A DNA stretch of 64,000 bases. It comes from Rhizoclosmatium globosum. Lineage: Eukaryota > Chytridiomycota > Chytridiomycetes > Chytridiales > Chytriomycetaceae. Position numbers and translations under genes: made by a program. Below the pieces are notes generated by a model. That model was given only the letters and a program-made list of their open reading frames with translations, had not been told where the DNA came from and did not search any database. Shown piece after piece: positions 1 through 64,000 of the stretch. Where the stretch lies: positions 1-64,000 of the forward strand of contig MCGO01000120.1 of the NCBI GenBank assembly GCA_002104985.1. The letters are read 5' to 3'. The stretch's first letter is position 1; every line of letters begins with the position of its first letter.

Positions 1-958
1 CTCAACACACCTCGTAATAGGCCCCACGGAATCCTGTGACCCCGAGATGGGAATCACTCCACTCCTCGACGTCAATCCAACAGTCGGTTTCAGCCCAAAA
101 ACACTCATCAAACACGACGGACTCACAATCGATCCATCCGTCTCAGTTCCAAGCGTGGCTGTCGCGAAATTCGCAGTTGCACAAACAGCAGATCCAGATG
201 ACGACCCTGAAGTAGTTCCACCAAACGGATTCTTTGTTTGACCACCGCGACCAGACCATCCATCTGGCATAACGCCGCCGGCACACCAGTTTGCCCATTC
301 AGTCATATTCGCTTTTTTGTTGTTTCATAGCGTCAGTCGCGCATATTGACAATAATCAAAAATAACATCCACCTTTCCCAAGAATAACCGCCCCAGCCTC
401 ACGCAACCGAGAAACAACTCCAGCATCCCGCGGGACGATACTTCCATCGAGTAACCAGCTCCCAGCCGTTGTCTGCATTTTATCCTTTGTCGCCATGTTA
501 TCCTGAAACAGAGAGTCTCAACTTCTGATTTTGAATTCGAAGTCGCAAACCTTCAACATGACCGGAATCCCATGCAACATTGGAACATCCCGTCCATACT
601 TTTCTCGATAGGTGGGTCTCTCTGCATCAGCAGCCACAGCCAGGGCTTCAGCGTCCGGGTTGGTCTCAATTACGGCGTGTAAGGCTGATCCTTCCAGATT
701 GTGCGCCTTGATACGGGCAAGCTACGTCAGAGATTAGATTGAATGCTTCCAACAATAACCAAAAGACTCAACATAGAACTGCACAAGCTCGAGACTTGTC
801 ACTTGTTCATTATCCAAAGCAGATCGGAGTTGAGCGACTGTTGCTTCGAGGATTTGGAATGGAGGCGATGGCATTTGGATTCGTGAGAGTGATTTCGTAA
901 ATTGGGGTGTGGTGACTTGCTCCGCTTTTGAAGGATGATGTTGATGGATCGGAATCAT
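1..958 (-). CDS. Amidase signature family hydrolase, 5' part (gene runs off the left edge)
   Basis: The spliced product is an amidase-signature (AS) enzyme, a serine hydrolase that cleaves amide bonds with a Ser-cisSer-Lys triad. Likely exons on the minus strand are 958-773, 721-551, 502-373 and 311-1, with normal GT...AG introns. Joined, they give the N-terminal helix ending FYLARI, the family lysine context MLKDNMATKD, then TTAGS, the GSSSGSA nucleophile loop and GTETDGSIVSP. The catalytic Lys (in MLKDN) and both catalytic serines are therefore visible. The C-terminal part lies outside the window. The first ATG (958) is chosen; an internal Met before PSPPF is an alternative start. No signal peptide is obvious, so a cytosolic enzyme is likely. 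The substrate cannot be told from the sequence. Confidence 0.85.
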
Positions 959-1136
959 GTGACCACCCGAATATTATTCCCGAGTTAATAAATCCAATGA
1001 TGTTAAAAAAGAGGTGTATGTTTCATATCAGACAACATCATCAATATGACGGGGGTAAAAACAAAAAGTAAAATAAACGACAAGTTAAAAAACAATCAGC
1101 AGCGCCAGACCCAATACACACTCAAATCCCCTTCCT

Positions 1137-2235
<1,099 letters not shown>

Positions 2236-2530
2236 GTGAAATTGACACGTTCTATTCCACCAATCACATCCATTTCCCCTTCATACTTTCTTGCGCGATT
2301 GGACTCTGGCTATTTTTAATCATTTTAAATCAGTGCCAAGCATTGAATTTATCGAAGATATCTATCGATCATAGTTGCATCTACCATCATTTGACGGCAT
2401 CAAACAGTGCCCATCTTTTACACTACAGGAAATTGATATTCCATCGTGAAACTTAACTTGACCAGATGTAAATCCGTGACAACAAGGAAACAATCACATT
2501 GAACAAAAAACCATCTGAATCAACCCACCT
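2236..2530. promoter_or_regulatory. Shared intergenic region of divergent SURF4 paralogues
   Basis: These 295 bp separate the start codons of two head-to-head SURF4/Erv29 genes, so both promoters must lie here or overlap the 5' ends. The stretch is AT-rich. I see no coding potential and recognise no specific element. Confidence 0.5.
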
Positions 2531-3511
2531 ATGTCCCTAACTCCTCTCCAACACATTGAACGCGTAATCGACTCAGCGTCAACAACAATCAAACCACATA
2601 TGCCACTAATAGCACGATTCTTAATCATCGCAACATTCTACGAAGACTCACTCCGTCTATGGACACAATGGGACGACCAAAGCAAGTTCCTAAAAGGATA
2701 CAGAGGTACTACCATACATCTCTCCTCCTCGATTCTAACAACCTTTCAAAACCAATCACACAGGCTTCTCCTCAACAACCGCCGACCTATTCCTGGCCCT
2801 CAACATCCTAACAATGACAACATCATCAACCCTCCTCCTCCTCAAAAAACACACAGCCTCCGCCTCAATTACCTTAATCTCCGTGATATTCGCACAATCA
2901 CTTGCATACGGAATCCTTTTCGACGTGTCTTTTATTTTCCGTATGCTTTCCGTTTGTGGGGGACTCACGCTTTTACTTGCTGAGAAGGCGCTGAGTGAGA
3001 GTAAAGAGTGGCGGAATGTTCAGTTTGGGTCGATGGGCAAGACTGGGTATCGTATTTGAATATTGTTAGTTTAAATTCGTGCGTTTAAATCTATACACCA
3101 GTCAAGCAACGTACTTCCAACTCTCCGGTCGTGTTCTGTTCCTCTTCTTATTTCTCAGTTTCTTATTCGGTGGTGACGGAGCATTAACTCCCCTCCGCAT
3201 TCTCGTAGTCTTATCTTGTTTCATCGCGTGCACAGCGGTTGCTCTTGGATTTCAATCGCGATGGAGCACAACTGCACTTACGGGTGTCGTTATTCTCGCA
3301 AATGTCGTACTTAATGGATGGTGGTGGCTTCCAAAGTAAGACTCTTTCTCAAAAAAGCTTTGTTAAATGATGAATTATCAGGGACCATCCAAGAAGAGAC
3401 CTGGAGCGATACGATTTCTTTCAAAACCTTTCTATTATCGGCGGTTTACTCCTATTGAATCACGTTGGACCAGGATCCCTCAGTGTCGATGAAAGTAAAA
3501 AGAACATGTAG
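2531..3511 (+). CDS. SURF4/Erv29-family ER cargo receptor, copy 2
   Basis: Paralogue of the neighbouring minus-strand gene and same family: an ER-Golgi cycling cargo receptor with several membrane helices. Exons: 2531-2705, 2764-3046, 3102-3335 and 3382-3511. Intron phases and positions differ slightly from copy 1, but the same blocks are present: [57 protein letters not shown], then [16 protein letters not shown] and [10 protein letters not shown]. The C-terminus is KKNM, again a KKXX-type retrieval signal. The two proteins have diverged widely in the loops, so the duplication is not recent. Head-to-head placement suggests co-regulation, which is inference only. Confidence 0.88.
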
Positions 3512-3611
3512 TTTCAAAGATCGTCCAAAAAAAACACCTCAATGATTAAAACGCTGCAGAGATATGTACTTCAATTAAGCTTCTCCATTTTTTCTTTCTC
3601 GCGCATTGTCA

Positions 3612-3935
3612 TTTCATATTCATAGTGATAATAGTTACTTAAAATTCAACTTGAAAATAAACCCGTTTCATATTCATAATGATAATAGTTACATTCAAAA
3701 TTCAACTTGGAAATAAACCCGCTGCTTAAAACCCATATTCCTTCTCTATCCCTCCCCTCTTCCTAGTACACCATCACCACCCACAATAGCTCCAACAAAC
3801 TCATTAATGTATCATCCTCGCCATCCGCATCCGCATCCCTTTCCTCAAAGACATGCTAAAGATCTCCAGGAAAAACTCCGATTTCCCCCGGCTGCGTAGC
3901 TGCATGTGTGCATTTTATAGTCGGGTCGTGCTCAT
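3612..3935 (-). pseudogene. Truncated duplicate of the 3' end of the SH3-tail gene at 14323-16908
   Basis: This stretch matches the 3' flank and terminal coding part of the gene at 14.3-16.9 kb, in the same minus orientation. Shared blocks include the downstream 'ttcaacttggaaataaacccgctgc' element, the 'cccacaatagc...ccaacaaactc' stretch, the 'ccatccgcatc' and 'cctcaaagacatgc' runs, and 'gtgtgcattttatagt'. The coding part is internally deleted and frameshifted, so it makes nothing. A local tandem duplication of about 54 bp (3612-3665 and 3666-3721) has been added. It is a small segmental-duplication relic that now sits on the other side of the retrotransposon from its parent. Confidence 0.75.
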
Positions 3936-4316
3936 ACAGTATTTATCAGTGACAGCAATGTAACAATGAGGCCCAATGACTGGCAGCAGATCATAGTAAG
4001 TTTTAGCGGTGCCAGTCTTGTTGAACCATCCAACTACGTGAACTCCTAAACAGCCAGTATAACCACATCAACGGCGATAAATTAGTCTATTATGCTCATA
4101 ATCTACTTCCAACCAAGGTTGCGAAAAAGAACACATTCCATCTTGGGAATATTTGATTTATCAATAAAACCAAAACGAAAAGAATTTTGTTACTGTGTTG
4201 CCACCAAATTGAATCAACAAAAACGTAGAACATTGATTTTGAGTTTATGAAGACAGAGAATTAATAGAAAGTAAAACATTATTTGAATTTAAAAATAAGA
4301 AAAGAAAAAGATACGA
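3936..4316. other. Intergenic, no gene seen
   Basis: About 380 bp of AT-rich sequence without a supported reading frame. From about 4180 rightward it is similar to 28318 onward, which is the edge of a segmental duplication that includes the following gene. Confidence 0.4.
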
Positions 4317-5452
4317 TTAGTAGAAAACTTGATCGCCTTTAACTCCAGGTGGAACAACGACAGCCATGGCCCATCCTACAAAGATTGATGTCAATAGGCT
4401 GATTTGATCAGTCATCTTTACAAACCTGCTGTCGGATGATTCTCCCAATACGTGTCAAGAACTGCAGAAAGCATTGTTATCAAATGTTCCTTCACTTGCT
4501 CTCGATTACATCCGGCTTCCATGGGTTTCAAAACTCGCGACATGGTTCCCTAGAAAAAATAAATTCAATGCTCATTATACTCAGAAGAGCTTGACAAACA
4601 TGATCGGGACAATGTCCGCAAAGATAAATAATGGTGGTAGATGCTTTCACATCCGATTCAAGGCACAAAGTGGGGTTCAACCAGTTCCCAAACAACGGAA
4701 GTAAGCTAATTTGTGCTGCACTCAAAGATCGAATAGCAGCGGGCTTCGTCATAATCTTGTCCGTAATCTTATGTGGAGTTTCAGGTGACCTAAGAATGGG
4801 ATCCACGACCATCAACGCCTCCTCAGGAGCAACTGGCAGTTTCTTGCAGATTTCATCAATATCGTGGATTGTGATGAAATGCTCGAAGAGCTGGATTCGT
4901 CTCTGCTCTTCACCCGTTTCATCGTTCTTAAAGGGCCGTCCAATTGTCATGACATGAACTGTTGTCTTTCCTGTGTCAGTTTCAGCGAGGTTGAGCTTTC
5001 TTTGCGGAATTGGAGAAACATCAAAGCCACTATCCCATGGTCCAGGACCTTCATTTCCCGCAGCTATTAATACAGCATGTCAGAGAAGATTTTTCGGAGT
5101 ATATATAACGCTTATAATGTTACGGATACTCACGTGCAATTTTAATAATCTTATCGTACGTGACAAGCTTCTTAAACACCTCCTTCATAGTTACGGTAGT
5201 CCCTTTCACATCTGTTGGAGAAGTAATATGGGAAGAAGTGGACGTGCGGGATGAAGTCTTGGAATCGCGAGTCTTGTTTGGTTCGACGAGAGTTTGGTTT
5301 CCGCGTGTCGCAGAACTTGCTCTAGCTTTAGATCCATCCAAAGACGTAGTTTCTCCTGTTTCTCCAGTTGGAGAAGCTTTTTCACTTGAAACGGTTTGAG
5401 AGTCATTGCCAACCTTCTTTTGGAAAAGGGATCCTAGCTTAAATCCTTTCAT
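4317..5452 (-). CDS. CGHC-family protein, the only copy with an intact frame (copy A)
   Basis: I do not recognise this family. Exons 5452-5134, 5063-4600, 4549-4426 and 4375-4317 join to an uninterrupted 321-aa protein. The first 90 residues are Ser/Thr-rich and probably disordered (starts MKGFKLGSLF). Then come a conserved helix EVFKKLVTYDKIIKIA, the block VHVMTIGRP, a charged stretch ending RRIQLFEH, the hydrophobic ISLLPLFGNWLNP, the short motif YLCGHCP, and a C-terminal segment with VLKPME and AVVVPPGVKGD. CxxC with a nearby His could bind metal, but too few ligands are seen to say so. No signal peptide or membrane segment is present. Five relatives in the window (5.6, 28.4, 29.8, 33.4 and 39.7 kb) are all broken, so this is the best reference for the family. 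Confidence 0.72.
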
Positions 5453-5639
5453 TAAAGCGTTTGATTTGTGGATGTGTTGGAGCTTTCCTAAGTTGATATA
5501 GTTGGACAATACCAAACAGTGCGACTCTTATAACCAACCGCAATTCTTGATCACCAATTAATTTGTAATTTCAACCAATTAATTTGCAATTCAACTCAAT
5601 GGAGATCCATACTTCAGCAATTCCCAAAATCAATCACCA

Positions 5640-5815
5640 ATAGAACATCTGTTCCCTTTTAATTCCTGGTGAAGCGACAACGCTCATACTCCATCCCGTT
5701 ATTTCATGAGTCTAATACGTGTCTAACACGCTTGTAGTCAAGCATTCTCCGTACAATAACCACACAAATATACAGTTGTAGTAGATCCGCAGTTGGCTTC
5801 AAATCCGATATCGAC
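5640..5815 (-). pseudogene. CGHC-family remnant with internal deletion (copy B)
   Basis: The segment carries the family's C-terminal exon (the plus-strand run near 5640 mirrors 29782 onward) fused directly to the YLCGYCTEN exon. The intervening sequence, present at 29905-30018 in copy D, is deleted. The deletion joins 'tgtagtcaag' to 'cattctccgtac' at about 5740. Similarity fades at about 5815, and the retrotransposon LTR begins at 5960. It pairs with copy A just as copy D pairs with copy C, showing that a two-gene unit was duplicated. Confidence 0.65.
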
Positions 5816-5959
5816 TTGAAAGTAAAATTCAGTCATGGGACGTTGGCACGCTTCAAGGAAGAGACCCAGAATGTGAAAAATGAATGGCGCAAAGGGTCGA
5901 CTCACAACCCATCTTGGGAGGTTGGATGGGGAAGTGGTGGACTCACGGCTTGCTTTGTC

Positions 5960-6665
5960 TGTGACCGGGATACCGGCTCGGCCGTCGCCAAGCACGTCAG
6001 GTTGTCCATGTCCGACGTAACGGTACCTAGCACGTAGTCAATAGTATCTCACTCATACATAAAAAAGGAAAACATCACCTTATCACCGATCCCCTCATCT
6101 CGGATGCGCCAGTGGAAGTCCCCTCCTTCCCACAGTCCGTCCAGTAGGTCCAAGCCCACATTACAGCGAATCCCTGTCGCAAGCCGTCCTGTTCGCATCC
6201 GCAGTCGATCACTGTCCTCGGTCCACATCCACCGAACCCGTCCAGTGATCCCCGGTTGATCGTTGATCAGTCCCCTATTCCCGTAGCGCGGGTCTGGGTA
6301 GGTGGGAAACCATCCAGCTTTGAAACCCGTACTAACCCTCCTGTCCTTACATGCCTGCAGTCATGGTGCCTCCCTTCCATCCCTTACAGGAGGTCAACCC
6401 GACACTCAGGCTAGACACTACGCTCGAAAGGGGGAGAAACGTACCTAGGCCACCTCGCTCAAGTATGTCGGGTGGCGTCCCGTCCTGTTCCAGACGCCCT
6501 CCACCAACGAAGCCCGTTCGCACGCTGCTTTGTTCACAAGGTAGTTTCTATTTTTACATTTTCCCCTTCCGGTGCTTTCCCACACAGCCACCGGATAATA
6601 AACAAATAAATAAAGAAAGAATAAAAGAGAAGTCCGCAACCCTCCCTCCGTCAGATCCCCTGACA
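5960..6665 (-). repeat. 3' LTR of the chromovirus
   Basis: 706-bp direct repeat identical by eye to 13350-14055. In element orientation it begins TGTCAGGGG and ends GGTCACA, the canonical TG...CA ends. A plus-strand open frame inside it (from 6351) is repeated in the other LTR and is not considered a gene. Confidence 0.95.
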
Positions 6666-6956
6666 GTGGGCCCTTTTCCAAAAAACCCCTAGGTACTCCG
6701 TTACCTAGAGTCTGAAACAAGGAAAGGCTACCGACATGTCCAAACGAAACTAAAAACCAACACAACCAACTCCACCACTCATCCAGCTGCTGAAGAAATG
6801 AAAGGGCTGTTCTCAACTCGCTCCAGGGCGCGAGCCATGAGAACACCTTTCTTGCCATAATTGTATGAGTAGGCGCGTTCGTCCTAGTAGTGCCCTGGTC
6901 ACCGGTGGATCCAAAGATCTTGTATTTAATTACCTAAAAGTGGTGTTAGGAAGGGG
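6666..6956 (-). other. Element 3' untranslated region with polypurine tract
   Basis: Between the stop of the integrase frame and the 3' LTR. Directly before the LTR, in element orientation, the sequence is purine-rich (GGAAAAGGG followed by CCCAC), a plausible polypurine tract for plus-strand priming. Confidence 0.55.
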
Positions 6957-9900
6957 CTACTTGCGGGTAGCCTCATCCTCTTTTTGATTCCTCTTAAGTA
7001 ATCTTAAAGCTCTTTGTTCAACGGCGTCGGTAACTACAGGTGGTTGGATAATCTTTTCTACCGGTTTGGCTTTTGTCTTTCTTTTCTGCTGTTGGACTTC
7101 AGTTGGAGTCGTGTCAATCTCAAGTGGTATTGCTAAGTCACCACTAACTTTCTCAGACATTCGCTCTTTCATCTTTTTGTATTCATTCCATAAAGGCCTA
7201 TACTTTCTTTTATTCTGTTCCCAGAAGTCACTTATAACTTCCGAGGGCATATCCTCTTCTCGTTGCCAATGGCGTTCCTTTCGTCCCCACATCTCCCAAC
7301 TGGTGAGATACTCAAAGGAGGTTGGATTGACAGTCTTTTTAACATCTAAGATTTTATCAATAATTAATTTTGGGTTATCGATGTCTTCTTGACTAAAAGT
7401 AGGGTCAATCTTTGCAAGTAGCCAAGGGCTTGCGCCGGATGCATATTGTTGTTTGTGGGTAGGTCTTCTTGTTAGCTTCTCATCGTCTAACCATTTCTTG
7501 TACTCAGTCTCAAAGTCATCACCTGCTAATTTCATGGCATCCTCTGCACTGTCAACAGGTACTCGCGCTGTGAATGGTCTGAGTCGACTAGCATGCACTG
7601 TTCTAACAACAATTTGGTTACCAGGGAATCGTTCAACGACTCTATATTTTGTTTGAGCGTCTCCTTCCGCTCGGTCAACAATTCTAACAGGTCCAACCCA
7701 TCGTGGAATAAACTTCTTTCCAACTTTAAGGCGTTGCGCTTCAGCAGTAAGGGGAACCGCCAACCAGGCGCGCTCTCCTACTCTAAATTCATGAGAAGGG
7801 TCAACATTACTATTTGTTTGGGTTGCATACTTTTCTTGTTCTTTATTAACATTATCTATAATGACAGATCTAGAAGCTTGTAGGCCTCTTACTAATCTCT
7901 CAGTAAATGATTTGATGTCTTCTGGTGAGGTTTCGCCAACCACCGCTACATCATCAAAGTCACTGTCCATCTCGTTCACCAAAGTCATGGGAGTTTCATC
8001 ATTTGTGGGTTCAAAGTCATTAATTATAAAAGTTTGGATAGGAGCTTCATCAAATAAGAAGGATTCACCAACTGTAAAGAATTGAGTGGCTCCATCCCAC
8101 AAAGGGACACCTCTCACTACAACAAAGTCTTTAGTAGTTGCATCAACTAAAGGTATGATGTAATCCACATATGTTTTAGTGGTAAAGTTATAGGCGCGGT
8201 ACATACAGCGTAAAATACCTGGTGTTCCCAAGAACAGCTGAGGTTCAGGGTTATCTTCAGGGAGACTATCAGGTAAGTTGTTTCCTATTTGTATTAAGTT
8301 CTTTCGGGAGAAGACATTTATTATTCTTTTTGCAGGTTTGTTCTCAAGTACAGTTCTAACTTTGCCATCCGCTGTTGCCGCTCCAATGCGGAAGTTCCCA
8401 ATTCTTGGGATATCTGTCCCATCTTCTAATTTAAAAGTATATGGAACTGGGTAGTCTGTTCGATAATCTTGTTTTGGGTGTAAGTTGTGAATGAGGACTA
8501 TTGCATCTAAGTTGTATTTTTCAAACAGTTTCCTCAATACGCGTTGTGGGTTATATTCTGTTTCGTATCCATAAAGATGTTTGGATAGTTTACTTTGAAC
8601 AAACTGTCGAAAGGATCGGTAGGACGCGATGGCTATTTTAGGGAGTTTTTCCGGGAATGGTTCTTCAACAGTTTCTTGGGAAGTCATAGTGAGTGTCTGT
8701 GGGGTGGGGTCAAGAGAAGTTGGTTTTTCAGTAAGGTCTGCCTTACAGTCAGGTAGGACTTTTTCAATGTCAATGGGGTTAATTCCCAGAAGTAAGTCAG
8801 AAGGTAATCGTGCGTCAAATCCATGGAACATAAAGAATGGTGTTTCTCCTGTAGTGCCATGGGCATGAGTTCTATACGCAAATAAAACATAAGGGAGTAT
8901 GGTTTCCCAATCATCAAAAGTGTATTTATTAATGTAATGTCTTATTCGTTCTGATAAGTTTTTGATAAGTCGCTCGACCATCCCATTTGCTCTGGGCCAG
9001 TAGGGACTGGTGAACGTCTTATAAAATCCAAATCTCCTGGAGAGTTGCAACATAAGATTGCTGTTGAAGGGTTCTCCACCGTCAGAATGTAAGTAAACAG
9101 GGACGCCGGTATGGCAGAATACTTTCTCCACTAACGCCTCAGCGACTGTTTTGGCTTTAAGGTCCGGTATTGGGATGGCTTCTGCCCATTTAGTGAAAGA
9201 GTCTACAACAACCATGATGTATTTGTTACCTGTTTTCTCATCTGGTTTTGGTGGTTGCATAAAGTCAACAAACACTCTTTCCCAAGGGTGTTTTCCAATT
9301 GGAATTGGAAAGACATATCCAGCTTTTTGCCGGAAATCTTTGGCAGTATTACATTCAGGACAAGATTTTATTTCATTTTCTAAATCGTTCTTTACTGTTG
9401 GCCACCAATAGCGATCAAGGAGGGGTGTATAAACTTTCTCAAACCCATAATGTCCAGCAAACAGGTCTGAGTGGAGGAGATCCAGGATTTCTCGTCGCAT
9501 GTTGTCTGGTACACATAACGTCACGCGCGCTGGTTGCTTTCGAACTTGTTGTTTTGAGGCGTTATGGATTTTGAAAAGGAGTCCATTGCTGTCGACGATG
9601 AGGTCCTTTGACAATGCAATTAGGTTATCTTTTGTTAAAGTTGTTTCACCCTCCTTTGGTTCAGGTACTGTACCATACTGGCGAAATCTTAAAAGTGGGC
9701 CAAAGTGGGTATCGGCGAGTTGAAGTTCGCGGATTTCCTTAACTGTTTTACCTGAATTCGGTAATGTTATGTTAAGATTTGTTTCAAAGTTATCAATGTT
9801 TACATCTGAACAGAAGGTATAGTATTGAGGATTCTCTTTATTTGTCCATGATGTTCTGTCAATCAAAATCGATTTATCATTTCCGTGGAAAGTTGTGTGT

Positions 9901-10964
9901 AACTGCAGGGCGACGTGGTCGCTTTCCCATTTTCTTGAGTCGATCCTCACGTCGAAGTGTTTCTTATCAATCCTATTGTCTATAAGTATGTGGTCAACTC
10001 TCCAAAAAGGGTATACTTTATTATCATATGCTTTTAAAAGCCAAGTAGAGCCATGAGGTTCTGGGTGTTTTACTCGAAAGCCGTCGTGGAAGTGTTCAGT
10101 CATTGATTTGAACCAAATTTGTTCTTCGGCGCTGATAGTCGAACCGAAACAATCCACCAAGTTTTCTTTGACGGCAAACGGCATCACATCTTTCTCCGAA
10201 TCTGGGGCAATGTTTAAGTCGCCCATAAGCAGAACAAAGTGTTTCTTACGTAGGTGTAGGCAGTGTCGTTTTAATTTTTCAAGGAAGTTTATTTTAAATA
10301 GATGTCTTTTCTCATCTCTATTCCCACTTGGTGCGTAACAATTGACAATAGCAAAGTCGCCGAGTGTAATGGTAAGGATACGACCCTCCGGGTCAGCCTC
10401 GTCCATCGCACCATACGAGTGAATCTCGCCTTTCAAGTCCTTTCTCCATAGAGTGGCTACTCCGTAATGTCCCGAAAGGTTGTCGCTTATAGCGCAACTC
10501 CAATTTGGAAGGGTTTGCATTTGTGAGAGGAGTTTTGTGGACTTGCGTCCCAGTCGCGTCTCTTGAAAACATATGACACTTCCTCCTAACATGTCTAAGT
10601 ATTGTTCCATAATTGTAGCCTCGGTCTGTTCTTCATTTATTTCGGTATTACTCTTCTTCCAAGCGGTGTATGAATTACTAAAACCATTTAGATTCTGAGA
10701 CGTGAAGTTCAGACTTGGGCATCGCGTTCCTTCGAGTGGTTCGCGGTTTTTTTTTATAGGCCTCAAGAGATGGGATTTTTTTATTGACAGCGCGTAGCTG
10801 GTCGTTCTTCTTTTGTAGTTTCTTCCATATACCTCGCATCGTATCACCAAGTGAGGTAAATTTGTCGATTGTTTGGTTTGCAAGTTTAATAAAAGCAGTT
10901 TTATTGTTTTGAGATAAAGCTTGAACCAATGTTGTTGGTTCTGTCTGAGTACCAACGTTCTCAA
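6957..10964 (-). CDS. Retrotransposon pol part 2: AP-endonuclease-like EEP domain, integrase, chromodomain
   Basis: 1335-codon frame of a Ty3/gypsy element. Residues about 88-358 form an exonuclease-III/APE-type EEP domain with every catalytic signature: N92, E135 (CFQET), Y210, D249/N251 (GDLN), D324 (WRVDHIL) and S348-D349-H350. Next is an H2C2 zinc finger (H498, H505, C535, C538), then the integrase core with D567, D628 and E664, an exact D,D35E spacing. About 340 residues of unassigned sequence follow (roughly 745-1085), then a GPY/F-like module (PRWVGPVRIVDR, about 1087-1098) and a chromodomain (about 1198-1250, YLTSWEMWG...HWQRE). The frame is +1 relative to the upstream RT frame and overlaps its 3' end by 287 nt. 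An EEP domain here is not part of the standard gypsy layout. Confidence 0.9.
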   Translation of the reverse strand: MRTLVLRQNQQHWFKLYLKTIKLLLLNLQTKQSTNLPHLVIRCEVYGRNYKRRTTSYALSIKKSHLLRPIKKNREPLEGTRCPSLNFTSQNLNGFSNSYTAWKKSNTEINEEQTEATIMEQYLDMLGGSVICFQETRLGRKSTKLLSQMQTLPNWSCAISDNLSGHYGVATLWRKDLKGEIHSYGAMDEADPEGRILTITLGDFAIVNCYAPSGNRDEKRHLFKINFLEKLKRHCLHLRKKHFVLLMGDLNIAPDSEKDVMPFAVKENLVDCFGSTISAEEQIWFKSMTEHFHDGFRVKHPEPHGSTWLLKAYDNKVYPFWRVDHILIDNRIDKKHFDVRIDSRKWESDHVALQLHTTFHGNDKSILIDRTSWTNKENPQYYTFCSDVNIDNFETNLNITLPNSGKTVKEIRELQLADTHFGPLLRFRQYGTVPEPKEGETTLTKDNLIALSKDLIVDSNGLLFKIHNASKQQVRKQPARVTLCVPDNMRREILDLLHSDLFAGHYGFEKVYTPLLDRYWWPTVKNDLENEIKSCPECNTAKDFRQKAGYVFPIPIGKHPWERVFVDFMQPPKPDEKTGNKYIMVVVDSFTKWAEAIPIPDLKAKTVAEALVEKVFCHTGVPVYLHSDGGEPFNSNLMLQLSRRFGFYKTFTSPYWPRANGMVERLIKNLSERIRHYINKYTFDDWETILPYVLFAYRTHAHGTTGETPFFMFHGFDARLPSDLLLGINPIDIEKVLPDCKADLTEKPTSLDPTPQTLTMTSQETVEEPFPEKLPKIAIASYRSFRQFVQSKLSKHLYGYETEYNPQRVLRKLFEKYNLDAIVLIHNLHPKQDYRTDYPVPYTFKLEDGTDIPRIGNFRIGAATADGKVRTVLENKPAKRIINVFSRKNLIQIGNNLPDSLPEDNPEPQLFLGTPGILRCMYRAYNFTTKTYVDYIIPLVDATTKDFVVVRGVPLWDGATQFFTVGESFLFDEAPIQTFIINDFEPTNDETPMTLVNEMDSDFDDVAVVGETSPEDIKSFTERLVRGLQASRSVIIDNVNKEQEKYATQTNSNVDPSHEFRVGERAWLAVPLTAEAQRLKVGKKFIPRWVGPVRIVDRAEGDAQTKYRVVERFPGNQIVVRTVHASRLRPFTARVPVDSAEDAMKLAGDDFETEYKKWLDDEKLTRRPTHKQQYASGASPWLLAKIDPTFSQEDIDNPKLIIDKILDVKKTVNPTSFEYLTSWEMWGRKERHWQREEDMPSEVISDFWEQNKRKYRPLWNEYKKMKERMSEKVSGDLAIPLEIDTTPTEVQQQKRKTKAKPVEKIIQPPVVTDAVEQRALRLLKRNQKEDEATRK

Positions 10965-12501
10965 ATTCTTTCTCTTTTCGTCCTAAATATACTCTTGATA
11001 GAGTATCGGCGACAATTTGCGTGTCGCCGGGGACATGGACCAGTGTCAAGTCGTAATGCGAAAGGGCATAGGCCCATCTTGAGAACCGTCCTGTAAGTGC
11101 TCCATTTTTGAAAAGGCTTAATAAGGCGCTATGATCGGTTTCGACAGTCGCCGGTTGGTTGAAGATATATCGATCGAAACATGTTACTGCCCATATCACC
11201 GCGAGCCCTTCGCGATCTGTATTCGAGTAACGTTTTTCGACGTCTGTAAGTGTTCTGGATATAAATGCGACCGGTTTACGGTCAGTTTTCTTGTTTGATT
11301 CTCCTTGAATAAAGAGAGCTCCGCCGAGTCCCGTGCCGGACGCATCGCACTCAATCACTAGTTTATCACCTTCTTTTGGAATTGTCATAAGCGAATCCTT
11401 ACAAAGTTCGCGTATAAGTGTATCGAAGGCGTGTTGACACCAAGGGTCCCAAATAAACTTTACACCGTCTTTTATTAAATTATAAAGAGGTGCTGATATA
11501 TTAGCAAAATCTTTAATAAAACGTCGGAAGTATTGCGCGAACCCTAAGAATCGTTGCATTTTGGGGACGCTTGTTGGCCGTTCCCAATTTCGTAGGTCCT
11601 GCATTTTACTTGGATCTTTTCTGAGGCCGTCCTCGGAGATTACATGTCCTAAGAAAGGGAGTGAAGTATGGAAGAGTTTACATTTACTTGGTTTCAATTT
11701 TAAGTTAAACTGTTCGAGTCTACTGAAAATCTCTTCTAAGTGTTTGAAGTGTTCGTCAACCGAGTCACTAAACACTATAATGTCGTCGACGTAAACCATG
11801 GCGAAGACCCATTTAAGGCCGGAGAGCACTCGATCCATTGCGCGCTGAAATGTTGGGGGTGAGTTAATTAATCCAAAAGGCATAACCTTGAATTCGTAAA
11901 GTCCTTGACTGGATATGAACGCCGTTTTGTGTCTGTCTTCTTCAGCGACAGGGATTTGCCAAAAACCCGAGAGTAAATCAAAACAACTAAAAATCTTTTT
12001 ATTGCTAACAGCGTCGAAGATTTCCTCAATTCGAGGGAGGGGGTATCGGTCGGGTATGGTCATGGCGTTGAGTTTTCTGAAGTCAACACAAAATCGCCAA
12101 GATCCATCCGACTTTTTCGCAAGTACTACTGGTGATGCGAATTGGGATTTAGATGGTTCAATTACGTTTCCTGTGATCATCTTACCAGTGTGGTCTTTAA
12201 GTATAGCAGTCCTTCCCAAACCTTCAGGATATGGGTTGGTATGTGGTATCTTTGCGCCTGGTTTGAGTTTAATTTCATGTGGTGGTAGTCTTTCCGTACC
12301 CGTAACAATGCCTTCGCGGAAGACGTTCGCGAAGCGCCGTATCATAGTGTCCATTCGTGCGAGTACGTCATCACTGAAAGTTCCAGAGATATGGGAGTGT
12401 GGAATCTTTTCCCAAACTTCATCATCCGTCAATGTACTTGCCGGCGGTAAGTAATTGAGATGATCTTCCCGACTCTTATCTTTTGTTGGTATAGAGTTCA
12501 T
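10678..12501 (-). CDS. Retrotransposon pol part 1: reverse transcriptase and RNase H
   Basis: 607-codon frame. The reverse transcriptase runs from about residue 75 to 320, with SPVVLAKKSDGSWRFCVDFRKLN, the SCFDLLSGFWQI palm strand, FGLINSP and the catalytic YVDD (237-240). RNase H follows with ECDAS (D386), E431, D456 and the ADTLSR motif (D499), so all four acidic residues are present. The terminal 100 residues, after RNase H, are Lys-rich linker. No protease motif (D-S/T-G) precedes RT, and the frame opens only about 75 residues before it. The Met at 12501 may not be a true start, because gag-pol elements usually translate pol by fusion or processing. Confidence 0.92.
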   Translation of the reverse strand: MNSIPTKDKSREDHLNYLPPASTLTDDEVWEKIPHSHISGTFSDDVLARMDTMIRRFANVFREGIVTGTERLPPHEIKLKPGAKIPHTNPYPEGLGRTAILKDHTGKMITGNVIEPSKSQFASPVVLAKKSDGSWRFCVDFRKLNAMTIPDRYPLPRIEEIFDAVSNKKIFSCFDLLSGFWQIPVAEEDRHKTAFISSQGLYEFKVMPFGLINSPPTFQRAMDRVLSGLKWVFAMVYVDDIIVFSDSVDEHFKHLEEIFSRLEQFNLKLKPSKCKLFHTSLPFLGHVISEDGLRKDPSKMQDLRNWERPTSVPKMQRFLGFAQYFRRFIKDFANISAPLYNLIKDGVKFIWDPWCQHAFDTLIRELCKDSLMTIPKEGDKLVIECDASGTGLGGALFIQGESNKKTDRKPVAFISRTLTDVEKRYSNTDREGLAVIWAVTCFDRYIFNQPATVETDHSALLSLFKNGALTGRFSRWAYALSHYDLTLVHVPGDTQIVADTLSRVYLGRKEKEFENVGTQTEPTTLVQALSQNNKTAFIKLANQTIDKFTSLGDTMRGIWKKLQKKNDQLRAVNKKIPSLEAYKKKPRTTRRNAMPKSELHVSESKWF

Positions 12502-13349
12502 GAGGTATAGAGTTCATGATGAGATTAGAAATGTGGTCTTCGCCTATTTCAGTTGTAGACGTCAAAGATCAACGGTGTTCGGGGTGATTTCTATCGATAA
12601 AGTAGCGAATAGATTTTATCAAAGTTTAAGACTTTGGGTTGTTCATAGACTGTGTTGACAAATTCGATTCATTCGTTACTATACCACAACAGTTGTCATC
12701 CAGCGTTTCGTCTTCGTCGATAGTTAGCGTTTTGAAGTCAAGGGCTGTTTCTGAATAGTCAGTTTGTTTTTATTCAAGAAATAATAGGTAAGATGTGAAA
12801 GAAAGGGAAGAAGAGGACTTGTGTTCCTCTGGCTGGTCAGAATATTCCGACGTACTCAAAAATTTCATTTGTCATTTTCTTCCTTTACATCCTTGTCAAC
12901 CAGACAAGGCTCAAGTGATTCATATTCGTAAAATAAAGAGTTTATTTGATTTGTAAAGTGTAAAAGGTGTTAGGGTAGGTGAGGGGAGTTGGAATAAGCC
13001 TGCTCCTTCCATCCTCCAGTCACTATAGTCTTGTGTTTGTTGCGTTACTGAATCGTTTTGGAATCAATTTCGAGTTGTATGGTGTTGTAGGTGTAGTCGT
13101 TGTTGTTGTAGTTGCTGGTGATCCTCGATGATTAGTCATCTATTTGTCAGTGTCATTACGACACCATAGTTTCATCATTTATAAAGGTAGGCCGGAGCCC
13201 TGTATAGAGGCGGAGTAAACTCAACGCAGTGCGGAGCTAAGCTCAACGCTATAAATAATCATCTCGACGGCCCGAAGGCCGGAGGAATAAGACCAGCGAT
13301 CGACGGACCAATCGTCTCGCTACACTCGCATTTGGTGTTGGGCCCCCAC
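12502..13349 (-). other. 5' internal region of the element: putative primer site, no gag or protease frame
   Basis: About 850 bp between the 5' LTR and the RT frame, where gag and protease should be. No minus-strand frame over 60 codons exists, and I see no CCHC knuckle. One base after the LTR, in element orientation, is TGGGGGCCCAACACC, a TGG-initiated 15-mer that fits a tRNA 3' end ending in CCA and is the likely primer-binding site; I cannot name the tRNA. A short direct repeat of 'tatagagttcatga' flanks 12500-12530. The region looks like the scar of a deletion or a non-autonomous design. Confidence 0.6.
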
Positions 13350-14055
13350 TGTGACCGGGATACCGGCTCGGCCGTCGCCAAGCACGTCAGGTTGTCCATG
13401 TCCGACGTAACGGTACCTAGCACGTAGTCAATAGTATCTCACTCATACATAAAAAAGGAAAACATCACCTTATCACCGATCCCCTCATCTCGGATGCGCC
13501 AGTGGAAGTCCCCTCCTTCCCACAGTCCGTCCAGTAGGTCCAAGCCCACATTACAGCGAATCCCTGTCGCAAGCCGTCCTGTTCGCATCCGCAGTCGATC
13601 ACTGTCCTCGGTCCACATCCACCGAACCCGTCCAGTGATCCCCGGTTGATCGTTGATCAGTCCCCTATTCCCGTAGCGCGGGTCTGGGTAGGTGGGAAAC
13701 CATCCAGCTTTGAAACCCGTACTAACCCTCCTGTCCTTACATGCCTGCAGTCATGGTGCCTCCCTTCCATCCCTTACAGGAGGTCAACCCGACACTCAGG
13801 CTAGACACTACGCTCGAAAGGGGGAGAAACGTACCTAGGCCACCTCGCTCAAGTATGTCGGGTGGCGTCCCGTCCTGTTCCAGACGCCCTCCACCAACGA
13901 AGCCCGTTCGCACGCTGCTTTGTTCACAAGGTAGTTTCTATTTTTACATTTTCCCCTTCCGGTGCTTTCCCACACAGCCACCGGATAATAAACAAATAAA
14001 TAAAGAAAGAATAAAAGAGAAGTCCGCAACCCTCCCTCCGTCAGATCCCCTGACA
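13350..14055 (-). repeat. 5' LTR of the chromovirus
   Basis: Identical copy of 5960-6665. Its outer edge (14055) is followed by TGTC, matching the four bases before 5960. Confidence 0.95.
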
Positions 14056-14322
14056 TGTCGAGTAAAGAAATTGAATCAATTTTGTCATTTAAATTTTCCT
14101 GTCCTCAAATCGAGCTCTACGAACTCTCATTTGATGTAGTTCCAAGGATCTTCCGCGTCCAACAAATATTTCAGCGATTCAGACTCTGGAAATTGCACCT
14201 TGCACACTCAGCCTCTCCGTTTGTTTTTTTCTTTTCTCACACATTTGTCATTTCATATTCATGGTAGTTACATTCAAAATTCAACTTGGAAATAAAACCC
14301 GCTGCTTAAACCCCACATTCCA

Positions 14323-16908
14323 TCACTGTCCCTCCCCTCTCCCCAACACACCCTCACTACCCACAATAGCACCAATAAACTCCTTGCCAACCCCCTCCCT
14401 ATCCGCCCCATCCTCCGAAACCCCAACAACAAGTCGACTAGCTCCACCAACAACCTTCCTCAAAACCCGTCTGGGTACAAATCCTTGAACAACAAGCCCT
14501 TCCCTAGACCGCGTCAAATTCACAACTTTCACTGAACCATCTTCGCCATCCGCATCCACATCCCCTTCCTCAAAGACATGCAAAAGATCCCCAGGAACAA
14601 CTCCGATTTCCCCGGGTTGTGTAGGAACATGTGGAAGCACTGCTGCGTGTGTGCATTTTATGGTTGGGTCGGGTAACGCCCATGTTACCCTCGGTTTTTC
14701 GAATTGCGCGATGAGAGAACGTGTGCTAGGTCTGAGTGCGACTGTTTTCAGAGCTGGTTTGAGTGTTTCGACTCTGGTGGGTGTGGAGTCGGGGATTGGG
14801 GGTTCGGACTGGACGATGATTTCGGTTTCGTTTGTTGAAGATGGCTCACTTGTTGGAGGTTCATGAGATGAACTTGATTGATCATTATGAGGCTCGCTGG
14901 TTGTAACTGGTTTTGTGGGTGTAAAGTCCTGGACAGCTTGCGTATCTTCCATCCGAGAGTCTATAGAATCGATATCTTCATTTGATTCTACAGGTACAGT
15001 AGATGATGCTACTGGCTCAACAGCGACAGACTCTTCATCGTTGTTATTGATAGATCCTGGTGTCCCAGAATCCTCTGCTTGATCGACAGGCAGATCAATC
15101 GACAGCTTGGATACTTCAACAGACTCAGAGGCATCGCATTCTTCGACTGCATCAACAGGAGCACTAGTAGGCGATGAAGCCTCCGACGAACTTCCGCTCT
15201 CCCCACCACTTATCCGCATCAAGTTCGCTTCCCTCACAGGCATACTAGACCCCAACTCCTCAAACTCCCCATTTCTTGGTGTAGAACCTCCAGCAGGAGA
15301 CGAAACCTCTGACGAGCTCCGACTCCCACCTACAGAAACCCGTCCAACCAATCCATCCAGAATCTGATCAACAAATTCTAATTCACCCTCAAACTCTTCC
15401 ATTTTATCGTCACCCGTCACAATATCGTCATCACTCTTTCTCATACCATCTTCAACAACAGCAACAGCCTCATCCACATCAACCACAACCTTCAACACCA
15501 TAAACCTCCTCACCTCCTCCTCAAATTCCAGCCTCTCCCTCCAAAACACATCCCTCTCCCTCCAAAACTCCACGCGCTCCTTCTCAAACTCCACCTTCCG
15601 CGTCCCAAACACTTCCTTCTCCTCCTCCAGTTTCTTCCACTCTTCCTCCAACCCACCCACGTCCGAATGAAAAGCATCGACAAATGAAGAAGGCGGGGAC
15701 GTCTCTGAGAGGGCTTTCATGAGTTGCGCGTGTTGATGCACGAGCGTGTCTAATAATTTGACATCGATTTCAGAGGCTGCTGAGGAAGAGGACGCGGAGT
15801 GTGTGGATGAGGCGGGAGAGGAAGGTGTTGACGTGCCTCTAGTAGATTTAGAAGACGGAGACGTGGGGATACCAGATTTCGTGCGAGATGGAAGTGGAGA
15901 AGGGGGTGGAGTTATATAAGAAGACGCCCGAGTAGTCAAGGTAGTCATTGGAGGCTTCAGGCTGTTATTCCTGTACACCGAGGTACGAACGGAAGAAGGA
16001 GAAGAATAGGGAGTGGGGGTTGTAGAAGGGGAATTAATAAGAGTGCTAGCAGTGGAAGGAACCCGTCGACGAGTGCTTGTAAATGAAGGAGAGATGACTT
16101 TGTTGGTACTCTCATCCTCGTCGATCCATCCAACACCATCGACCCAATTCGCACTTGTACCCTTTGATTGTCTTATTTTACCGGTGCATTTTTTGCATGG
16201 CAGTCCATGATGGTCCTGCGATCCTCTTGTTGAAGTGCTTGAGGCTGCAGCTATGTCCCAATGCCATCAGTATGCTCCCACCAAATTAAAAGAGAATAAT
16301 ACATACTCATGAATCCTTTAACACCCTCTTGACAACATCCCACCTTCTTTACAAGTTCGAGCAAGTGACCTTTCACACTCCTGAGTTCCCTCTCGACATC
16401 CTTCCTCCTAACCACTGCATCCCTACAAGCATCATCGGCCTGTTCAAGTCCCCGATTAGTCACACTACCACTTATTACAGATTAATACACACACCTCCTT
16501 CCGCAATTCAGCCAGCTTCAACACCTCCTTTTCCTTCGCATTCACGTCCCTTTTCAGCCTTGCCACCCGATCGACAAGCACATTCGAATCGGCAATTGCG
16601 CGATCGAGCGCACTCACAATCGCCGAATGCGCACTGGAAACACTCGAAAGCGACGAAAGAAGCGTCGAAACAACTCGCTCAACTTGGAAAACTTGAACGA
16701 ATCCGTCGTTGGAACTTGGAGAAAAGGGTTCGAAGCCAGCGAGAAGAAGAATTGAATTGAGTCGGTTTGTGGTTGAAGTGCCAGTGCTAGGAAGGTTGCC
16801 AGGAGCGTTGCTAGGAGGTACTTGGCTCAGGAAGGGACTCTCACTGCGAAGCTGGTGGATCGAGAATGTGTCACAGTCCTCCTCGTCAGACGAGTACGAT
16901 GAATACAT
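14323..16908 (-). CDS. Coiled-coil and Ser-rich protein with C-terminal SH3-like domain
   Basis: Exons 16908-16495, 16439-16307 and 16250-14323 keep frame and give 824 aa. The N-terminal 140 residues include a predicted coiled coil continuing through exon 2 (VARLKRDV...VERELRSVKGHLLELVKKV). Exon 3 starts with a PCKKC motif, followed by a long Ser/Pro/Thr-rich disordered region and a Glu-rich helix (KLEEEKEVFGTRKVEFEKERVEF). The last 110 residues resemble an SH3 fold: AAVLPHVPTQPGEIGVVPGD, then GLVVQGFVPRRVL. SH3-tailed coiled-coil proteins commonly work as cytoskeletal or polarity scaffolds, but I cannot name an orthologue. A degenerate copy of the 3' end lies at 3612-3935. Confidence 0.75.
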
Positions 16909-16994
16909 TCAATCGTAGTGGTGGTGGTGGTGGAATAATGTTTCAAAGTGTTTCACAAAAAACAAGAAGAAAGAAAGAAAATAAGCATCAATAA

Positions 16995-17501
16995 TCAAAC
17001 AATAAATGAATCCAACACAGATGCACGCTGTGACACGGGATTTGTTGAAAGCCGCGATACTTCCCATAATATCCACTTGATATTGACTGGACCACTGGAT
17101 CCACTGAACACTATCAACCAAACCACAACAAGAATACACGCTGCAACCACACTCTCACTCACTCTCATTCCTTTCTTCTCTTCTGGTTCCTCAATAACCA
17201 AACTACCTCTTCTACTCAGGCCCCCCCTCGCGACTCGACTCATCCGTCTGGCAATCTCATCCCTCTCCCGTTCAACACTCTTGAGCTTCTCTCGAACAAC
17301 AACGAGACTCTGATACGCTCCATCCAGCTTTTGCTCTAATTTCTTGTTTTCTCGAGCCAATGATGCTGTTGCTGCGCCCTTGATTTTTTGTAGCACTTTG
17401 GATTTCAGTTGTCGGCCCAACGACCTTGATTTGGCCAACAATGTAGAAGCAGGTGCTAGCAACGAACTGGCTGTTGGGTGTTGTTGTTGTTCTTGGGTCA
17501 T
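16995..17501 (-). CDS. Small tail-anchored coiled-coil membrane protein
   Basis: Single exon, 168 aa. An N-terminal basic segment (KSRSLGRQLKSKVLQKIKG) is followed by a coiled coil (ARENKKLEQKLDGAYQ... KLKSVERERDEIARRM) and a single hydrophobic helix, VVAACILVVVWLIVFSG, near residue 125, with a roughly 30-residue tail. This is the architecture of a membrane-anchored tether or SNARE-like protein facing the cytosol. I find no diagnostic SNARE zero-layer and do not assign a function. The gene lies between the SH3-tail gene and the GTPase pair. Confidence 0.6.
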   Translation of the reverse strand: MTQEQQQHPTASSLLAPASTLLAKSRSLGRQLKSKVLQKIKGAATASLARENKKLEQKLDGAYQSLVVVREKLKSVERERDEIARRMSRVARGGLSRRGSLVIEEPEEKKGMRVSESVVAACILVVVWLIVFSGSSGPVNIKWILWEVSRLSTNPVSQRASVLDSFIV

Positions 17502-17937
17502 TTCTTTCTGAAGTCGTGCTGCGCGGGAGGTTATTCCGTGTTTCGGAAGTAGATAACTTGAATGGCTTTTGTGAAGGTGGCACTAGTTAGAAAATCTGAT
17601 CTAGACAAGACGGAAAATTTAGAGAATAAATTAATTCGTTTATTTTGATTCGTTTGACAGAACAAAAGAGGTGGGTCGATTTCATCAACACACTGGCAGT
17701 TTACTTTCCCTCGCTCAAATCGTTCACATCCTTTGGCTCTATTTCACACCATCTTAAACAAGCCCATTAGTTTCCCATAACGAAAGATGGAGTTCATCGA
17801 ACCTGCGGAAAAGTAGTTCTTAAGCCGCACTCATTCTTAACAGTTAACTGACCTGACAACTGTTACTGGTACTCATACAACAGATCTATCATAAACAGTT
17901 AACATCAATACAAATATAAAGTGCTTTGGTGTTATCA
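17502..17937. other. Intergenic, promoter side of the first GTPase gene
   Basis: 436 bp with no supported gene. 'aacagttaac' recurs three times (about 17838, 17866 and 17897), and 'aacagtta' recurs upstream of the paralogous GTPase (about 19809 and 19862). This suggests a conserved upstream element kept in the duplication. Confidence 0.4.
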
Positions 17938-19204
17938 ATGGTTCATCCGAAATTCGAAAGCAGCATGAAAATTGACATCAACACCATTACATCGGCCAAA
18001 GCCGCCTTGCGAAAAAGCTCCTCGTCCTTCCAGAACAAAACAGCACCTTCATCACCATCTTATTCGTTCGATGTCCACAACGACAAAGTAGCCACGAGGG
18101 ATGTTAACACGTTCCGTAACAAAAGAGCCTTACCAACAAAACTTTCCACTACTTTTCACTACAAACTGGCTATTTTGGGTAATCCCGGCGCAGGAAAAAG
18201 CACGCTTCTCAACCATCTAGCAGGAGAGAATCCCGATGGAACCCTTCCCTTTAATGCTGGTAAAAGAAAACCCGATATGATCTTAAATGAACTGAACTTT
18301 AACCACCAATATTTTCAAGGCCTTAGTTACGCAACAGGCAAAAAAGTATGCAACCCAGTAACCCGAGGATACTGCCGCTTCCTAGATTTCCCCGGCGTCG
18401 CCGACATTCAGCGTCAAACCCAAATCAACAGCGAGCTCGTTTCCGGCGACGCGAGGTTCAAGTTCGTGTTTGTTGTCACGTTATAGCAAGGACGCGTGCG
18501 GCCTGAAGATATTGCTACCATGGTGACTATCTTGACGGCAATCAAGGCGGAGATTGGTGGCGATGAGATCAAGTATCGTTACGGTGTAATTGTAAATCAA
18601 GTTGAGAAGAGACAGTATAGCGAGTTGGAAGATCGAAATGGAGACGCGTTTAGAATGGTTTACGCAAGCTTGCAGATGGGTAAGTGATCTTTGTCTGTCT
18701 TGTTTCCTTCTTTAAATGTTATAATAAGGCGGGTTCGGAACACAGAACATTTTGTTTCTGCCTGAAGTGGGATACCTCAGCGAGGCTGATAACGCAATTG
18801 TACCACTTGAACTTCTGCCTGGCCTGAAAGTCTTTGTTGATAACCTGCCCTGTGTTGAACTGAAACAAGGTTCTCAAGTTGCGATCGACACAAATCACGA
18901 GAAACTACAGGAACTGCATGAGAAACTGAAGCAGTCTGACGGTGTTATTGCCAAGCTGATAGAAGAGTTACGCCACTTGAAGACTGACATGGCTGAAAAG
19001 GCGGACTTATTTCAAAAGACGGAAATGGAAAGAAAAGCGAAAGATACGGGATTGGATTGGGTTGCTGCAATTTCTCCGTTGATGGCATTATTGATTTCAG
19101 GAGCTAAAGTTGGACTGAAGTACTTGAATGGAAGTCAACAGAAGGAGCTTCTCTTTCCCAAGGAACGCAAAACGCTGACGCTTACGCCAATGTGGAAAGC
19201 TTGA
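17938..19204 (+). pseudogene. AIG1/GIMAP-like GTPase, copy 1, interrupted by an in-frame TAG
   Basis: Septin/AIG1-like G protein. Exons 17938-18259, 18320-18679 and 18729-19204 give 386 codons with one stop. The P-loop is GNPGAGKST, the switch-II motif DFPGVAD, and a late conserved strand is VIVNQVEKRQ. A C-terminal coiled coil (KLQELHEKLKQSD) and a hydrophobic helix (ISPLMALLISGAKVGL) may contact membranes. The codon at 18484-18486 is TAG where the tandem paralogue has AAG (VVDLKYGRV), so a single substitution has broken the protein between the G3 and G4 motifs. Intron 1 is exactly 60 nt and has no stop, so it is in frame if retained. Readthrough or sequencing error cannot be excluded. Confidence 0.75.
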
Positions 19205-19935
19205 TGGCGAAGAATGATTTGGATCGTGGGTAACACTGATCATGTAATTATGCAATAAATGACATTTTTACCAAACGTGTTCATATGGATATGGAGCTTG
19301 AAAAAAGTCTCGTAGACTTCTCGCAAGCTCTTTTACAGGACTTGAACATTGAGGAAACAGGTATACGCTATAAACCTGAGGTTTATGAGATAAACCAATT
19401 TTTAGAGAAAGAATCCTCAACAGTTTCCTATTCTAGAGCTTGTCAATTTTAAGTTACATCAGAGAACACGTACATGGATTTACGAAGAGCCTGAAAAAAA
19501 TCTTTGTTTATGTTAAGATGATTACCTTTTACATTATCTTACATCGAAATCATAAAGAAGAACACATCCCAGATAAACCGAAGTTTGTTAAGATTTAACT
19601 GTAAATTTAATCTTTATAGATAATATCCCATTTATATGTATGAACTTATTTCATTTCTGTTTGATGCAAGGTGGATCTTTGTTTGATGCATTGTATCTAT
19701 GAAACGGTTGAAGTATTCTCATCTCACAACAATCAGCTTGCAAAACTTTGACATTTAACTTAGGTACAATATTGTCAACGACTGGGAGCTCGCGTCTCTG
19801 TTTAAACCTTTAACAGTTATCCCAAATACCTTTGAACAGCAACCTGACAACCAATCTCATAAACAGTTAATGCAAATCCCAGTATAAAACACCAGGTTTC
19901 TTTAATCCTAATTCATTCCACAAAGCAAAGCCAGC
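19205..19935. other. Intergenic between tandem GTPase genes
   Basis: 730 bp, AT-rich, no frame or RNA gene that I can support. The part nearest 19936 resembles the leader of the upstream paralogue ('aacagttaatgcaa' near 19863). Confidence 0.4.
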
Positions 19936-21086
19936 ATGAACAGTACATTCAACGAAACCGCCATGAACTCAATTCTGCAATACATCGTAGCTCTTTTGGG
20001 AAATCCTGGTACTGGCAAGAGTACTCTGGGTAATTGCATCGCTGGAAAGAATGATGACGGCAGCCTTCCCTTTGAATCCGGTAAGTCAATTCTTATTGTG
20101 CATTACAACACCTTACGAACATCCATAAAATTCAGGGCTTAGTTACGGTACCGGCAAAATTGTACGCAATCCAGTGAGTCGAGGACACCGTCGAATTGTC
20201 GACCTTCCCGGATTCGCCGACGTTGACAAAACGCGAAACACCGGCCTTGAAATCGCCGATATCATCAACAAGGAGCTATTCATCGGCGAAGCCTTTGTCA
20301 AGTTAATCTTTGTCGTTGACTTAAAGTACGGCCGGGTTATGCCAGAAGACCTTGCAACGATGGTGACCATTTTAACGGCTGTTCAGGAAGCGTTGCATGA
20401 CAAGACGGTTGAAGTCAAGTACAGCGTGATTGTGAACCAAGTCAAGAAGAAGCAGTTTCGGGAGTTGAGGGATAGAAATGGAGACGCTTTTAGAAAGGTG
20501 TACGCAAGCTTGCAGATTGGTAAGGATCGAGGTTACTGTGATGCCGACAAAAGACTGATTCACTGATCCCCCACAATTATTTACAGATGGATTTGGAACT
20601 CAGAACATTCTTATTCTTCCCGAAGTGGAAGCTCTCAGCGAGGAGGAGAATGCCGTTGTACCCATGGACGACCTTCCAGAGCTTGACACCTTTATTGAAA
20701 ACGCACCAGGAATCCAAATGAGTCGTGGTACCCAAATTATGATTGATGCAAGTAAGGAGAAACTTGAAGAACTGCACAGAAAACTGCAACAATCCGATCA
20801 AGCTCTGGACGCATTAGTATCGGAATTGCGTCATTTGAAGACGGAAACAATTGCAACGAAGGGGAAAGAAGAAGGATTCGATTGGAAAGCTGCGATTGCA
20901 GTCATGACGCCACTTATAATTGCAGGAGCTAAAGTGGGACTTGAGTTTATGAATGCAAGACAACAACGAGAGTTTCTTCAAAAGAGTCAAGGATCCCCCA
21001 TTCCCAGTCCAAGAATACATGAGATAGATGATGATAAAAGTGAGGATATTGATTGGGAATGGGAACTTCGTAAGTTGGTTTTATGA
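19936..21086 (+). CDS. AIG1/GIMAP-like GTPase, copy 2 (intact)
   Basis: Exons 19936-20080, 20136-20519 and 20587-21086 give an uninterrupted 342-aa protein. P-loop GNPGTGKST, then DLPGFAD and the hydrophobic strand with VIVNQVKKKQ. The C-terminal third has a coiled coil (KLEELHRKLQQSD) and a hydrophobic stretch (AVMTPLIIAGAKVGLEFMN), the same plan as copy 1. AIG1/IAN-type GTPases bind GTP and oligomerise on membranes in plants and animals; the role in fungi is unclear. It lacks the roughly 70-residue Ser-rich N-terminal leader of copy 1. Introns 2 and 3 sit at the same codons as in copy 1, so this is a tandem gene duplication, not retroposition. Confidence 0.83.
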
Positions 21087-21218
21087 AATATATGAAAGAA
21101 AGGGAATAAAAACCCATCGGTTTTTGCTTTGAAATTTGATGTTTGAAAAGGAGAGAATAATGGGAGGCACCCCTCGTTTGTGCTTGGTTCTTTCTTTCTT
21201 GTTTATTTTATTTTGGTT

Positions 21219-24200
21219 ATGCGAATTGAGTTTGTTCCATCGCCCATTCTTCGGCGGAGTTCGTCGTCGTCGTCTTCGAATGAGAACAGCGATTCGGTTG
21301 AGCAAATGCGAGAAACGCGGCTTGTGACAGGACACTTGGGCATTACTCCATCGGCTGTTGCGGGACTTGTTCGACTGAGTATCGATCCGGTGTTTAGTGC
21401 AAAGTATCCTCGGATTGCATCAAGGCCATTGGTTCAAGTGCGCTTTAAAGGCATTGTGAAGACACTGTCAGGTGAGTTACTAGGTGGTTTACTAGGTGGT
21501 TTACTGGGTGGTTCCTAGGTGGTTCCTAGGATACTCTCCTTGCACCCTCCTAGCACCTACTACCAACCACCTACTACTACTAGATACCTACTAGATACCT
21601 AACCAACACCCTCGCAGGCCCACCTTCAAATCCAATTCGAACTTGGTCTTCGAAAGTTCTCGTCAACGAAAAGTTGGCGCTTGACGATGCCCTCGACATT
21701 GGCCTGAGACAAGACCAGAATTCAACAGTGAATGTCCTTCTTCCGGGGAACTACGAAGTGCCCTTCCGATTCCCCCTTCAGAGTATTCTGCCTCCTTCTT
21801 TTACCGGAAATGAGGGGAAGGTTGCCTATGTCCTGCAAGGTAAATACTCGTTGGCTTATCAATCCATTTCCATGCTTAATGTTCAACTACTCATGGAATC
21901 CTATTTAAAGCTACCCTCTCTTTCAAGTACCAAACAGCATCTGGTGCTTACCAGTTCTACAACAAATCAATCTCTGAACCTGTTGTCATACGGTATTGGA
22001 GTATTCGTACTCTTTTGCTCAATTCTAATAATTCAAAATAAGGCGATATAATTCGGAACACATTATAAATCCAACAGACTCCCAAAGTATTCGCGCCTCT
22101 TCTCCTGTTCCTCAGTATCCATATGATCCCATCTCGGATGACGAATCAACAACGTCTCCGATATTTTCTTCATCTGCAGGACCTCGTTCAATCCGACTAT
22201 CTCGAAGTGCGAATAATTCAAGACGCGCTTCGCAGGCAACATTTACTGAAATCAATGCTGCGAGTCTGTCTCCACCTCTCACTCCATCAATCATTCCACT
22301 TCCACTCTCTCGAACCAATACAAACTCTCCCATCCTTGGTCCTATCCTTGGTCCTCCAACCAGTTCTTCCAATGATGAACCTTCATCTTCATCATCGATG
22401 AACTTAATGCCACCACCTCTTCAGCTAACTCGAACACTCACTGGAGAATCCGACTTTGTCTCTGAAAACTACACAGACCCATCTACATTCTCAAACATAG
22501 ACTCAGAGGACCCTGTCCGATACCACATTATCCTCCCCTCTCGTTCCTTCGGCCCAGACTCTCCCATTATCGCCAACATCCACATTTCAAAAATCCCTGA
22601 AGGTTTCCAAGTGCACCACATCCTCATTGAAATACACGCAACCATAACAACAACTTCATCCACGGGTCACAGATCCACATCAAAACAACTGATTCTTCGA
22701 CACAAAGAAACGCCAACAAACGCAGCATCGTTCTGGAACCACAAAATCCAAATCCCATCCACAAAGCTCTTCCGCACACGTGCATCCCCTACACGTACTC
22801 AGAACGAATCCTCCACTGAAAGCAACGCCGGTGAATCAGCGTCAGAAGCAGATACCCCGTCTTCACCGCCTCCAGAATTCAACGATATCCCTGGAAACTC
22901 ATCCTTCACAGTTCCAGCGGGGTTTTCTTCGCGCCCAGCTATAAACAGACGTCAAGTCCTTATGACAGCTCTTTCCAATCCATCGTCTCGAACCAGTACA
23001 GACGGTCCTGCTGTGGACAGTGGAATCGCTGCAGGAAACAGTTCTGTATTTCAGCCGTGGTCGTCATCTACACTTCAGCAACCTCAGCGACCTCAGAGCC
23101 CTAGTCTTTTAGGTGTAATGATGAGACGTACAGATTCAAATGATGGCCGTCCGCGCAGTCCTTCTTTATTGGGACAGTATGTGACAACTGGGAATCAAAG
23201 ACGCGGGTTGGGTTCTCGTTCGAGTTTGTTCAGTGTTGGAAGTCAGAGGACACATCGAAGAAGAGACGGGATTTCTGCTTCTGTTGTTAGTGTGAGCCCT
23301 GAACCAGTTTCTCGGGTGGATGAACGTACAGAGGAAAATACGACAGCAGATGATACAAGTGATGGTGACGGAGAGTATTCTGATTCGGATACGGAAAAGG
23401 CTCGACGTGGAAGTAGCAGTAGTAGCAACAACAACCTTCCTGCAGAGCCACGTCAAGGAACTCCCATTTCAATCGAAGAGCTCGATTCCGTCCGTGAACC
23501 TGATCCAGAAACGACAAATATCCCACTTCCACTCCCTATCCCACCTCCAAATCCACCACGCCGTCCCGATATCCCTCTCGCACGAACAGTTTCAGCCCCA
23601 GCACGCACAATCTCCACCCCAACTCCACCCCGTCAATCAACCGGAACCCCAACAAACCGCACCGTAACCTTCACACCCCCAACCCCAACACCACCACCCC
23701 TCCCACCTCGCCCCAACCCACAATCCCTCCCCCTCCTAAGCCCTCCCCCAACAACCCGCTTCACCCGCCTAAAAACCTACCTAAAAACCCACATCCTCTC
23801 CTCCCCAACATCAACCCCGTCAACCCCCTTACACACATTCACATCCCCATTCCTCTCCGTCTCACACACACTCACCCTCCAAATAATAACCCACAAACCA
23901 CTCCCCCACCTCCCCCTCTCCCAGCCCCTGTACATCCCGCCCTCGGAGCCCCTTTCGATAACGCCAAGCGGGTTCGGTATAAAGGGGCTGTTTGGACGGG
24001 CTGTGCCGGTTGGGTTCAGGAGTGTGACAAAGGCGGTTGAGACGGGGTGTGTTGTGCATGCGGCGAGTGCACGGGATCGAAGGTTTTTGGAGAGTTATTT
24101 GTATGGGCCTGAAGAGAGGGGTGGGAATGTTGGGGAGGAGGGTGTTCCTGCGTATACGCCGCGGAGGGGGAGTACAGGGGGTAGTGGTGATGCTGGTGGG

Positions 24201-24236
24201 GTTTTGGGGGTGAGTGGGTTGGAAGGGTTGATGTGA
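21219..24236 (+). CDS. Arrestin-domain protein 1 (alpha-arrestin type)
   Basis: Exons 21219-21471, 21618-21839, 21911-21992 and 22043-24236 give 916 aa. Exons 1-3 encode an arrestin N-fold: GHLGITPSAVAGLVRLS, VQVRFKGIVKTL, then NYEVPFRFPLQSILPPSF and the following strand SFKYQTASG. After a Ser-rich linker the C-fold starts at YHIILPSRSFGPDSPI. It is interrupted by a long Ser/Pro-rich insert before SPFLSVSHTLTLQIITHKPLP. Fungal alpha-arrestins recruit Rsp5-type ubiquitin ligases to permeases; no clear PPxY is visible, so that role is unproven. The gene faces a shorter paralogue at 26036-28286. The start at 21219 is chosen because MRIEFVPSP parallels the paralogue's MQLTFTHHP. Confidence 0.82.
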
Positions 24237-24577
24237 GAAGTGTGAGAGAGTTGAGGATGATGGTGTGTGTTTTTCAGGCCATGTTGTATTATATATTCAG
24301 TTGTTTTTTTTAGTTACACATAAAAATATCCAAGTTAATGAGTGGTAGTTTATGACTTTGAGTTTCTTGGAATATATTCAGGTTTGGTTTTCAAAACAAC
24401 GATTGGTATCTTTGTTGGAACAGCGTGATGAAAATGAAAAAACAAGCAAAATACGCATTATGAACACTAATAAACACGCAACTATTTGGAGTTAAAAAAT
24501 TTAAGTTCAAGCAGGTTCAAGCAGGTTCAAGGTCGAAACTCTTTAAAACGAGCTATTTTTTCCCAATAAGAACTAAA
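24237..24577. promoter_or_regulatory. Upstream region of small Cys-rich gene 1 with a three-fold GGTTCAAG-type repeat
   Basis: AT-rich intergenic DNA. Just before the gene, 'gttcaag' occurs three times at about 24505, 24515 and 24525, spaced 10 bp. The same motif occurs three times before the second copy of the gene, so it is a candidate binding site rather than chance. Confidence 0.6.
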
Positions 24578-24760
24578 ATGCCCGCCAATGTCTACTGCAA
24601 CGACTGCAAGAAATTTTGCTGCCACGACTGCGACGCATACGGCAAACCATTTGTTACGATGGATTCCTGCAAATGCTTTGGTGGGTTTAGACCATTCATT
24701 CCTGCGAATGAGAGATGCTCAGGTTGCAATTGCCTTCACAGCCATCACCGTTTTAAATGA
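24578..24760 (+). CDS. 60-aa Cys-rich protein, copy 1
   Basis: Short single-exon gene starting MPANVYCNDCKKFCCHDC. Cysteines lie at 7, 10, 14, 15, 18, 31, 33, 47, 50 and 52, with His at several C-terminal positions, giving CxxC, CCxxC and CxxCxC knuckles that would suit zinc or another metal. There is no signal peptide. A second copy 1.1 kb downstream has the same length and keeps nine of these ten cysteines, with many substitutions between them, which shows selection on the protein and supports both as real genes. I do not recognise the family. Confidence 0.72.
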   Translation: MPANVYCNDCKKFCCHDCDAYGKPFVTMDSCKCFGGFRPFIPANERCSGCNCLHSHHRFK

Positions 24761-25571
24761 GCTTTTGGCTTTGATTCTTTTCAACTGAGAAATTATTCAT
24801 CATTTAAAACTTTAATAAAAGCCTTATGAGTTAAAACCCCACAATGCTGCAGTTCTTCTATTACAGAAGAGCAAAAACCAGGGCAATAGAAAAAGTTATC
24901 CAAAAAGTTGAGATACGCGTGTTAGGACGAGCCTGGTTAACACCTTCCACCGTTCCAGAAATAAAGAGAAGAGTGACATTGGGCAAAACATGGGCAGGCG
25001 CACAGTCGTGAGACCATGACACCCTCCGGGGTATTTAATTGGATACACATAATAAACATGATGTAACAAAACCAGATAGGAGTGGCGTAGGGTAGGCGAA
25101 AAGGTGTAAGTGATTTCGAGGGACTCAGTCCGCTCATACCTTAAACACAGCGCGAGTCAGTAAAGGAGCGGCTGAGGGTTGAGCAGAGGACCAATGCGAA
25201 CCTCTGAATGGATCAAAGGGGTTAGATGGGGGCCGAGGGGTGGAAAAGGGACTCACGCGAAAAGGTGTAAGTGATTTCGAGGGAGAAAATCGACACCAGT
25301 TCGCGTGCCGGAAATCTGATGGCAGAAATTCCCCGGTAGCCCCAGCGGCAGACAGCGAGTGGACCGATAAGGAGTGACCAGTAGGTTCGGGGAGTGTGGC
25401 TTTCACTACTTGCGTTAACCAACCTTTAGGATCTTCCCAAAGCTTCAAATAAACTGTTTTCATGTCATATTTGGTTTAGGCGCAATGTTAATTGCGTGGG
25501 GACAATGCGGTTTCTGGCTCGTCAATTAGCTCTATCACGTATTTTCTACATACATCAAACATTAGATTCCA
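24761..25571. other. Spacer between the two Cys-rich genes with a 28-bp direct repeat; possible relic gene
   Basis: Contains a 28-bp perfect direct repeat (25096-25123 and 25257-25284, 'gcgaaaaggtgtaagtgatttc...'). On the minus strand a frame from 25463 (starts MKTVYLKLWEDPKGWL) runs to the second repeat, where CGC|GTGAGT resembles a splice donor. The sequence is richer in GC than its surroundings. It may be a transposon or gene fragment, but nothing allows a name. Confidence 0.35.
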
Positions 25572-25610
25572 AGAGGTTCAAGTCTGGTTCAAGCCAGGTT
25601 CAAGGCGAAA
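25572..25610. promoter_or_regulatory. Three-fold GGTTCAAG repeat upstream of Cys-rich gene 2
   Basis: 'ggttcaag' at about 25575, 25586 and 25597, spaced 11 bp (one helical turn), about 90 bp before the start codon. It mirrors the array before copy 1. In both arrays a 'cgaaa' run follows directly. Confidence 0.6.
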
Positions 25611-25689
25611 TGCCCTATAAAAACCAATCAAATTCCCGTCCGGTCATTATCAACACAAAACTACCAAACGAAAAAGATAAAAAAAAAAA

Positions 25690-25872
25690 ATGCCTGCCAA
25701 TGTGTACTGCGACGACTGCAAGAAGGTTTGCTGCCGCAACTGCAACGCATATGGCGTCCCATTTGTCACAATCTCTTCCTGTGATCTTTTTGGAGGGTAC
25801 AGAGCATTTCTGCCATCAAATGACCGATGCTCCGGCTGTGGTTGCCTCCAAGCCAACCACCGCTTCAAGTGA
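25690..25872 (+). CDS. 60-aa Cys-rich protein, copy 2
   Basis: Starts MPANVYCDDCKKVCCRNC and ends NHRFK. It has Cys at 7, 10, 14, 15, 18, 31, 47, 50 and 52. Compared with copy 1 the middle KCF becomes DLF, so one cysteine (33) is lost while all the paired knuckles stay. The ATG follows a long A-run. It is tandem with copy 1 and enclosed by the convergent arrestin genes. Unknown function; probably a small metal-binding or redox protein by composition only. Confidence 0.72.
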   Translation: MPANVYCDDCKKVCCRNCNAYGVPFVTISSCDLFGGYRAFLPSNDRCSGCGCLQANHRFK

Positions 25873-26035
25873 AAATGTGGATTGGAATTGGTAAACATCT
25901 TTCACACGATATGCTTAAAATGGTTTAGAAAAATCGAAATAAAACCATTTTTTGAAAGTTTCAATAACAGAATATCGGTTATCATAATTGGAATTATTAA
26001 ATCTATTTATTTATCGTTAAAATGCAAAAAAAAAA

Positions 26036-28286
26036 TTAACTAGCTGGGCCAAACAGATATCCATGCAAAAACTCTCGATCTTTTCGACTCGCACTATGCA
26101 ACACAACACCAGTCTCCACCTGCCCCCCAACAAACGAGAACCCAACCGGCTTCATCTTTTCCACGAGCGGTTTCCAATCCATATTCGGAGGCAACCCGGC
26201 CGCAGTACTCACCGACGCCATTTCTGACTGAAAGTTTGGTAAATAGAGAAGCTGCTTCGCATATGGAACGCGTGGAATCGGTTTGTTGCAGATGATTTGG
26301 AGTTGGAGATAATGGCGAACAGAAATGAAAGGAGACGAGAACGAGTTCAAAGGCAATTCAGATTCTTTTGTCTTGGGTGGTTCATCAGTGATATGAATAG
26401 CTTTCATGAATTTGTCTTTGAGTGACGAGATTGTGTCCTTTGAGAAGTCCCAAGGCTGAAAGAGGCAGCCCTGTCCTACGGCGATTCCAGAATCTGTAAT
26501 TTGAGATTGCGTCGACACGTCTCGATATTCACGGTTCCTGAGTGCGTTGAGGAGAGCAGTGCGCTGGTCCCGGCGACTTTCTTGAACAAAGTCACCCGCC
26601 AATCGAGCATTCGACGCCAGACGCCCAACTCGACTCACAAGAAACTCGTTGGAAAGATCCTCGAAATTCGGCGGAGTCGCGTCATCCACTTGAATATTCT
26701 CCCATCCGTCGCCATTCAATACTCGTCCCTCACCAACATGATTGTCCATGCCGGCCGCAACCATAGAAGCCTGAGAACCACGTTCCTCAAATCCAGGAAT
26801 CACAAACTCCAACAACTGCTCGCCACCACCACTTCCTACAAACCCACCACCACCACCACCATCCCGATTCCACTTCCCCACAACCTTCCTGACACACGCA
26901 TCGCCTTGCCACCCAGTCCGCACCGTCACTTCCGCAACCAACTTCACTTCAACGCGTTCAACCGCAACCCCATCCTGCACTTTCGAGACACAGACACCAA
27001 CACGAATCGGATCACCAGGTCCAAAGCTACGCGAGGGTATATCAATTTTGTAAGCAATGGGTGCAGTGGAAGTAGTGGGAGATGTGAATGTGACTGGTTC
27101 CAAGAACGACTCTTCGTCAAAGAGGGTGGTTCCATTCGTGAATCCACTTTCAATAGAGTTTACGCGGGAAAGAGGGAGTTGGAGTGGTAGTGTAGGAAGA
27201 GTTGAAATACTAGGCTGTGGAGTTGGTGCGTTAGGTTCAAAGTTAAATTTCTGGGTGGATGACGATGCAGCGGAGGAGGTGGACTGTGTTGATGGTTCAA
27301 CGATGGAGGTTGATGGAATTTGGTCAATAGCTGAAGGATGCATAATATGTTCGAGATTGTAACGTCTTAATAAGGGGGTTTAGTTGCAGAGCATATGGGT
27401 TAATTGAACCAAGCAAATCAGTGGCAACTCACCTCAAATTGATGGGTTTAGAGATCCGCCGAATGAAAGTTGTTTGGAAGCGGCCACGTCGTTCTTTGAA
27501 TCGGACAGAAGCTGTTGAATATGAGTTAAAAAGTGATTTAATCAAAGTCCAAATTGGGGCACGAAGTGACAATTTTGGGCACACAGCCCATCTCTTCAGT
27601 TTTGATGCAGAGTCCTTTCACCCGCAACAATACCCATCCAGACGTGGTTTAACCAGAAGAAGGAGCTTTAAGTGTCGAAACGCACCTGTCAAACTGTACC
27701 TGACCTGACCCCCCCAACCATCAAAGCTCGGAGGCAGCACCGACGGCAGACTGAACCGAAAGGGCACTTCGTATTTTCCCGGGGTCAACGCACTCAGCCT
27801 CGAATCCGCATCGGTTCTCAGTCCAATGTCAAGCGCCTCAGGAAGAACAACGGCCTCGTTCAGAAGCGTCTGGCTCTTTGTTGTCAGGCCCTGGAGCCGC
27901 AGCGTCGACGACGTGGACTTTCCTGTTTTTCGGTGGTTCAAAAAGAGACTTAGGGTTAGGGTTATTGGTTGAAAGGAGGAGTAAACAGTACCGGCCAAGG
28001 TCCGCACTTTGCCACTCAGCCGAACTTCGACAACAACATTTCCATCAATGTTCGAGTGTGCCAGTGCGAAAGAAGGGCTGATTTGCACTTGGACAGTCCC
28101 AAGCACGCTCGATGGAGTAATCCCCAAATGCCCACTGATGAACCCTGTTTGACTTGACAGGTTAACGGGTCCCGCTCCACCAGGTGCAACTGAGTTAGGG
28201 TGGGTATCGTACGAAGGTGGGCCTGAGGTATCTTGGTGGGAGGGTACTGGCCTCACTGACGGGTGGTGAGTGAAGGTGAGCTGCAT
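26036..28286 (-). CDS. Arrestin-domain protein 2 (shorter paralogue)
   Basis: Exons 28286-27992, 27922-27686, 27511-27433 and 27365-26036 give 646 aa. All three introns lie at the same codons as in the paralogue at 21219-24236. N-fold motifs are GHLGITPSSVLGTVQVQ, LSGKVRTLAG, KYEVPFRFSLPSVLPPSF and SVRFKERRG; the C-fold begins YKIDIPSRSFGPGDPIRVG and ends with SPFISVRHYLQLQIICNKPIP. The Ser/Pro insert in the C-half of the longer paralogue is mostly absent. Intron 1 contains two TTAGGG units of no evident meaning. The 5' end abuts the duplicated CGHC block that begins at about 28318, so its promoter region has been invaded or created by that duplication. Confidence 0.82.
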
Positions 28287-28404
28287 CGGCTCTTGTTGTT
28301 TGTCAATGATGAGTGGGAAATTTTGTTGCTGTGTCGCCACCAAATTGAATCCACAAAAAGTAGAACATTGTTCGAATTTATAATACGAAAAGAAAAAGAG
28401 ACGC

Positions 28405-29611
28405 TTAATAGAAAACTTGATCCCCTTTAACTCCGGGCGGAACAACGACAGCCATGGCCCATCCTACAAGATTGATGTCAATAGGTTGATTTGATCAGTC
28501 ATCTTTACAAACCTGCTGTCGGATGATTCTCCCAATACGTGTCAAGAACAGTAGAAAGCATTGTTATCAAATGTTCCTTCACTTGCTCTCGATTACATCC
28601 GATTTCCATGGGTTTCAAAACTCGCGACACAGTTCCCTATCATACCGATTAAATACTCATTGTACTCTTAAGAGCGTCACAAACATGATCGGGACAATGA
28701 CCGCAAAGATAAATGCTGGTGGTAGATGCTTTCACGTCTGATTCAAGGCACAAACTGGGGTTCAACCAGTTCCCAAACAACGGAAGCAAGCTAATCTGTG
28801 CTACACTCAACGATCGAATAGCAGCAGGTTTCGTCATAATCTTGTCCGTCATCTTATGTGGAGTTTCAGGTGACCTTAGGATAGGATCCACAACCATCAA
28901 CGCCTCCTCAGGAGCAGTTGGAAGTTTTTTGCAGATTTCATCGATATCATGGATTGTGATGAAATGCTCATACAGTTTGATTCGTCTCTGCTCTTCGCCC
29001 GTTTCATCGTTCTTAAAGGCCGTCCAATCGTCATGACATGAACGGCCGTTTTTCCTGCTTCGGTTTCAGCGAGGTTGAGCTTTCTTTGCGGAATCGGAGA
29101 AACATCATAGCCATTCTCCCATGGTCCAGGACCTTCTGTTCCCGGAGCTGTAAATCAAGTCAGTGTGGATTTCTCGAGTATATATAACGCTTATAATGCT
29201 ACAGAAACTCACGTGCAATTTTAATAATCTTATCATACGTGACAAGCTTCTTAAACACCTCCTTCATATGTTCTGTAGTCCCTTTCACATCTGTAGGAGA
29301 AGCAATATTGGAATGACTGGAGGTGCGTGATGATGTCTTTGAGCTAGTTTTCGGCGCTGAAGCCCCGCCTTTCCCATCCGCCGAATCGAGGGTCTTGTTT
29401 GATTCGACGCGAGTTCGATTTCCAGGAGCTCCAGAACTTGCTCCAGCTTTAGGTCCATCCAAAGAAGAGACTGACCCAGATTGAGGTAAAGCTCCACAGA
29501 GGCATTAGTTCCTCCCGTTTCTCCAGTTGGAGAGCCTTTGTCGCTTGAAGCGTTTTGGGAGTTATTGCCAACCTTCTTGTTGAAAAGAGATCCTAGCTTA
29601 AATCCCTTCAT
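28405..29611 (-). pseudogene. CGHC-family copy C, two frameshifts
   Basis: Closest relative of copy A: the block 28318-29870 aligns with 4180-5720. It starts MKGFKLGSLF and retains the splice sites, YLCGHCP and the VPPGVKGDQVFY end, but two changes break the frame. A 38-bp insertion near 29475-29515 lies in the Ser-rich first exon. One C is missing from a CCC run near 29023 (GGACGGCCTTT instead of GGACGGCCCTTT), just after VHVMTIGRP. Either is enough to truncate the protein. The second could be a sequencing error; the first cannot. Confidence 0.7.
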
Positions 29612-29781
29612 TAAACGTGGTTTTTTGGGTTTGATCTATGGCTTTCCCAACTTGATATAGTTGAACGATACCAAACAATGTGGTTTTATAGCCAATCACA
29701 ATTCTTACTTGATCACTAATAAATTTTTAATTCTGCTCATGCAATGGAGATTTATTCTTCAACAATGCCCCAACCCAATCC

Positions 29782-31210
29782 CTAATAGAACGTCTGTTCT
29801 CCTTTAATTCCTGGCGGAACGACAACCTCATGCTCCATCCTGTGTTTCGTGAGTCTCCCAATAGGTGCGTAACACGCTAGATAACATTGTAGTCAAGTGG
29901 GTTGTCACTCGATCTCGATCACAATCTGGTTCCATTGGTTTCAACACTCTCGCAACAGTCCCCTATACGCGTTTAAATCATGAGAATAATTCTACATATG
30001 AAAATATCCTTCAACTCACATTCTCCGTACAATGACCACACAAATATACAGTAGTAGTAGAAGCAATCACATCTTCCTGACACAACAACGGATTCAACCA
30101 ACTCCCAAAAAGCGGAAGCAACGAAATCTGCGCCATAGTCAACGCCGAAATCGCCGCCTGTTTCGTCAAGATCTTATCCGACAGCTTACACGCCGAATTC
30201 GGGAACCGTAAAATAGGCGCAACAACCAAAAGCCCTTCCGCAGGGTTATGTATCAAATCTTTTGCAATCTCTTCCATATTTGGTATATCTATATAATGCT
30301 CATACACTTGAACACGCCGCTGCTCCTCCCCAGAATCAGGATCATACTGCGGCCGACCAATCGTCATAACATGCACAGAAGTTTTGTCGCAATCGCGTCT
30401 GGATTCAATTGCCATTTCGGGATCGGTGTGCACTCAAACGGGTCATTCCACGGTCCGTCCCCTTCATTCCCCGGCGGTGCGATTTTAATCACTTTATCAT
30501 ATGTGACTAGTTTTATAAACACTTCTTTCAGGTGATCTGCAGTCTGCTTAAATCCGATATCGACTGAGCCAAGTTGATTCGACTGGAAGATTTGGTGGCG
30601 ATTCCGTCTGTTGGGTCTCCCAACGCAAATTCAGATTTCCCTCGTGATATAGGGACAGGTCTTCCAATGACATTCGAGTTTCGTAAGGATCGGCCTTGGG
30701 ATTTAGGTCCAAATTTCCTTCTGAGTCTTCTCGCACTGTTCCTCCGATTCCAATATCGTCGTTTGGGGATACGTGTTTATGTTTCGATCGGGTGTTAGGT
30801 GGAGGGAAACAGGCCGTGTACGCGATGACGATCTTTGGGATGGGTTTCTAGGAATAGCTGGCCAACCCTCGTATACTGGGCCTTTGATAATAACGATGGT
30901 TTATTTGACTGTGCTGCAGTCTCATGGAAGCCAGATTCTGGCGTTGACTGACGGAGAATCTTGAGAAAGGAACCTGTAAGTTAATCAGCGAACTTCGCCG
31001 TCTTTAAAGAGTTCTAGAAAATTAGTACCTATGCTACTTGCAAGAGAGGCGTTTGCAGAAAGTATCCAGATGTAGATTCGTTGTGGAATTTAGCACGGCC
31101 ATCCAGATCAGTTGAGAGGTAACAGAGTGACGTTCATCACTGTAGTCAGTATTACCGCCGCTGTTTTTCCGTCGAAAGAGATTGCGAAAGGATAGACCAA
31201 GGGGTTTCAT
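29782..31210 (-). pseudogene. CGHC-family copy D, decayed
   Basis: Family blocks are found in order but in different frames: MKPLGLSFRNLFRR (31210), VFIKLVTYDKVIKIAPPGNEG (about 30530), VHVMTIGRP (about 30370), ISLLPLFGSWLNP, YLCGHCTEN and the terminal VVVPPGIKGEQTFY. The first intron seen in copy A is absent, with exons directly joined at KIAPPG. At least three single-base shifts occur (near 30405, 29850 and 29830), and the Ser-rich region from 30550 to 30960 is interrupted by stops. It is tandem to copy C, as B is to A. Confidence 0.62.
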
Positions 31211-31396
31211 GCTGCTAATCTTGGAAAGTTGAAATGAAAATCCCAACTTCATCATCAAAGGCGAGAGTAAAGAAGCCCGTAATTCCAACTATTTGAATAA
31301 AATTTTTTTCTACATTTCATTTTGCTTCGTTCTGTATATTCATGGTAAACTAAGAGCCTGGGATGAGCCTGGGAAATTTGTTTCAAACCATCAGAT

Positions 31397-32626
31397 ATGA
31401 AAGTTCTGACCATACTATCGACATTCGCTGCCTTTGCTCATCTCGTCGTTGCTGATTCACAATCAGACTTTATCGACCTTGCGAAGAGCATCTTTGAAAA
31501 TATGAATGTTTGCGCCAAATCTTGCTTTGATCAAGTATGTACCACTTCCCACATGACATAATATCGGAATCTAACGGCTCGAAACAGTATGGATCTATCG
31601 ATAATCTTGTTACTGTGATGGAGAACGTCTGTAAAGACACGGCGACAGTTTCTGCATCCATCAAAGCGTGTATTCAGTCAAACTGTCACACAGCGGCCAA
31701 CAAAAGCATTGGCGATACTGTTGTGAGTATATTTCCTTCAGCGCTTGTGTTTCATTGGCTTACTTTGGTGCGTTTTCAAGGAACGTGTTATGCCCGCCGT
31801 TTGCACCTCCTACAAGTCTGCCTTTTCAAACCCTCCAACTCCAAATATTGTTCAAACTTCTATCACTACAACCTCCGTTGTTGATGTCCAGGTTCCGAGC
31901 CGAACAGCAGTAGTTATTCCTGTCGTGACAGCTGCGATCACAACCAAGCCAGATGCTCCACTTACTTCATCTTTGAGTGTTCCGGAGCAAACGGATTGTA
32001 AATGGTTCAAATGGAGGTGAAGGAAATACAGGGAATAATGCGAATAGTGGGGGTTCGACCAATGCCGGATCGAATGGTTCTTCAAGTGGGTCAATGGGAG
32101 CGGAAGCAGTGGGTCCAATAGCGGTTCAGGAAGTTCCTCTGGCAGTGTTAGTGGTGGAGGTGTTCTGGGGGCTCTAATGTTGGAGGAAACGGACAGGAAA
32201 CGGAAGCAGTTCAAATGGTGGATCAAACGGCACATCTGGTAACTTAAATGGAAACGTATCAAGTGGAAATTCCGGAAGTTCATCAACAGGCGCCACTGGT
32301 ACAGGAAATATAAACGGTGGTTCTCTGCCGAATGCAAATGCCGGAAATAATGCTGGAAGCGGTGTTAATGGAGTAACAGCTATCCCTGCAACTGGATCAG
32401 GTTCTGTTGGTAGTGGCGCAAACACAATCGGTTCGGGACAAGATATTGCACAATCAACCGGAACATTTAACAATGTTTTGCCAACTTTTCCCGCGAGTAC
32501 TGGTTCGAGCGGAAACTCCGGTGCATTTCAGCCTAATGGTCAAACAGGTGCCACAAAGTCTTCAACAGGAAATCAAATTATGGCGAATGTTATTTTCGTT
32601 CTGCTTTTAAGTATCTATTTTTATTA
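31397..32626 (+). pseudogene. Secreted CFEM-like, GSN-rich GPI-type protein with broken repeat region
   Basis: Exons 31397-31534 and 31588-31722, with exon 3 from 31781. A clear signal peptide (MKVLTILSTFAAFAHLVVA) is followed by a Cys-spaced domain (CAKSCFDQ, ENVCKDT, KACIQSNCH, AVCTSY) resembling CFEM domains of fungal surface proteins. A Thr/Val linker and a long Gly/Ser/Asn-rich stretch come next, then a hydrophobic end (IMANVIFVLLLSIYFY) typical of a GPI-attachment signal. The GSN repeat is open only if the frame is changed about three times between 32000 and 32200. Indels in repeats are common both in real decay and in assembly, so the state of the gene is uncertain. Confidence 0.6.
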
Positions 32627-32758
32627 AACTATTATTATGAAATTTCATCACGTGTTTGCGTTGTTGCTTTGCTGCTTTGGCGATTGCAGTCCACTTTGAA
32701 AAGAGACCAAGCATTTAGTTTCCCAAACCAGAAACATTCCGACAATCCAAGCTGTTCA

Positions 32759-33367
32759 ATGAAAACTGCAGTCGCCCTCATTCTCTCTGCTATTGTGGCC
32801 TTCGCCGTTGCTGATACATGCACTTCGATAACTGGAGCCTCCATTTCAATTCTGTACCCAGCCCAAAATCAAACTGTGAACGTCGGAGATAACCTCGTAC
32901 GTTGTATATATACTTCATCGAGTCCCGTCTAATATCACTAGCACATTGTTTGGAACTATAACAATCAAGTGCCTTCCTTCAGTAATGTCACATTGAAGTT
33001 TTCTATTGCTGTGAGTCAAACACACGTACTTAGATTCTTTCTCAACTCTTATCGATAACAGACCGCTGCCAATGCCAACAATGCGATTCCACTTGTATCT
33101 CTGACAACTGCCAAGCCTGTGGTTTTCCCAGATGGTGAGGCCTTTGCCGTGGTTCCTTCCTTCCACCGGAAAATCGTATTCCGTGAGGCACAGTATCAGG
33201 ACCAAGATGCTGATAAAAAATGGATGGTTTGCTTCTCACCAACATTTAACATCAAGGACAGCTCAACCGGTAGTGCAGTTGTGTCGACTGTTGCCCCCAC
33301 AAAGTCATCAAGTTCCAAGCTTCTGTGGTCGTCAGTCGGGATAATTGGATCATTCTTGCTTTTGTAA
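32759..33367 (+). CDS. Secreted Kre9/Knh1-like GPI-type cell-surface protein
   Basis: Exons 32759-32896, 32942-33010 and 33062-33367 give 170 aa. It has a signal peptide (MKTAVALILSAIVAFAVA), an Ig-like domain starting SISILYPAQNQTVNVGDNL and HIVWNYN (the tail-less Kre9/KNH-type pattern: P..G..V..G....I.W), a Ser/Thr-rich spacer and a C-terminal hydrophobic helix (VGIIGSFLLL) that probably directs GPI anchoring. Such proteins decorate the fungal wall or plasma membrane. The gene follows another secreted GPI-type gene on the same strand, but the two are not homologous. Confidence 0.7.
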
Positions 33368-33433
33368 ATATTCTAAACATGTTTGATATGATCTAAGTCT
33401 TACATATCTATAAAATCTGTATATTTATTTGGC

Positions 33434-34383
33434 TTATGCAAAAACTTTCCCATCTTTTTCGCCAGGTGGAACGACCACAGCGAGAGAAAACCCGTCCAGA
33501 GGATGCGTATCCCAGTATGTTTCTAAAACAGACGATAGCATGTGAGCAAGATGGGAGGAGACGTGTTCCCTGCCGCTGTGTGGTTCAAGAGGTTTCAAAA
33601 CCCGAGCAACAGTTCCCTAAATACATACGTCATTATTGATACAACCCTATCTATTTTCTCACACTGTCGGGAGAATAGCCACATAGGTAAATTCTAGTCG
33701 AAGAAGCTTTCACATCCAATTCTGGACAGAGTAACCCGTTAACCAAGTTCCAAATAGAGGTATAAGACTTATTTGTGCCAGCGAGAGGGCTTCGATTGCA
33801 TCTGTCTTTGAAAGAATACGATCGCTGAGTTTGTATTGTGATTCTGGGACGATAAAATTGGATGAATAACCAACAAGGCCTCTGCCGGTTCGGACACAAG
33901 CGTTTTGCTAAGCACCTCCACATTCGGCATATCAATGTGGTGCTCATAGATTTTGATCCGCCGAAACTCTTCTTGTGTGTCCAAGTCAACTGTCGCCTTA
34001 CCAATCGTCATAACATGTACAACAGCTTTTTCATCGAGGGTCGCCACATCCAGCTGCCACGTTGGAATTGGTGATGTCTCAACACTGTCATTCCAAGGCC
34101 CGTTTCTCTCAATAACAGATGCGTCTGCAATTTTTAAAACATAATCGTATTTTATAAGCCGTTTGAACGCATGAAACCCTTGCTTGATTGAAAATTGGCA
34201 CTCGTGGATTAACCTTGGACGAATTGTTCCGCCAACTTCGCGAGCCGACGATATACTAGTTATGCTAGACACCATACTACTTGCAACGGACGTACGTTCG
34301 GAGCGGTGGGAAGTCGACTTATGGCGGCGACTCAAACTACTGTTCAAAGAAGACGCAATATCTGTCTTAATATTAGATTTCAT
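33434..34383 (-). pseudogene. CGHC-family copy E, frameshifted
   Basis: The N-terminal Ser/Arg-rich part and FKRLIKYDYVLKIA, GPWNDS, VHVMTIGKA and IYEHHIDMPN are in one frame. The frame changes at about 33840 (after IHPI) and again at about 33740 (between LIPLFGTWL and GLLCPELDVKAS). The last exon (33617-33434, GTVARVLKPLEPH to VVVPPGEKDGKVFA) is intact. The first intron of copy A is missing, as in copy D, so D and E may share a more recent origin. Confidence 0.65.
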
Positions 34384-34809
34384 AGCTTTTAGAATCTGTG
34401 AAATACTTGATTTTGGATAATCGGCGCCAGGATCGTAATTGACGAAATTTGTCCAAAGTCAACTTGACTATTCACCTGCGCGGCTTCTTCTACTATGGAA
34501 GCCTGCTAAGAGATTTTTGCACAGAGACACAAAGTTGGCGAAAGCAGCTTTGTGGACCGTACTGTTTTTTGGCGAATTTTCCTTATCCGCAAAGTCATCA
34601 GACGCTATTTGCCAGGCGATAAAGATCCGCTTCTTTTAAAAAGTGGCTGAAAGTGTGGGACAGGTAGTGTTGGCGGCGTCTTCATGTATCGCAAACAATG
34701 GAGGATTATCGCCAGAAAACTAAAGATTTCCTCATTCAATTAAAAAAACAAATCTGTTATAGTATAATATACGGTAAATAAGAAAAACAAAACCCGTAAC
34801 TTAATTATT
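34384..34809. other. Intergenic, no gene seen
   Basis: About 425 bp between copy E and the kinase gene. AT-rich toward the kinase end; no supported feature. Confidence 0.4.
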
Positions 34810-37349
34810 TCAACTAATATTCAAAGTATCGACTATCATCGAATACGCGTCTTTGAATTTGATGGCACTTCCCCCTTGTTTCTTAATCCGCACACCATGC
34901 AGATTCAGAAGCCATACTTTACAGACTTCAACATCAAATTCCACTTCCTCCCCATCTGCACTCATATGACACTGGATCAAATAATATTCAGGCTTTCGCT
35001 TGAACTGAAGTGTTCCGTCGATAAGTTTTTGCATTGATACTAAAACGCGATGAACGTCTTGGAAAATGTAGCTGGGTGAAAGGGTCGAGGTAGTCTTGGG
35101 ATTGAAGGAATACCGAGCGGTTCGAATTTCCTTTGGAGGCTTATTAAATTCATGCCATTTTTCGATTTCTTGATCCGAGAGTATTGTTGTACCAGTTGGA
35201 GAAAACGACGATCCAACAGGCGAAAAGAAACTGGATGAATCGGATTCGAATAGACTTCCACCAAAACTTTTAGATTGCGTTGATTCTGTCACGGTTCCAG
35301 ATACTGTGGGTCGAAGTGTGTTTACTTCGGGACTGACCTGGGCCATTCTTTTCATAACTACAAGTTGACGATCGTCCTCCGCAAGAGCATTTGGTGGCTT
35401 AAAGGCAGATTTTCTGCGCACACTGGACGTAGAAATAGTGGTTGAATCAGGCGTGTTACTTCGAGAAGCGCTGGGGGATTCATCGGCTCCTTTCGCAGTT
35501 GTTTTCCTTCCCCTTTGAAGAAGTCAATATTGATTGAAGCCCTTCGAGCTCGTTTCCCTTCTGCCACAGGTGGTGGTGGGCTTGTTGCATTAACGGCCCC
35601 TGGAATGTCTGCAGGATTCGGGTTGTACTTGGATGGAAGAGGTGGTACTTTCGGCATTTGATTTTCTTGCAAGGACATTCGTCGAGGATCCCGTGCGGGA
35701 CGACCGCCAGTACACTATCTCCGGGCAAAGGGCTAACCACATCTTCCTGTCCTGGTAATGGGGGAATCGGATCCCCAACTGTCCCTGTAATAATTGTACC
35801 CACGTTACTAAATCGCCTACTTCCTACCGCGAACGTCCAACATTTACGGACTAAGTTGAGCAGATCCAGCTGGACCGACAGACTTTTACGTCTTGCTTGA
35901 ACACTCTTATTTTTCTTCGCCCGCTCCTTCCATACTTGTTCCGTCTCGCGTATGTTGTCGAATAGTATACAGGGTATATTCAGGCGTTTTTGTAATCGAG
36001 GAGATGAATTGAGTGATTTGGGCGGCAGAGGCGATGCCTGTGACTTTTGGGACAATCCGCAATGGACGCTCGACTTCTTCAAAGTTGACCCAGGATCAGC
36101 ACGTAACGCTTCCATATCAGCACGTTTGACTGGATCTTTCTTCAGCATTTTGGCCAATAATGCCTTGAGGTCTGTTTCACATTTAGCTCCTGGTCTATAG
36201 TTATTAAGTACTTACCCCCAGAGAAGTAATCAGGACACTTATAATCGACAGCTTTAATTTTACTGTATAGCTGTGAAATGGTTGCTCCAGTGAAGGGTGT
36301 CTTTCCCGTCATCATCACATAGAGAGCTACACCCATGGCCCATATATCCGATTTAATTCCGTTGTACGGTATCCCAGATATAAGCTCAACGGCCGCATAG
36401 TTGGGTGTCCCGCAAAACGTCTAACAATGTTTTGGAACTCATGAGGTTTAAAATATCAGGTGTTTACCTTTAAATACTCCTGAACTTCAGGATTATACGT
36501 TCGCCCAAGACCGAAATCAGAGATAAGAATATCCCGGCTGTCGTTGAGGAGCTGCACAAGGTTCGATAAGTAATACATGGATGAAAGCATCTGACTCACC
36601 AAATTCTCCAATTTCAAATCTCTGTGAACAACACTCGCTAAATGACAGTGATCCATAGCGGATATGATTTGACGAAAGAATTTACGAGCTTCGCGTTCGG
36701 TAAGATAATTTCGAGCAGCAATATATTCAATCAACTCTCCACCAGCTGCATATTCCCTATCTCGGATTGCGTAAGAACAACTAATGGACCACTTAATACT
36801 AACATGACGACGAAACACTCATCCTCAGTCTCCATGATCGAATATAAGTTGATAATGTTCGGATGGTCCAACCGCATCATCAATTGAACTTCAAGCTGCA
36901 GCGAAGCCACAAAAGACGGAGCATCCGGTGCGATTCCTACTTTAATCTCTTCCTCTTTTTCGTCAGTCTTTGGCTCATTTGCTTCCGTCTTCTCTTTCGT
37001 AGTCGCTACAGAAGTTCGTTGCTTTCCCTCTGACGCGACACTTTCGCGTTTATCAGGATTGTTTTGCGCTTCTTTGGTTCGCTTCGCATATTCTTCAGCC
37101 TCTTTCTTCTTTTTCCGTTCCTCTTCAGTTTTCTTTGCCTTAGCTGCCTTCTGGGCCATGAGTTTCTTATCAATGATTTTAATTGCGACCTTGATGACAT
37201 AATATAAGTTGAATAGCGAAATTTAGGTATGTGCTTCAGACCTTTTGCCCTGTTTCTTTGTGAACTCCAAGTTTCACCTTGGAGAAGGCCCCTTGTCCCA
37301 CAGTCTTTCCAACGTTGTAGTTTCCAAGTACCTTCTTTCGCGCCAGCAT
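34810..37349 (-). CDS. MARK/Kin1-like Ser/Thr kinase with KA1 domain, frame disturbed
   Basis: CAMKL-type kinase. Exons 37349-37242, 37189-36804, 36756-36600, 36551-36468 and 36420-36216, then 36171 onward. Visible motifs: glycine loop VGQGAFSKV, VAIK lysine, HRDLKLEN catalytic loop, SDFGLGR, FCGTPNYAA activation segment and SDIWAMGVALY. The last 120 residues end in a KA1 fold (EVEFDVEVCKVWLLNLHGVRIKKQ), which binds acidic membranes in MARK and Kin1 kinases. An insert of about 80 mostly Lys/Glu-rich residues sits between the VAIK strand and helix C. After kinase subdomain XI the frame is lost: RADP is followed by GGTCAAC where one more T would restore WVNFEEVERPLRI (about 36092). Another shift occurs near 35500. 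The gene may be intact in reality if these are base-call errors. Confidence 0.72.
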
Positions 37350-37552
37350 GTTATTGGGTTAAAGTGAGGCGAAATCAAGACGTTTTTCGAATTATGGCTT
37401 TCCTTTGTTTGGAACAATGGAAGGAAACAGAATGCTCCCAGCCAATCAAACAAATGAATTTCACAAACTCGTCTAGTTAAAGTATGTCTATTGAATCGAA
37501 CTCTCCGGTATTATTATGTATCTATTTCAAAAAACACATCCATAGCAGCCTT

Positions 37553-39515
37553 TCATCCCAAGTTTTCCTTCGTATCCAACTCGCGTGGTTTTGATTGAAC
37601 ATCCATATTCAAACTTAAATTCTCCGAAATATTACATGGCGGCGGGGGTGGTGCCTTTTTCGCAAACTTTCCCGTTGAAGTATATCCTTTCACCACTGTT
37701 GCTTGTTGTTGGAACTTTTCCCGTAATTTATGAAACTTTTCTTTCATATCGATTGGAGCTTTTGCCTCTGATGCAGTTGCATCGTCAATAGTTGGCGTTG
37801 CAGCGACAGGAGGTGCAGATGATTTGAGTTCAATAGATTGAAAAGTAAAGCTGAATCTGATTCAATAGTTGAGTGTTGAGTTTCAACAGTACTTTCCAAG
37901 GAGTGAAGTGTGAGGGCGGGTATCCAAAGTTTTTCCATACAGTTCAAAGCTTTAATCAACTCCGATGCTGTTCCAGATTCCATAACTTTCTGGGTCCATG
38001 AAGGAGCCGGCGTGTTGATTATTGGCTGCTGAAAAGATGATGTTAGGATAAAACAGATTCTAGATATTCTCTCTTACGGAAACTTGCGCGAGTAAGGCTT
38101 CGACAGTCACTTTAGCCTCTGCCAACTTACTGATGGCTTGTTCATCTTATAAAAACGCATTTAGTCATGGTGCATCGAATTAAGTATATACAAACCAACG
38201 TGCACTTCCAACAGTTTGATTTTATCAGTCAACATATCCAACATGTTTTTGAGCTCTACTTGTGCGTCGAGGGCTTTCTCCACACGTTGATGTCTCCATT
38301 AACATGAACTGGTGCATCAAAAAACTCATCAGCCCCTGAAATATCAGCTTCTTCCACGTTTGATTCGTTTGTTGTTATTTCAGGCGGAATTGCTGTTGAT
38401 GAACAGGTTTGAGTGACAGTTCCATCCTCTTCCACTGGTTGATGATAAACAGGCACATCGACGTCCGTGGGCGCGGCGACATCGACGGGAGTATTTTGCT
38501 GCTCTTCGACTTCAGCATGATTAGGAACGGAAGGGAGCGGTTTCAATGGCGGCAACTGGTTTGCCCGTCGGATTTCAAAGTTTCCACGTTGCTGCATCCT
38601 AATACCAAGATTCAGATAAAAATCCAACTAGATTTTAAACGAAGATTCACTCACGTTCTGGTATAAGTCTGTCGCACGTGCCCGCTAACTCTCAAAGTCT
38701 GATTTTCGCTGATTCTTGGACCACTCGGTTTGGAGCTCCGCGGCATTGGACCAAGTACATCTCGAGATAAATATCCAAGTTCTGCTGCGGGCGCAATCAT
38801 AACGGATGCGGGTCGTTCAGGGACAGGTTTTCTGGGGACATCGCGCGTGTTTGCCATGTACATAAACTCAGGAGCAGTCGCAATAGAGTTGAAGGAGGAA
38901 ACTGAAGGTTGTCGAGATAGTCTGCGTGGGGTTTGGAACCCATTTGTGACAGAGTATGAGCGTTGAAGTGGAACAGCAAGTGGTTTGGGGACTGGAGGAA
39001 TATCTATTGTACCACAGTAGCACCAGATGACGGCTTGATAAAACTCAGTTTGCTGAATAACTTTGAGGCCGCGTTTTTAAAGTGTTCGAGAGGAGTCTTT
39101 GCTTCTTGTTTGTGTTCCTTCCTGAACTTGCTGTCAAAGTATGTATTTACTATTAGGCACATTTACTCAACAATGCCTACACTTACAACGAAAAACGCCA
39201 AAACGACCGCCAAAGCGACTTCGCCGAGGCTCTTCGTTATTTGTGTAAGTTGCCTGGATTTGGGCTGCGTGAAGAACCATCTCCGCATCATCGACTGTGA
39301 GCCTTCGAACCCGTTCAAGTTGCTCTTGCGGTGTCTGTGATGATTCTTTGGATGGAAAGCCGAATACTATTGGGGTGAATGGCTGGGTCGGCATGGAACA
39401 AAACTCAAATCAGTTAGTGACGGAATCGCGTGGATGGAGCCACTTCTTCATATGCATTTGAAGGCTGCGATGCATCATATGTAACTGGTTTGCGTATAGA
39501 CGACCGCGAGGTCAT
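37553..39515 (-). CDS. Proline-rich, coiled-coil protein, multi-exon, unknown
   Basis: Minus-strand coding blocks with matching composition: PTQPFTPIVFGFPSK (39394) to FGVFR, the KFRKEHKQEAKTPLEHF block (39115), PPVPKPLAVPLQRS (about 39000) to VRQTYTR, QLPPLKPLPSVPNHAE, an acidic Thr/Val-rich region, a block with ESGTASELIKALNCMEKLW, and a C-terminal KFHKLREKFQQQATVVKGYT with PPPPP. Several good donors and acceptors exist, but I could not join all blocks without one shift near 39000. Proline runs and short coils suggest an SH3-binding scaffold, though this is only a guess. The start at 39515 (MTSRSSIRKP) is uncertain; 39394 is the safe start. Confidence 0.45.
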
Positions 39516-39680
39516 GGTGTTTTTGTTTTTCAAACGATTTGTCAGATTCGGACGAGAAGTGAAAAGGTTTGGAAAACATCTTTCAATAGCTTTTAATATT
39601 ATTTATACGAATACAAGATTACTGACTCGATATAGCAATCATCTCAAGTTACTTGCCATTGTTGTCAAATCTACTGGGAA

Positions 39681-41351
39681 ATGAGCTCCACCAACCCATT
39701 CAAAAAGCTTTCCTTCCCGAACTTCTTTCTCACTGCAAAACTTCCGTCAAAAGTTGGATCATCGGACTTTCTGTTGATAAAATTGAAGAGTCCAGCCGGG
39801 AGGCAGAGTCGGTCCACTGGAAAACCTCGCGACTCTTACGAAAAAACAAGGTCATCACTCGTTCAACGACATTCTTCATGTCGTGCATCAGCCACCAGCA
39901 ACAGACTCGACTTCCGTAAATGATATTCGCTCTGATCAGAATATTTGCGGAATATCACAATCAAAGTCTGCACAAAATCCTGTTTATGTCGCCGAGGGTC
40001 CTGTTTCAACAACTCCTCCCAAACTTCGACGCGTTCAATCGGAATCACCACATCCAGATAGACCCAACAGTTTTCTTGGAGAATCCATAGAATCAATTGA
40101 TCCAACCGCCAATACCTCTAACCCCAATCGTGTATCCAACATTTCAACAAATTCAAATATTCGACGAGTCCAATCATCGAAACTGTCTCCAACGGTTCGA
40201 AACAGCACAGATTCCAGTGATGGAAACAACACGTCTGAAGCTGGAACACCATTCTCCCAACTCCGACCTTCACCCCTCTTTCGACGCGTAAAATCATCTG
40301 CAAGCACATCCTTAAAAGTGTTCTCTTTGATTCCGGTCTTGAATCCATAATAGACCAAGACGGAGCATGTATTTCACAAAGAACCTCAAAACAGCAACGA
40401 AGTACGCAAACGTCTCAAGGCAAACCCGGCGGGTCATCGAATCACTCATTAGGTGGAAAGTCAAAGTCCAGCAGCCAAAGCAGCAAAACGAGTCTATCAA
40501 TACAAGGAACGCCTAAGATGGACAAAGTTGTAAGCTTTGGGGAATTGAGGGAGGCAATTCACAAATTGATGTCATATGACCGTGTCTTAAAAATAGGGGG
40601 TAGGTCTTTCAACCATTGTGATACAACTTTGAAGACCAACTTGTCTTTCACAAGCTCCAGGAGGACCTTCCGGACAAGGTCCATGGTCAGACCCGCATCC
40701 GTCATCACCGATACCGTTATGGAATTTGCATCCAGACACAGGAAACAATACAACAACGATTCATGTAATGACAATCGGGAAACCTGTTCCAAACCTTGAA
40801 ACAAATGAAGAAGAGCGAAGGATAAAAATATACGAGCATACAGTCCCTATTCCAGAAAACCTTTCCGATATCAGCGTAACTTTGAGCTCGAATCCAACAG
40901 AAGCGTTACGGTTGATAGAACCCCTACTTCGACATCCACAGACCGTTTCAAAGATCACGGACAAGATACTCACACGAAAGGCAGCAATATCAGCACTCGC
41001 ATCAGCTCAAATTGGGTTACTACCGTTGTTTGGAAACTGGGTGAATTCACTTCTTTGCAACGAAGTACAGGTACTGGCGTCATCTACAAACATCTATCTT
41101 TGTGGATATTGTCCGGAGAATGTATGTGCGCCTCTTTCTTAGCTCATGATATCTGACGGTGAATTACAGGGTACTGTTGCACGAGTTTTAAAGCCCCTCG
41201 ATCCAAACAGCACGCGGAAACAAGTTAAACAACATCTTACAAATGCTCTAGCTTCGGTTTTAGACATATTTTGGGAAACCATCCACAAACTGGATTCTCT
41301 CTTGCAGTTGTGGTTCCTCCAGGAGTGAAAGGCGATACATACTTTCATTAA
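39681..41351 (+). pseudogene. CGHC-family copy F, near-complete, single-base frameshifts
   Basis: Plus-strand family member with a long Ser-rich N-terminus (NPFKKLSFPNFF ... KLRRVQSE), then LMSYDRVLKI, an intron (about 40602-40660), IHVMTIGKP, IGLLPLFGNWVNS, YLCGYCPEN, an intron after PEN, GTVARVLKPLD and VVVPPGVKGDTYFH. Three shifts interrupt it, at about 39890, 40316 and 41277. The last two each look like one A missing from an A-run (TTAAAAGTG and GAAACCAT, where one more A restores the family reading). It lacks the intron that copy A has near the C-terminus. Confidence 0.65.
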
Positions 41352-41376
41352 ACTGTGTATATATTCATGTTTATTA

Positions 41377-43313
41377 TTAATCTAAATCATCCAACGATCC
41401 TTTAACATTTTCACCCACACCTTTCTCGACACTGGCCGCCTTAATACCCGTCCACTCCCAAAAACCTTCAATACTTCTCACAAGACTACATCCACCCGCT
41501 TCCCCCCTTCTCCAGCCACCGAACTCTGCCTCACCCCCTTCTCCCAAACAAACAAACCGCACAATACTCTGGGCCCTCCTCCTCCTCTCCTCTAACGCCC
41601 CACTCTCCGCAACATCTTCCTTCCTTTTCACACTTACGAAATTCTCCCAGAACGTCTTTCGATACTCTCTTCCCCACCGATGCCACACAACCCCCTCCAC
41701 AACCGAGAAACAGTCCCACCCAGCCGTATACGCTCTCACACTACACAGAACCTCTTCCCCAAAAAACAAACCATCCAGCCCCGCGTCTCTAGGTTGAGCT
41801 CCTCTCAAGCCGTATAAGACCGGGACAACGTCGGCACGTGCGAATAGGAACCCTGATGCGATAAATGCGTGTTTTAGGGAAGGAGGCGATGCTTCGATGC
41901 GTCCTGATATTCTGGGTATACCGTCTTGATCCATATGAGTGAACTGCATCATGACGGGGCCGTGGGTTCCAGCAGGCGGTGAGAACTCAGGTGTAAGGGT
42001 TTCGGATGTGAATGGGGGCGGGTAGAAAGAGATGATTGGGTTTTCGGAAGGGGCTTGGGAAAGGCGGGAGAGTAGGAGTGTGTCCCAGCTTGGGGCGAAT
42101 CGCATGTGAGAGTCGAGTTGGAGGTAGTGTGTGCATGACGTTTTTGGGAACAAGTTTTGTATTATTTTGAGGCGTGCTGCGTATGGGCCTGTTGCTTCTC
42201 TTGAAGGGATGGTGGATGTAAGTATTGTTGCTGGCAAGGAAGTTGGAAGGGGATATTGCGAGTGTAGGCTTTTGTCATACTCTGAATGGTCTTGGTAGAG
42301 GATTGCAATAGTGAGACGAGATGGGTATTTTGCAGTTGAAAGTATGTTCAAGATTGTTGGATGTGTATCAGGGTCTCTGTATGACGCGATTGAAATAAAG
42401 ATGGTCGAAGTTGAATCTTCTTTCAGTGTGATAGACTTGGGAACTGTAATAGGCGGCTCTTTACAGATAGTTTCGATGGTATGGGGGTTGTCAGAATACA
42501 ACCACATCGTGAATGCAAATCGGTCACAGAATGTGGGCAAGACTTCGTGTTCGTAGTGAGATTTGAAAATGAGGAGGCGGTTGAAAATAGGCTTGACATC
42601 AATGAATGGAGCATCTTTGTGAGAGTTTGGAAGGTGAAGTCTCAGTTCACCACCTTTCCCGTCGACCCACTCGAGCGCAAAGTAACTAGAGATACTTTTA
42701 GCTGTTGTATTTGTGAAAACAGGATAAAAACGCACGTGATAACGGTAATGAGTCGACCTGGCATCATTGGTGAAGAATCCCGATGCTTCTTATAAAAGGT
42801 CCCATCCGAATACCTCGCAACTTGCATTGAATTGTTTGATCTCAGTTTTGCATCGCCAGTCAGGCCAAATGCATTATTGATTTGATCGACAACAGGCTGC
42901 AGGGCCTTTGCAGCAAGTTTCACCACATTCTCCAGAGTAACATTTCCAGCGCCGGCTGATCCCTCCGAAAACGCAGCGTCGACAAATGCTATTTCGTCGC
43001 CTCTGACGTGTTCGTCACGGCGTTTCATTGCGCCAGTTCCAACTTTTGCCGGGCGAAGGCCAAGCACCGAACGGTCACTTTGAGATAAAAGAGCGTCGAT
43101 TTGCGTTGTTAAAGTGGGGGAAAAGAAGGAGTCTCTGACGATAAAGCCCGACAGTGGAAGGGATTTAAGGTCAATGTTATTGGTTGAAGGATCAATGCTG
43201 GTTTCTTGCTCTTCAACTTGACCACCTTTCTTGGGTGGAATTCGATTTGCTGTTGCTCCAAGATGCTGAAGAATTGATAGTTGGATGTGTGAAGGGAGAA
43301 GACTGGGATCCAT
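41377..43313 (-). CDS. Prolyl 4-hydroxylase fused to GT60 GlcNAc-transferase (Skp1-modification type)
   Basis: Exons 43313-42736 and 42685-41377 join in frame to 628 aa. Residues about 55-257 form a 2-oxoglutarate/Fe(II) prolyl 4-hydroxylase: H177-x-D179 (KKHRDS), H239 (HEVLP) and the 2-oxoglutarate-binding R248 (DRFAFTMW), with the GGELRLH strand between. Residues about 288-545 form a GT60 N-acetylglucosaminyltransferase: SIASYRDP, the DSH metal motif (384-386, QLDSHMRF), FFGEEVL and a late HRWGRE. In Dictyostelium, PhyA hydroxylates Skp1 and Gnt1 (GT60) then adds GlcNAc to the hydroxyproline; there they are separate proteins. Here one polypeptide would do both steps in the cytosol. The intron acceptor CTCTAG restores VITYFALEW. 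Confidence 0.85.
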
Positions 43314-43379
43314 TTTTAGTTATCTGAAATCAATACGATAAACTAAAAAGGAGATCGGAAAAGCACCGCCTCACCAACA

Positions 43380-43538
43380 ATGGACCTTGCTATTCACATC
43401 ATTACTACTCTTGGAGGCCTTCTGGCAACCAAGGATTCGTTTGAACCAGACATGGCGCGTTTTGCTTTTAGTTTCTTGGAACCAAAGAATGATGTTACAA
43501 TTTCATTGAAAAGGCGTGCAATTGAACATTATATTTAA
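43380..43538 (+). pseudogene. Cytochrome P450 relic: N-terminus joined to C-terminus, 52 aa open frame
   Basis: A 53-codon open frame that starts MDLAIHIITTLGGLLA, like the adjacent P450's MDSLVQLIATCACLLA. It then jumps to TKDSFEPDMARFAFSFLEPKNDV, matching the last 35 residues of that P450 (SSFEPDMARFAFGLLEPKNEV). More than 90% of the enzyme, including the haem site, is gone. It lies 80 bp before the full gene, so deletion within a former tandem pair explains it. Confidence 0.8.
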
Positions 43539-43619
43539 GTGCGATTATATGTTTGAGTCATGTATTATCTTTAAGTTCTTAAATTGAGGAAGAGGGGAGA
43601 TCGCAAAAACACTTGTTGA

Positions 43620-45155
43620 ATGGACTCCCTTGTTCAACTCATTGCCACATGTGCATGCCTTCTGGCAGCCTGGTACTTGATCGCTCCAGTGGCAACGAAG
43701 AAGAGAAAGAGTCCACCTGAACCGCCTGTTGAGTATGGGTGGATTCCATATATCGGCATGGGCCTCAATTACATTTTGGATACCAAACGGACTCTTGAGA
43801 GAATGCACAAGAAGCATGGCGACTGCTTCACACTTTTCATGGGTGGTCAGAGAGTTACCTTTATCACTGATCATGCGTCTTTCGCGGGTATCTGGAAGAA
43901 TAAGGACAGTCTGACGTTTGAGGCTCTTGCAGAAGAAATGATTGCAAAGGCTGTTAACCACCGAGTAGCACCAGGCCACTACCATACTATGATCACTTTG
44001 GAACGCAAGGCTTTGAGCCTTGCTAATGTAATTGCAACCGCTCGCTCGTTTCAATCCCATTTATTTAAGGTTCTGAAGTCTGCTATGCCGGTGCACCCTG
44101 GCTTGTACCAATTCACCTCCGAGCTTTTCTTTCATTCGTCAATCAAGGCCTTCTATGGGGAAGTGGTTGATCCTTCCCAGCTTTTCAACGATTTTCGTAA
44201 ATTTGATAAAACGCACTGGAAGCTTGCAAGCATTTCTCAGCCACCCTCCAAGGCAGCCAAAACGCTCATGAAAAAAATCACTGAAAACCTGCTTACTCAA
44301 GTCCCCACCTTTCAAAGCGGGCTTACACCCAGCATTTTCCACGATAGTCTTCCAGGTGCTTCGCCTTTCACTGAAGATGTTCACTTTGGCTATGAATCTT
44401 TGGACTGGGCACCACAAGCTCGTGCGCTCAACGACTTTCTCTTGATTTTCATTGGTGGAAATTCAACCACTATCGCAGCAAATTATTGGACTTTATTTTT
44501 TATTTTGTCGGATAACGAAGCGGCTTCTGCTGTTCGTTCTGAGTTGGAATCAATCCAATACAACGTCCTGGATCACAAAACATCGGAATACCCTGTCCTT
44601 GATGCATGGTGAGTACCAAATGAAAAAATAACGTTAACACATAGCCCGCAAAACGTAGTATCTCTGAGAGTATCAGAATGAGGAACAGTAGTCAAAGCAC
44701 TCGCCTTGCTGAAAAAGACTGTGAATTTACTCTTCAAAAGACCGGAAAAGTGTTCTCTGTGCGTAAAGGAGACACTGTATTTTGGATGGTTCCAAGGACC
44801 TTTTTGACGAAACAGTGTGGGAAACTCCTCAAAAGTTTAATTACAAACATTTTCTTGAGAACGACGTCCGCAAATTGCCATTTTCTCCGTTTGGAGGTGG
44901 AATTAGTTTGGTGAGTTCATTTAGCTTATCCTGTGGAAATATTGAAACGCATCCCGTTTAAAGTGTCCTAGACGCATCCTTGCTCGAATGGAGATCACTG
45001 TTTTTGTTGCAGAAATAATGCGGGCGTTTGATATTACGTTGGAAGATATCACCGAGAGTTCGTTTGAACCAGATATGGCGCGCTTTGCGTTTGGTCTCCT
45101 GGAGCCAAAAAACGAAGTCAAGTTTTCGTTGAAGCGTCGTGAAGTGGAGGTGTGA
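43620..45155 (+). CDS. Cytochrome P450, CYP7/CYP8-like, one probable single-base frameshift
   Basis: Microsomal-type P450: N-terminal membrane helix (LIATCACLLAAWYLIAPVA), proline hinge (PPEPPVEYGWIPYIG), I-helix FIGGNSTTIAANYWTLFFIL, ExxR in SESIRMR, and FGGGISL followed after an intron by CPRRILAR, which holds the haem-ligand Cys. Exon 1 is 43620-44608, exon 2 begins at 44659, and the last exon starts after about 44955. The long I-helix without the usual AGxxT and the strong N-terminal half resemble CYP7/CYP8 enzymes, which act on sterols or fatty-acid peroxides. Between GDTVF and DLFDETVWETP one T appears missing (near 44780); adding it gives DTVFLDGSKDLF. The substrate is unknown. Confidence 0.75.
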
Positions 45156-45267
45156 CGAGGTTGTGTTGGGAAGGTTCTACTCAGGCTCCATTTTTAAACC
45201 ATTTGATTCATATGTGTTATTCTTGTTTTTGTCGTTTACTTCCGTTAAATTGTTGTTTGTTAGAAAA

Positions 45268-46983
45268 ATGTCAAACAAAGATGTTTTGTTCAACTTTCTC
45301 GCAGTGCTCCCAACTATTTCTGCTTCAGGTTTATCCACAGCAAAAACAAACTTGATCAGAGTAACATTGTCAGTGTTCTTGAGTTTGCGTAATTTGGAAG
45401 ATCTCGAAACGTGGTCCTTTTATTTGCGGCCGAGTACTCAAGAACATCCATTTTACGCTTCAATAATACTATATTGGATCTATCGTGGATGTATTGGCTG
45501 GACAAGAGACTACGCGAAACGCGTTGCTCTGCGCTCTGTTTTGGATGAAGGACAACAACGTCTATCAACTATTTCTCCAAGTCAATTGCGACAAGAAACA
45601 TGTCCCATGCTCAAAATTAAAGATTTCACAGATATTTCACGCGTCGTCACTATTGAGGTTGCCGTTTTCAAGAATACAGGGCTTTTCAATCTTCTTCGAG
45701 AAGCCAAAGCTGAACTGGAGGATCTTATACAACAATCCCTTGATTTGGAAATAGCCGAAAAACGATTGATTGATAAAAAGGATTGGCCGAGATTGATATC
45801 TGACTGCTTTGAGCGGTTTCTTGGCTATCCAAATGGATGTGTTCAATATGAAAGATCGCGTTTCTGTGGAATTATTCTGATGGCACCTGTCGAGACTGGA
45901 TTTGAATGGACTGACTACGTATATAGGCTTGAGTCGCGTATTAACCATGATGTTCTCACCAGTTTGCTTTTGTTCAAATTCTATTCCCAACTGAACCTTC
46001 ACGATGATTTGGAAATTGTTCTTGCAAAGCTTAAGAAGTTAGTACGACATTTTGCATCAATTCCATCCAATGAATGTGAAAAGGTACAATTAGATCTATT
46101 TGGAGTCGGGGACGATGTGTCGTCAATGTCGTTGAAAGATGTACTCTTTCATAACCTTCCTTTTGGATACATGTATGATATACAAATGCTCATATCCGCC
46201 CTAGAGAATCGATTTTATCAACCAAATCTACCTCAGCTGGAGTGGAATCACGATAGCTTGTTGCGAATGGAGAAACGCCGAATACGCGCGTTGGAAAGCT
46301 TAAAGTTTCGCAATGAGAATCGGTTTAAAATCTCTTCATCATTTCAGGGACAATTAAGTATTCCAATACAAGAAGCAATGGCTAAATTACTGGAATACTA
46401 TGAGGGTCTTGACAACTCAAGGGATGCTACAGTGACAGGCTTTGATGCATCGTTTGCATCGTTTATAGAATCGAATTCAAATCAAGTTATTAGCGCAATT
46501 GGCTCCATTTTGCTTTTCAAAATCGAAATAATGAGAGGAAATTGTTTGCCAATGAACCTTTTCACGTCGATACAAGCTCTGACATCGCTTAATCAAGACC
46601 TATGGGTATCGATAGCATGCAAAGAACTTGCATCACTTCCTGTTAAAGACAAGTCCTGCCGATATTGCCACAAAAAATTTCCTGACGTTAGCCTCATTAC
46701 TTGCCGTATGTGCCAGCAGATATTATATTGCTCACGCGTTTGTTCTATGGCTGATTGGACAGTTGGTCACGCAATTAAATGCAGACTTCCTGGAAAATTT
46801 GAGACTGGAGATAATGTTGTAGTTCATGGTTTTATGTCAGATTCTTTTCGAAACAGGAATGGAATCAAATACGTCGTAACTGGATATGATAAAGTGAGGA
46901 AAATGTGGAGTGTTAGAAGTGTTAAGAGCGGTACCAGATACCTTTGGGTTGATTCTGAGAATATGAACATATGTTACGACTAA
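45268..46983 (+). CDS. MYND zinc-finger protein
   Basis: Single long exon. The start at 45268 (MSNKDVLFNF) is preferred over the upstream in-frame start at 45139, which overlaps the end of the P450. About 470 residues of unassigned helical sequence precede a MYND finger: CRYCHKKF ... CRMCQQILYCSRVCSMADW ... HAIKC, with all seven Cys and one His in the right spacing. MYND domains bind proline-rich peptides and occur in transcriptional and signalling proteins. A 60-residue C-terminal segment (GDNVVVHGF ... WVDSENMNICYD) looks like a small beta domain. No SET domain is seen. Confidence 0.8.
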   Translation: MSNKDVLFNFLAVLPTISASGLSTAKTNLIRVTLSVFLSLRNLEDLETWSFYLRPSTQEHPFYASIILYWIYRGCIGWTRDYAKRVALRSVLDEGQQRLSTISPSQLRQETCPMLKIKDFTDISRVVTIEVAVFKNTGLFNLLREAKAELEDLIQQSLDLEIAEKRLIDKKDWPRLISDCFERFLGYPNGCVQYERSRFCGIILMAPVETGFEWTDYVYRLESRINHDVLTSLLLFKFYSQLNLHDDLEIVLAKLKKLVRHFASIPSNECEKVQLDLFGVGDDVSSMSLKDVLFHNLPFGYMYDIQMLISALENRFYQPNLPQLEWNHDSLLRMEKRRIRALESLKFRNENRFKISSSFQGQLSIPIQEAMAKLLEYYEGLDNSRDATVTGFDASFASFIESNSNQVISAIGSILLFKIEIMRGNCLPMNLFTSIQALTSLNQDLWVSIACKELASLPVKDKSCRYCHKKFPDVSLITCRMCQQILYCSRVCSMADWTVGHAIKCRLPGKFETGDNVVVHGFMSDSFRNRNGIKYVVTGYDKVRKMWSVRSVKSGTRYLWVDSENMNICYD

Positions 46984-47045
46984 CTGAAAAGAATATATTC
47001 ATATACGCATCTTAGCAAAACAATACTCTCTCCATGATTCACTCA

Positions 47046-50000
47046 TCAAGCCCCCAACCCACGAGCACCATCAATTTTCGAGTTCCATCCTTCACCGACT
47101 CTTGTAACAAACTTAGGTAGTACTTCATTCCACTTCTCGATAGCCTTGCGAATTTCCATCTCGGAACCTCTCTTGATTTCGTCCGAAATACGTTTTGCGA
47201 GTACCTTGTTTCCAAAGGCGGCATAGATTCCACTGAAGATATTTTAGTCATACCGCAGGAAGGAAAAAAATACACTCAACTCATGCTTGGTTCCTGTAAT
47301 CTTCACTGACAGGTTCTGGACGGTCACCTTGACAGTCTTGACATCAACTAATTTGTACACAGTGTCGCGAGCATCCTGACTTGGAGCAGCCCAGTCCAAC
47401 TCGATTAAGACAGTGATTCCATGTTTGTCAATCTGTATGATATTTTGAGCAAAGAATGATGGTAAAGAATGAAGTCACCTTAACGCTCATATTTCCTTGT
47501 TCCACGTGCTTGTTGCCCCTCCTCATCTTGAAAGGAACATTCATGATATTCATATGGATTTGATAACTAAATAAACAGATGGTTAATTAGAAAGTAGTTT
47601 GAAACGTGACTCACAACTCGACGGAGACTTTGTTCGTGGTCTCCATTTTAATCATATCGTTGAACCCGAACAAGACTCCATTTTCAATGTTCACGCGACA
47701 CAAATGAGGGAGCATAGACGAGAGATCGATTTCCTATATATTTGGTTAGTTGAGATCACACAACAGAACCAACTCACCAAATCCTCCATTTCATACTTCA
47801 CGTTGTTCTCTTCATACGTCAAGTCTCTGATAATGATAGTCTTAAAATCGGCGAGAAGTGACTAAGAATAATCAGATTAGTAAAACCGTGACAAAGTTGT
47901 TCAAAAGATAAACTCAACTGGCAGAATGCCCTTCGTAAAGTCGCGCGAGAAAGCATCTTTGATGACAAAGGACCCATCACTAAACAAAGAGTTAGTCATT
48001 TGTGCAATGCATATAAAACTGCCCACCTATCGAGAAAGAGTGCATTAAACCACTCCTTTGCATTCTCCCGAACTGCAAAAACCCACTCATCCCCATCTCC
48101 CAACGCGTCCCAAACATCATGAATTTTCTCCATCACAACAGCAGCCTCGTCAGCCATAGACGCGTTCTCTTCAAAGAAATCTCCGTTCGATGGAATTTGT
48201 GCGTTGCTGAAGTCGTCCATCATTGCACGGAACGGCTCGATAAGCTTAGCGAGGTCTTGTTCAGAGCGAGATGCGAGTGGGTCTTCGAACAGAGTGATGA
48301 GGTAGTCGAGCGTTGACTTGATGGTCGTGCGGTGAGCCTTGAGAATCTTGGAGCGGAAGAGAGTTACAAGACCAGAGAGGGATGACATAATACGTGGGAT
48401 AGATGTTTTCGAGAATCGTTGGGCAAGTTTCTGATTGAGAGGAAGAGTTAACAGATGGTATTAAAGTGACAGCGAATCAAATACATACAGTTACCAACTC
48501 GAGAGCAATCAAATAATTCCCGGTTCCAGGACGTTCATCAAACTGCTCAAATCCGTCCAAGAGAATCGCAGCAAGAGCGCGCATGCTTTCCAAGAGCCTC
48601 AATACTTGCACGCGTACAGCGTTAGATTCGACATCGTTTTCCTCCCATAGAGCTTCGATGACAGGGAGAAGAGGTGGGGTTTTTTGCGATGGTTCCGTCC
48701 ATTCATCGGGATTCGCGTGATCAGCAGATTGAGACTCCATAGATTCCGCAGCGCGTGGATTCAAGACTTTAGCGAGATGAGAGAGTTGTGGTTTTTGGGG
48801 TGTAGAAGCTGAAGATGGCGTGACTGAAGTAGCAGGAAACAATCCTGGAGGAAGTACTTGGGCAGTCATATCGCGCATGAGAGCAGTCAGATGCTTTTGA
48901 GCAATGGCATCCAATTGGCGTGTTGGCTTTTTCGAGGGACGTGCATCAGTAGCTGACGAGACTTGTGGGGCACTTGATTCAGAGCCCAATGCTGCAGGAG
49001 TGATTTCATCTGCGGAAGCCTTTTGTGGAAGACTTGGGGGTCCTTTCACTTTTTCTCTGTAATAGATATGGGTTAATTAATGTTGGCCGAAAAGAAGACA
49101 AGGAAAATCAACTCACTGATCCTCCGCAATATGTTCCGCAGCACTTGACGAAGAACTAGCTTCCTCATATCGAGCCGGTTTTGCTTCATCGGCATCATTA
49201 CCACCATTCTCCGACACGCCAACAAACGTGTCCGAAATAACCTTCAACACAGCAACCATCTGCCCCAAAGACCCAGGATTGACCAACCCCTGCGCCAACA
49301 GCTTGATGACTTCAATAATCGCAGGAACGACTTCATCATCTTTCCCATTCACCCCATTCCCATACCCACTTCCAACTCGCTCCTCCCTGTCTTCATCCTC
49401 ATCATCAAACCCACCACGATCCTTTTCAACACCCACTCGGATATTCTCCATCATATTCTGAAGTAATTCACCTTCATTCTTGTTCTGCAAAAACTCACGC
49501 ACAAGTTTCAAACTCCTACACAAAAAAAGGCAACGGTCAATAACCCTTAAAAACCTTTTAAAAAATAATAAGAGACTCAACTGCAACCACGCCTTCCCAA
49601 CATCCAGACTCTCACGACTCCATTTCCATCCGTCACCCGCATCTTCCCCATCGTCATCAGAATCAACATTCTCAACATCGTTACTCCACTCCTCCATCCC
49701 ATTCAAAAAGCGGAGCACCTGTCTGTTACTCGGGATTTTCCCTTTCCCCGCTGCGTCAGACATTTTGAGGAACCGTGTGATTAGGGAATACGTGTCGTGT
49801 GATTGGATACTGCTTGCAGCGATTGACGGGGCGCGGCCGTCTGTGGACGACATGAATGGTTTGGAGGAAGAGGGTAGAGGGAGTTGTTGAGTGAGAAGGG
49901 ATGGGTTTGAGAGGAGTTGTGAAGGAGAGATTGAATGGGTTTGTTGATTTGCGTGTGCCTTTTTTGCGCGTTTTTTGTCGGTGCGTGAAAGTGGGTGTTG

Positions 50001-50162
50001 GAGGGTTAGAGAGAGTTTGTCGGAGATTTTGATGTGGGATGTTTGGGGGACTGGGAGGCTTTGTTGATGTTGGGTCTCTGATTGTTTGTGCGTGAAGAGG
50101 GAAGCGAGGGAGAATCGCTTCTTTTGCGGAGTTTCAGCGTGAGAAGAAAGGGATGGTTGCAT
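47046..50162 (-). CDS. HAM1/BPI-like lipid-binding family protein (probable)
   Basis: A long multi-exon gene. The first exons are 50162-49582, 49515-49117, 49056-48489 and 48430-48027; exon 5 starts at 47979 and more short exons follow to the stop at 47046. It starts with a basic Ser-rich region (MQPSLSSHAETPQKKRFS), then helical repeats (LRVIDRCLFLCRSLKLVREFL, LLRLLESMRALAAILLDGF), then MSSLSGLVTLFRSKILKAHR. The C-terminal part forms a beta-rich domain (NVKYEMEDLEIDLSSMLPHLCRV, VPFKMRRGNKHVEQGNMSVKI, VTVQNLSVKITGTKHEL) similar in style to fungal HAM1/DUF4449 proteins of the BPI/lipid-transfer fold. The assignment rests on pattern recognition only. No signal peptide. Confidence 0.5.
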
Positions 50163-50408
50163 TTTTTGAATTGTTTTGAATGTGGTTGGGATTGCGCAGA
50201 ATCCGCTACGCCACCATAGATCAAAACAAACATTGAGTCAACGGAATAAAAGAATAATAATGATATCCAGTCAAATCTATTATATGAGCATGTAGAACGA
50301 GTTCAAAGAAAAGCAAAGAGTAAGTAGGGGGGATAACGCCATAGAACCAAACACAACACATAGACAACCAAAACACCATCAAAAACCCCCACCTTATCAG
50401 GTATACAT
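50163..50408. other. Intergenic
   Basis: About 245 bp between two minus-strand genes; the 5' leader of the HAM1-like gene and the 3' tail of the RhoGAP gene share it. No other feature seen. Confidence 0.4.
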
Positions 50409-53394
50409 TCACATAGAAGCAGGATTCGAGACAACAACAACCCCACTCGAAGTACCATCATGCCCCATATGCACACCAGCAATATGCAACATCAAAGCCT
50501 TATTCCCTTCAAACTCCCTTCCACACCCCTTCCAATTACACACAACAGCTCTCACCCCATTATCCTCCTCATACTCACTCTCCTCCACATCCGAAAAGTT
50601 GTCAAGCCCAAGCCGCCGCGCCGCTGCATCAACAGAAGACGTATGTCGTCGAGCCATATCCCCAGGAAGCGCCCACTCCTCCCCGCTCTCACTCTCCCTC
50701 CCCCGAGAAAGCGGACTCCCCACCGTGAACCGCCGTCCTCCAACCCCCGAATCAAACAACACGTTTTCTTGCGGTGCAACAGCTGCTGCGCGGTTCATGT
50801 TCAATCCACTCACGGTTTTCACGAGACCCCTCCACGCGCCTTCGGCAACGTCTTTGCTTCCTTCGACGAGGCCGCCGAAGAGGGTGCTGTTTCGGGAGAT
50901 GCGGTGGCGTCCGCGGTTTGGGATGTCGTTGTCGTCGTCGAAGGTGTCTGTTGGGGGTGGGGTTGTCGGGGGTGCGAAGACGCGGTCGTTGTAGTGGTCG
51001 TTCGTGGGGTCGTCGTCGAGGGCGGGGAAGATGTCGGTGTAGTTTCGGAGGAGGTCGTAGCAGAGTTTGTCGCGTAGTGTGTCTTGGAGGGATTCGGTGG
51101 TTTCGATTTTGGCGCGGAGGATGAGGGGGGAGAGGGTGCGGATTAAGTGGAAGAGTTTTGGGGATGTGTCTGGGAGGTCTTTTGTTGTAATGTGGAGGAG
51201 GTGGGAAAGGAGCTTCAGGGTTTCGTAGTGCGATGTTGGGAGGGTGAGGAGTAAGGAAGAAACCGTTTTGAGACGGATTGTATCGTCTTCTTCCATATCG
51301 ACCGTTTCTGTTCATCTTAATGTAAGCAAAACATACCATTAAAATAACAAACACTCACCATACGCATCATACACAATCCTCAACGTCTCCTCCACTTCAG
51401 TACCAACAAGCCCGACCGGCAATTCACCCAAAAACTCCTTCACAAGCGCAGAAATAACACTAGGCTCCTCCCTCTTCACACGACTATAATGCACACCCGA
51501 CCCACCACACGTCCCATTCGCTTCCATCCGCAAAAACTGAATCGCAGGAACTTGCGCCAACCCAGCCGACCCCGTGATCCATGCATCAACAGGTGTCTTC
51601 AATTTACGGAGCGTGAGGGACTCGTGTAACGATGCAATGCATTTTCGAAGGAATGGTGGAATCGGGTCGGAGGTTGCTTGGTGTAAAGCTTCAAGAGAGA
51701 TACCGAAGCATTGACAGAGGGGGATGATTGGGTCCAAGAGGATGGGTTGGGTATGTCTTGTTCCTGTTTGAAGCACGTGGGCGATTTCTTGTGTGCCGAG
51801 GAGAGGGTCTGGGGAAGCGAGTTTTGTGGTTTGTACAGGTGTGGGCGAGTCTTCGTCGTCGGAATCGTCTGTGGTTTGGTTGGAAGGGGGTGCCCAGTTT
51901 TGGAGTTGGGTGTGGTAAAAGTTTGTTTGCGCGTCTTCGAGCATTGTAAATACTTCGCGGGAGAGTTGCAATCGCGCATGTTGAGTGTCTTGAGCATATT
52001 GTAAAAACTCTGTAATGTGGAATTCGACTGCTGAACGTGCGTGTTCCGCCGTAGTTAGTGCACCGAGGTATTCCTATTATTTTTAGTTAGTATTTTAGCA
52101 TAATGCCAAGTTGTGGCTGGTAACAAGCGAAAGGATGTTCATTGGCGCTTACTAATCCTAGCTATTTGTTTGACACGATACAAATATCGTTCGCTCCTCA
52201 TTCAATGAAAAGCCCCAGAAGGAATTCTCGTCTGGTTCGCTCTGCAAAGGGGAGTTCGCTACGCTCACTAAGTAGGTATGAAACGATCCATATTTCCCTT
52301 GTTCCTCGTTCAAAGAAGAAAAAACGGGCAGCATCTTCAGCTTTGCTTCGCGATAGATCGTTCACGGGCACCCACAATACTTTTCCTGTCCACTTCCCTC
52401 TATTCGTCCCATTCGCCCAGTTTCCACGCGAACTACAGACTCCCTTCGTCCTTGTATCGTTCCCATGCTGTCTCCCACTCTTTCTTTACTCATTCTTCTT
52501 TAAGTTATTCTTCGCTTCCAACTAACCTTCTTCCCAACGACACCCTCCACCTCCCCAAAAAAGGCGGCTCTTTTCGCCTCCAATTCCTGCAGACTCTTCA
52601 AATAAACCGAATAATGCGAATCGACCTCCGTCCTTTTTAGATCCACCAGTCTCCGATGTTTCGCACAAAAGTCCTTGATCACAACAACACCATTTTGCGA
52701 GAGACGCTCGGCAAGAAGACGATGAGCAGCGGCCATTTGCGAGAGAGTAGTAGCATAGGTAGAAAGCGTAGGAAGGATGGAAGCGGGTTGATGGAGTTCC
52801 CTGTGTGGGATCATCAATTTAGGGTACTACAGTACTACTAGTTTTTAATACTGTACATCAGACTCGGGACCAACGCCGCCACACTCTCTTCACACGCCTT
52901 TGCCGCACTTTCCTCCGAGTTAATTCTGCGAACAAGAACGGCGGCAACCAGATCGAGTTCCTTCAAGTGCGAACCAAGTGATTCGTGCAGCACTCGCACA
53001 CCCTCGCGCACGTCCTTTGTCGATCCGTGTGCGCCAAAGAAGCGCGAAGTAAATGGAATCAGCGACGTGGTTGTCGGTGACTCGGTCTTGGGAGGGTGTC
53101 CGTACGAGCTTCGTTTGGGAGAGTGAGAGTGAGAGTGGTTGGTTCGAGTCGTCTGGAAGCGAAGGTTGCGACGTCAGCGAAGTGGGAAAGAGCGCCGGAC
53201 TCAGCGCTGTCGACGATCGGTGCGAGGATGTTGTCGAGGAGGCAGAGGTCGGCCGGGTGCGCTGCGCTCCAAGCTGCCGATACATTAATTCAGAAGTGAT
53301 TCAATTAATACAAAAGAATTAAAGTACTACTACTACTAGTACTAGTACTAGTACTTACTTGTCTGGCTGGCGTCGTACTAGAGGTAGTTGTCAT
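50409..53394 (-). CDS. F-BAR and RhoGAP protein with a C-terminal C2H2 finger
   Basis: Exon 1 (53394-53359) encodes only MTTTSSTTPARQ; its intron starts GTAAGT followed by an AGTACT repeat. Later blocks show an FCH-like start (SRFFGAHG ... VREGVRVLHESLGSHLKELDL), the F-BAR helices (AERLSQNGVVVIKDFCAKHRRLVDLKRTEVDSHY; QLSREVFTMLEDAQTNFYHTQLQNW), a RhoGAP-like module (VPAIQFLRME ... FLGELPVGLVG ... LLTLPTSHYETLKLLSHLLHI) and a single zinc finger (CNWKGCGREFEGNKALMLHIAGVH). Secure junctions: 52527|52073, with a 453-nt intron, and 51359|51307. The joins between 52820 and 53300 are unclear because three frames look open there. F-BAR/RhoGAP proteins shape membranes and switch off Rho/Cdc42 during cytokinesis and polarity. 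Confidence 0.7.
52074..52526 (-). other. Exceptionally long intron (453 nt) with internal imperfect repeat
   Basis: Bounded by AAG|GTTAGT and AATAATAG|GAA. It is 6-9 times longer than other introns here. Two blocks of about 90 bp inside it are similar ('acgatacaaatatcgttcgctcctc' at about 52176 and 'acgatccatatttcccttgttcctc' at about 52282). A plus-strand open frame through it is low complexity and not taken as a gene. Confidence 0.6.
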
Positions 53395-53978
53395 TCAATG
53401 CACAATGATACTACCTATCCTCTGATTCGATTTGAAGGAGACAAGTTGGGAGAGCCACTTGTCTAAGAGTCCCCTTATTATTCATTAAACAACTGAACTC
53501 GGATAGAACAATAAATGAAGACAGATAACTTCGGAATTGTAAATGTCGCTTTTCTCTTTTTACCATTTGAAAATTAGTCATTTAATCATAAGTCAAAACT
53601 TAAAACGGAGAACCAAATCATCTTCTTTGGATATGACCACGACCGTTATCCAAACTACTGAGACCCAGCTATTTAAAAAACCGTAAGTTCTTATGTCTTT
53701 GAAAATAACAGCCAGTACAAACATTTGTACGAACGTCGAGACTTCTACTGATGATTAGCCTCTTCTCGTGGTCGAGACTTCTACTGATGATTAGCCTCTT
53801 CTCGTGGTCGACGGTATTCCGTTGATAGATTTTCTATAAATGGGCTAGTTAAAAGTAGACAAGAGAATAAGTAAATGACGTGTTGGTAATTGTCATCAAC
53901 AACCCCAAATTTTTGGACAAAGGGAAATAAATGAAATATTTTAATTCTTTGAAGTCAAGTCAAAAAAGTCCGCGAGAA
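53395..53978. other. Intergenic with a 36-bp tandem duplication
   Basis: Between divergent genes. A perfect 36-bp unit is repeated at 53735-53770 and 53771-53806 ('gtcgagacttctactgatga...'). A short palindrome 'gtacaaacatttgtac' lies just before it. A 17-codon frame from 53633 (MTTTVIQTTETQLF) ends at a GTAAGT and could be a leader exon of the following gene, but no acceptor proves it. Confidence 0.5.
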
Positions 53979-55454
53979 ATGTCACATCCAAATCAATACC
54001 CACTCTCAACACACATCCCACAAACCCCGTGCCTCGCAACAGCCATTGATTCCTTAACGAATCCTTCGCAATGCTCAATCCAATCCGCACTCACGTCTCT
54101 GTCCATCTCCCTAACCCTCTGCGAACTGCGCTCAGCCTCCCTCTCAATCCCACGTGCATGTCTAGACCCGAAAGTTGAGTTTCACGTTTGGTTTTAAAAA
54201 GTTCAGTGATAAGAGAGTGAGATTATTGGGTGTGTTGGGAAAGTTGAATTTAATTCCTGATATGACTGATGACTCCCCAACGGGTGGACTCCCCCCTTCA
54301 CGATAGACTCATTAATGAAAAAAACACGTAAACAGATGAACAAAGAACAAGACGAAAAGTCTCTCCACAAGTGCACATCCGCCCTAGCCCGTGCATCCAC
54401 ACAACACTGGACGTCCTACACAACAACCTCAAAGTAAAACCAAATTCCATCTCTCAAAAAAAAAAAAAAAAATCTTCCATGCACGCCCCTTTTTTTATTC
54501 TTCATACATTCAAAAAAACAGATACGTGAACCTTGTGTGCATGGACTTGGTGACGCTCTCACACGCGCGGAATCTGGTAGTGTACATGGACTCTGTGCGG
54601 ACTGTTGTTCGGGAGAGTCGGGATGTGAGTTGTGAAGTTGAGGAGCGTGTGAAACGGGTTTTGGCGGAAATGGAGAGGATGGAAGAAGAGGTGAGGAGGG
54701 GACGGGTTTGGTTTGGGGAGTGGGAGGTTGGTGTTCGGGGGAGGATTGAGGTGTTGGTGGAGAGTGTTTTTGAGGGGGTTACAGGTGGGGTGGGTGATCT
54801 TGCTGGTGAGTTGGTTAAGAGTCAAGGCAAGGTATTTGAAGTGATTAGGGAGCGGGATGTATTCATGGACGCGTTGATGGTAATTCGTCGATTTGTCGCG
54901 TCTCATCAATAACTCATTTATCTTAGACTGACACGACAACTTCGTTGCACAACCTTTCGAACTTGACTGCATCTATACTAGAAACAATGACCAGTGTCCA
55001 ACCACAAATCCAAGAACACATGGAAACAATCTCAAAAACTCTATCAACACTCTCTGATACATCAATACAACTCCAGACAACGCACGATTCTATTGTCTCG
55101 ATGTACGAGTATTATTCCACAACTCTTACGACTCTGTTAGTTCCAAGCACACGAGTACTATTCTCTTGCGGCGTGTCAATATTGGTTTTTCTTTTGGTAC
55201 GAATATTCAAGAGTCACAAAACAGCCATTCAAAGTGCAGGTGTGTTATCGATACTGAGTGTTGAATGGATGCAGTATGTAGGAATGCACGAGGATATTTC
55301 AGTATGTGTTGGATGCATGGTATTTGTGTGTGTGCTTGTTGTTGGTGTTGTTGGTTCGAAGCCAAAGAAGGTACCAATACGCACCTATTCGACCGAAACA
55401 GCCGTTGAATTCAAGAGACAACGAGTGACAGTACATCGAATTCCCACATTTTAA
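53979..55454 (+). CDS. KAR5: Kar5/Brambleberry/GEX1-type nuclear fusion protein
   Basis: Exons 53979-54173, 54336-54433, 54522-54879 and 54927-55454 join to 392 aa. The family's Cys-spaced N-terminal domain is recognisable: PCLATAIDSLT, NPSQCSIQS, SLTLCELRSASLSIPRAC, then KCTSALARASTQHWTSY, where Kar5 proteins have C..aLsRspQfWtSY, and VNLVCMDL. A long coiled coil follows (VEERVKRVLAEMERMEEEV; then ILETMTSVQPQIQEHMETISKTL). Two C-terminal hydrophobic regions (STRVLFSCGVSILVFLLVRIF and VCVGCMVFVCVLVVGVVG) would anchor it in the nuclear envelope/ER. Kar5 drives nuclear-membrane fusion after mating. No signal peptide is visible before MSHPNQY, so an upstream exon may be missing. Confidence 0.78.
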
Positions 55455-55517
55455 ACCTCTTTATTTATTTTGTCTGTTCAATTCACTTTCTCTGTGTCTC
55501 ACTTTGAACAAAGTCAA

Positions 55518-58095
55518 ATGACAACCAACCTAACCCAGTTGGTTGAACGAGCCCGCCAAATCGTATTTAAAGGCGGGCACATTCCGCTTGAATGCACAAC
55601 CAGCATCAACACCACCACCACTTCTTCAACAGCCTCGCACCTTCTCCTTCACCACAGCCAAACCCAGTCCATTCTCGAAGCCCTTCAAACCACCACCGCT
55701 TCCACTTTGTCGCATCAATTAAACGAATCGCCAAAAGAAGAAGAAGAAGAAGAAGAAGAAGAAGAAGACACCGACAATCTTCCTCTGTTTTCGCAGTCGT
55801 TGAACGTTGCCCGTGAAACCACCTTCTTCTTCAACGACAAATTAAAACAATCAACAAACCATTCGCAGGATCAAGTCAATCTTCCAAACGACTCGCTCGT
55901 CTTTTCGCAGGAAGATGTCTTTGCAAATGCACCGACTCCTCCTCGTTATCCTCAATCAACGGACACACTCTCCTCGAATACATCAACCGCAAAGTTAAAG
56001 GATCTAAGAAGTACTCAGGAAGCCAGTGATGCGAAGGAGGGCGTCGTTGATCCACACTCGAATCTTCCGGACACTGTTCAAATCCAAGAAAAGAAGGTGG
56101 AGGATGCTATGGATGTCGATACGGAAGATGAAGATCCTATAGACGTGGATGCTGTCGTCATTGAGCGAAAGGAAGTGGAAGATGGGGATGAGACTGAAGA
56201 TGAAGTCGATGGTGTTAGGATACCCGTGCCTTCTATGAATGGAGAGCCGCCTCCTTGTTCTGTCCTAGAGAAAAAGAGAGAAGAAGAGGAGGAGGTTGGG
56301 GAAGTTGTGGGTGTGGATGAGGAGGAGGAGGGCAAGTCTTCTCATGACTTGGCTGATACACTACTGAAACTCTCGGTGAAACCTTCTTTGATGGCGCAGC
56401 TGTCTCAAAAGAAGGCGCGGCTTGTTATTCAACGTTCGATGGATTTGGTGGAAGATGAGGAACTTGATGACGGGGGAGGGAAGGAAGAATCAGTGAAGGA
56501 GGTGATTGATGTAGACGCGATGGAGACTGATCCAATGGAGACTGAGACTGTACCAGTCACTGCATCAAAGAATGCGATTGAATTATCATCTGAAGCCTCA
56601 CCGTCGGAGTCGTCGAATCAGCCCAATATGTCTCTTGAATCTACAGCACCGCGAATATCCTCATCTGCGGATGGATCGAATGAAGTTGAAGACTATATAG
56701 GAGCTGTTGAAGTTGATGATGCTTTAGACGCGTCGATGAAAGATGTGTCTGAAAAAGGGGAACCCCTTGAGGAACACGATCCATCAGTCAATACATCGCC
56801 AGCACCAAAACCGACACCATCACCACCTCAATCTGTACCCCTTTCCAACTCCCAGCAACGTACAATAGCTATTCCCCGGATATCCTCCCTACCCCTCTCT
56901 CGTACGTCATCCACTCTTCCACTCTCCCAGCCTTCAATCCCCCATAAAACAAATACACCTAAGCCATCCCTGAATACCCCCTCTCAACACGAATCAGAAG
57001 ACGAAGACGCGGTTGGGTTCGATGATTCGCGTCCTGCCTCGCCTTCAGCCACGCAACCCCTTTCTCAATCGACGCAACCGTATCTTCAGAACTCTCAAAA
57101 GCGTGGGTCTGTTGAAAACGAGGAGGAGACGGAAGACGAGGCTGTTGGGTTTGATGATGAGTCACGGATAAGGACTGGAGTTGTTGGGTCTCTGGGAAAT
57201 GGGATCTCGTCGTCTTTGTCGAAACCGAATTTGGGGTTGATATCGGCAGTACCGCTTTTAAGTCGACGAATGAATCCGGGGGTTCAAGCTTCTCAGCCTT
57301 CTCAACTGTCTCAACCATCTATACATTCACGTCTTTCTGTTGGATCTTCCAAGTCTCAACCGTCTCAACCGTCACAGTCTTCTATACCGTTACAGTCTTC
57401 TACTCCTTCACAATCTCGTCACACACAGCCACCGATATCGACGCGTATTTATTCACATTCCCCGTTACTCCAATATCCACGTTCCTCGCAATCATCTACC
57501 AGTCAACCTCAGGCCCACAACTCTCAACCCTCCTCACAACCTTCCCGCTCAATACCCACCTCAACAACAGCAACATCCCAACCACGACCCAACTCTATTT
57601 ATACCCAACATCAGCAACATCAGCACTCGTATCAATCCCCAACCCGCTCGCACCCACAACGCCTCCAAAGCCCAACAACCTCTCCATCTCCACCCTCGAA
57701 ATTCATAAGCCGCTCATCGCGAACATCGAGTCCAAACATTCACCCCCCACCAACACATCCAACACTCCAAAAATCAACATCAACAGTATCCGCAACGACA
57801 TCGAAACGGAAAAGGTAAACCTCCCCCTCTCATACCCCTCTATTCCAAACCCCCTTTTAACCTCCCGTAATTCCACAGCTTCGCACTCCTATACGACTCA
57901 ATAGACGCAGACTGGGACGCCTCGCAAATCCCAACTACTACAGGTCCACATGCATCCGAGATTGAAAACGATGACGATGGACATGTCTTTTCGGATTCGG
58001 GGAGTAGTAGTGGAGAGGACGAGGATGTCGCGTTGGAAGCTATTAAGGAGTTTTTGGTGGAGGATGTTGATTTGTTTCAGGGTGTTGAGTTGTAA
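55518..58095 (+). CDS. Large acidic, Ser/Gln-rich disordered protein, unknown
   Basis: Exons 55518-57814 and 57879-58095 give 837 aa. The start ATG begins MTTNLTQLVERARQIVF. Apart from that short N-terminal helix, most of the protein is low complexity: a run of acidic residues from a GAA repeat (about 55737-55768), repeated DVDAM and DAVGFDDS blocks, then Ser/Gln/Pro repeats (QPSQLSQPS). The last exon encodes a conserved-looking tail (SFALLYDSIDADWDASQIP ... EIENDDDGHVFSDSGSSSGEDEDVALEAIKEFLVEDVDLFQG). KRKR before the splice could be a nuclear signal. I cannot assign a function. Confidence 0.7.
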
Positions 58096-58409
58096 TGGTT
58101 TTTTTTCTAATTGGGGTTATGGAGGGAAATATTTTAGGGGGGTTAGAGAGAGTGTGGTTTTTTTTTTAAAGGTCTTGTTTTTGATAAATCGTTAAGAATG
58201 AGTAAGCTACCTTCCTCTGATACAATCTTTTCATTTCTCTCCTTCGTTCACACGTTTAATTTACAAACCTGCGTTTAATCTCAACGAATTCCGGTATTCC
58301 CATTGTCAGTGTGTAGATTTGATCCAAGGTGGGGAATGTGTTTTTCCGCCTCTCGTTTTTCAACGATAAACATCCCGCTTCTGAATTATTCCGCGACAAC
58401 CTTTCGATC

Positions 58410-60157
58410 ATGGCGTCATCTTCCGTTGTGGCTGGTACACTCTATTCTTACATCACCAACCTTTCCTTGAGACTTTACTTATCTAAGTATACCCCAATAT
58501 AGACACCCTCAGGATGTTTTACGTTGTCAATCCATTTGACACTAGCTACAAGTCTCTTACCGAGGTCCCAAACGTTATCGCAAAAGCTCAGCCCATCTTC
58601 ATTGCCTTTCTGTTTCTAGAAATGGCAGCCGTTCTCCTGATTCACTTACATGCCAAGCTGCACGCCACCAAGTCAAAGAAACGTCTCCCACAGTTTCCGC
58701 GCTTAAACGATATGATTGGCTCGATTGGTTCAGGGGTTCTCCAACAGACATCTGACTTGTTGTTGAAAGAGTTTCAAATCACAATGTATGTTTGGTTGTA
58801 CAACCGGATTTGCCTTGTCCGATTTGACGAGCAGTGGGATCTTGTTGTTTGGGTATTGGCGTTTTTGGGTGTTGACCTGGCTTATTACTGGGCACATCGT
58901 GGATCACACGAATTAAACATTGGATGGGCTAGTCACGTCAGTTGAGTGTATTCCCCCTCTCTTCCCCACCCATACCCTTTTCCACATATCTCACCTTTCG
59001 CCTACACAGCACACCACAACAGTCAAGACTACAACCTTTCCACAGCCCTCCGCAAATCCACAACCCAAGTCCTCTTCACATCCTTCTTCTACCTCCCCCT
59101 CGCCCTCATAATCCCACCGCCATCCTTCGCATTCCACAACATGCTCAACCTCCTCTTCCAGTTCTGGATCCACACAGAAGTCATACCCCACCTCGGCCCC
59201 CTCGAATACATCATCAACACGCCAAGCTCCCACCGCGTGCATCACGGCCGGAACCCCTTCTGCATCGACAAGAACTACGCGGGCGTGCTGATTATCTGGG
59301 ATATCCTGTTTGGAACGTATCAGCAGGAGAAGGGGGACGTTGAACCCGTGGTGTATGGCGTTACACATAACATTCATACGTTTAACCCAATCACGATTCA
59401 ATTCCATCACCTCAAGAACGTTTTGACGGCTGTAGTAACGGCAAAGAATCCAAGGGAGGCTGTGAATCGGGTGTTTATGGGGCCGGGGTGGACACCTGAA
59501 CGGCCAGAGTTGCGGCTTGGGGATCCAAATGATATTCCACGGGTTCCGAATTTGATACAGGACCCGTCTGCGGATATTGGGTATTTTAATCCTGATTTGT
59601 TTGGGTTCAGTGCAGAGAAAGAACCCTTTGGTGCTGCGATTGTGACAGTGTACGTTTTGTTGAATTTCGCGGCGGTTGTGGTGTTTCAGATGGGTGTTCA
59701 GATGCGGAAGGATGTTTTGGGATGGCAAGGTATTTCGGTTGCGGTTGGGGTTTGTGTTTTGGTTTTATGTGGGATAGGCGAGTTGTTGGATGGAGAGATG
59801 AAGAAGGAACGGGTTCTGGTGTTTGCTGTTGGGCAGAGCGTTTGGTATTTGGTTGTCTGGCCTATGCTCGTTTCGTATTTTGATGGTTTTGGTGTTTTGG
59901 GGGATGGAATTTTGAGTGTGTTGGTTCGGTTTTATGTGCCGGGTGTGCTATGCGCGTTGTTTTGGGTTGTGGTGGGTCTCAAGGACCCTGAGTTTGGAAA
60001 TACGATGTCAATTTCGAAGGAGGGAAATGAAGCTGTACAATGGATGCGAGAATACTGTAGATTGGAATATATCTGCTTTGCTGCGGCGATTATGAGTGGA
60101 AGTTGGATTTGGGCGTTGTTCGGTCTCATCATGATTATCTATCTGTACAAGAAATAA
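58410..60157 (+). CDS. Alkylglycerol monooxygenase-like membrane fatty acid hydroxylase
   Basis: Exon 1 is 58410-58434 (MASSSVVA), exon 2 starts at 58503, and the last exon runs from about 59010 to 60157. It belongs to the membrane di-iron hydroxylase superfamily and looks closest to AGMO/TMEM195: DLAYYWAHRGSHE, then HHNSQDYNLSTALRKS, WIHTEVIPHLGPLEYIINTPSSHRVHHGRN, and YAGVLIIWDILFGTYQ. The His-box clusters needed for iron are present. Several C-terminal helices follow, as in AGMO. AGMO cleaves ether lipids using tetrahydrobiopterin. The second splice is ambiguous: GT donors at 58932 and 58937 leave either GWATHHNS or a frame change, so the HQVHH-type box may be read slightly wrongly here. 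Confidence 0.78.
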
Positions 60158-60440
60158 AATATATACCTCAACAATTTATGGATAGACGTTGTAGCGAAGT
60201 ATTTCATGGAGAACCTTCATGACGCTGCATTGATTGATTTCACAAAAACTCTCTTTGGAAGACCGAAGTCATCTCAGGTCGAAAGTTTACAGTTGTCTCT
60301 TAATGATGCTTCATTATGAATTGGCCGATGTGGATGATTGTATGTAGCAGAGAAAGTTCACGTAACTTAAATAATATTCAAAGTGAGGAGGTTAAAGTTA
60401 ATCATGATTTATTAAGAGATGTTGAAAACTGAATCAGGGT
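60158..60440. other. Convergent intergenic region
   Basis: 283 bp between two convergent genes; 3' ends only. Nothing else seen. Confidence 0.4.
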
Positions 60441-62034
60441 CTAAGTCTTAAAAACAAAGTCAAGTCTATCGCTTCCTTGGTGCGTCGTGTTGGCGTTGTA
60501 TTCAGCCTTATCATCGTCAGATTTGGCATTCCACACAGAAGCTCTTTGCTTATTAGTGCGAACGTACAAGAACTTTTGGTTCAACCAAAGCAGAATAGTA
60601 GCAGACACGAAACCAATCAAAATAAAGTTTCCAGTGTGGAAACGGGGAGCGTCGCTTGCTTGATAGATTTGTGAAGCGTACACGCCGTAAATATTTGCGA
60701 ATCCAATAATGAGACCTGTGGCAACTGTACGCTTTCCAATTGGCGCTGTATTCTCCGACATCCAAGCGATGTTGAGCGGGTGGACAGATGGAGCACCAGC
60801 AATCACGAAGGTAGCAAGGAACAAAACACCCTTTGATGAGTCGTCAGGCAAGAACTCGAGAAGCATTATTCCAGCCAAGAGCCAAGTGTTTGCAAAGACA
60901 CCGTGGAATCCACGTTCATTGTACTTGTCAGAATGCCAAGCCAAAGTTGTCATGGTGATGAATCCAAAGATTGCATTTGGCGCAGTCAAGGCATTGGAGA
61001 CGTAAACGTTGAATCCAAATGAGTTGATAATCGAAGGCATATACGTTCCAAATGGCGTCGCGTAAGTCAACCCAATGAGAGTAATGATCAAGTGGCCCCA
61101 AACGCGGTAGTCAACCAATGTTGCCCAGACGTCTTTCAAAGTAACTCTAGCCTCATATTGGAGCTTGAGCAAGTCGTCGCGAACAACACGTGTGACTGCA
61201 ATCCTTCCTTGACGTTCAGTAAGCCAACCACCAAAATTGAGGAATCCTTCCTTTGTGTGGTAAGGAGAGCGAGGAAGAACTTGCCAGAATGCAAACGCGG
61301 CCAAGACTGTGATGATTCCGTCGACAATAAAAAGCCAACGCCAACCGTTCAAGCCATTGACTCCCTCAAGTTGAAGCAAACCGGAAGCCATCAAACCAGA
61401 CACGGCGGAGGCAAGAGTTTGGACTCCCCAAAACCAAGAGAGTCGAGTTGCAAGTTCGTTTCTTTTGTAGTAAGATCCAAGGTAAACGAGAGTTGCAGGA
61501 ATCACACCTCCCTCAGTAAGCGCAATAAGAGCACGAATCAAGTAGTACTGACTTGCATCCTGAATAAAAGCGTGCCCAAGTGTCACCAGACCCCAAGAAA
61601 AGACCATGGCTGGAATAACACGGTGTGGACCGAAACGCTTGGCAAGAATCGATCCACAGAAGGCGGCAATGGAGAAGAGAACAGCATACATGGAAATGGA
61701 GTTGTTGATGATTGTGAGTGTGATTCCAATGTTTCGAGCCATGCCTCCAGAGATGGCGTTCGACAAATTAGTACGGTCCATGTTCAAGATGAAGGTTGAG
61801 AATAGAATCCATGGCATAAATCGAGTCTATTTTAGTGACTATGAATTAGATTTTGTTGTGAGATTGAATTGAAGTGAATGTACTCACATCAATCAAGCGG
61901 CGGACCCTGGCTTCTTCTTCTTCGGTGTACTCCAGAGATTCATCAAAACCTTCGACGCTAGTAGCGGCGAGGATGAGATCACTAGTTTGCGGCTCGAGAG
62001 CGTTTTTATCAGTGGGAATCACAATGTTAGACAT
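60441..62034 (-). CDS. MFS transporter, allantoate permease (anion:cation symporter) family
   Basis: Exons 62034-61888 and 61826-60441 give 510 aa. A 50-residue acidic cytosolic N-terminus (TEEEEARVRRLID) leads into twelve predicted helices. Family marks include MPWILFSTFILNMDRTNLSNA in helix 1, KRFGPHRVIPAMVFSWGLVT after helix 2, RALIALTEGGVIPATLVYLGSYYKRNELATRLSWFW, and NGWRWLFIVDGIITV. This is the fungal Dal5/Tna1-like group that imports carboxylates such as allantoate, nicotinate or pantothenate; the substrate cannot be read off. The protein is complete. The C-terminal tail is hydrophilic. Confidence 0.9.
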
Positions 62035-62285
62035 GGCAAGTTGTTTGGAAGTGGATTTGGAACGATAAGTGTGACTGCCCTTTATACCTCGCGGGCTAAT
62101 TGCACGTGTAGATACAGCTCCATTGCGCGACGTTTATAACAAGCTGACTGATAGAAATTCGCTGCACGGGTGTCAAAAATCAGTAATCAGGATCACAAAT
62201 CAGTGCAATTCTCAAAATTGATATATCTATGCTTATATTTCATTCTGCTTCAATCCAAAAAAAAAGGTAAAAAGGGAAGAATATG
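62035..62285. other. Intergenic
   Basis: About 250 bp upstream of the transporter and downstream of the coiled-coil gene; no feature supported. Confidence 0.4.
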
Positions 62286-63499
62286 TTACTCATAACGTGG
62301 CAAACCATCCGCCGACGCTTCAATTACATCTGGAGTCAATTCGGGATACAACAAACCCACAGCTCTTCCAACCTCTTTCTTGGTTGGCATATACGACCAA
62401 GCGCTTTCATTGTTTGAGCTTCCATTTTCAAAATCCGTTTTCAAGCTGACAAGGAAGCCCAAGTTCCGATGATCATATGCCAAAGCTTTAGCAACGTTCT
62501 GGGACTCAGACGCTAAAATGCCACAGGAATCAAAGATGGTCAAAACCAGTTTGGAACGAATGAATGCAACTTGATTAGACGCCTTGGTGAGAACGTCGTG
62601 CTGTATTGCAAGCTTTTGGCGGAGGCTCGCCAACTCATCCATCATAAACTATACAATGCTATTTAATCTTGCATATATAATTTTTTAAAGAACTTACCGT
62701 TTGGGCTCTGGAAAGAAGCGATAGGGTCACTTCCTCTGCATCCCAGCTGATTGAGGCCGAATTACAACTGCTGTTAGAGGATTATAGACCGCGGCAGCGT
62801 TTGTGAGAAGCTGGGGAAGCAACAGACTTGCACGTTCATGATTACCGATTTTATTTGGCTGTGTCGACAGTGCGTACGAGACTTGGCGAAATGCGCTTGC
62901 TGCTTTAAAGCAGGTATGTAAGATGGCGTAGTAGTCCGTCAAGGCTTGATCCAAGACTGAAGTATATAGCATTTCGTTGAGATCCTTTGAGATTAGCATG
63001 AATTTTGACACAACAAGGACCCAGTTTGCATGGATTTTCTTCTGGTTTGTGGCAGCATCCTGAAACTTCTTTAATGTGTTCTCGATACCCGCGACTTGTG
63101 TTTCCAAATTAGTTTGTTTTGCCTGAGTGGTGGCAATCCCTTGATCTCTTTTCGTAGTGGCCTCATTTCTTGCTCTCGACGAAAGGAATGTGAATCTTGA
63201 CAAGCGAGCTTTTCCATCAATTGCAACCTGGGATTCGCTCTTGGCTGTGCGCAAGTCTGATTTGAGGCTCATCACGATCGCTCGAGCTCGCGGATCCGGG
63301 TGATCTATTGCAAAAGATTGTGAGTTCATATGCTCCGACAGCTAGACAAGAATTGTAACCTGAGCGTTGTCTGCTCCGTCAAGTACTTTGCAGGTGAGAT
63401 CAACTGCATTAGTTCATTTAGATCATGTTCAATGATAGATTTGGACTATGATGTACCGTATTGGTGACAAAGCTGTTCGAGGGCCGACTGGCTGAGCAT
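62286..63499 (-). CDS. Coiled-coil protein, unknown, with possible frameshift
   Basis: Start at 63499 (MLSQSALEQLCHQYVDLTCKVLDGADNAQ after splicing 63457 to about 63408). Then a long helical part (MSLKSDLRTAKSESQVAIDGKARLS ... QVAGIENTLKKFQDAATNQKKIHANW), another helical block (SISWDAEEVTLSLLSRAQT) and, after a normal intron, MMDELASLRQKLAIQHDVL to the end at LPRYE. Heptad-like Leu spacing suggests coiled coils. One shift lies near 62772, where AATCC would have to be AATTCC to keep the reading frame, and the junction near 63305 is also unclear. No known domain recognised. Confidence 0.5.
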
Positions 63500-64000
63500 G
63501 AAGTGGTGTTTGGAGAGTGCTTTTTCAAAGCTGGTTTTTGGCGGACTCGCACTCAGGCTGGTGGCTCTGCCCTAACTTTTTGCCATCCTCGAAACCCTCA
63601 AAGTTGGGCAACCCTCATTTCCTGGTCCAAAGCATCAAGTGACCACAGAAAAAACAGGTCACTTGACAATGGAGATTTGGTAGGGTTAAACCGATGATCC
63701 TCGAGCTTACCAAAGTCCAATTTTCTACAACCTTTTCCTAAGCACCATTTGTAACGTTATTCCGTGATTAAGTCAATCGTACTTTGTAAAACCAACGGCC
63801 CTTACTTACAATAATTTATTTACAAATCTATTTACGCGTCAAACCAAATTAAAACGTTCTAAGAGCTGTTTCAAAATGTCTTTTGCCTTCAGTTGTTATA
63901 AGAACTCGTCATACATAAATACATAAATCCATTCCATTTCTCTTATCTCGGAACTTCCGAGATAAGCATCGGAACAATCGGAAAACGGAAACGTCGGAGG
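63500..64000. other. Right-hand intergenic region with a 25-bp perfect palindrome
   Basis: No gene supported. At 63942-63966 the sequence 'cttatctcggaa c ttccgagataag' is a perfect 12-bp inverted repeat around one base. It could be a binding site for a dimeric regulator of a gene beyond the edge. Confidence 0.5.

Follow-up and report, generated by a model that had tools for sequence, protein, structure and literature searches.

An AP endonuclease-type domain inside the Pol of Ty3/gypsy LTR retrotransposons of Rhizoclosmatium globosum

What usually separates LTR elements, with their integrase, from LINEs, with their nuclease, is the enzyme that cuts DNA. Ty3/gypsy LTR retrotransposons (Metaviridae) have the order reverse transcriptase (RT)-RNase H-integrase, LTRs, short target-site duplications, and a CCHC zinc knuckle, whereas LINEs have an APE-type endonuclease of the endonuclease/exonuclease/phosphatase (EEP) superfamily ahead of RT and no integrase. 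LTR elements are known to gain enzymatic modules, among them dUTPase and DNA methyltransferase, and two reports describe bdelloid Juno and Vesta LTR elements in which ORF3 encodes a DEDDy exonuclease and a GDSL esterase, the DEDDy module having been gained by LTR elements at least twice (PMC5408684, PMC6338049). The Juno and Vesta modules are other enzymes than the one considered here, and they lie on a separate ORF3 rather than between RNase H and integrase. Here we analyze a window of 64,000 nucleotides from R. globosum (contig MCGO01000120.1) containing a Ty3/gypsy-type element that differs from its described relatives in having an ExoIII/APE1-type domain inside Pol, and from LINEs in combining an EEP superfamily nuclease with integrase and LTRs. 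We found no description of an LTR-element Pol with such an EEP architecture in the open-access literature searched.

The element occupies positions 5960-14055 of the window, and it and all of its features lie on the minus strand. Its 5' LTR (13350-14055) and 3' LTR (5960-6665) are each 706 bp long, with the sequence TGTCAGGGG...GGTCACA, and are identical at 706/706 positions. The target-site duplication GACA is present on the 5' side (14056-14059) and on the 3' side (5956-5959). Frame 10678-12513(-) contains reverse transcriptase (RVT_1, 11638-12117, Pfam E value 8.4e-38) and RNase H (RT_RNaseH, 11053-11367, E value 1.2e-26; the RT_RNaseH_2 profile also matched), and frame 6957-10982(-) contains the EEP domain (9906-10712) followed by the integrase zinc-binding domain (Integrase_H2C2, 9339-9512, E value 7e-16) and integrase core (rve, 8997-9290, E value 1.1e-9, with D,D35E counted by eye). 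The preliminary description had the EEP domain opening a second pol frame, which is true of the window copy and some others, but RNase H and EEP share one frame in copies L010, L015, and L018. It also called the element a chromovirus, with an H2C2-D,D35E integrase and chromodomain downstream; the integrase is indeed there, but the chromodomain (7218-7364) is only a possible one at 14.7 bits against a cut-off of 25.1, and none is among the Pfam matches listed for the C-terminal piece of copy L020. The element is at most a putative chromovirus.

Upstream of RT, the stretch 12130-12769 matches residues 759-988 within the second piece of L021/L010, a longer copy (tblastn with an E limit of 1). The leader (12770-13349) matches none of that copy's gag and protease pieces, and neither gag nor protease was found anywhere in the window copy with those pieces as queries under the same E limit. 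L010 itself has a CCHC zinc knuckle (29.1 bits) and an Asp_protease_2 match of 18.2 bits, below the cut-off of 24.3. The complement of a 14-mer at the primer site occurs in 10 places, nine in other element copies and one in the window's, and no tRNA was recognized from it.

That an APE-type EEP domain lies between the RNase H and integrase of a gypsy element, as first described, was confirmed by a Pfam search. PF03372 matched frame 6957-10982(-) over residues 96-356 and profile positions 3-225 of 225 with 38.8 bits (cut-off 24.5) and an E value of 1.1e-9, and Pfam domains flank the match. For the span of the domain, first given as 9891-10703, 9906-10712 is closer, since the first strand (LNFTSQN) starts at approximately 10712. 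The full catalytic set reported earlier (N, E, Y, D, N, D, D, and H) is present; the catalytic Asn, however, is not N92 but the Asn of SQN (residue 97 in stop-to-stop numbering), from which the earlier residue numbers differ by being 6 lower. As had been claimed, the domain is intact and the element young. The same eight residues are kept in the genome's LINE endonucleases, so the set marks the EEP superfamily rather than its AP-endonuclease branch.

The first PDB sequence matches of the window EEP domain are ExoA, ARP, XthA, ExoIII, and APE1, with no LINE endonuclease among the 53 PDB sequences matched at E up to 1; the first PDB match of L049, the one LINE endonuclease compared, is human L1-EN. 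The element domain shares the fold and catalytic residues of APE1, ExoIII, and ExoA and, in clade A, their EGR and WR(I/V/L)D motifs. Unlike those enzymes it is part of a retroelement polyprotein, and it is 24-28% identical to four bacterial ExoIII-type proteins (19-24% in structural alignments). A moderate structure model (pLDDT 64.9, pTM 0.73), whose 5-row alignment contains ExoIII-type proteins and whose N-terminus is cut and poorly aligned, matched AP endonucleases of the PDB; no LINE endonuclease was among the 50 Foldseek matches listed, an absence that excludes nothing. Judged by sequence, the element EEPs are of the AP-endonuclease type and resemble the repair enzymes ExoIII and APE1 more than a LINE endonuclease, in agreement with the preliminary description.

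Our preferred reading, which we hold tentatively, is that the EEP domain gives the element its own AP endonuclease and 3'-end repair enzyme, with cDNA as the substrate. The enzyme would travel in the particle alongside the other Pol products, and the cDNA of the element would be cut by it at abasic sites and rid of blocked or extra 3' ends. Such cDNA could be completed and then joined by integrase, and the element would itself perform a repair step for which other LTR elements depend on the host.

The position of APE1 W280, a Trp of the AP pocket, is Trp in clade A, but F, M, or A in the six clade B rows and F in protein P0004; we counted its absence from clade B and P0004 against a cDNA-repair role, and these domains may not prefer AP sites. 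The missing Trp in clade B would suit an additional exonuclease or RNase H-like function that removes primers or trims strand ends in the course of reverse transcription, with no abasic-site preference. Enzymes of the ExoIII family do act as 3'-5' exonucleases and as RNase H, and EEP and RNase H are neighbors in most EEP-bearing clusters. However, we consider this processing role unlikely, given that the element's own RNase H is intact and that clade A keeps the Trp. It is far less probable still that the domain is catalytically idle and serves as a nucleic-acid-binding or spacer module: accessory domains are tolerated in Pol elsewhere, but all eight catalytic residues are kept in 17/17 chosen LTR rows, from families whose synonymous sites are saturated. 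The EEP domain diverges faster than RT-RNase H in 11/11 pairs, which overlap, and this too was counted against cDNA repair.

Defining a cluster as integrase plus RNase H or EEP, we found 59 in the genome, 48 with EEP and 11 without. One of the 11 is a deletion copy and the other 10 are gypsy clusters naturally lacking EEP, which we counted against a cDNA-repair role. The deletion copy, L052, was considered as a pre-insertion allele and ruled out, its 1172-bp deletion starting inside the EEP domain; it is the only EEP-less near-copy seen, and the refuting outcome named in the preliminary description, EEP-less copies with an insertion scar, did not emerge. Late insertion into one copy is ruled out by 11 copies at 97-100% and by EEP in divergent families, and a LINE fragment lodged inside a gypsy copy by EEP being in frame in several families and of the AP-endonuclease type. 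Two separate gypsy lineages of the genome have EEP, in two placements: the RNase H-EEP-integrase order of the one element in the earlier account, and EEP-RT-RNase H-integrase. A third placement, with EEP after a weak integrase match, is found in P0004, the single LTR-type protein with EEP found elsewhere by protein searches, one of which scored just the 7995 candidates with the most words in common. Viral contigs, scanned with single proteins as queries, gave no EEP-bearing relatives.

The element insertions look integrase-made, since integrase acting alone would leave 4-bp duplications and full LTR ends. This weighs against a role at the target site, in which the nuclease would nick or recognize abasic or damaged target DNA and steer integrase there. 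In LINEs, APE-type domains are target nickases, and EEP adjoins integrase in most EEP-bearing clusters. The duplications are also patterned, all six distinct ones of clade A being R-A-(A/C)-N (RAMN) and all three of clade B N-T-A-(C/G), as read by eye after the fact; the RAMN pattern, explicable also by a target role, was counted against cDNA repair. Yet three clade A 3' flanks, from copies seen on the 3' side alone (TTGG in L011 and L014, ATTC in L015), are off the pattern, EEP is far from integrase in EEP-first elements, and the domain is of the AP-endonuclease rather than the LINE type. Such a role at the target seems improbable to us.

A single RT clade of EEP-bearing elements was rejected (AU p 2.85e-9, 16 rows vs 7, the group having been named after the tree had been seen). 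A single EEP clade of all LTR EEPs of the genome was not rejected (p 0.154, 15 rows vs 10), so EEP may have been exchanged between elements. Its presence in separate lineages would fit an arms race, with the enzyme mending or eliminating cDNA that the host has damaged by deamination and uracil excision, a role comparable with that of viral dUTPase; uracil excision leaves AP sites, but we regard such counter-defence as a rather distant prospect. The proposed capture of a gene from this host found no support: no APE1/ExoIII-type gene was seen in the genome outside elements in searches that ignore introns. Host AP-endonuclease candidates are an APE2-like gene, identified by eye, and PF01261 (EndoIV-type) matches; AP endonucleases are therefore not wholly lacking, a point counted against cDNA repair.

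It is nearly an even prospect, though slightly under one, that LTR retrotransposons repeatedly added an AP endonuclease domain to Pol, in up to three positions, and that repair of abasic or blocked cDNA is an element-encoded replication step. The elements described here have both integrase-looking insertions and an AP endonuclease in one element. If cDNA is the substrate of the EEP domain, cDNA that is abasic or blocked would limit LTR elements strongly enough to have favored one solution in separate lineages. These elements would then be a natural setting in which to study why host base excision repair benefits Ty1 and lentiviruses.

The LTR element under study lies at 5960-14055 (-) and is bounded by a pair of 706-bp LTRs that are identical at 706/706 positions, with a GACA duplication on each side. 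Pfam assigns RT and RNase H to a frame at 10678-12513 (-); a second frame, 6957-10982 (-), holds in order the EEP domain, an integrase zinc domain, the integrase core and, as a weak match, a chromodomain. RNase H and EEP are thus in different frames in this copy. The preliminary description had claimed an EEP domain between RNase H and integrase, and Pfam bears this out with a match to profile positions 3-225 of 225 (E 1.1e-9), followed by the integrase domains in the same frame. Neither the gag zinc knuckle nor the protease region of L021/L010, a longer copy, matched anything in this copy. A 162-aa frame downstream of pol (6445-6933, -) extends into the 3' LTR; six other copies (L009, L010, L012, L013, L017 and L018) have an open counterpart of 157-163 aa. 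The element is flanked by diverged direct repeats (3715-3908 and 14295-14633, 85-86%), the second inside a long open frame, which are possibly related host genes.

A DNA search of the genome (56.9 Mb, 420 contigs) returned 13 matches, 11 covering the full query at 97-100% identity and two partial at 71%. A single unbroken frame runs from upstream of RT to beyond the integrase core in L010 and L018, and from within RT in L015; in other families, L028, L029, L030, L034, L035 and L036 have a single frame across the fetched stretch. Frame breaks lie in or near the RT, RNase H, EEP or integrase parts of L009, L011-L014, L016, L017, L019 and L031-L033. The gag-less form seems common to several copies, since L011, L014, L015 and L017 match the window leader at 84-91% along most of its length. 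The leader shared by these gag- and protease-less copies and the window element points to a non-autonomous subfamily that relies on longer copies for its mobilisation and has kept EEP and integrase. Contigs C109/C372 and C79/C68 form pairs that share genes or carry insertions with identical flanks. The assembly may hold both haplotypes on some contigs, and locus counts therefore exceed insertion counts.

Family searches of the genome gave 83 EEP, 60 integrase-zinc and 65 RNase H matches; clustering of 83, 60 and 62 of these, respectively, produced 101 clusters: 37 RNase H-EEP-integrase, four EEP-RNase H-integrase, five EEP-integrase, 13 RNase H-integrase, 35 EEP alone, six RNase H alone and one integrase alone. 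Two of the 13 RNase H-integrase clusters (C55, C189) nonetheless contain the EEP domain by DNA match; therefore, EEP accompanies integrase in 48 clusters, and RNase H and integrase occur without it in 11. The domain order of the window element recurs, as the preliminary description had proposed looking for, in the 37 clusters and in Pfam-confirmed single frames of other families (RT-RNase H-EEP-integrase in L028, L029, L030, L034, L035 and L036). One of the 11, L052, belongs to an EEP family and has lost the domain through a 1172-bp deletion that starts within it, rather than predating an insertion. A second order, EEP-RT-RNase H-integrase, was confirmed in single frames of L037, L038 and L039; L039 scores below cut-off for RT, the integrase core and one of its RNase H models. 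In L034-L037, integrase is seen as the zinc domain only, and the fetched stretch stops soon after. C347 and C411 were grouped with L039 by spacing only, and C124 and C54 with the RNase H-EEP-integrase families by spacing. Those other EEP lineages that were checked for LTRs are LTR elements as well. In the C387 family the LTRs measure ~482 bp, and the three copies show duplications of GTAG, CTAC and TTAC; at C368, repeats at 90809-91136 and 101261-101588 form a matching pair in the EEP-first element.

In RT-RNase H trees, EEP-less elements separate clade A (the window element and its kin) from clade B (L034-L039). A single RT-RNase H clade of EEP-bearing elements was rejected (p 2.85e-9) in a test that omitted L016, L017, L018, L052 and the outside protein P0004 by choice, as well as copies in which a single frame covers <85% of the RT-RNase H profile. 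In the EEP tree, tested with L018, L047, L048, L058, ARP and L1-EN rows omitted, a single clade of the RNase H-EEP-integrase domains was rejected (p 0.006); one clade of all LTR EEPs in the genome was not (p 0.154). Both separate captures and exchange between elements fit this distribution. A bacterial ExoIII-type query gave 44 genome matches, 43 inside element clusters and one in a seemingly intron-split gene named APE2-like by eye; an intron-split APE1 gene could be missed because the searches ignore introns. PF01261, the family that includes EndoIV, is present. Capture of a gene of this host, suggested in the preliminary description, is at most a candidate origin.

The best PDB relatives of the window EEP are Bacillus ExoA (7.9e-16), plant ARP, H. 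pylori XthA, archaeal ExoIII and APE1, and no LINE endonuclease is among the 53 PDB sequences matching it at E up to 1. Archaeal ExoIII is the first match of the L036 and L037 domains, followed by further ExoIII-type proteins and APE1; for L049, the sole LINE endonuclease tested, human L1-EN comes first and ExoIII is weak. A predicted structure of the domain (pLDDT 64.9, pTM 0.73), with ExoIII-type proteins in its input alignment, aligns to AP endonucleases. Eight catalytic residues are kept in 17/17 LTR rows, picked because one frame contains the complete domain (P0004 and 16 from R. globosum, several near-identical); the LINE rows L040, L048 and L049 retain the same eight. At the position of W280 in APE1, all 10 clade A rows have W, P0004 has F, and the six clade B rows have F, M or A. 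The domain is under purifying selection: across 11 family pairs, which have members in common, pN is 0.10-0.44 for EEP and 0.06-0.27 for RT-RNase H, with EEP changing faster in 11/11, and synonymous differences are saturated (pS 0.73-0.93), dS being computable for one RT pair only.

The one LTR-type protein with EEP that three protein searches gave is P0004 (1615 aa), in which RNase H passes its cut-off, RT and the integrase zinc domain score below theirs, and EEP lies at the C-terminus; four viral scans found none. P0001 (959 aa) fuses an ExoIII-type domain to an RT with Pfam domains of group II intron maturase type. In searches of an open paper library, passages of PMC6338049, PMC5408684 and PMC2864245 included, we found no EEP domain in an LTR element; priority is not claimed, since subscription papers and Repbase lie outside this scope. 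PMC9926174, PMC4112212 and PMC3441728 name the domain for LINEs, a legend in PMC5348765 lists EEP with the element type unstated, and PMC3248453 attributes many additional domains of fungal elements to multiple insertions.

Among eight copies with LTR pairs compared, the pairs are identical in five and differ in L009, L012 and L013. Seven have a 4-bp duplication, and L009 has none at its flanks; L012 and L013 share flanks, leaving six distinct duplications (GACA, GAAC, AACT, AAAT, GACG and GAAG) for the set made up of L010, L012, L016, L017, L018 and the window element. All six fit R-A-(A/C)-N, and 3/3 clade B duplications fit N-T-A-(C/G), both by eye in small samples; the 3' flanks TTGG (L011, L014) and ATTC (L015), of copies with the 5' side unseen, do not fit the former. 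The long copy on C113 (L021 5264-6403) has a GAAC duplication and seems inserted in an aspartokinase-like gene. The clade A pattern keeps alive a role for EEP as a target nickase, against which count the integrase hallmarks of integration and the variable position of the domain. For these two reasons we prefer a role in which the EEP nuclease would act on element cDNA; a near rival, more so in clade B, is that it processes RNA/DNA or trims 3' ends. PMC5741268 tabulates yeast Apn1 with a >2-fold cDNA reduction, in a column read as Ty1, and reports that base excision repair aids HIV-1. An element-borne AP endonuclease would free the base-excision-repair step from dependence on the host.
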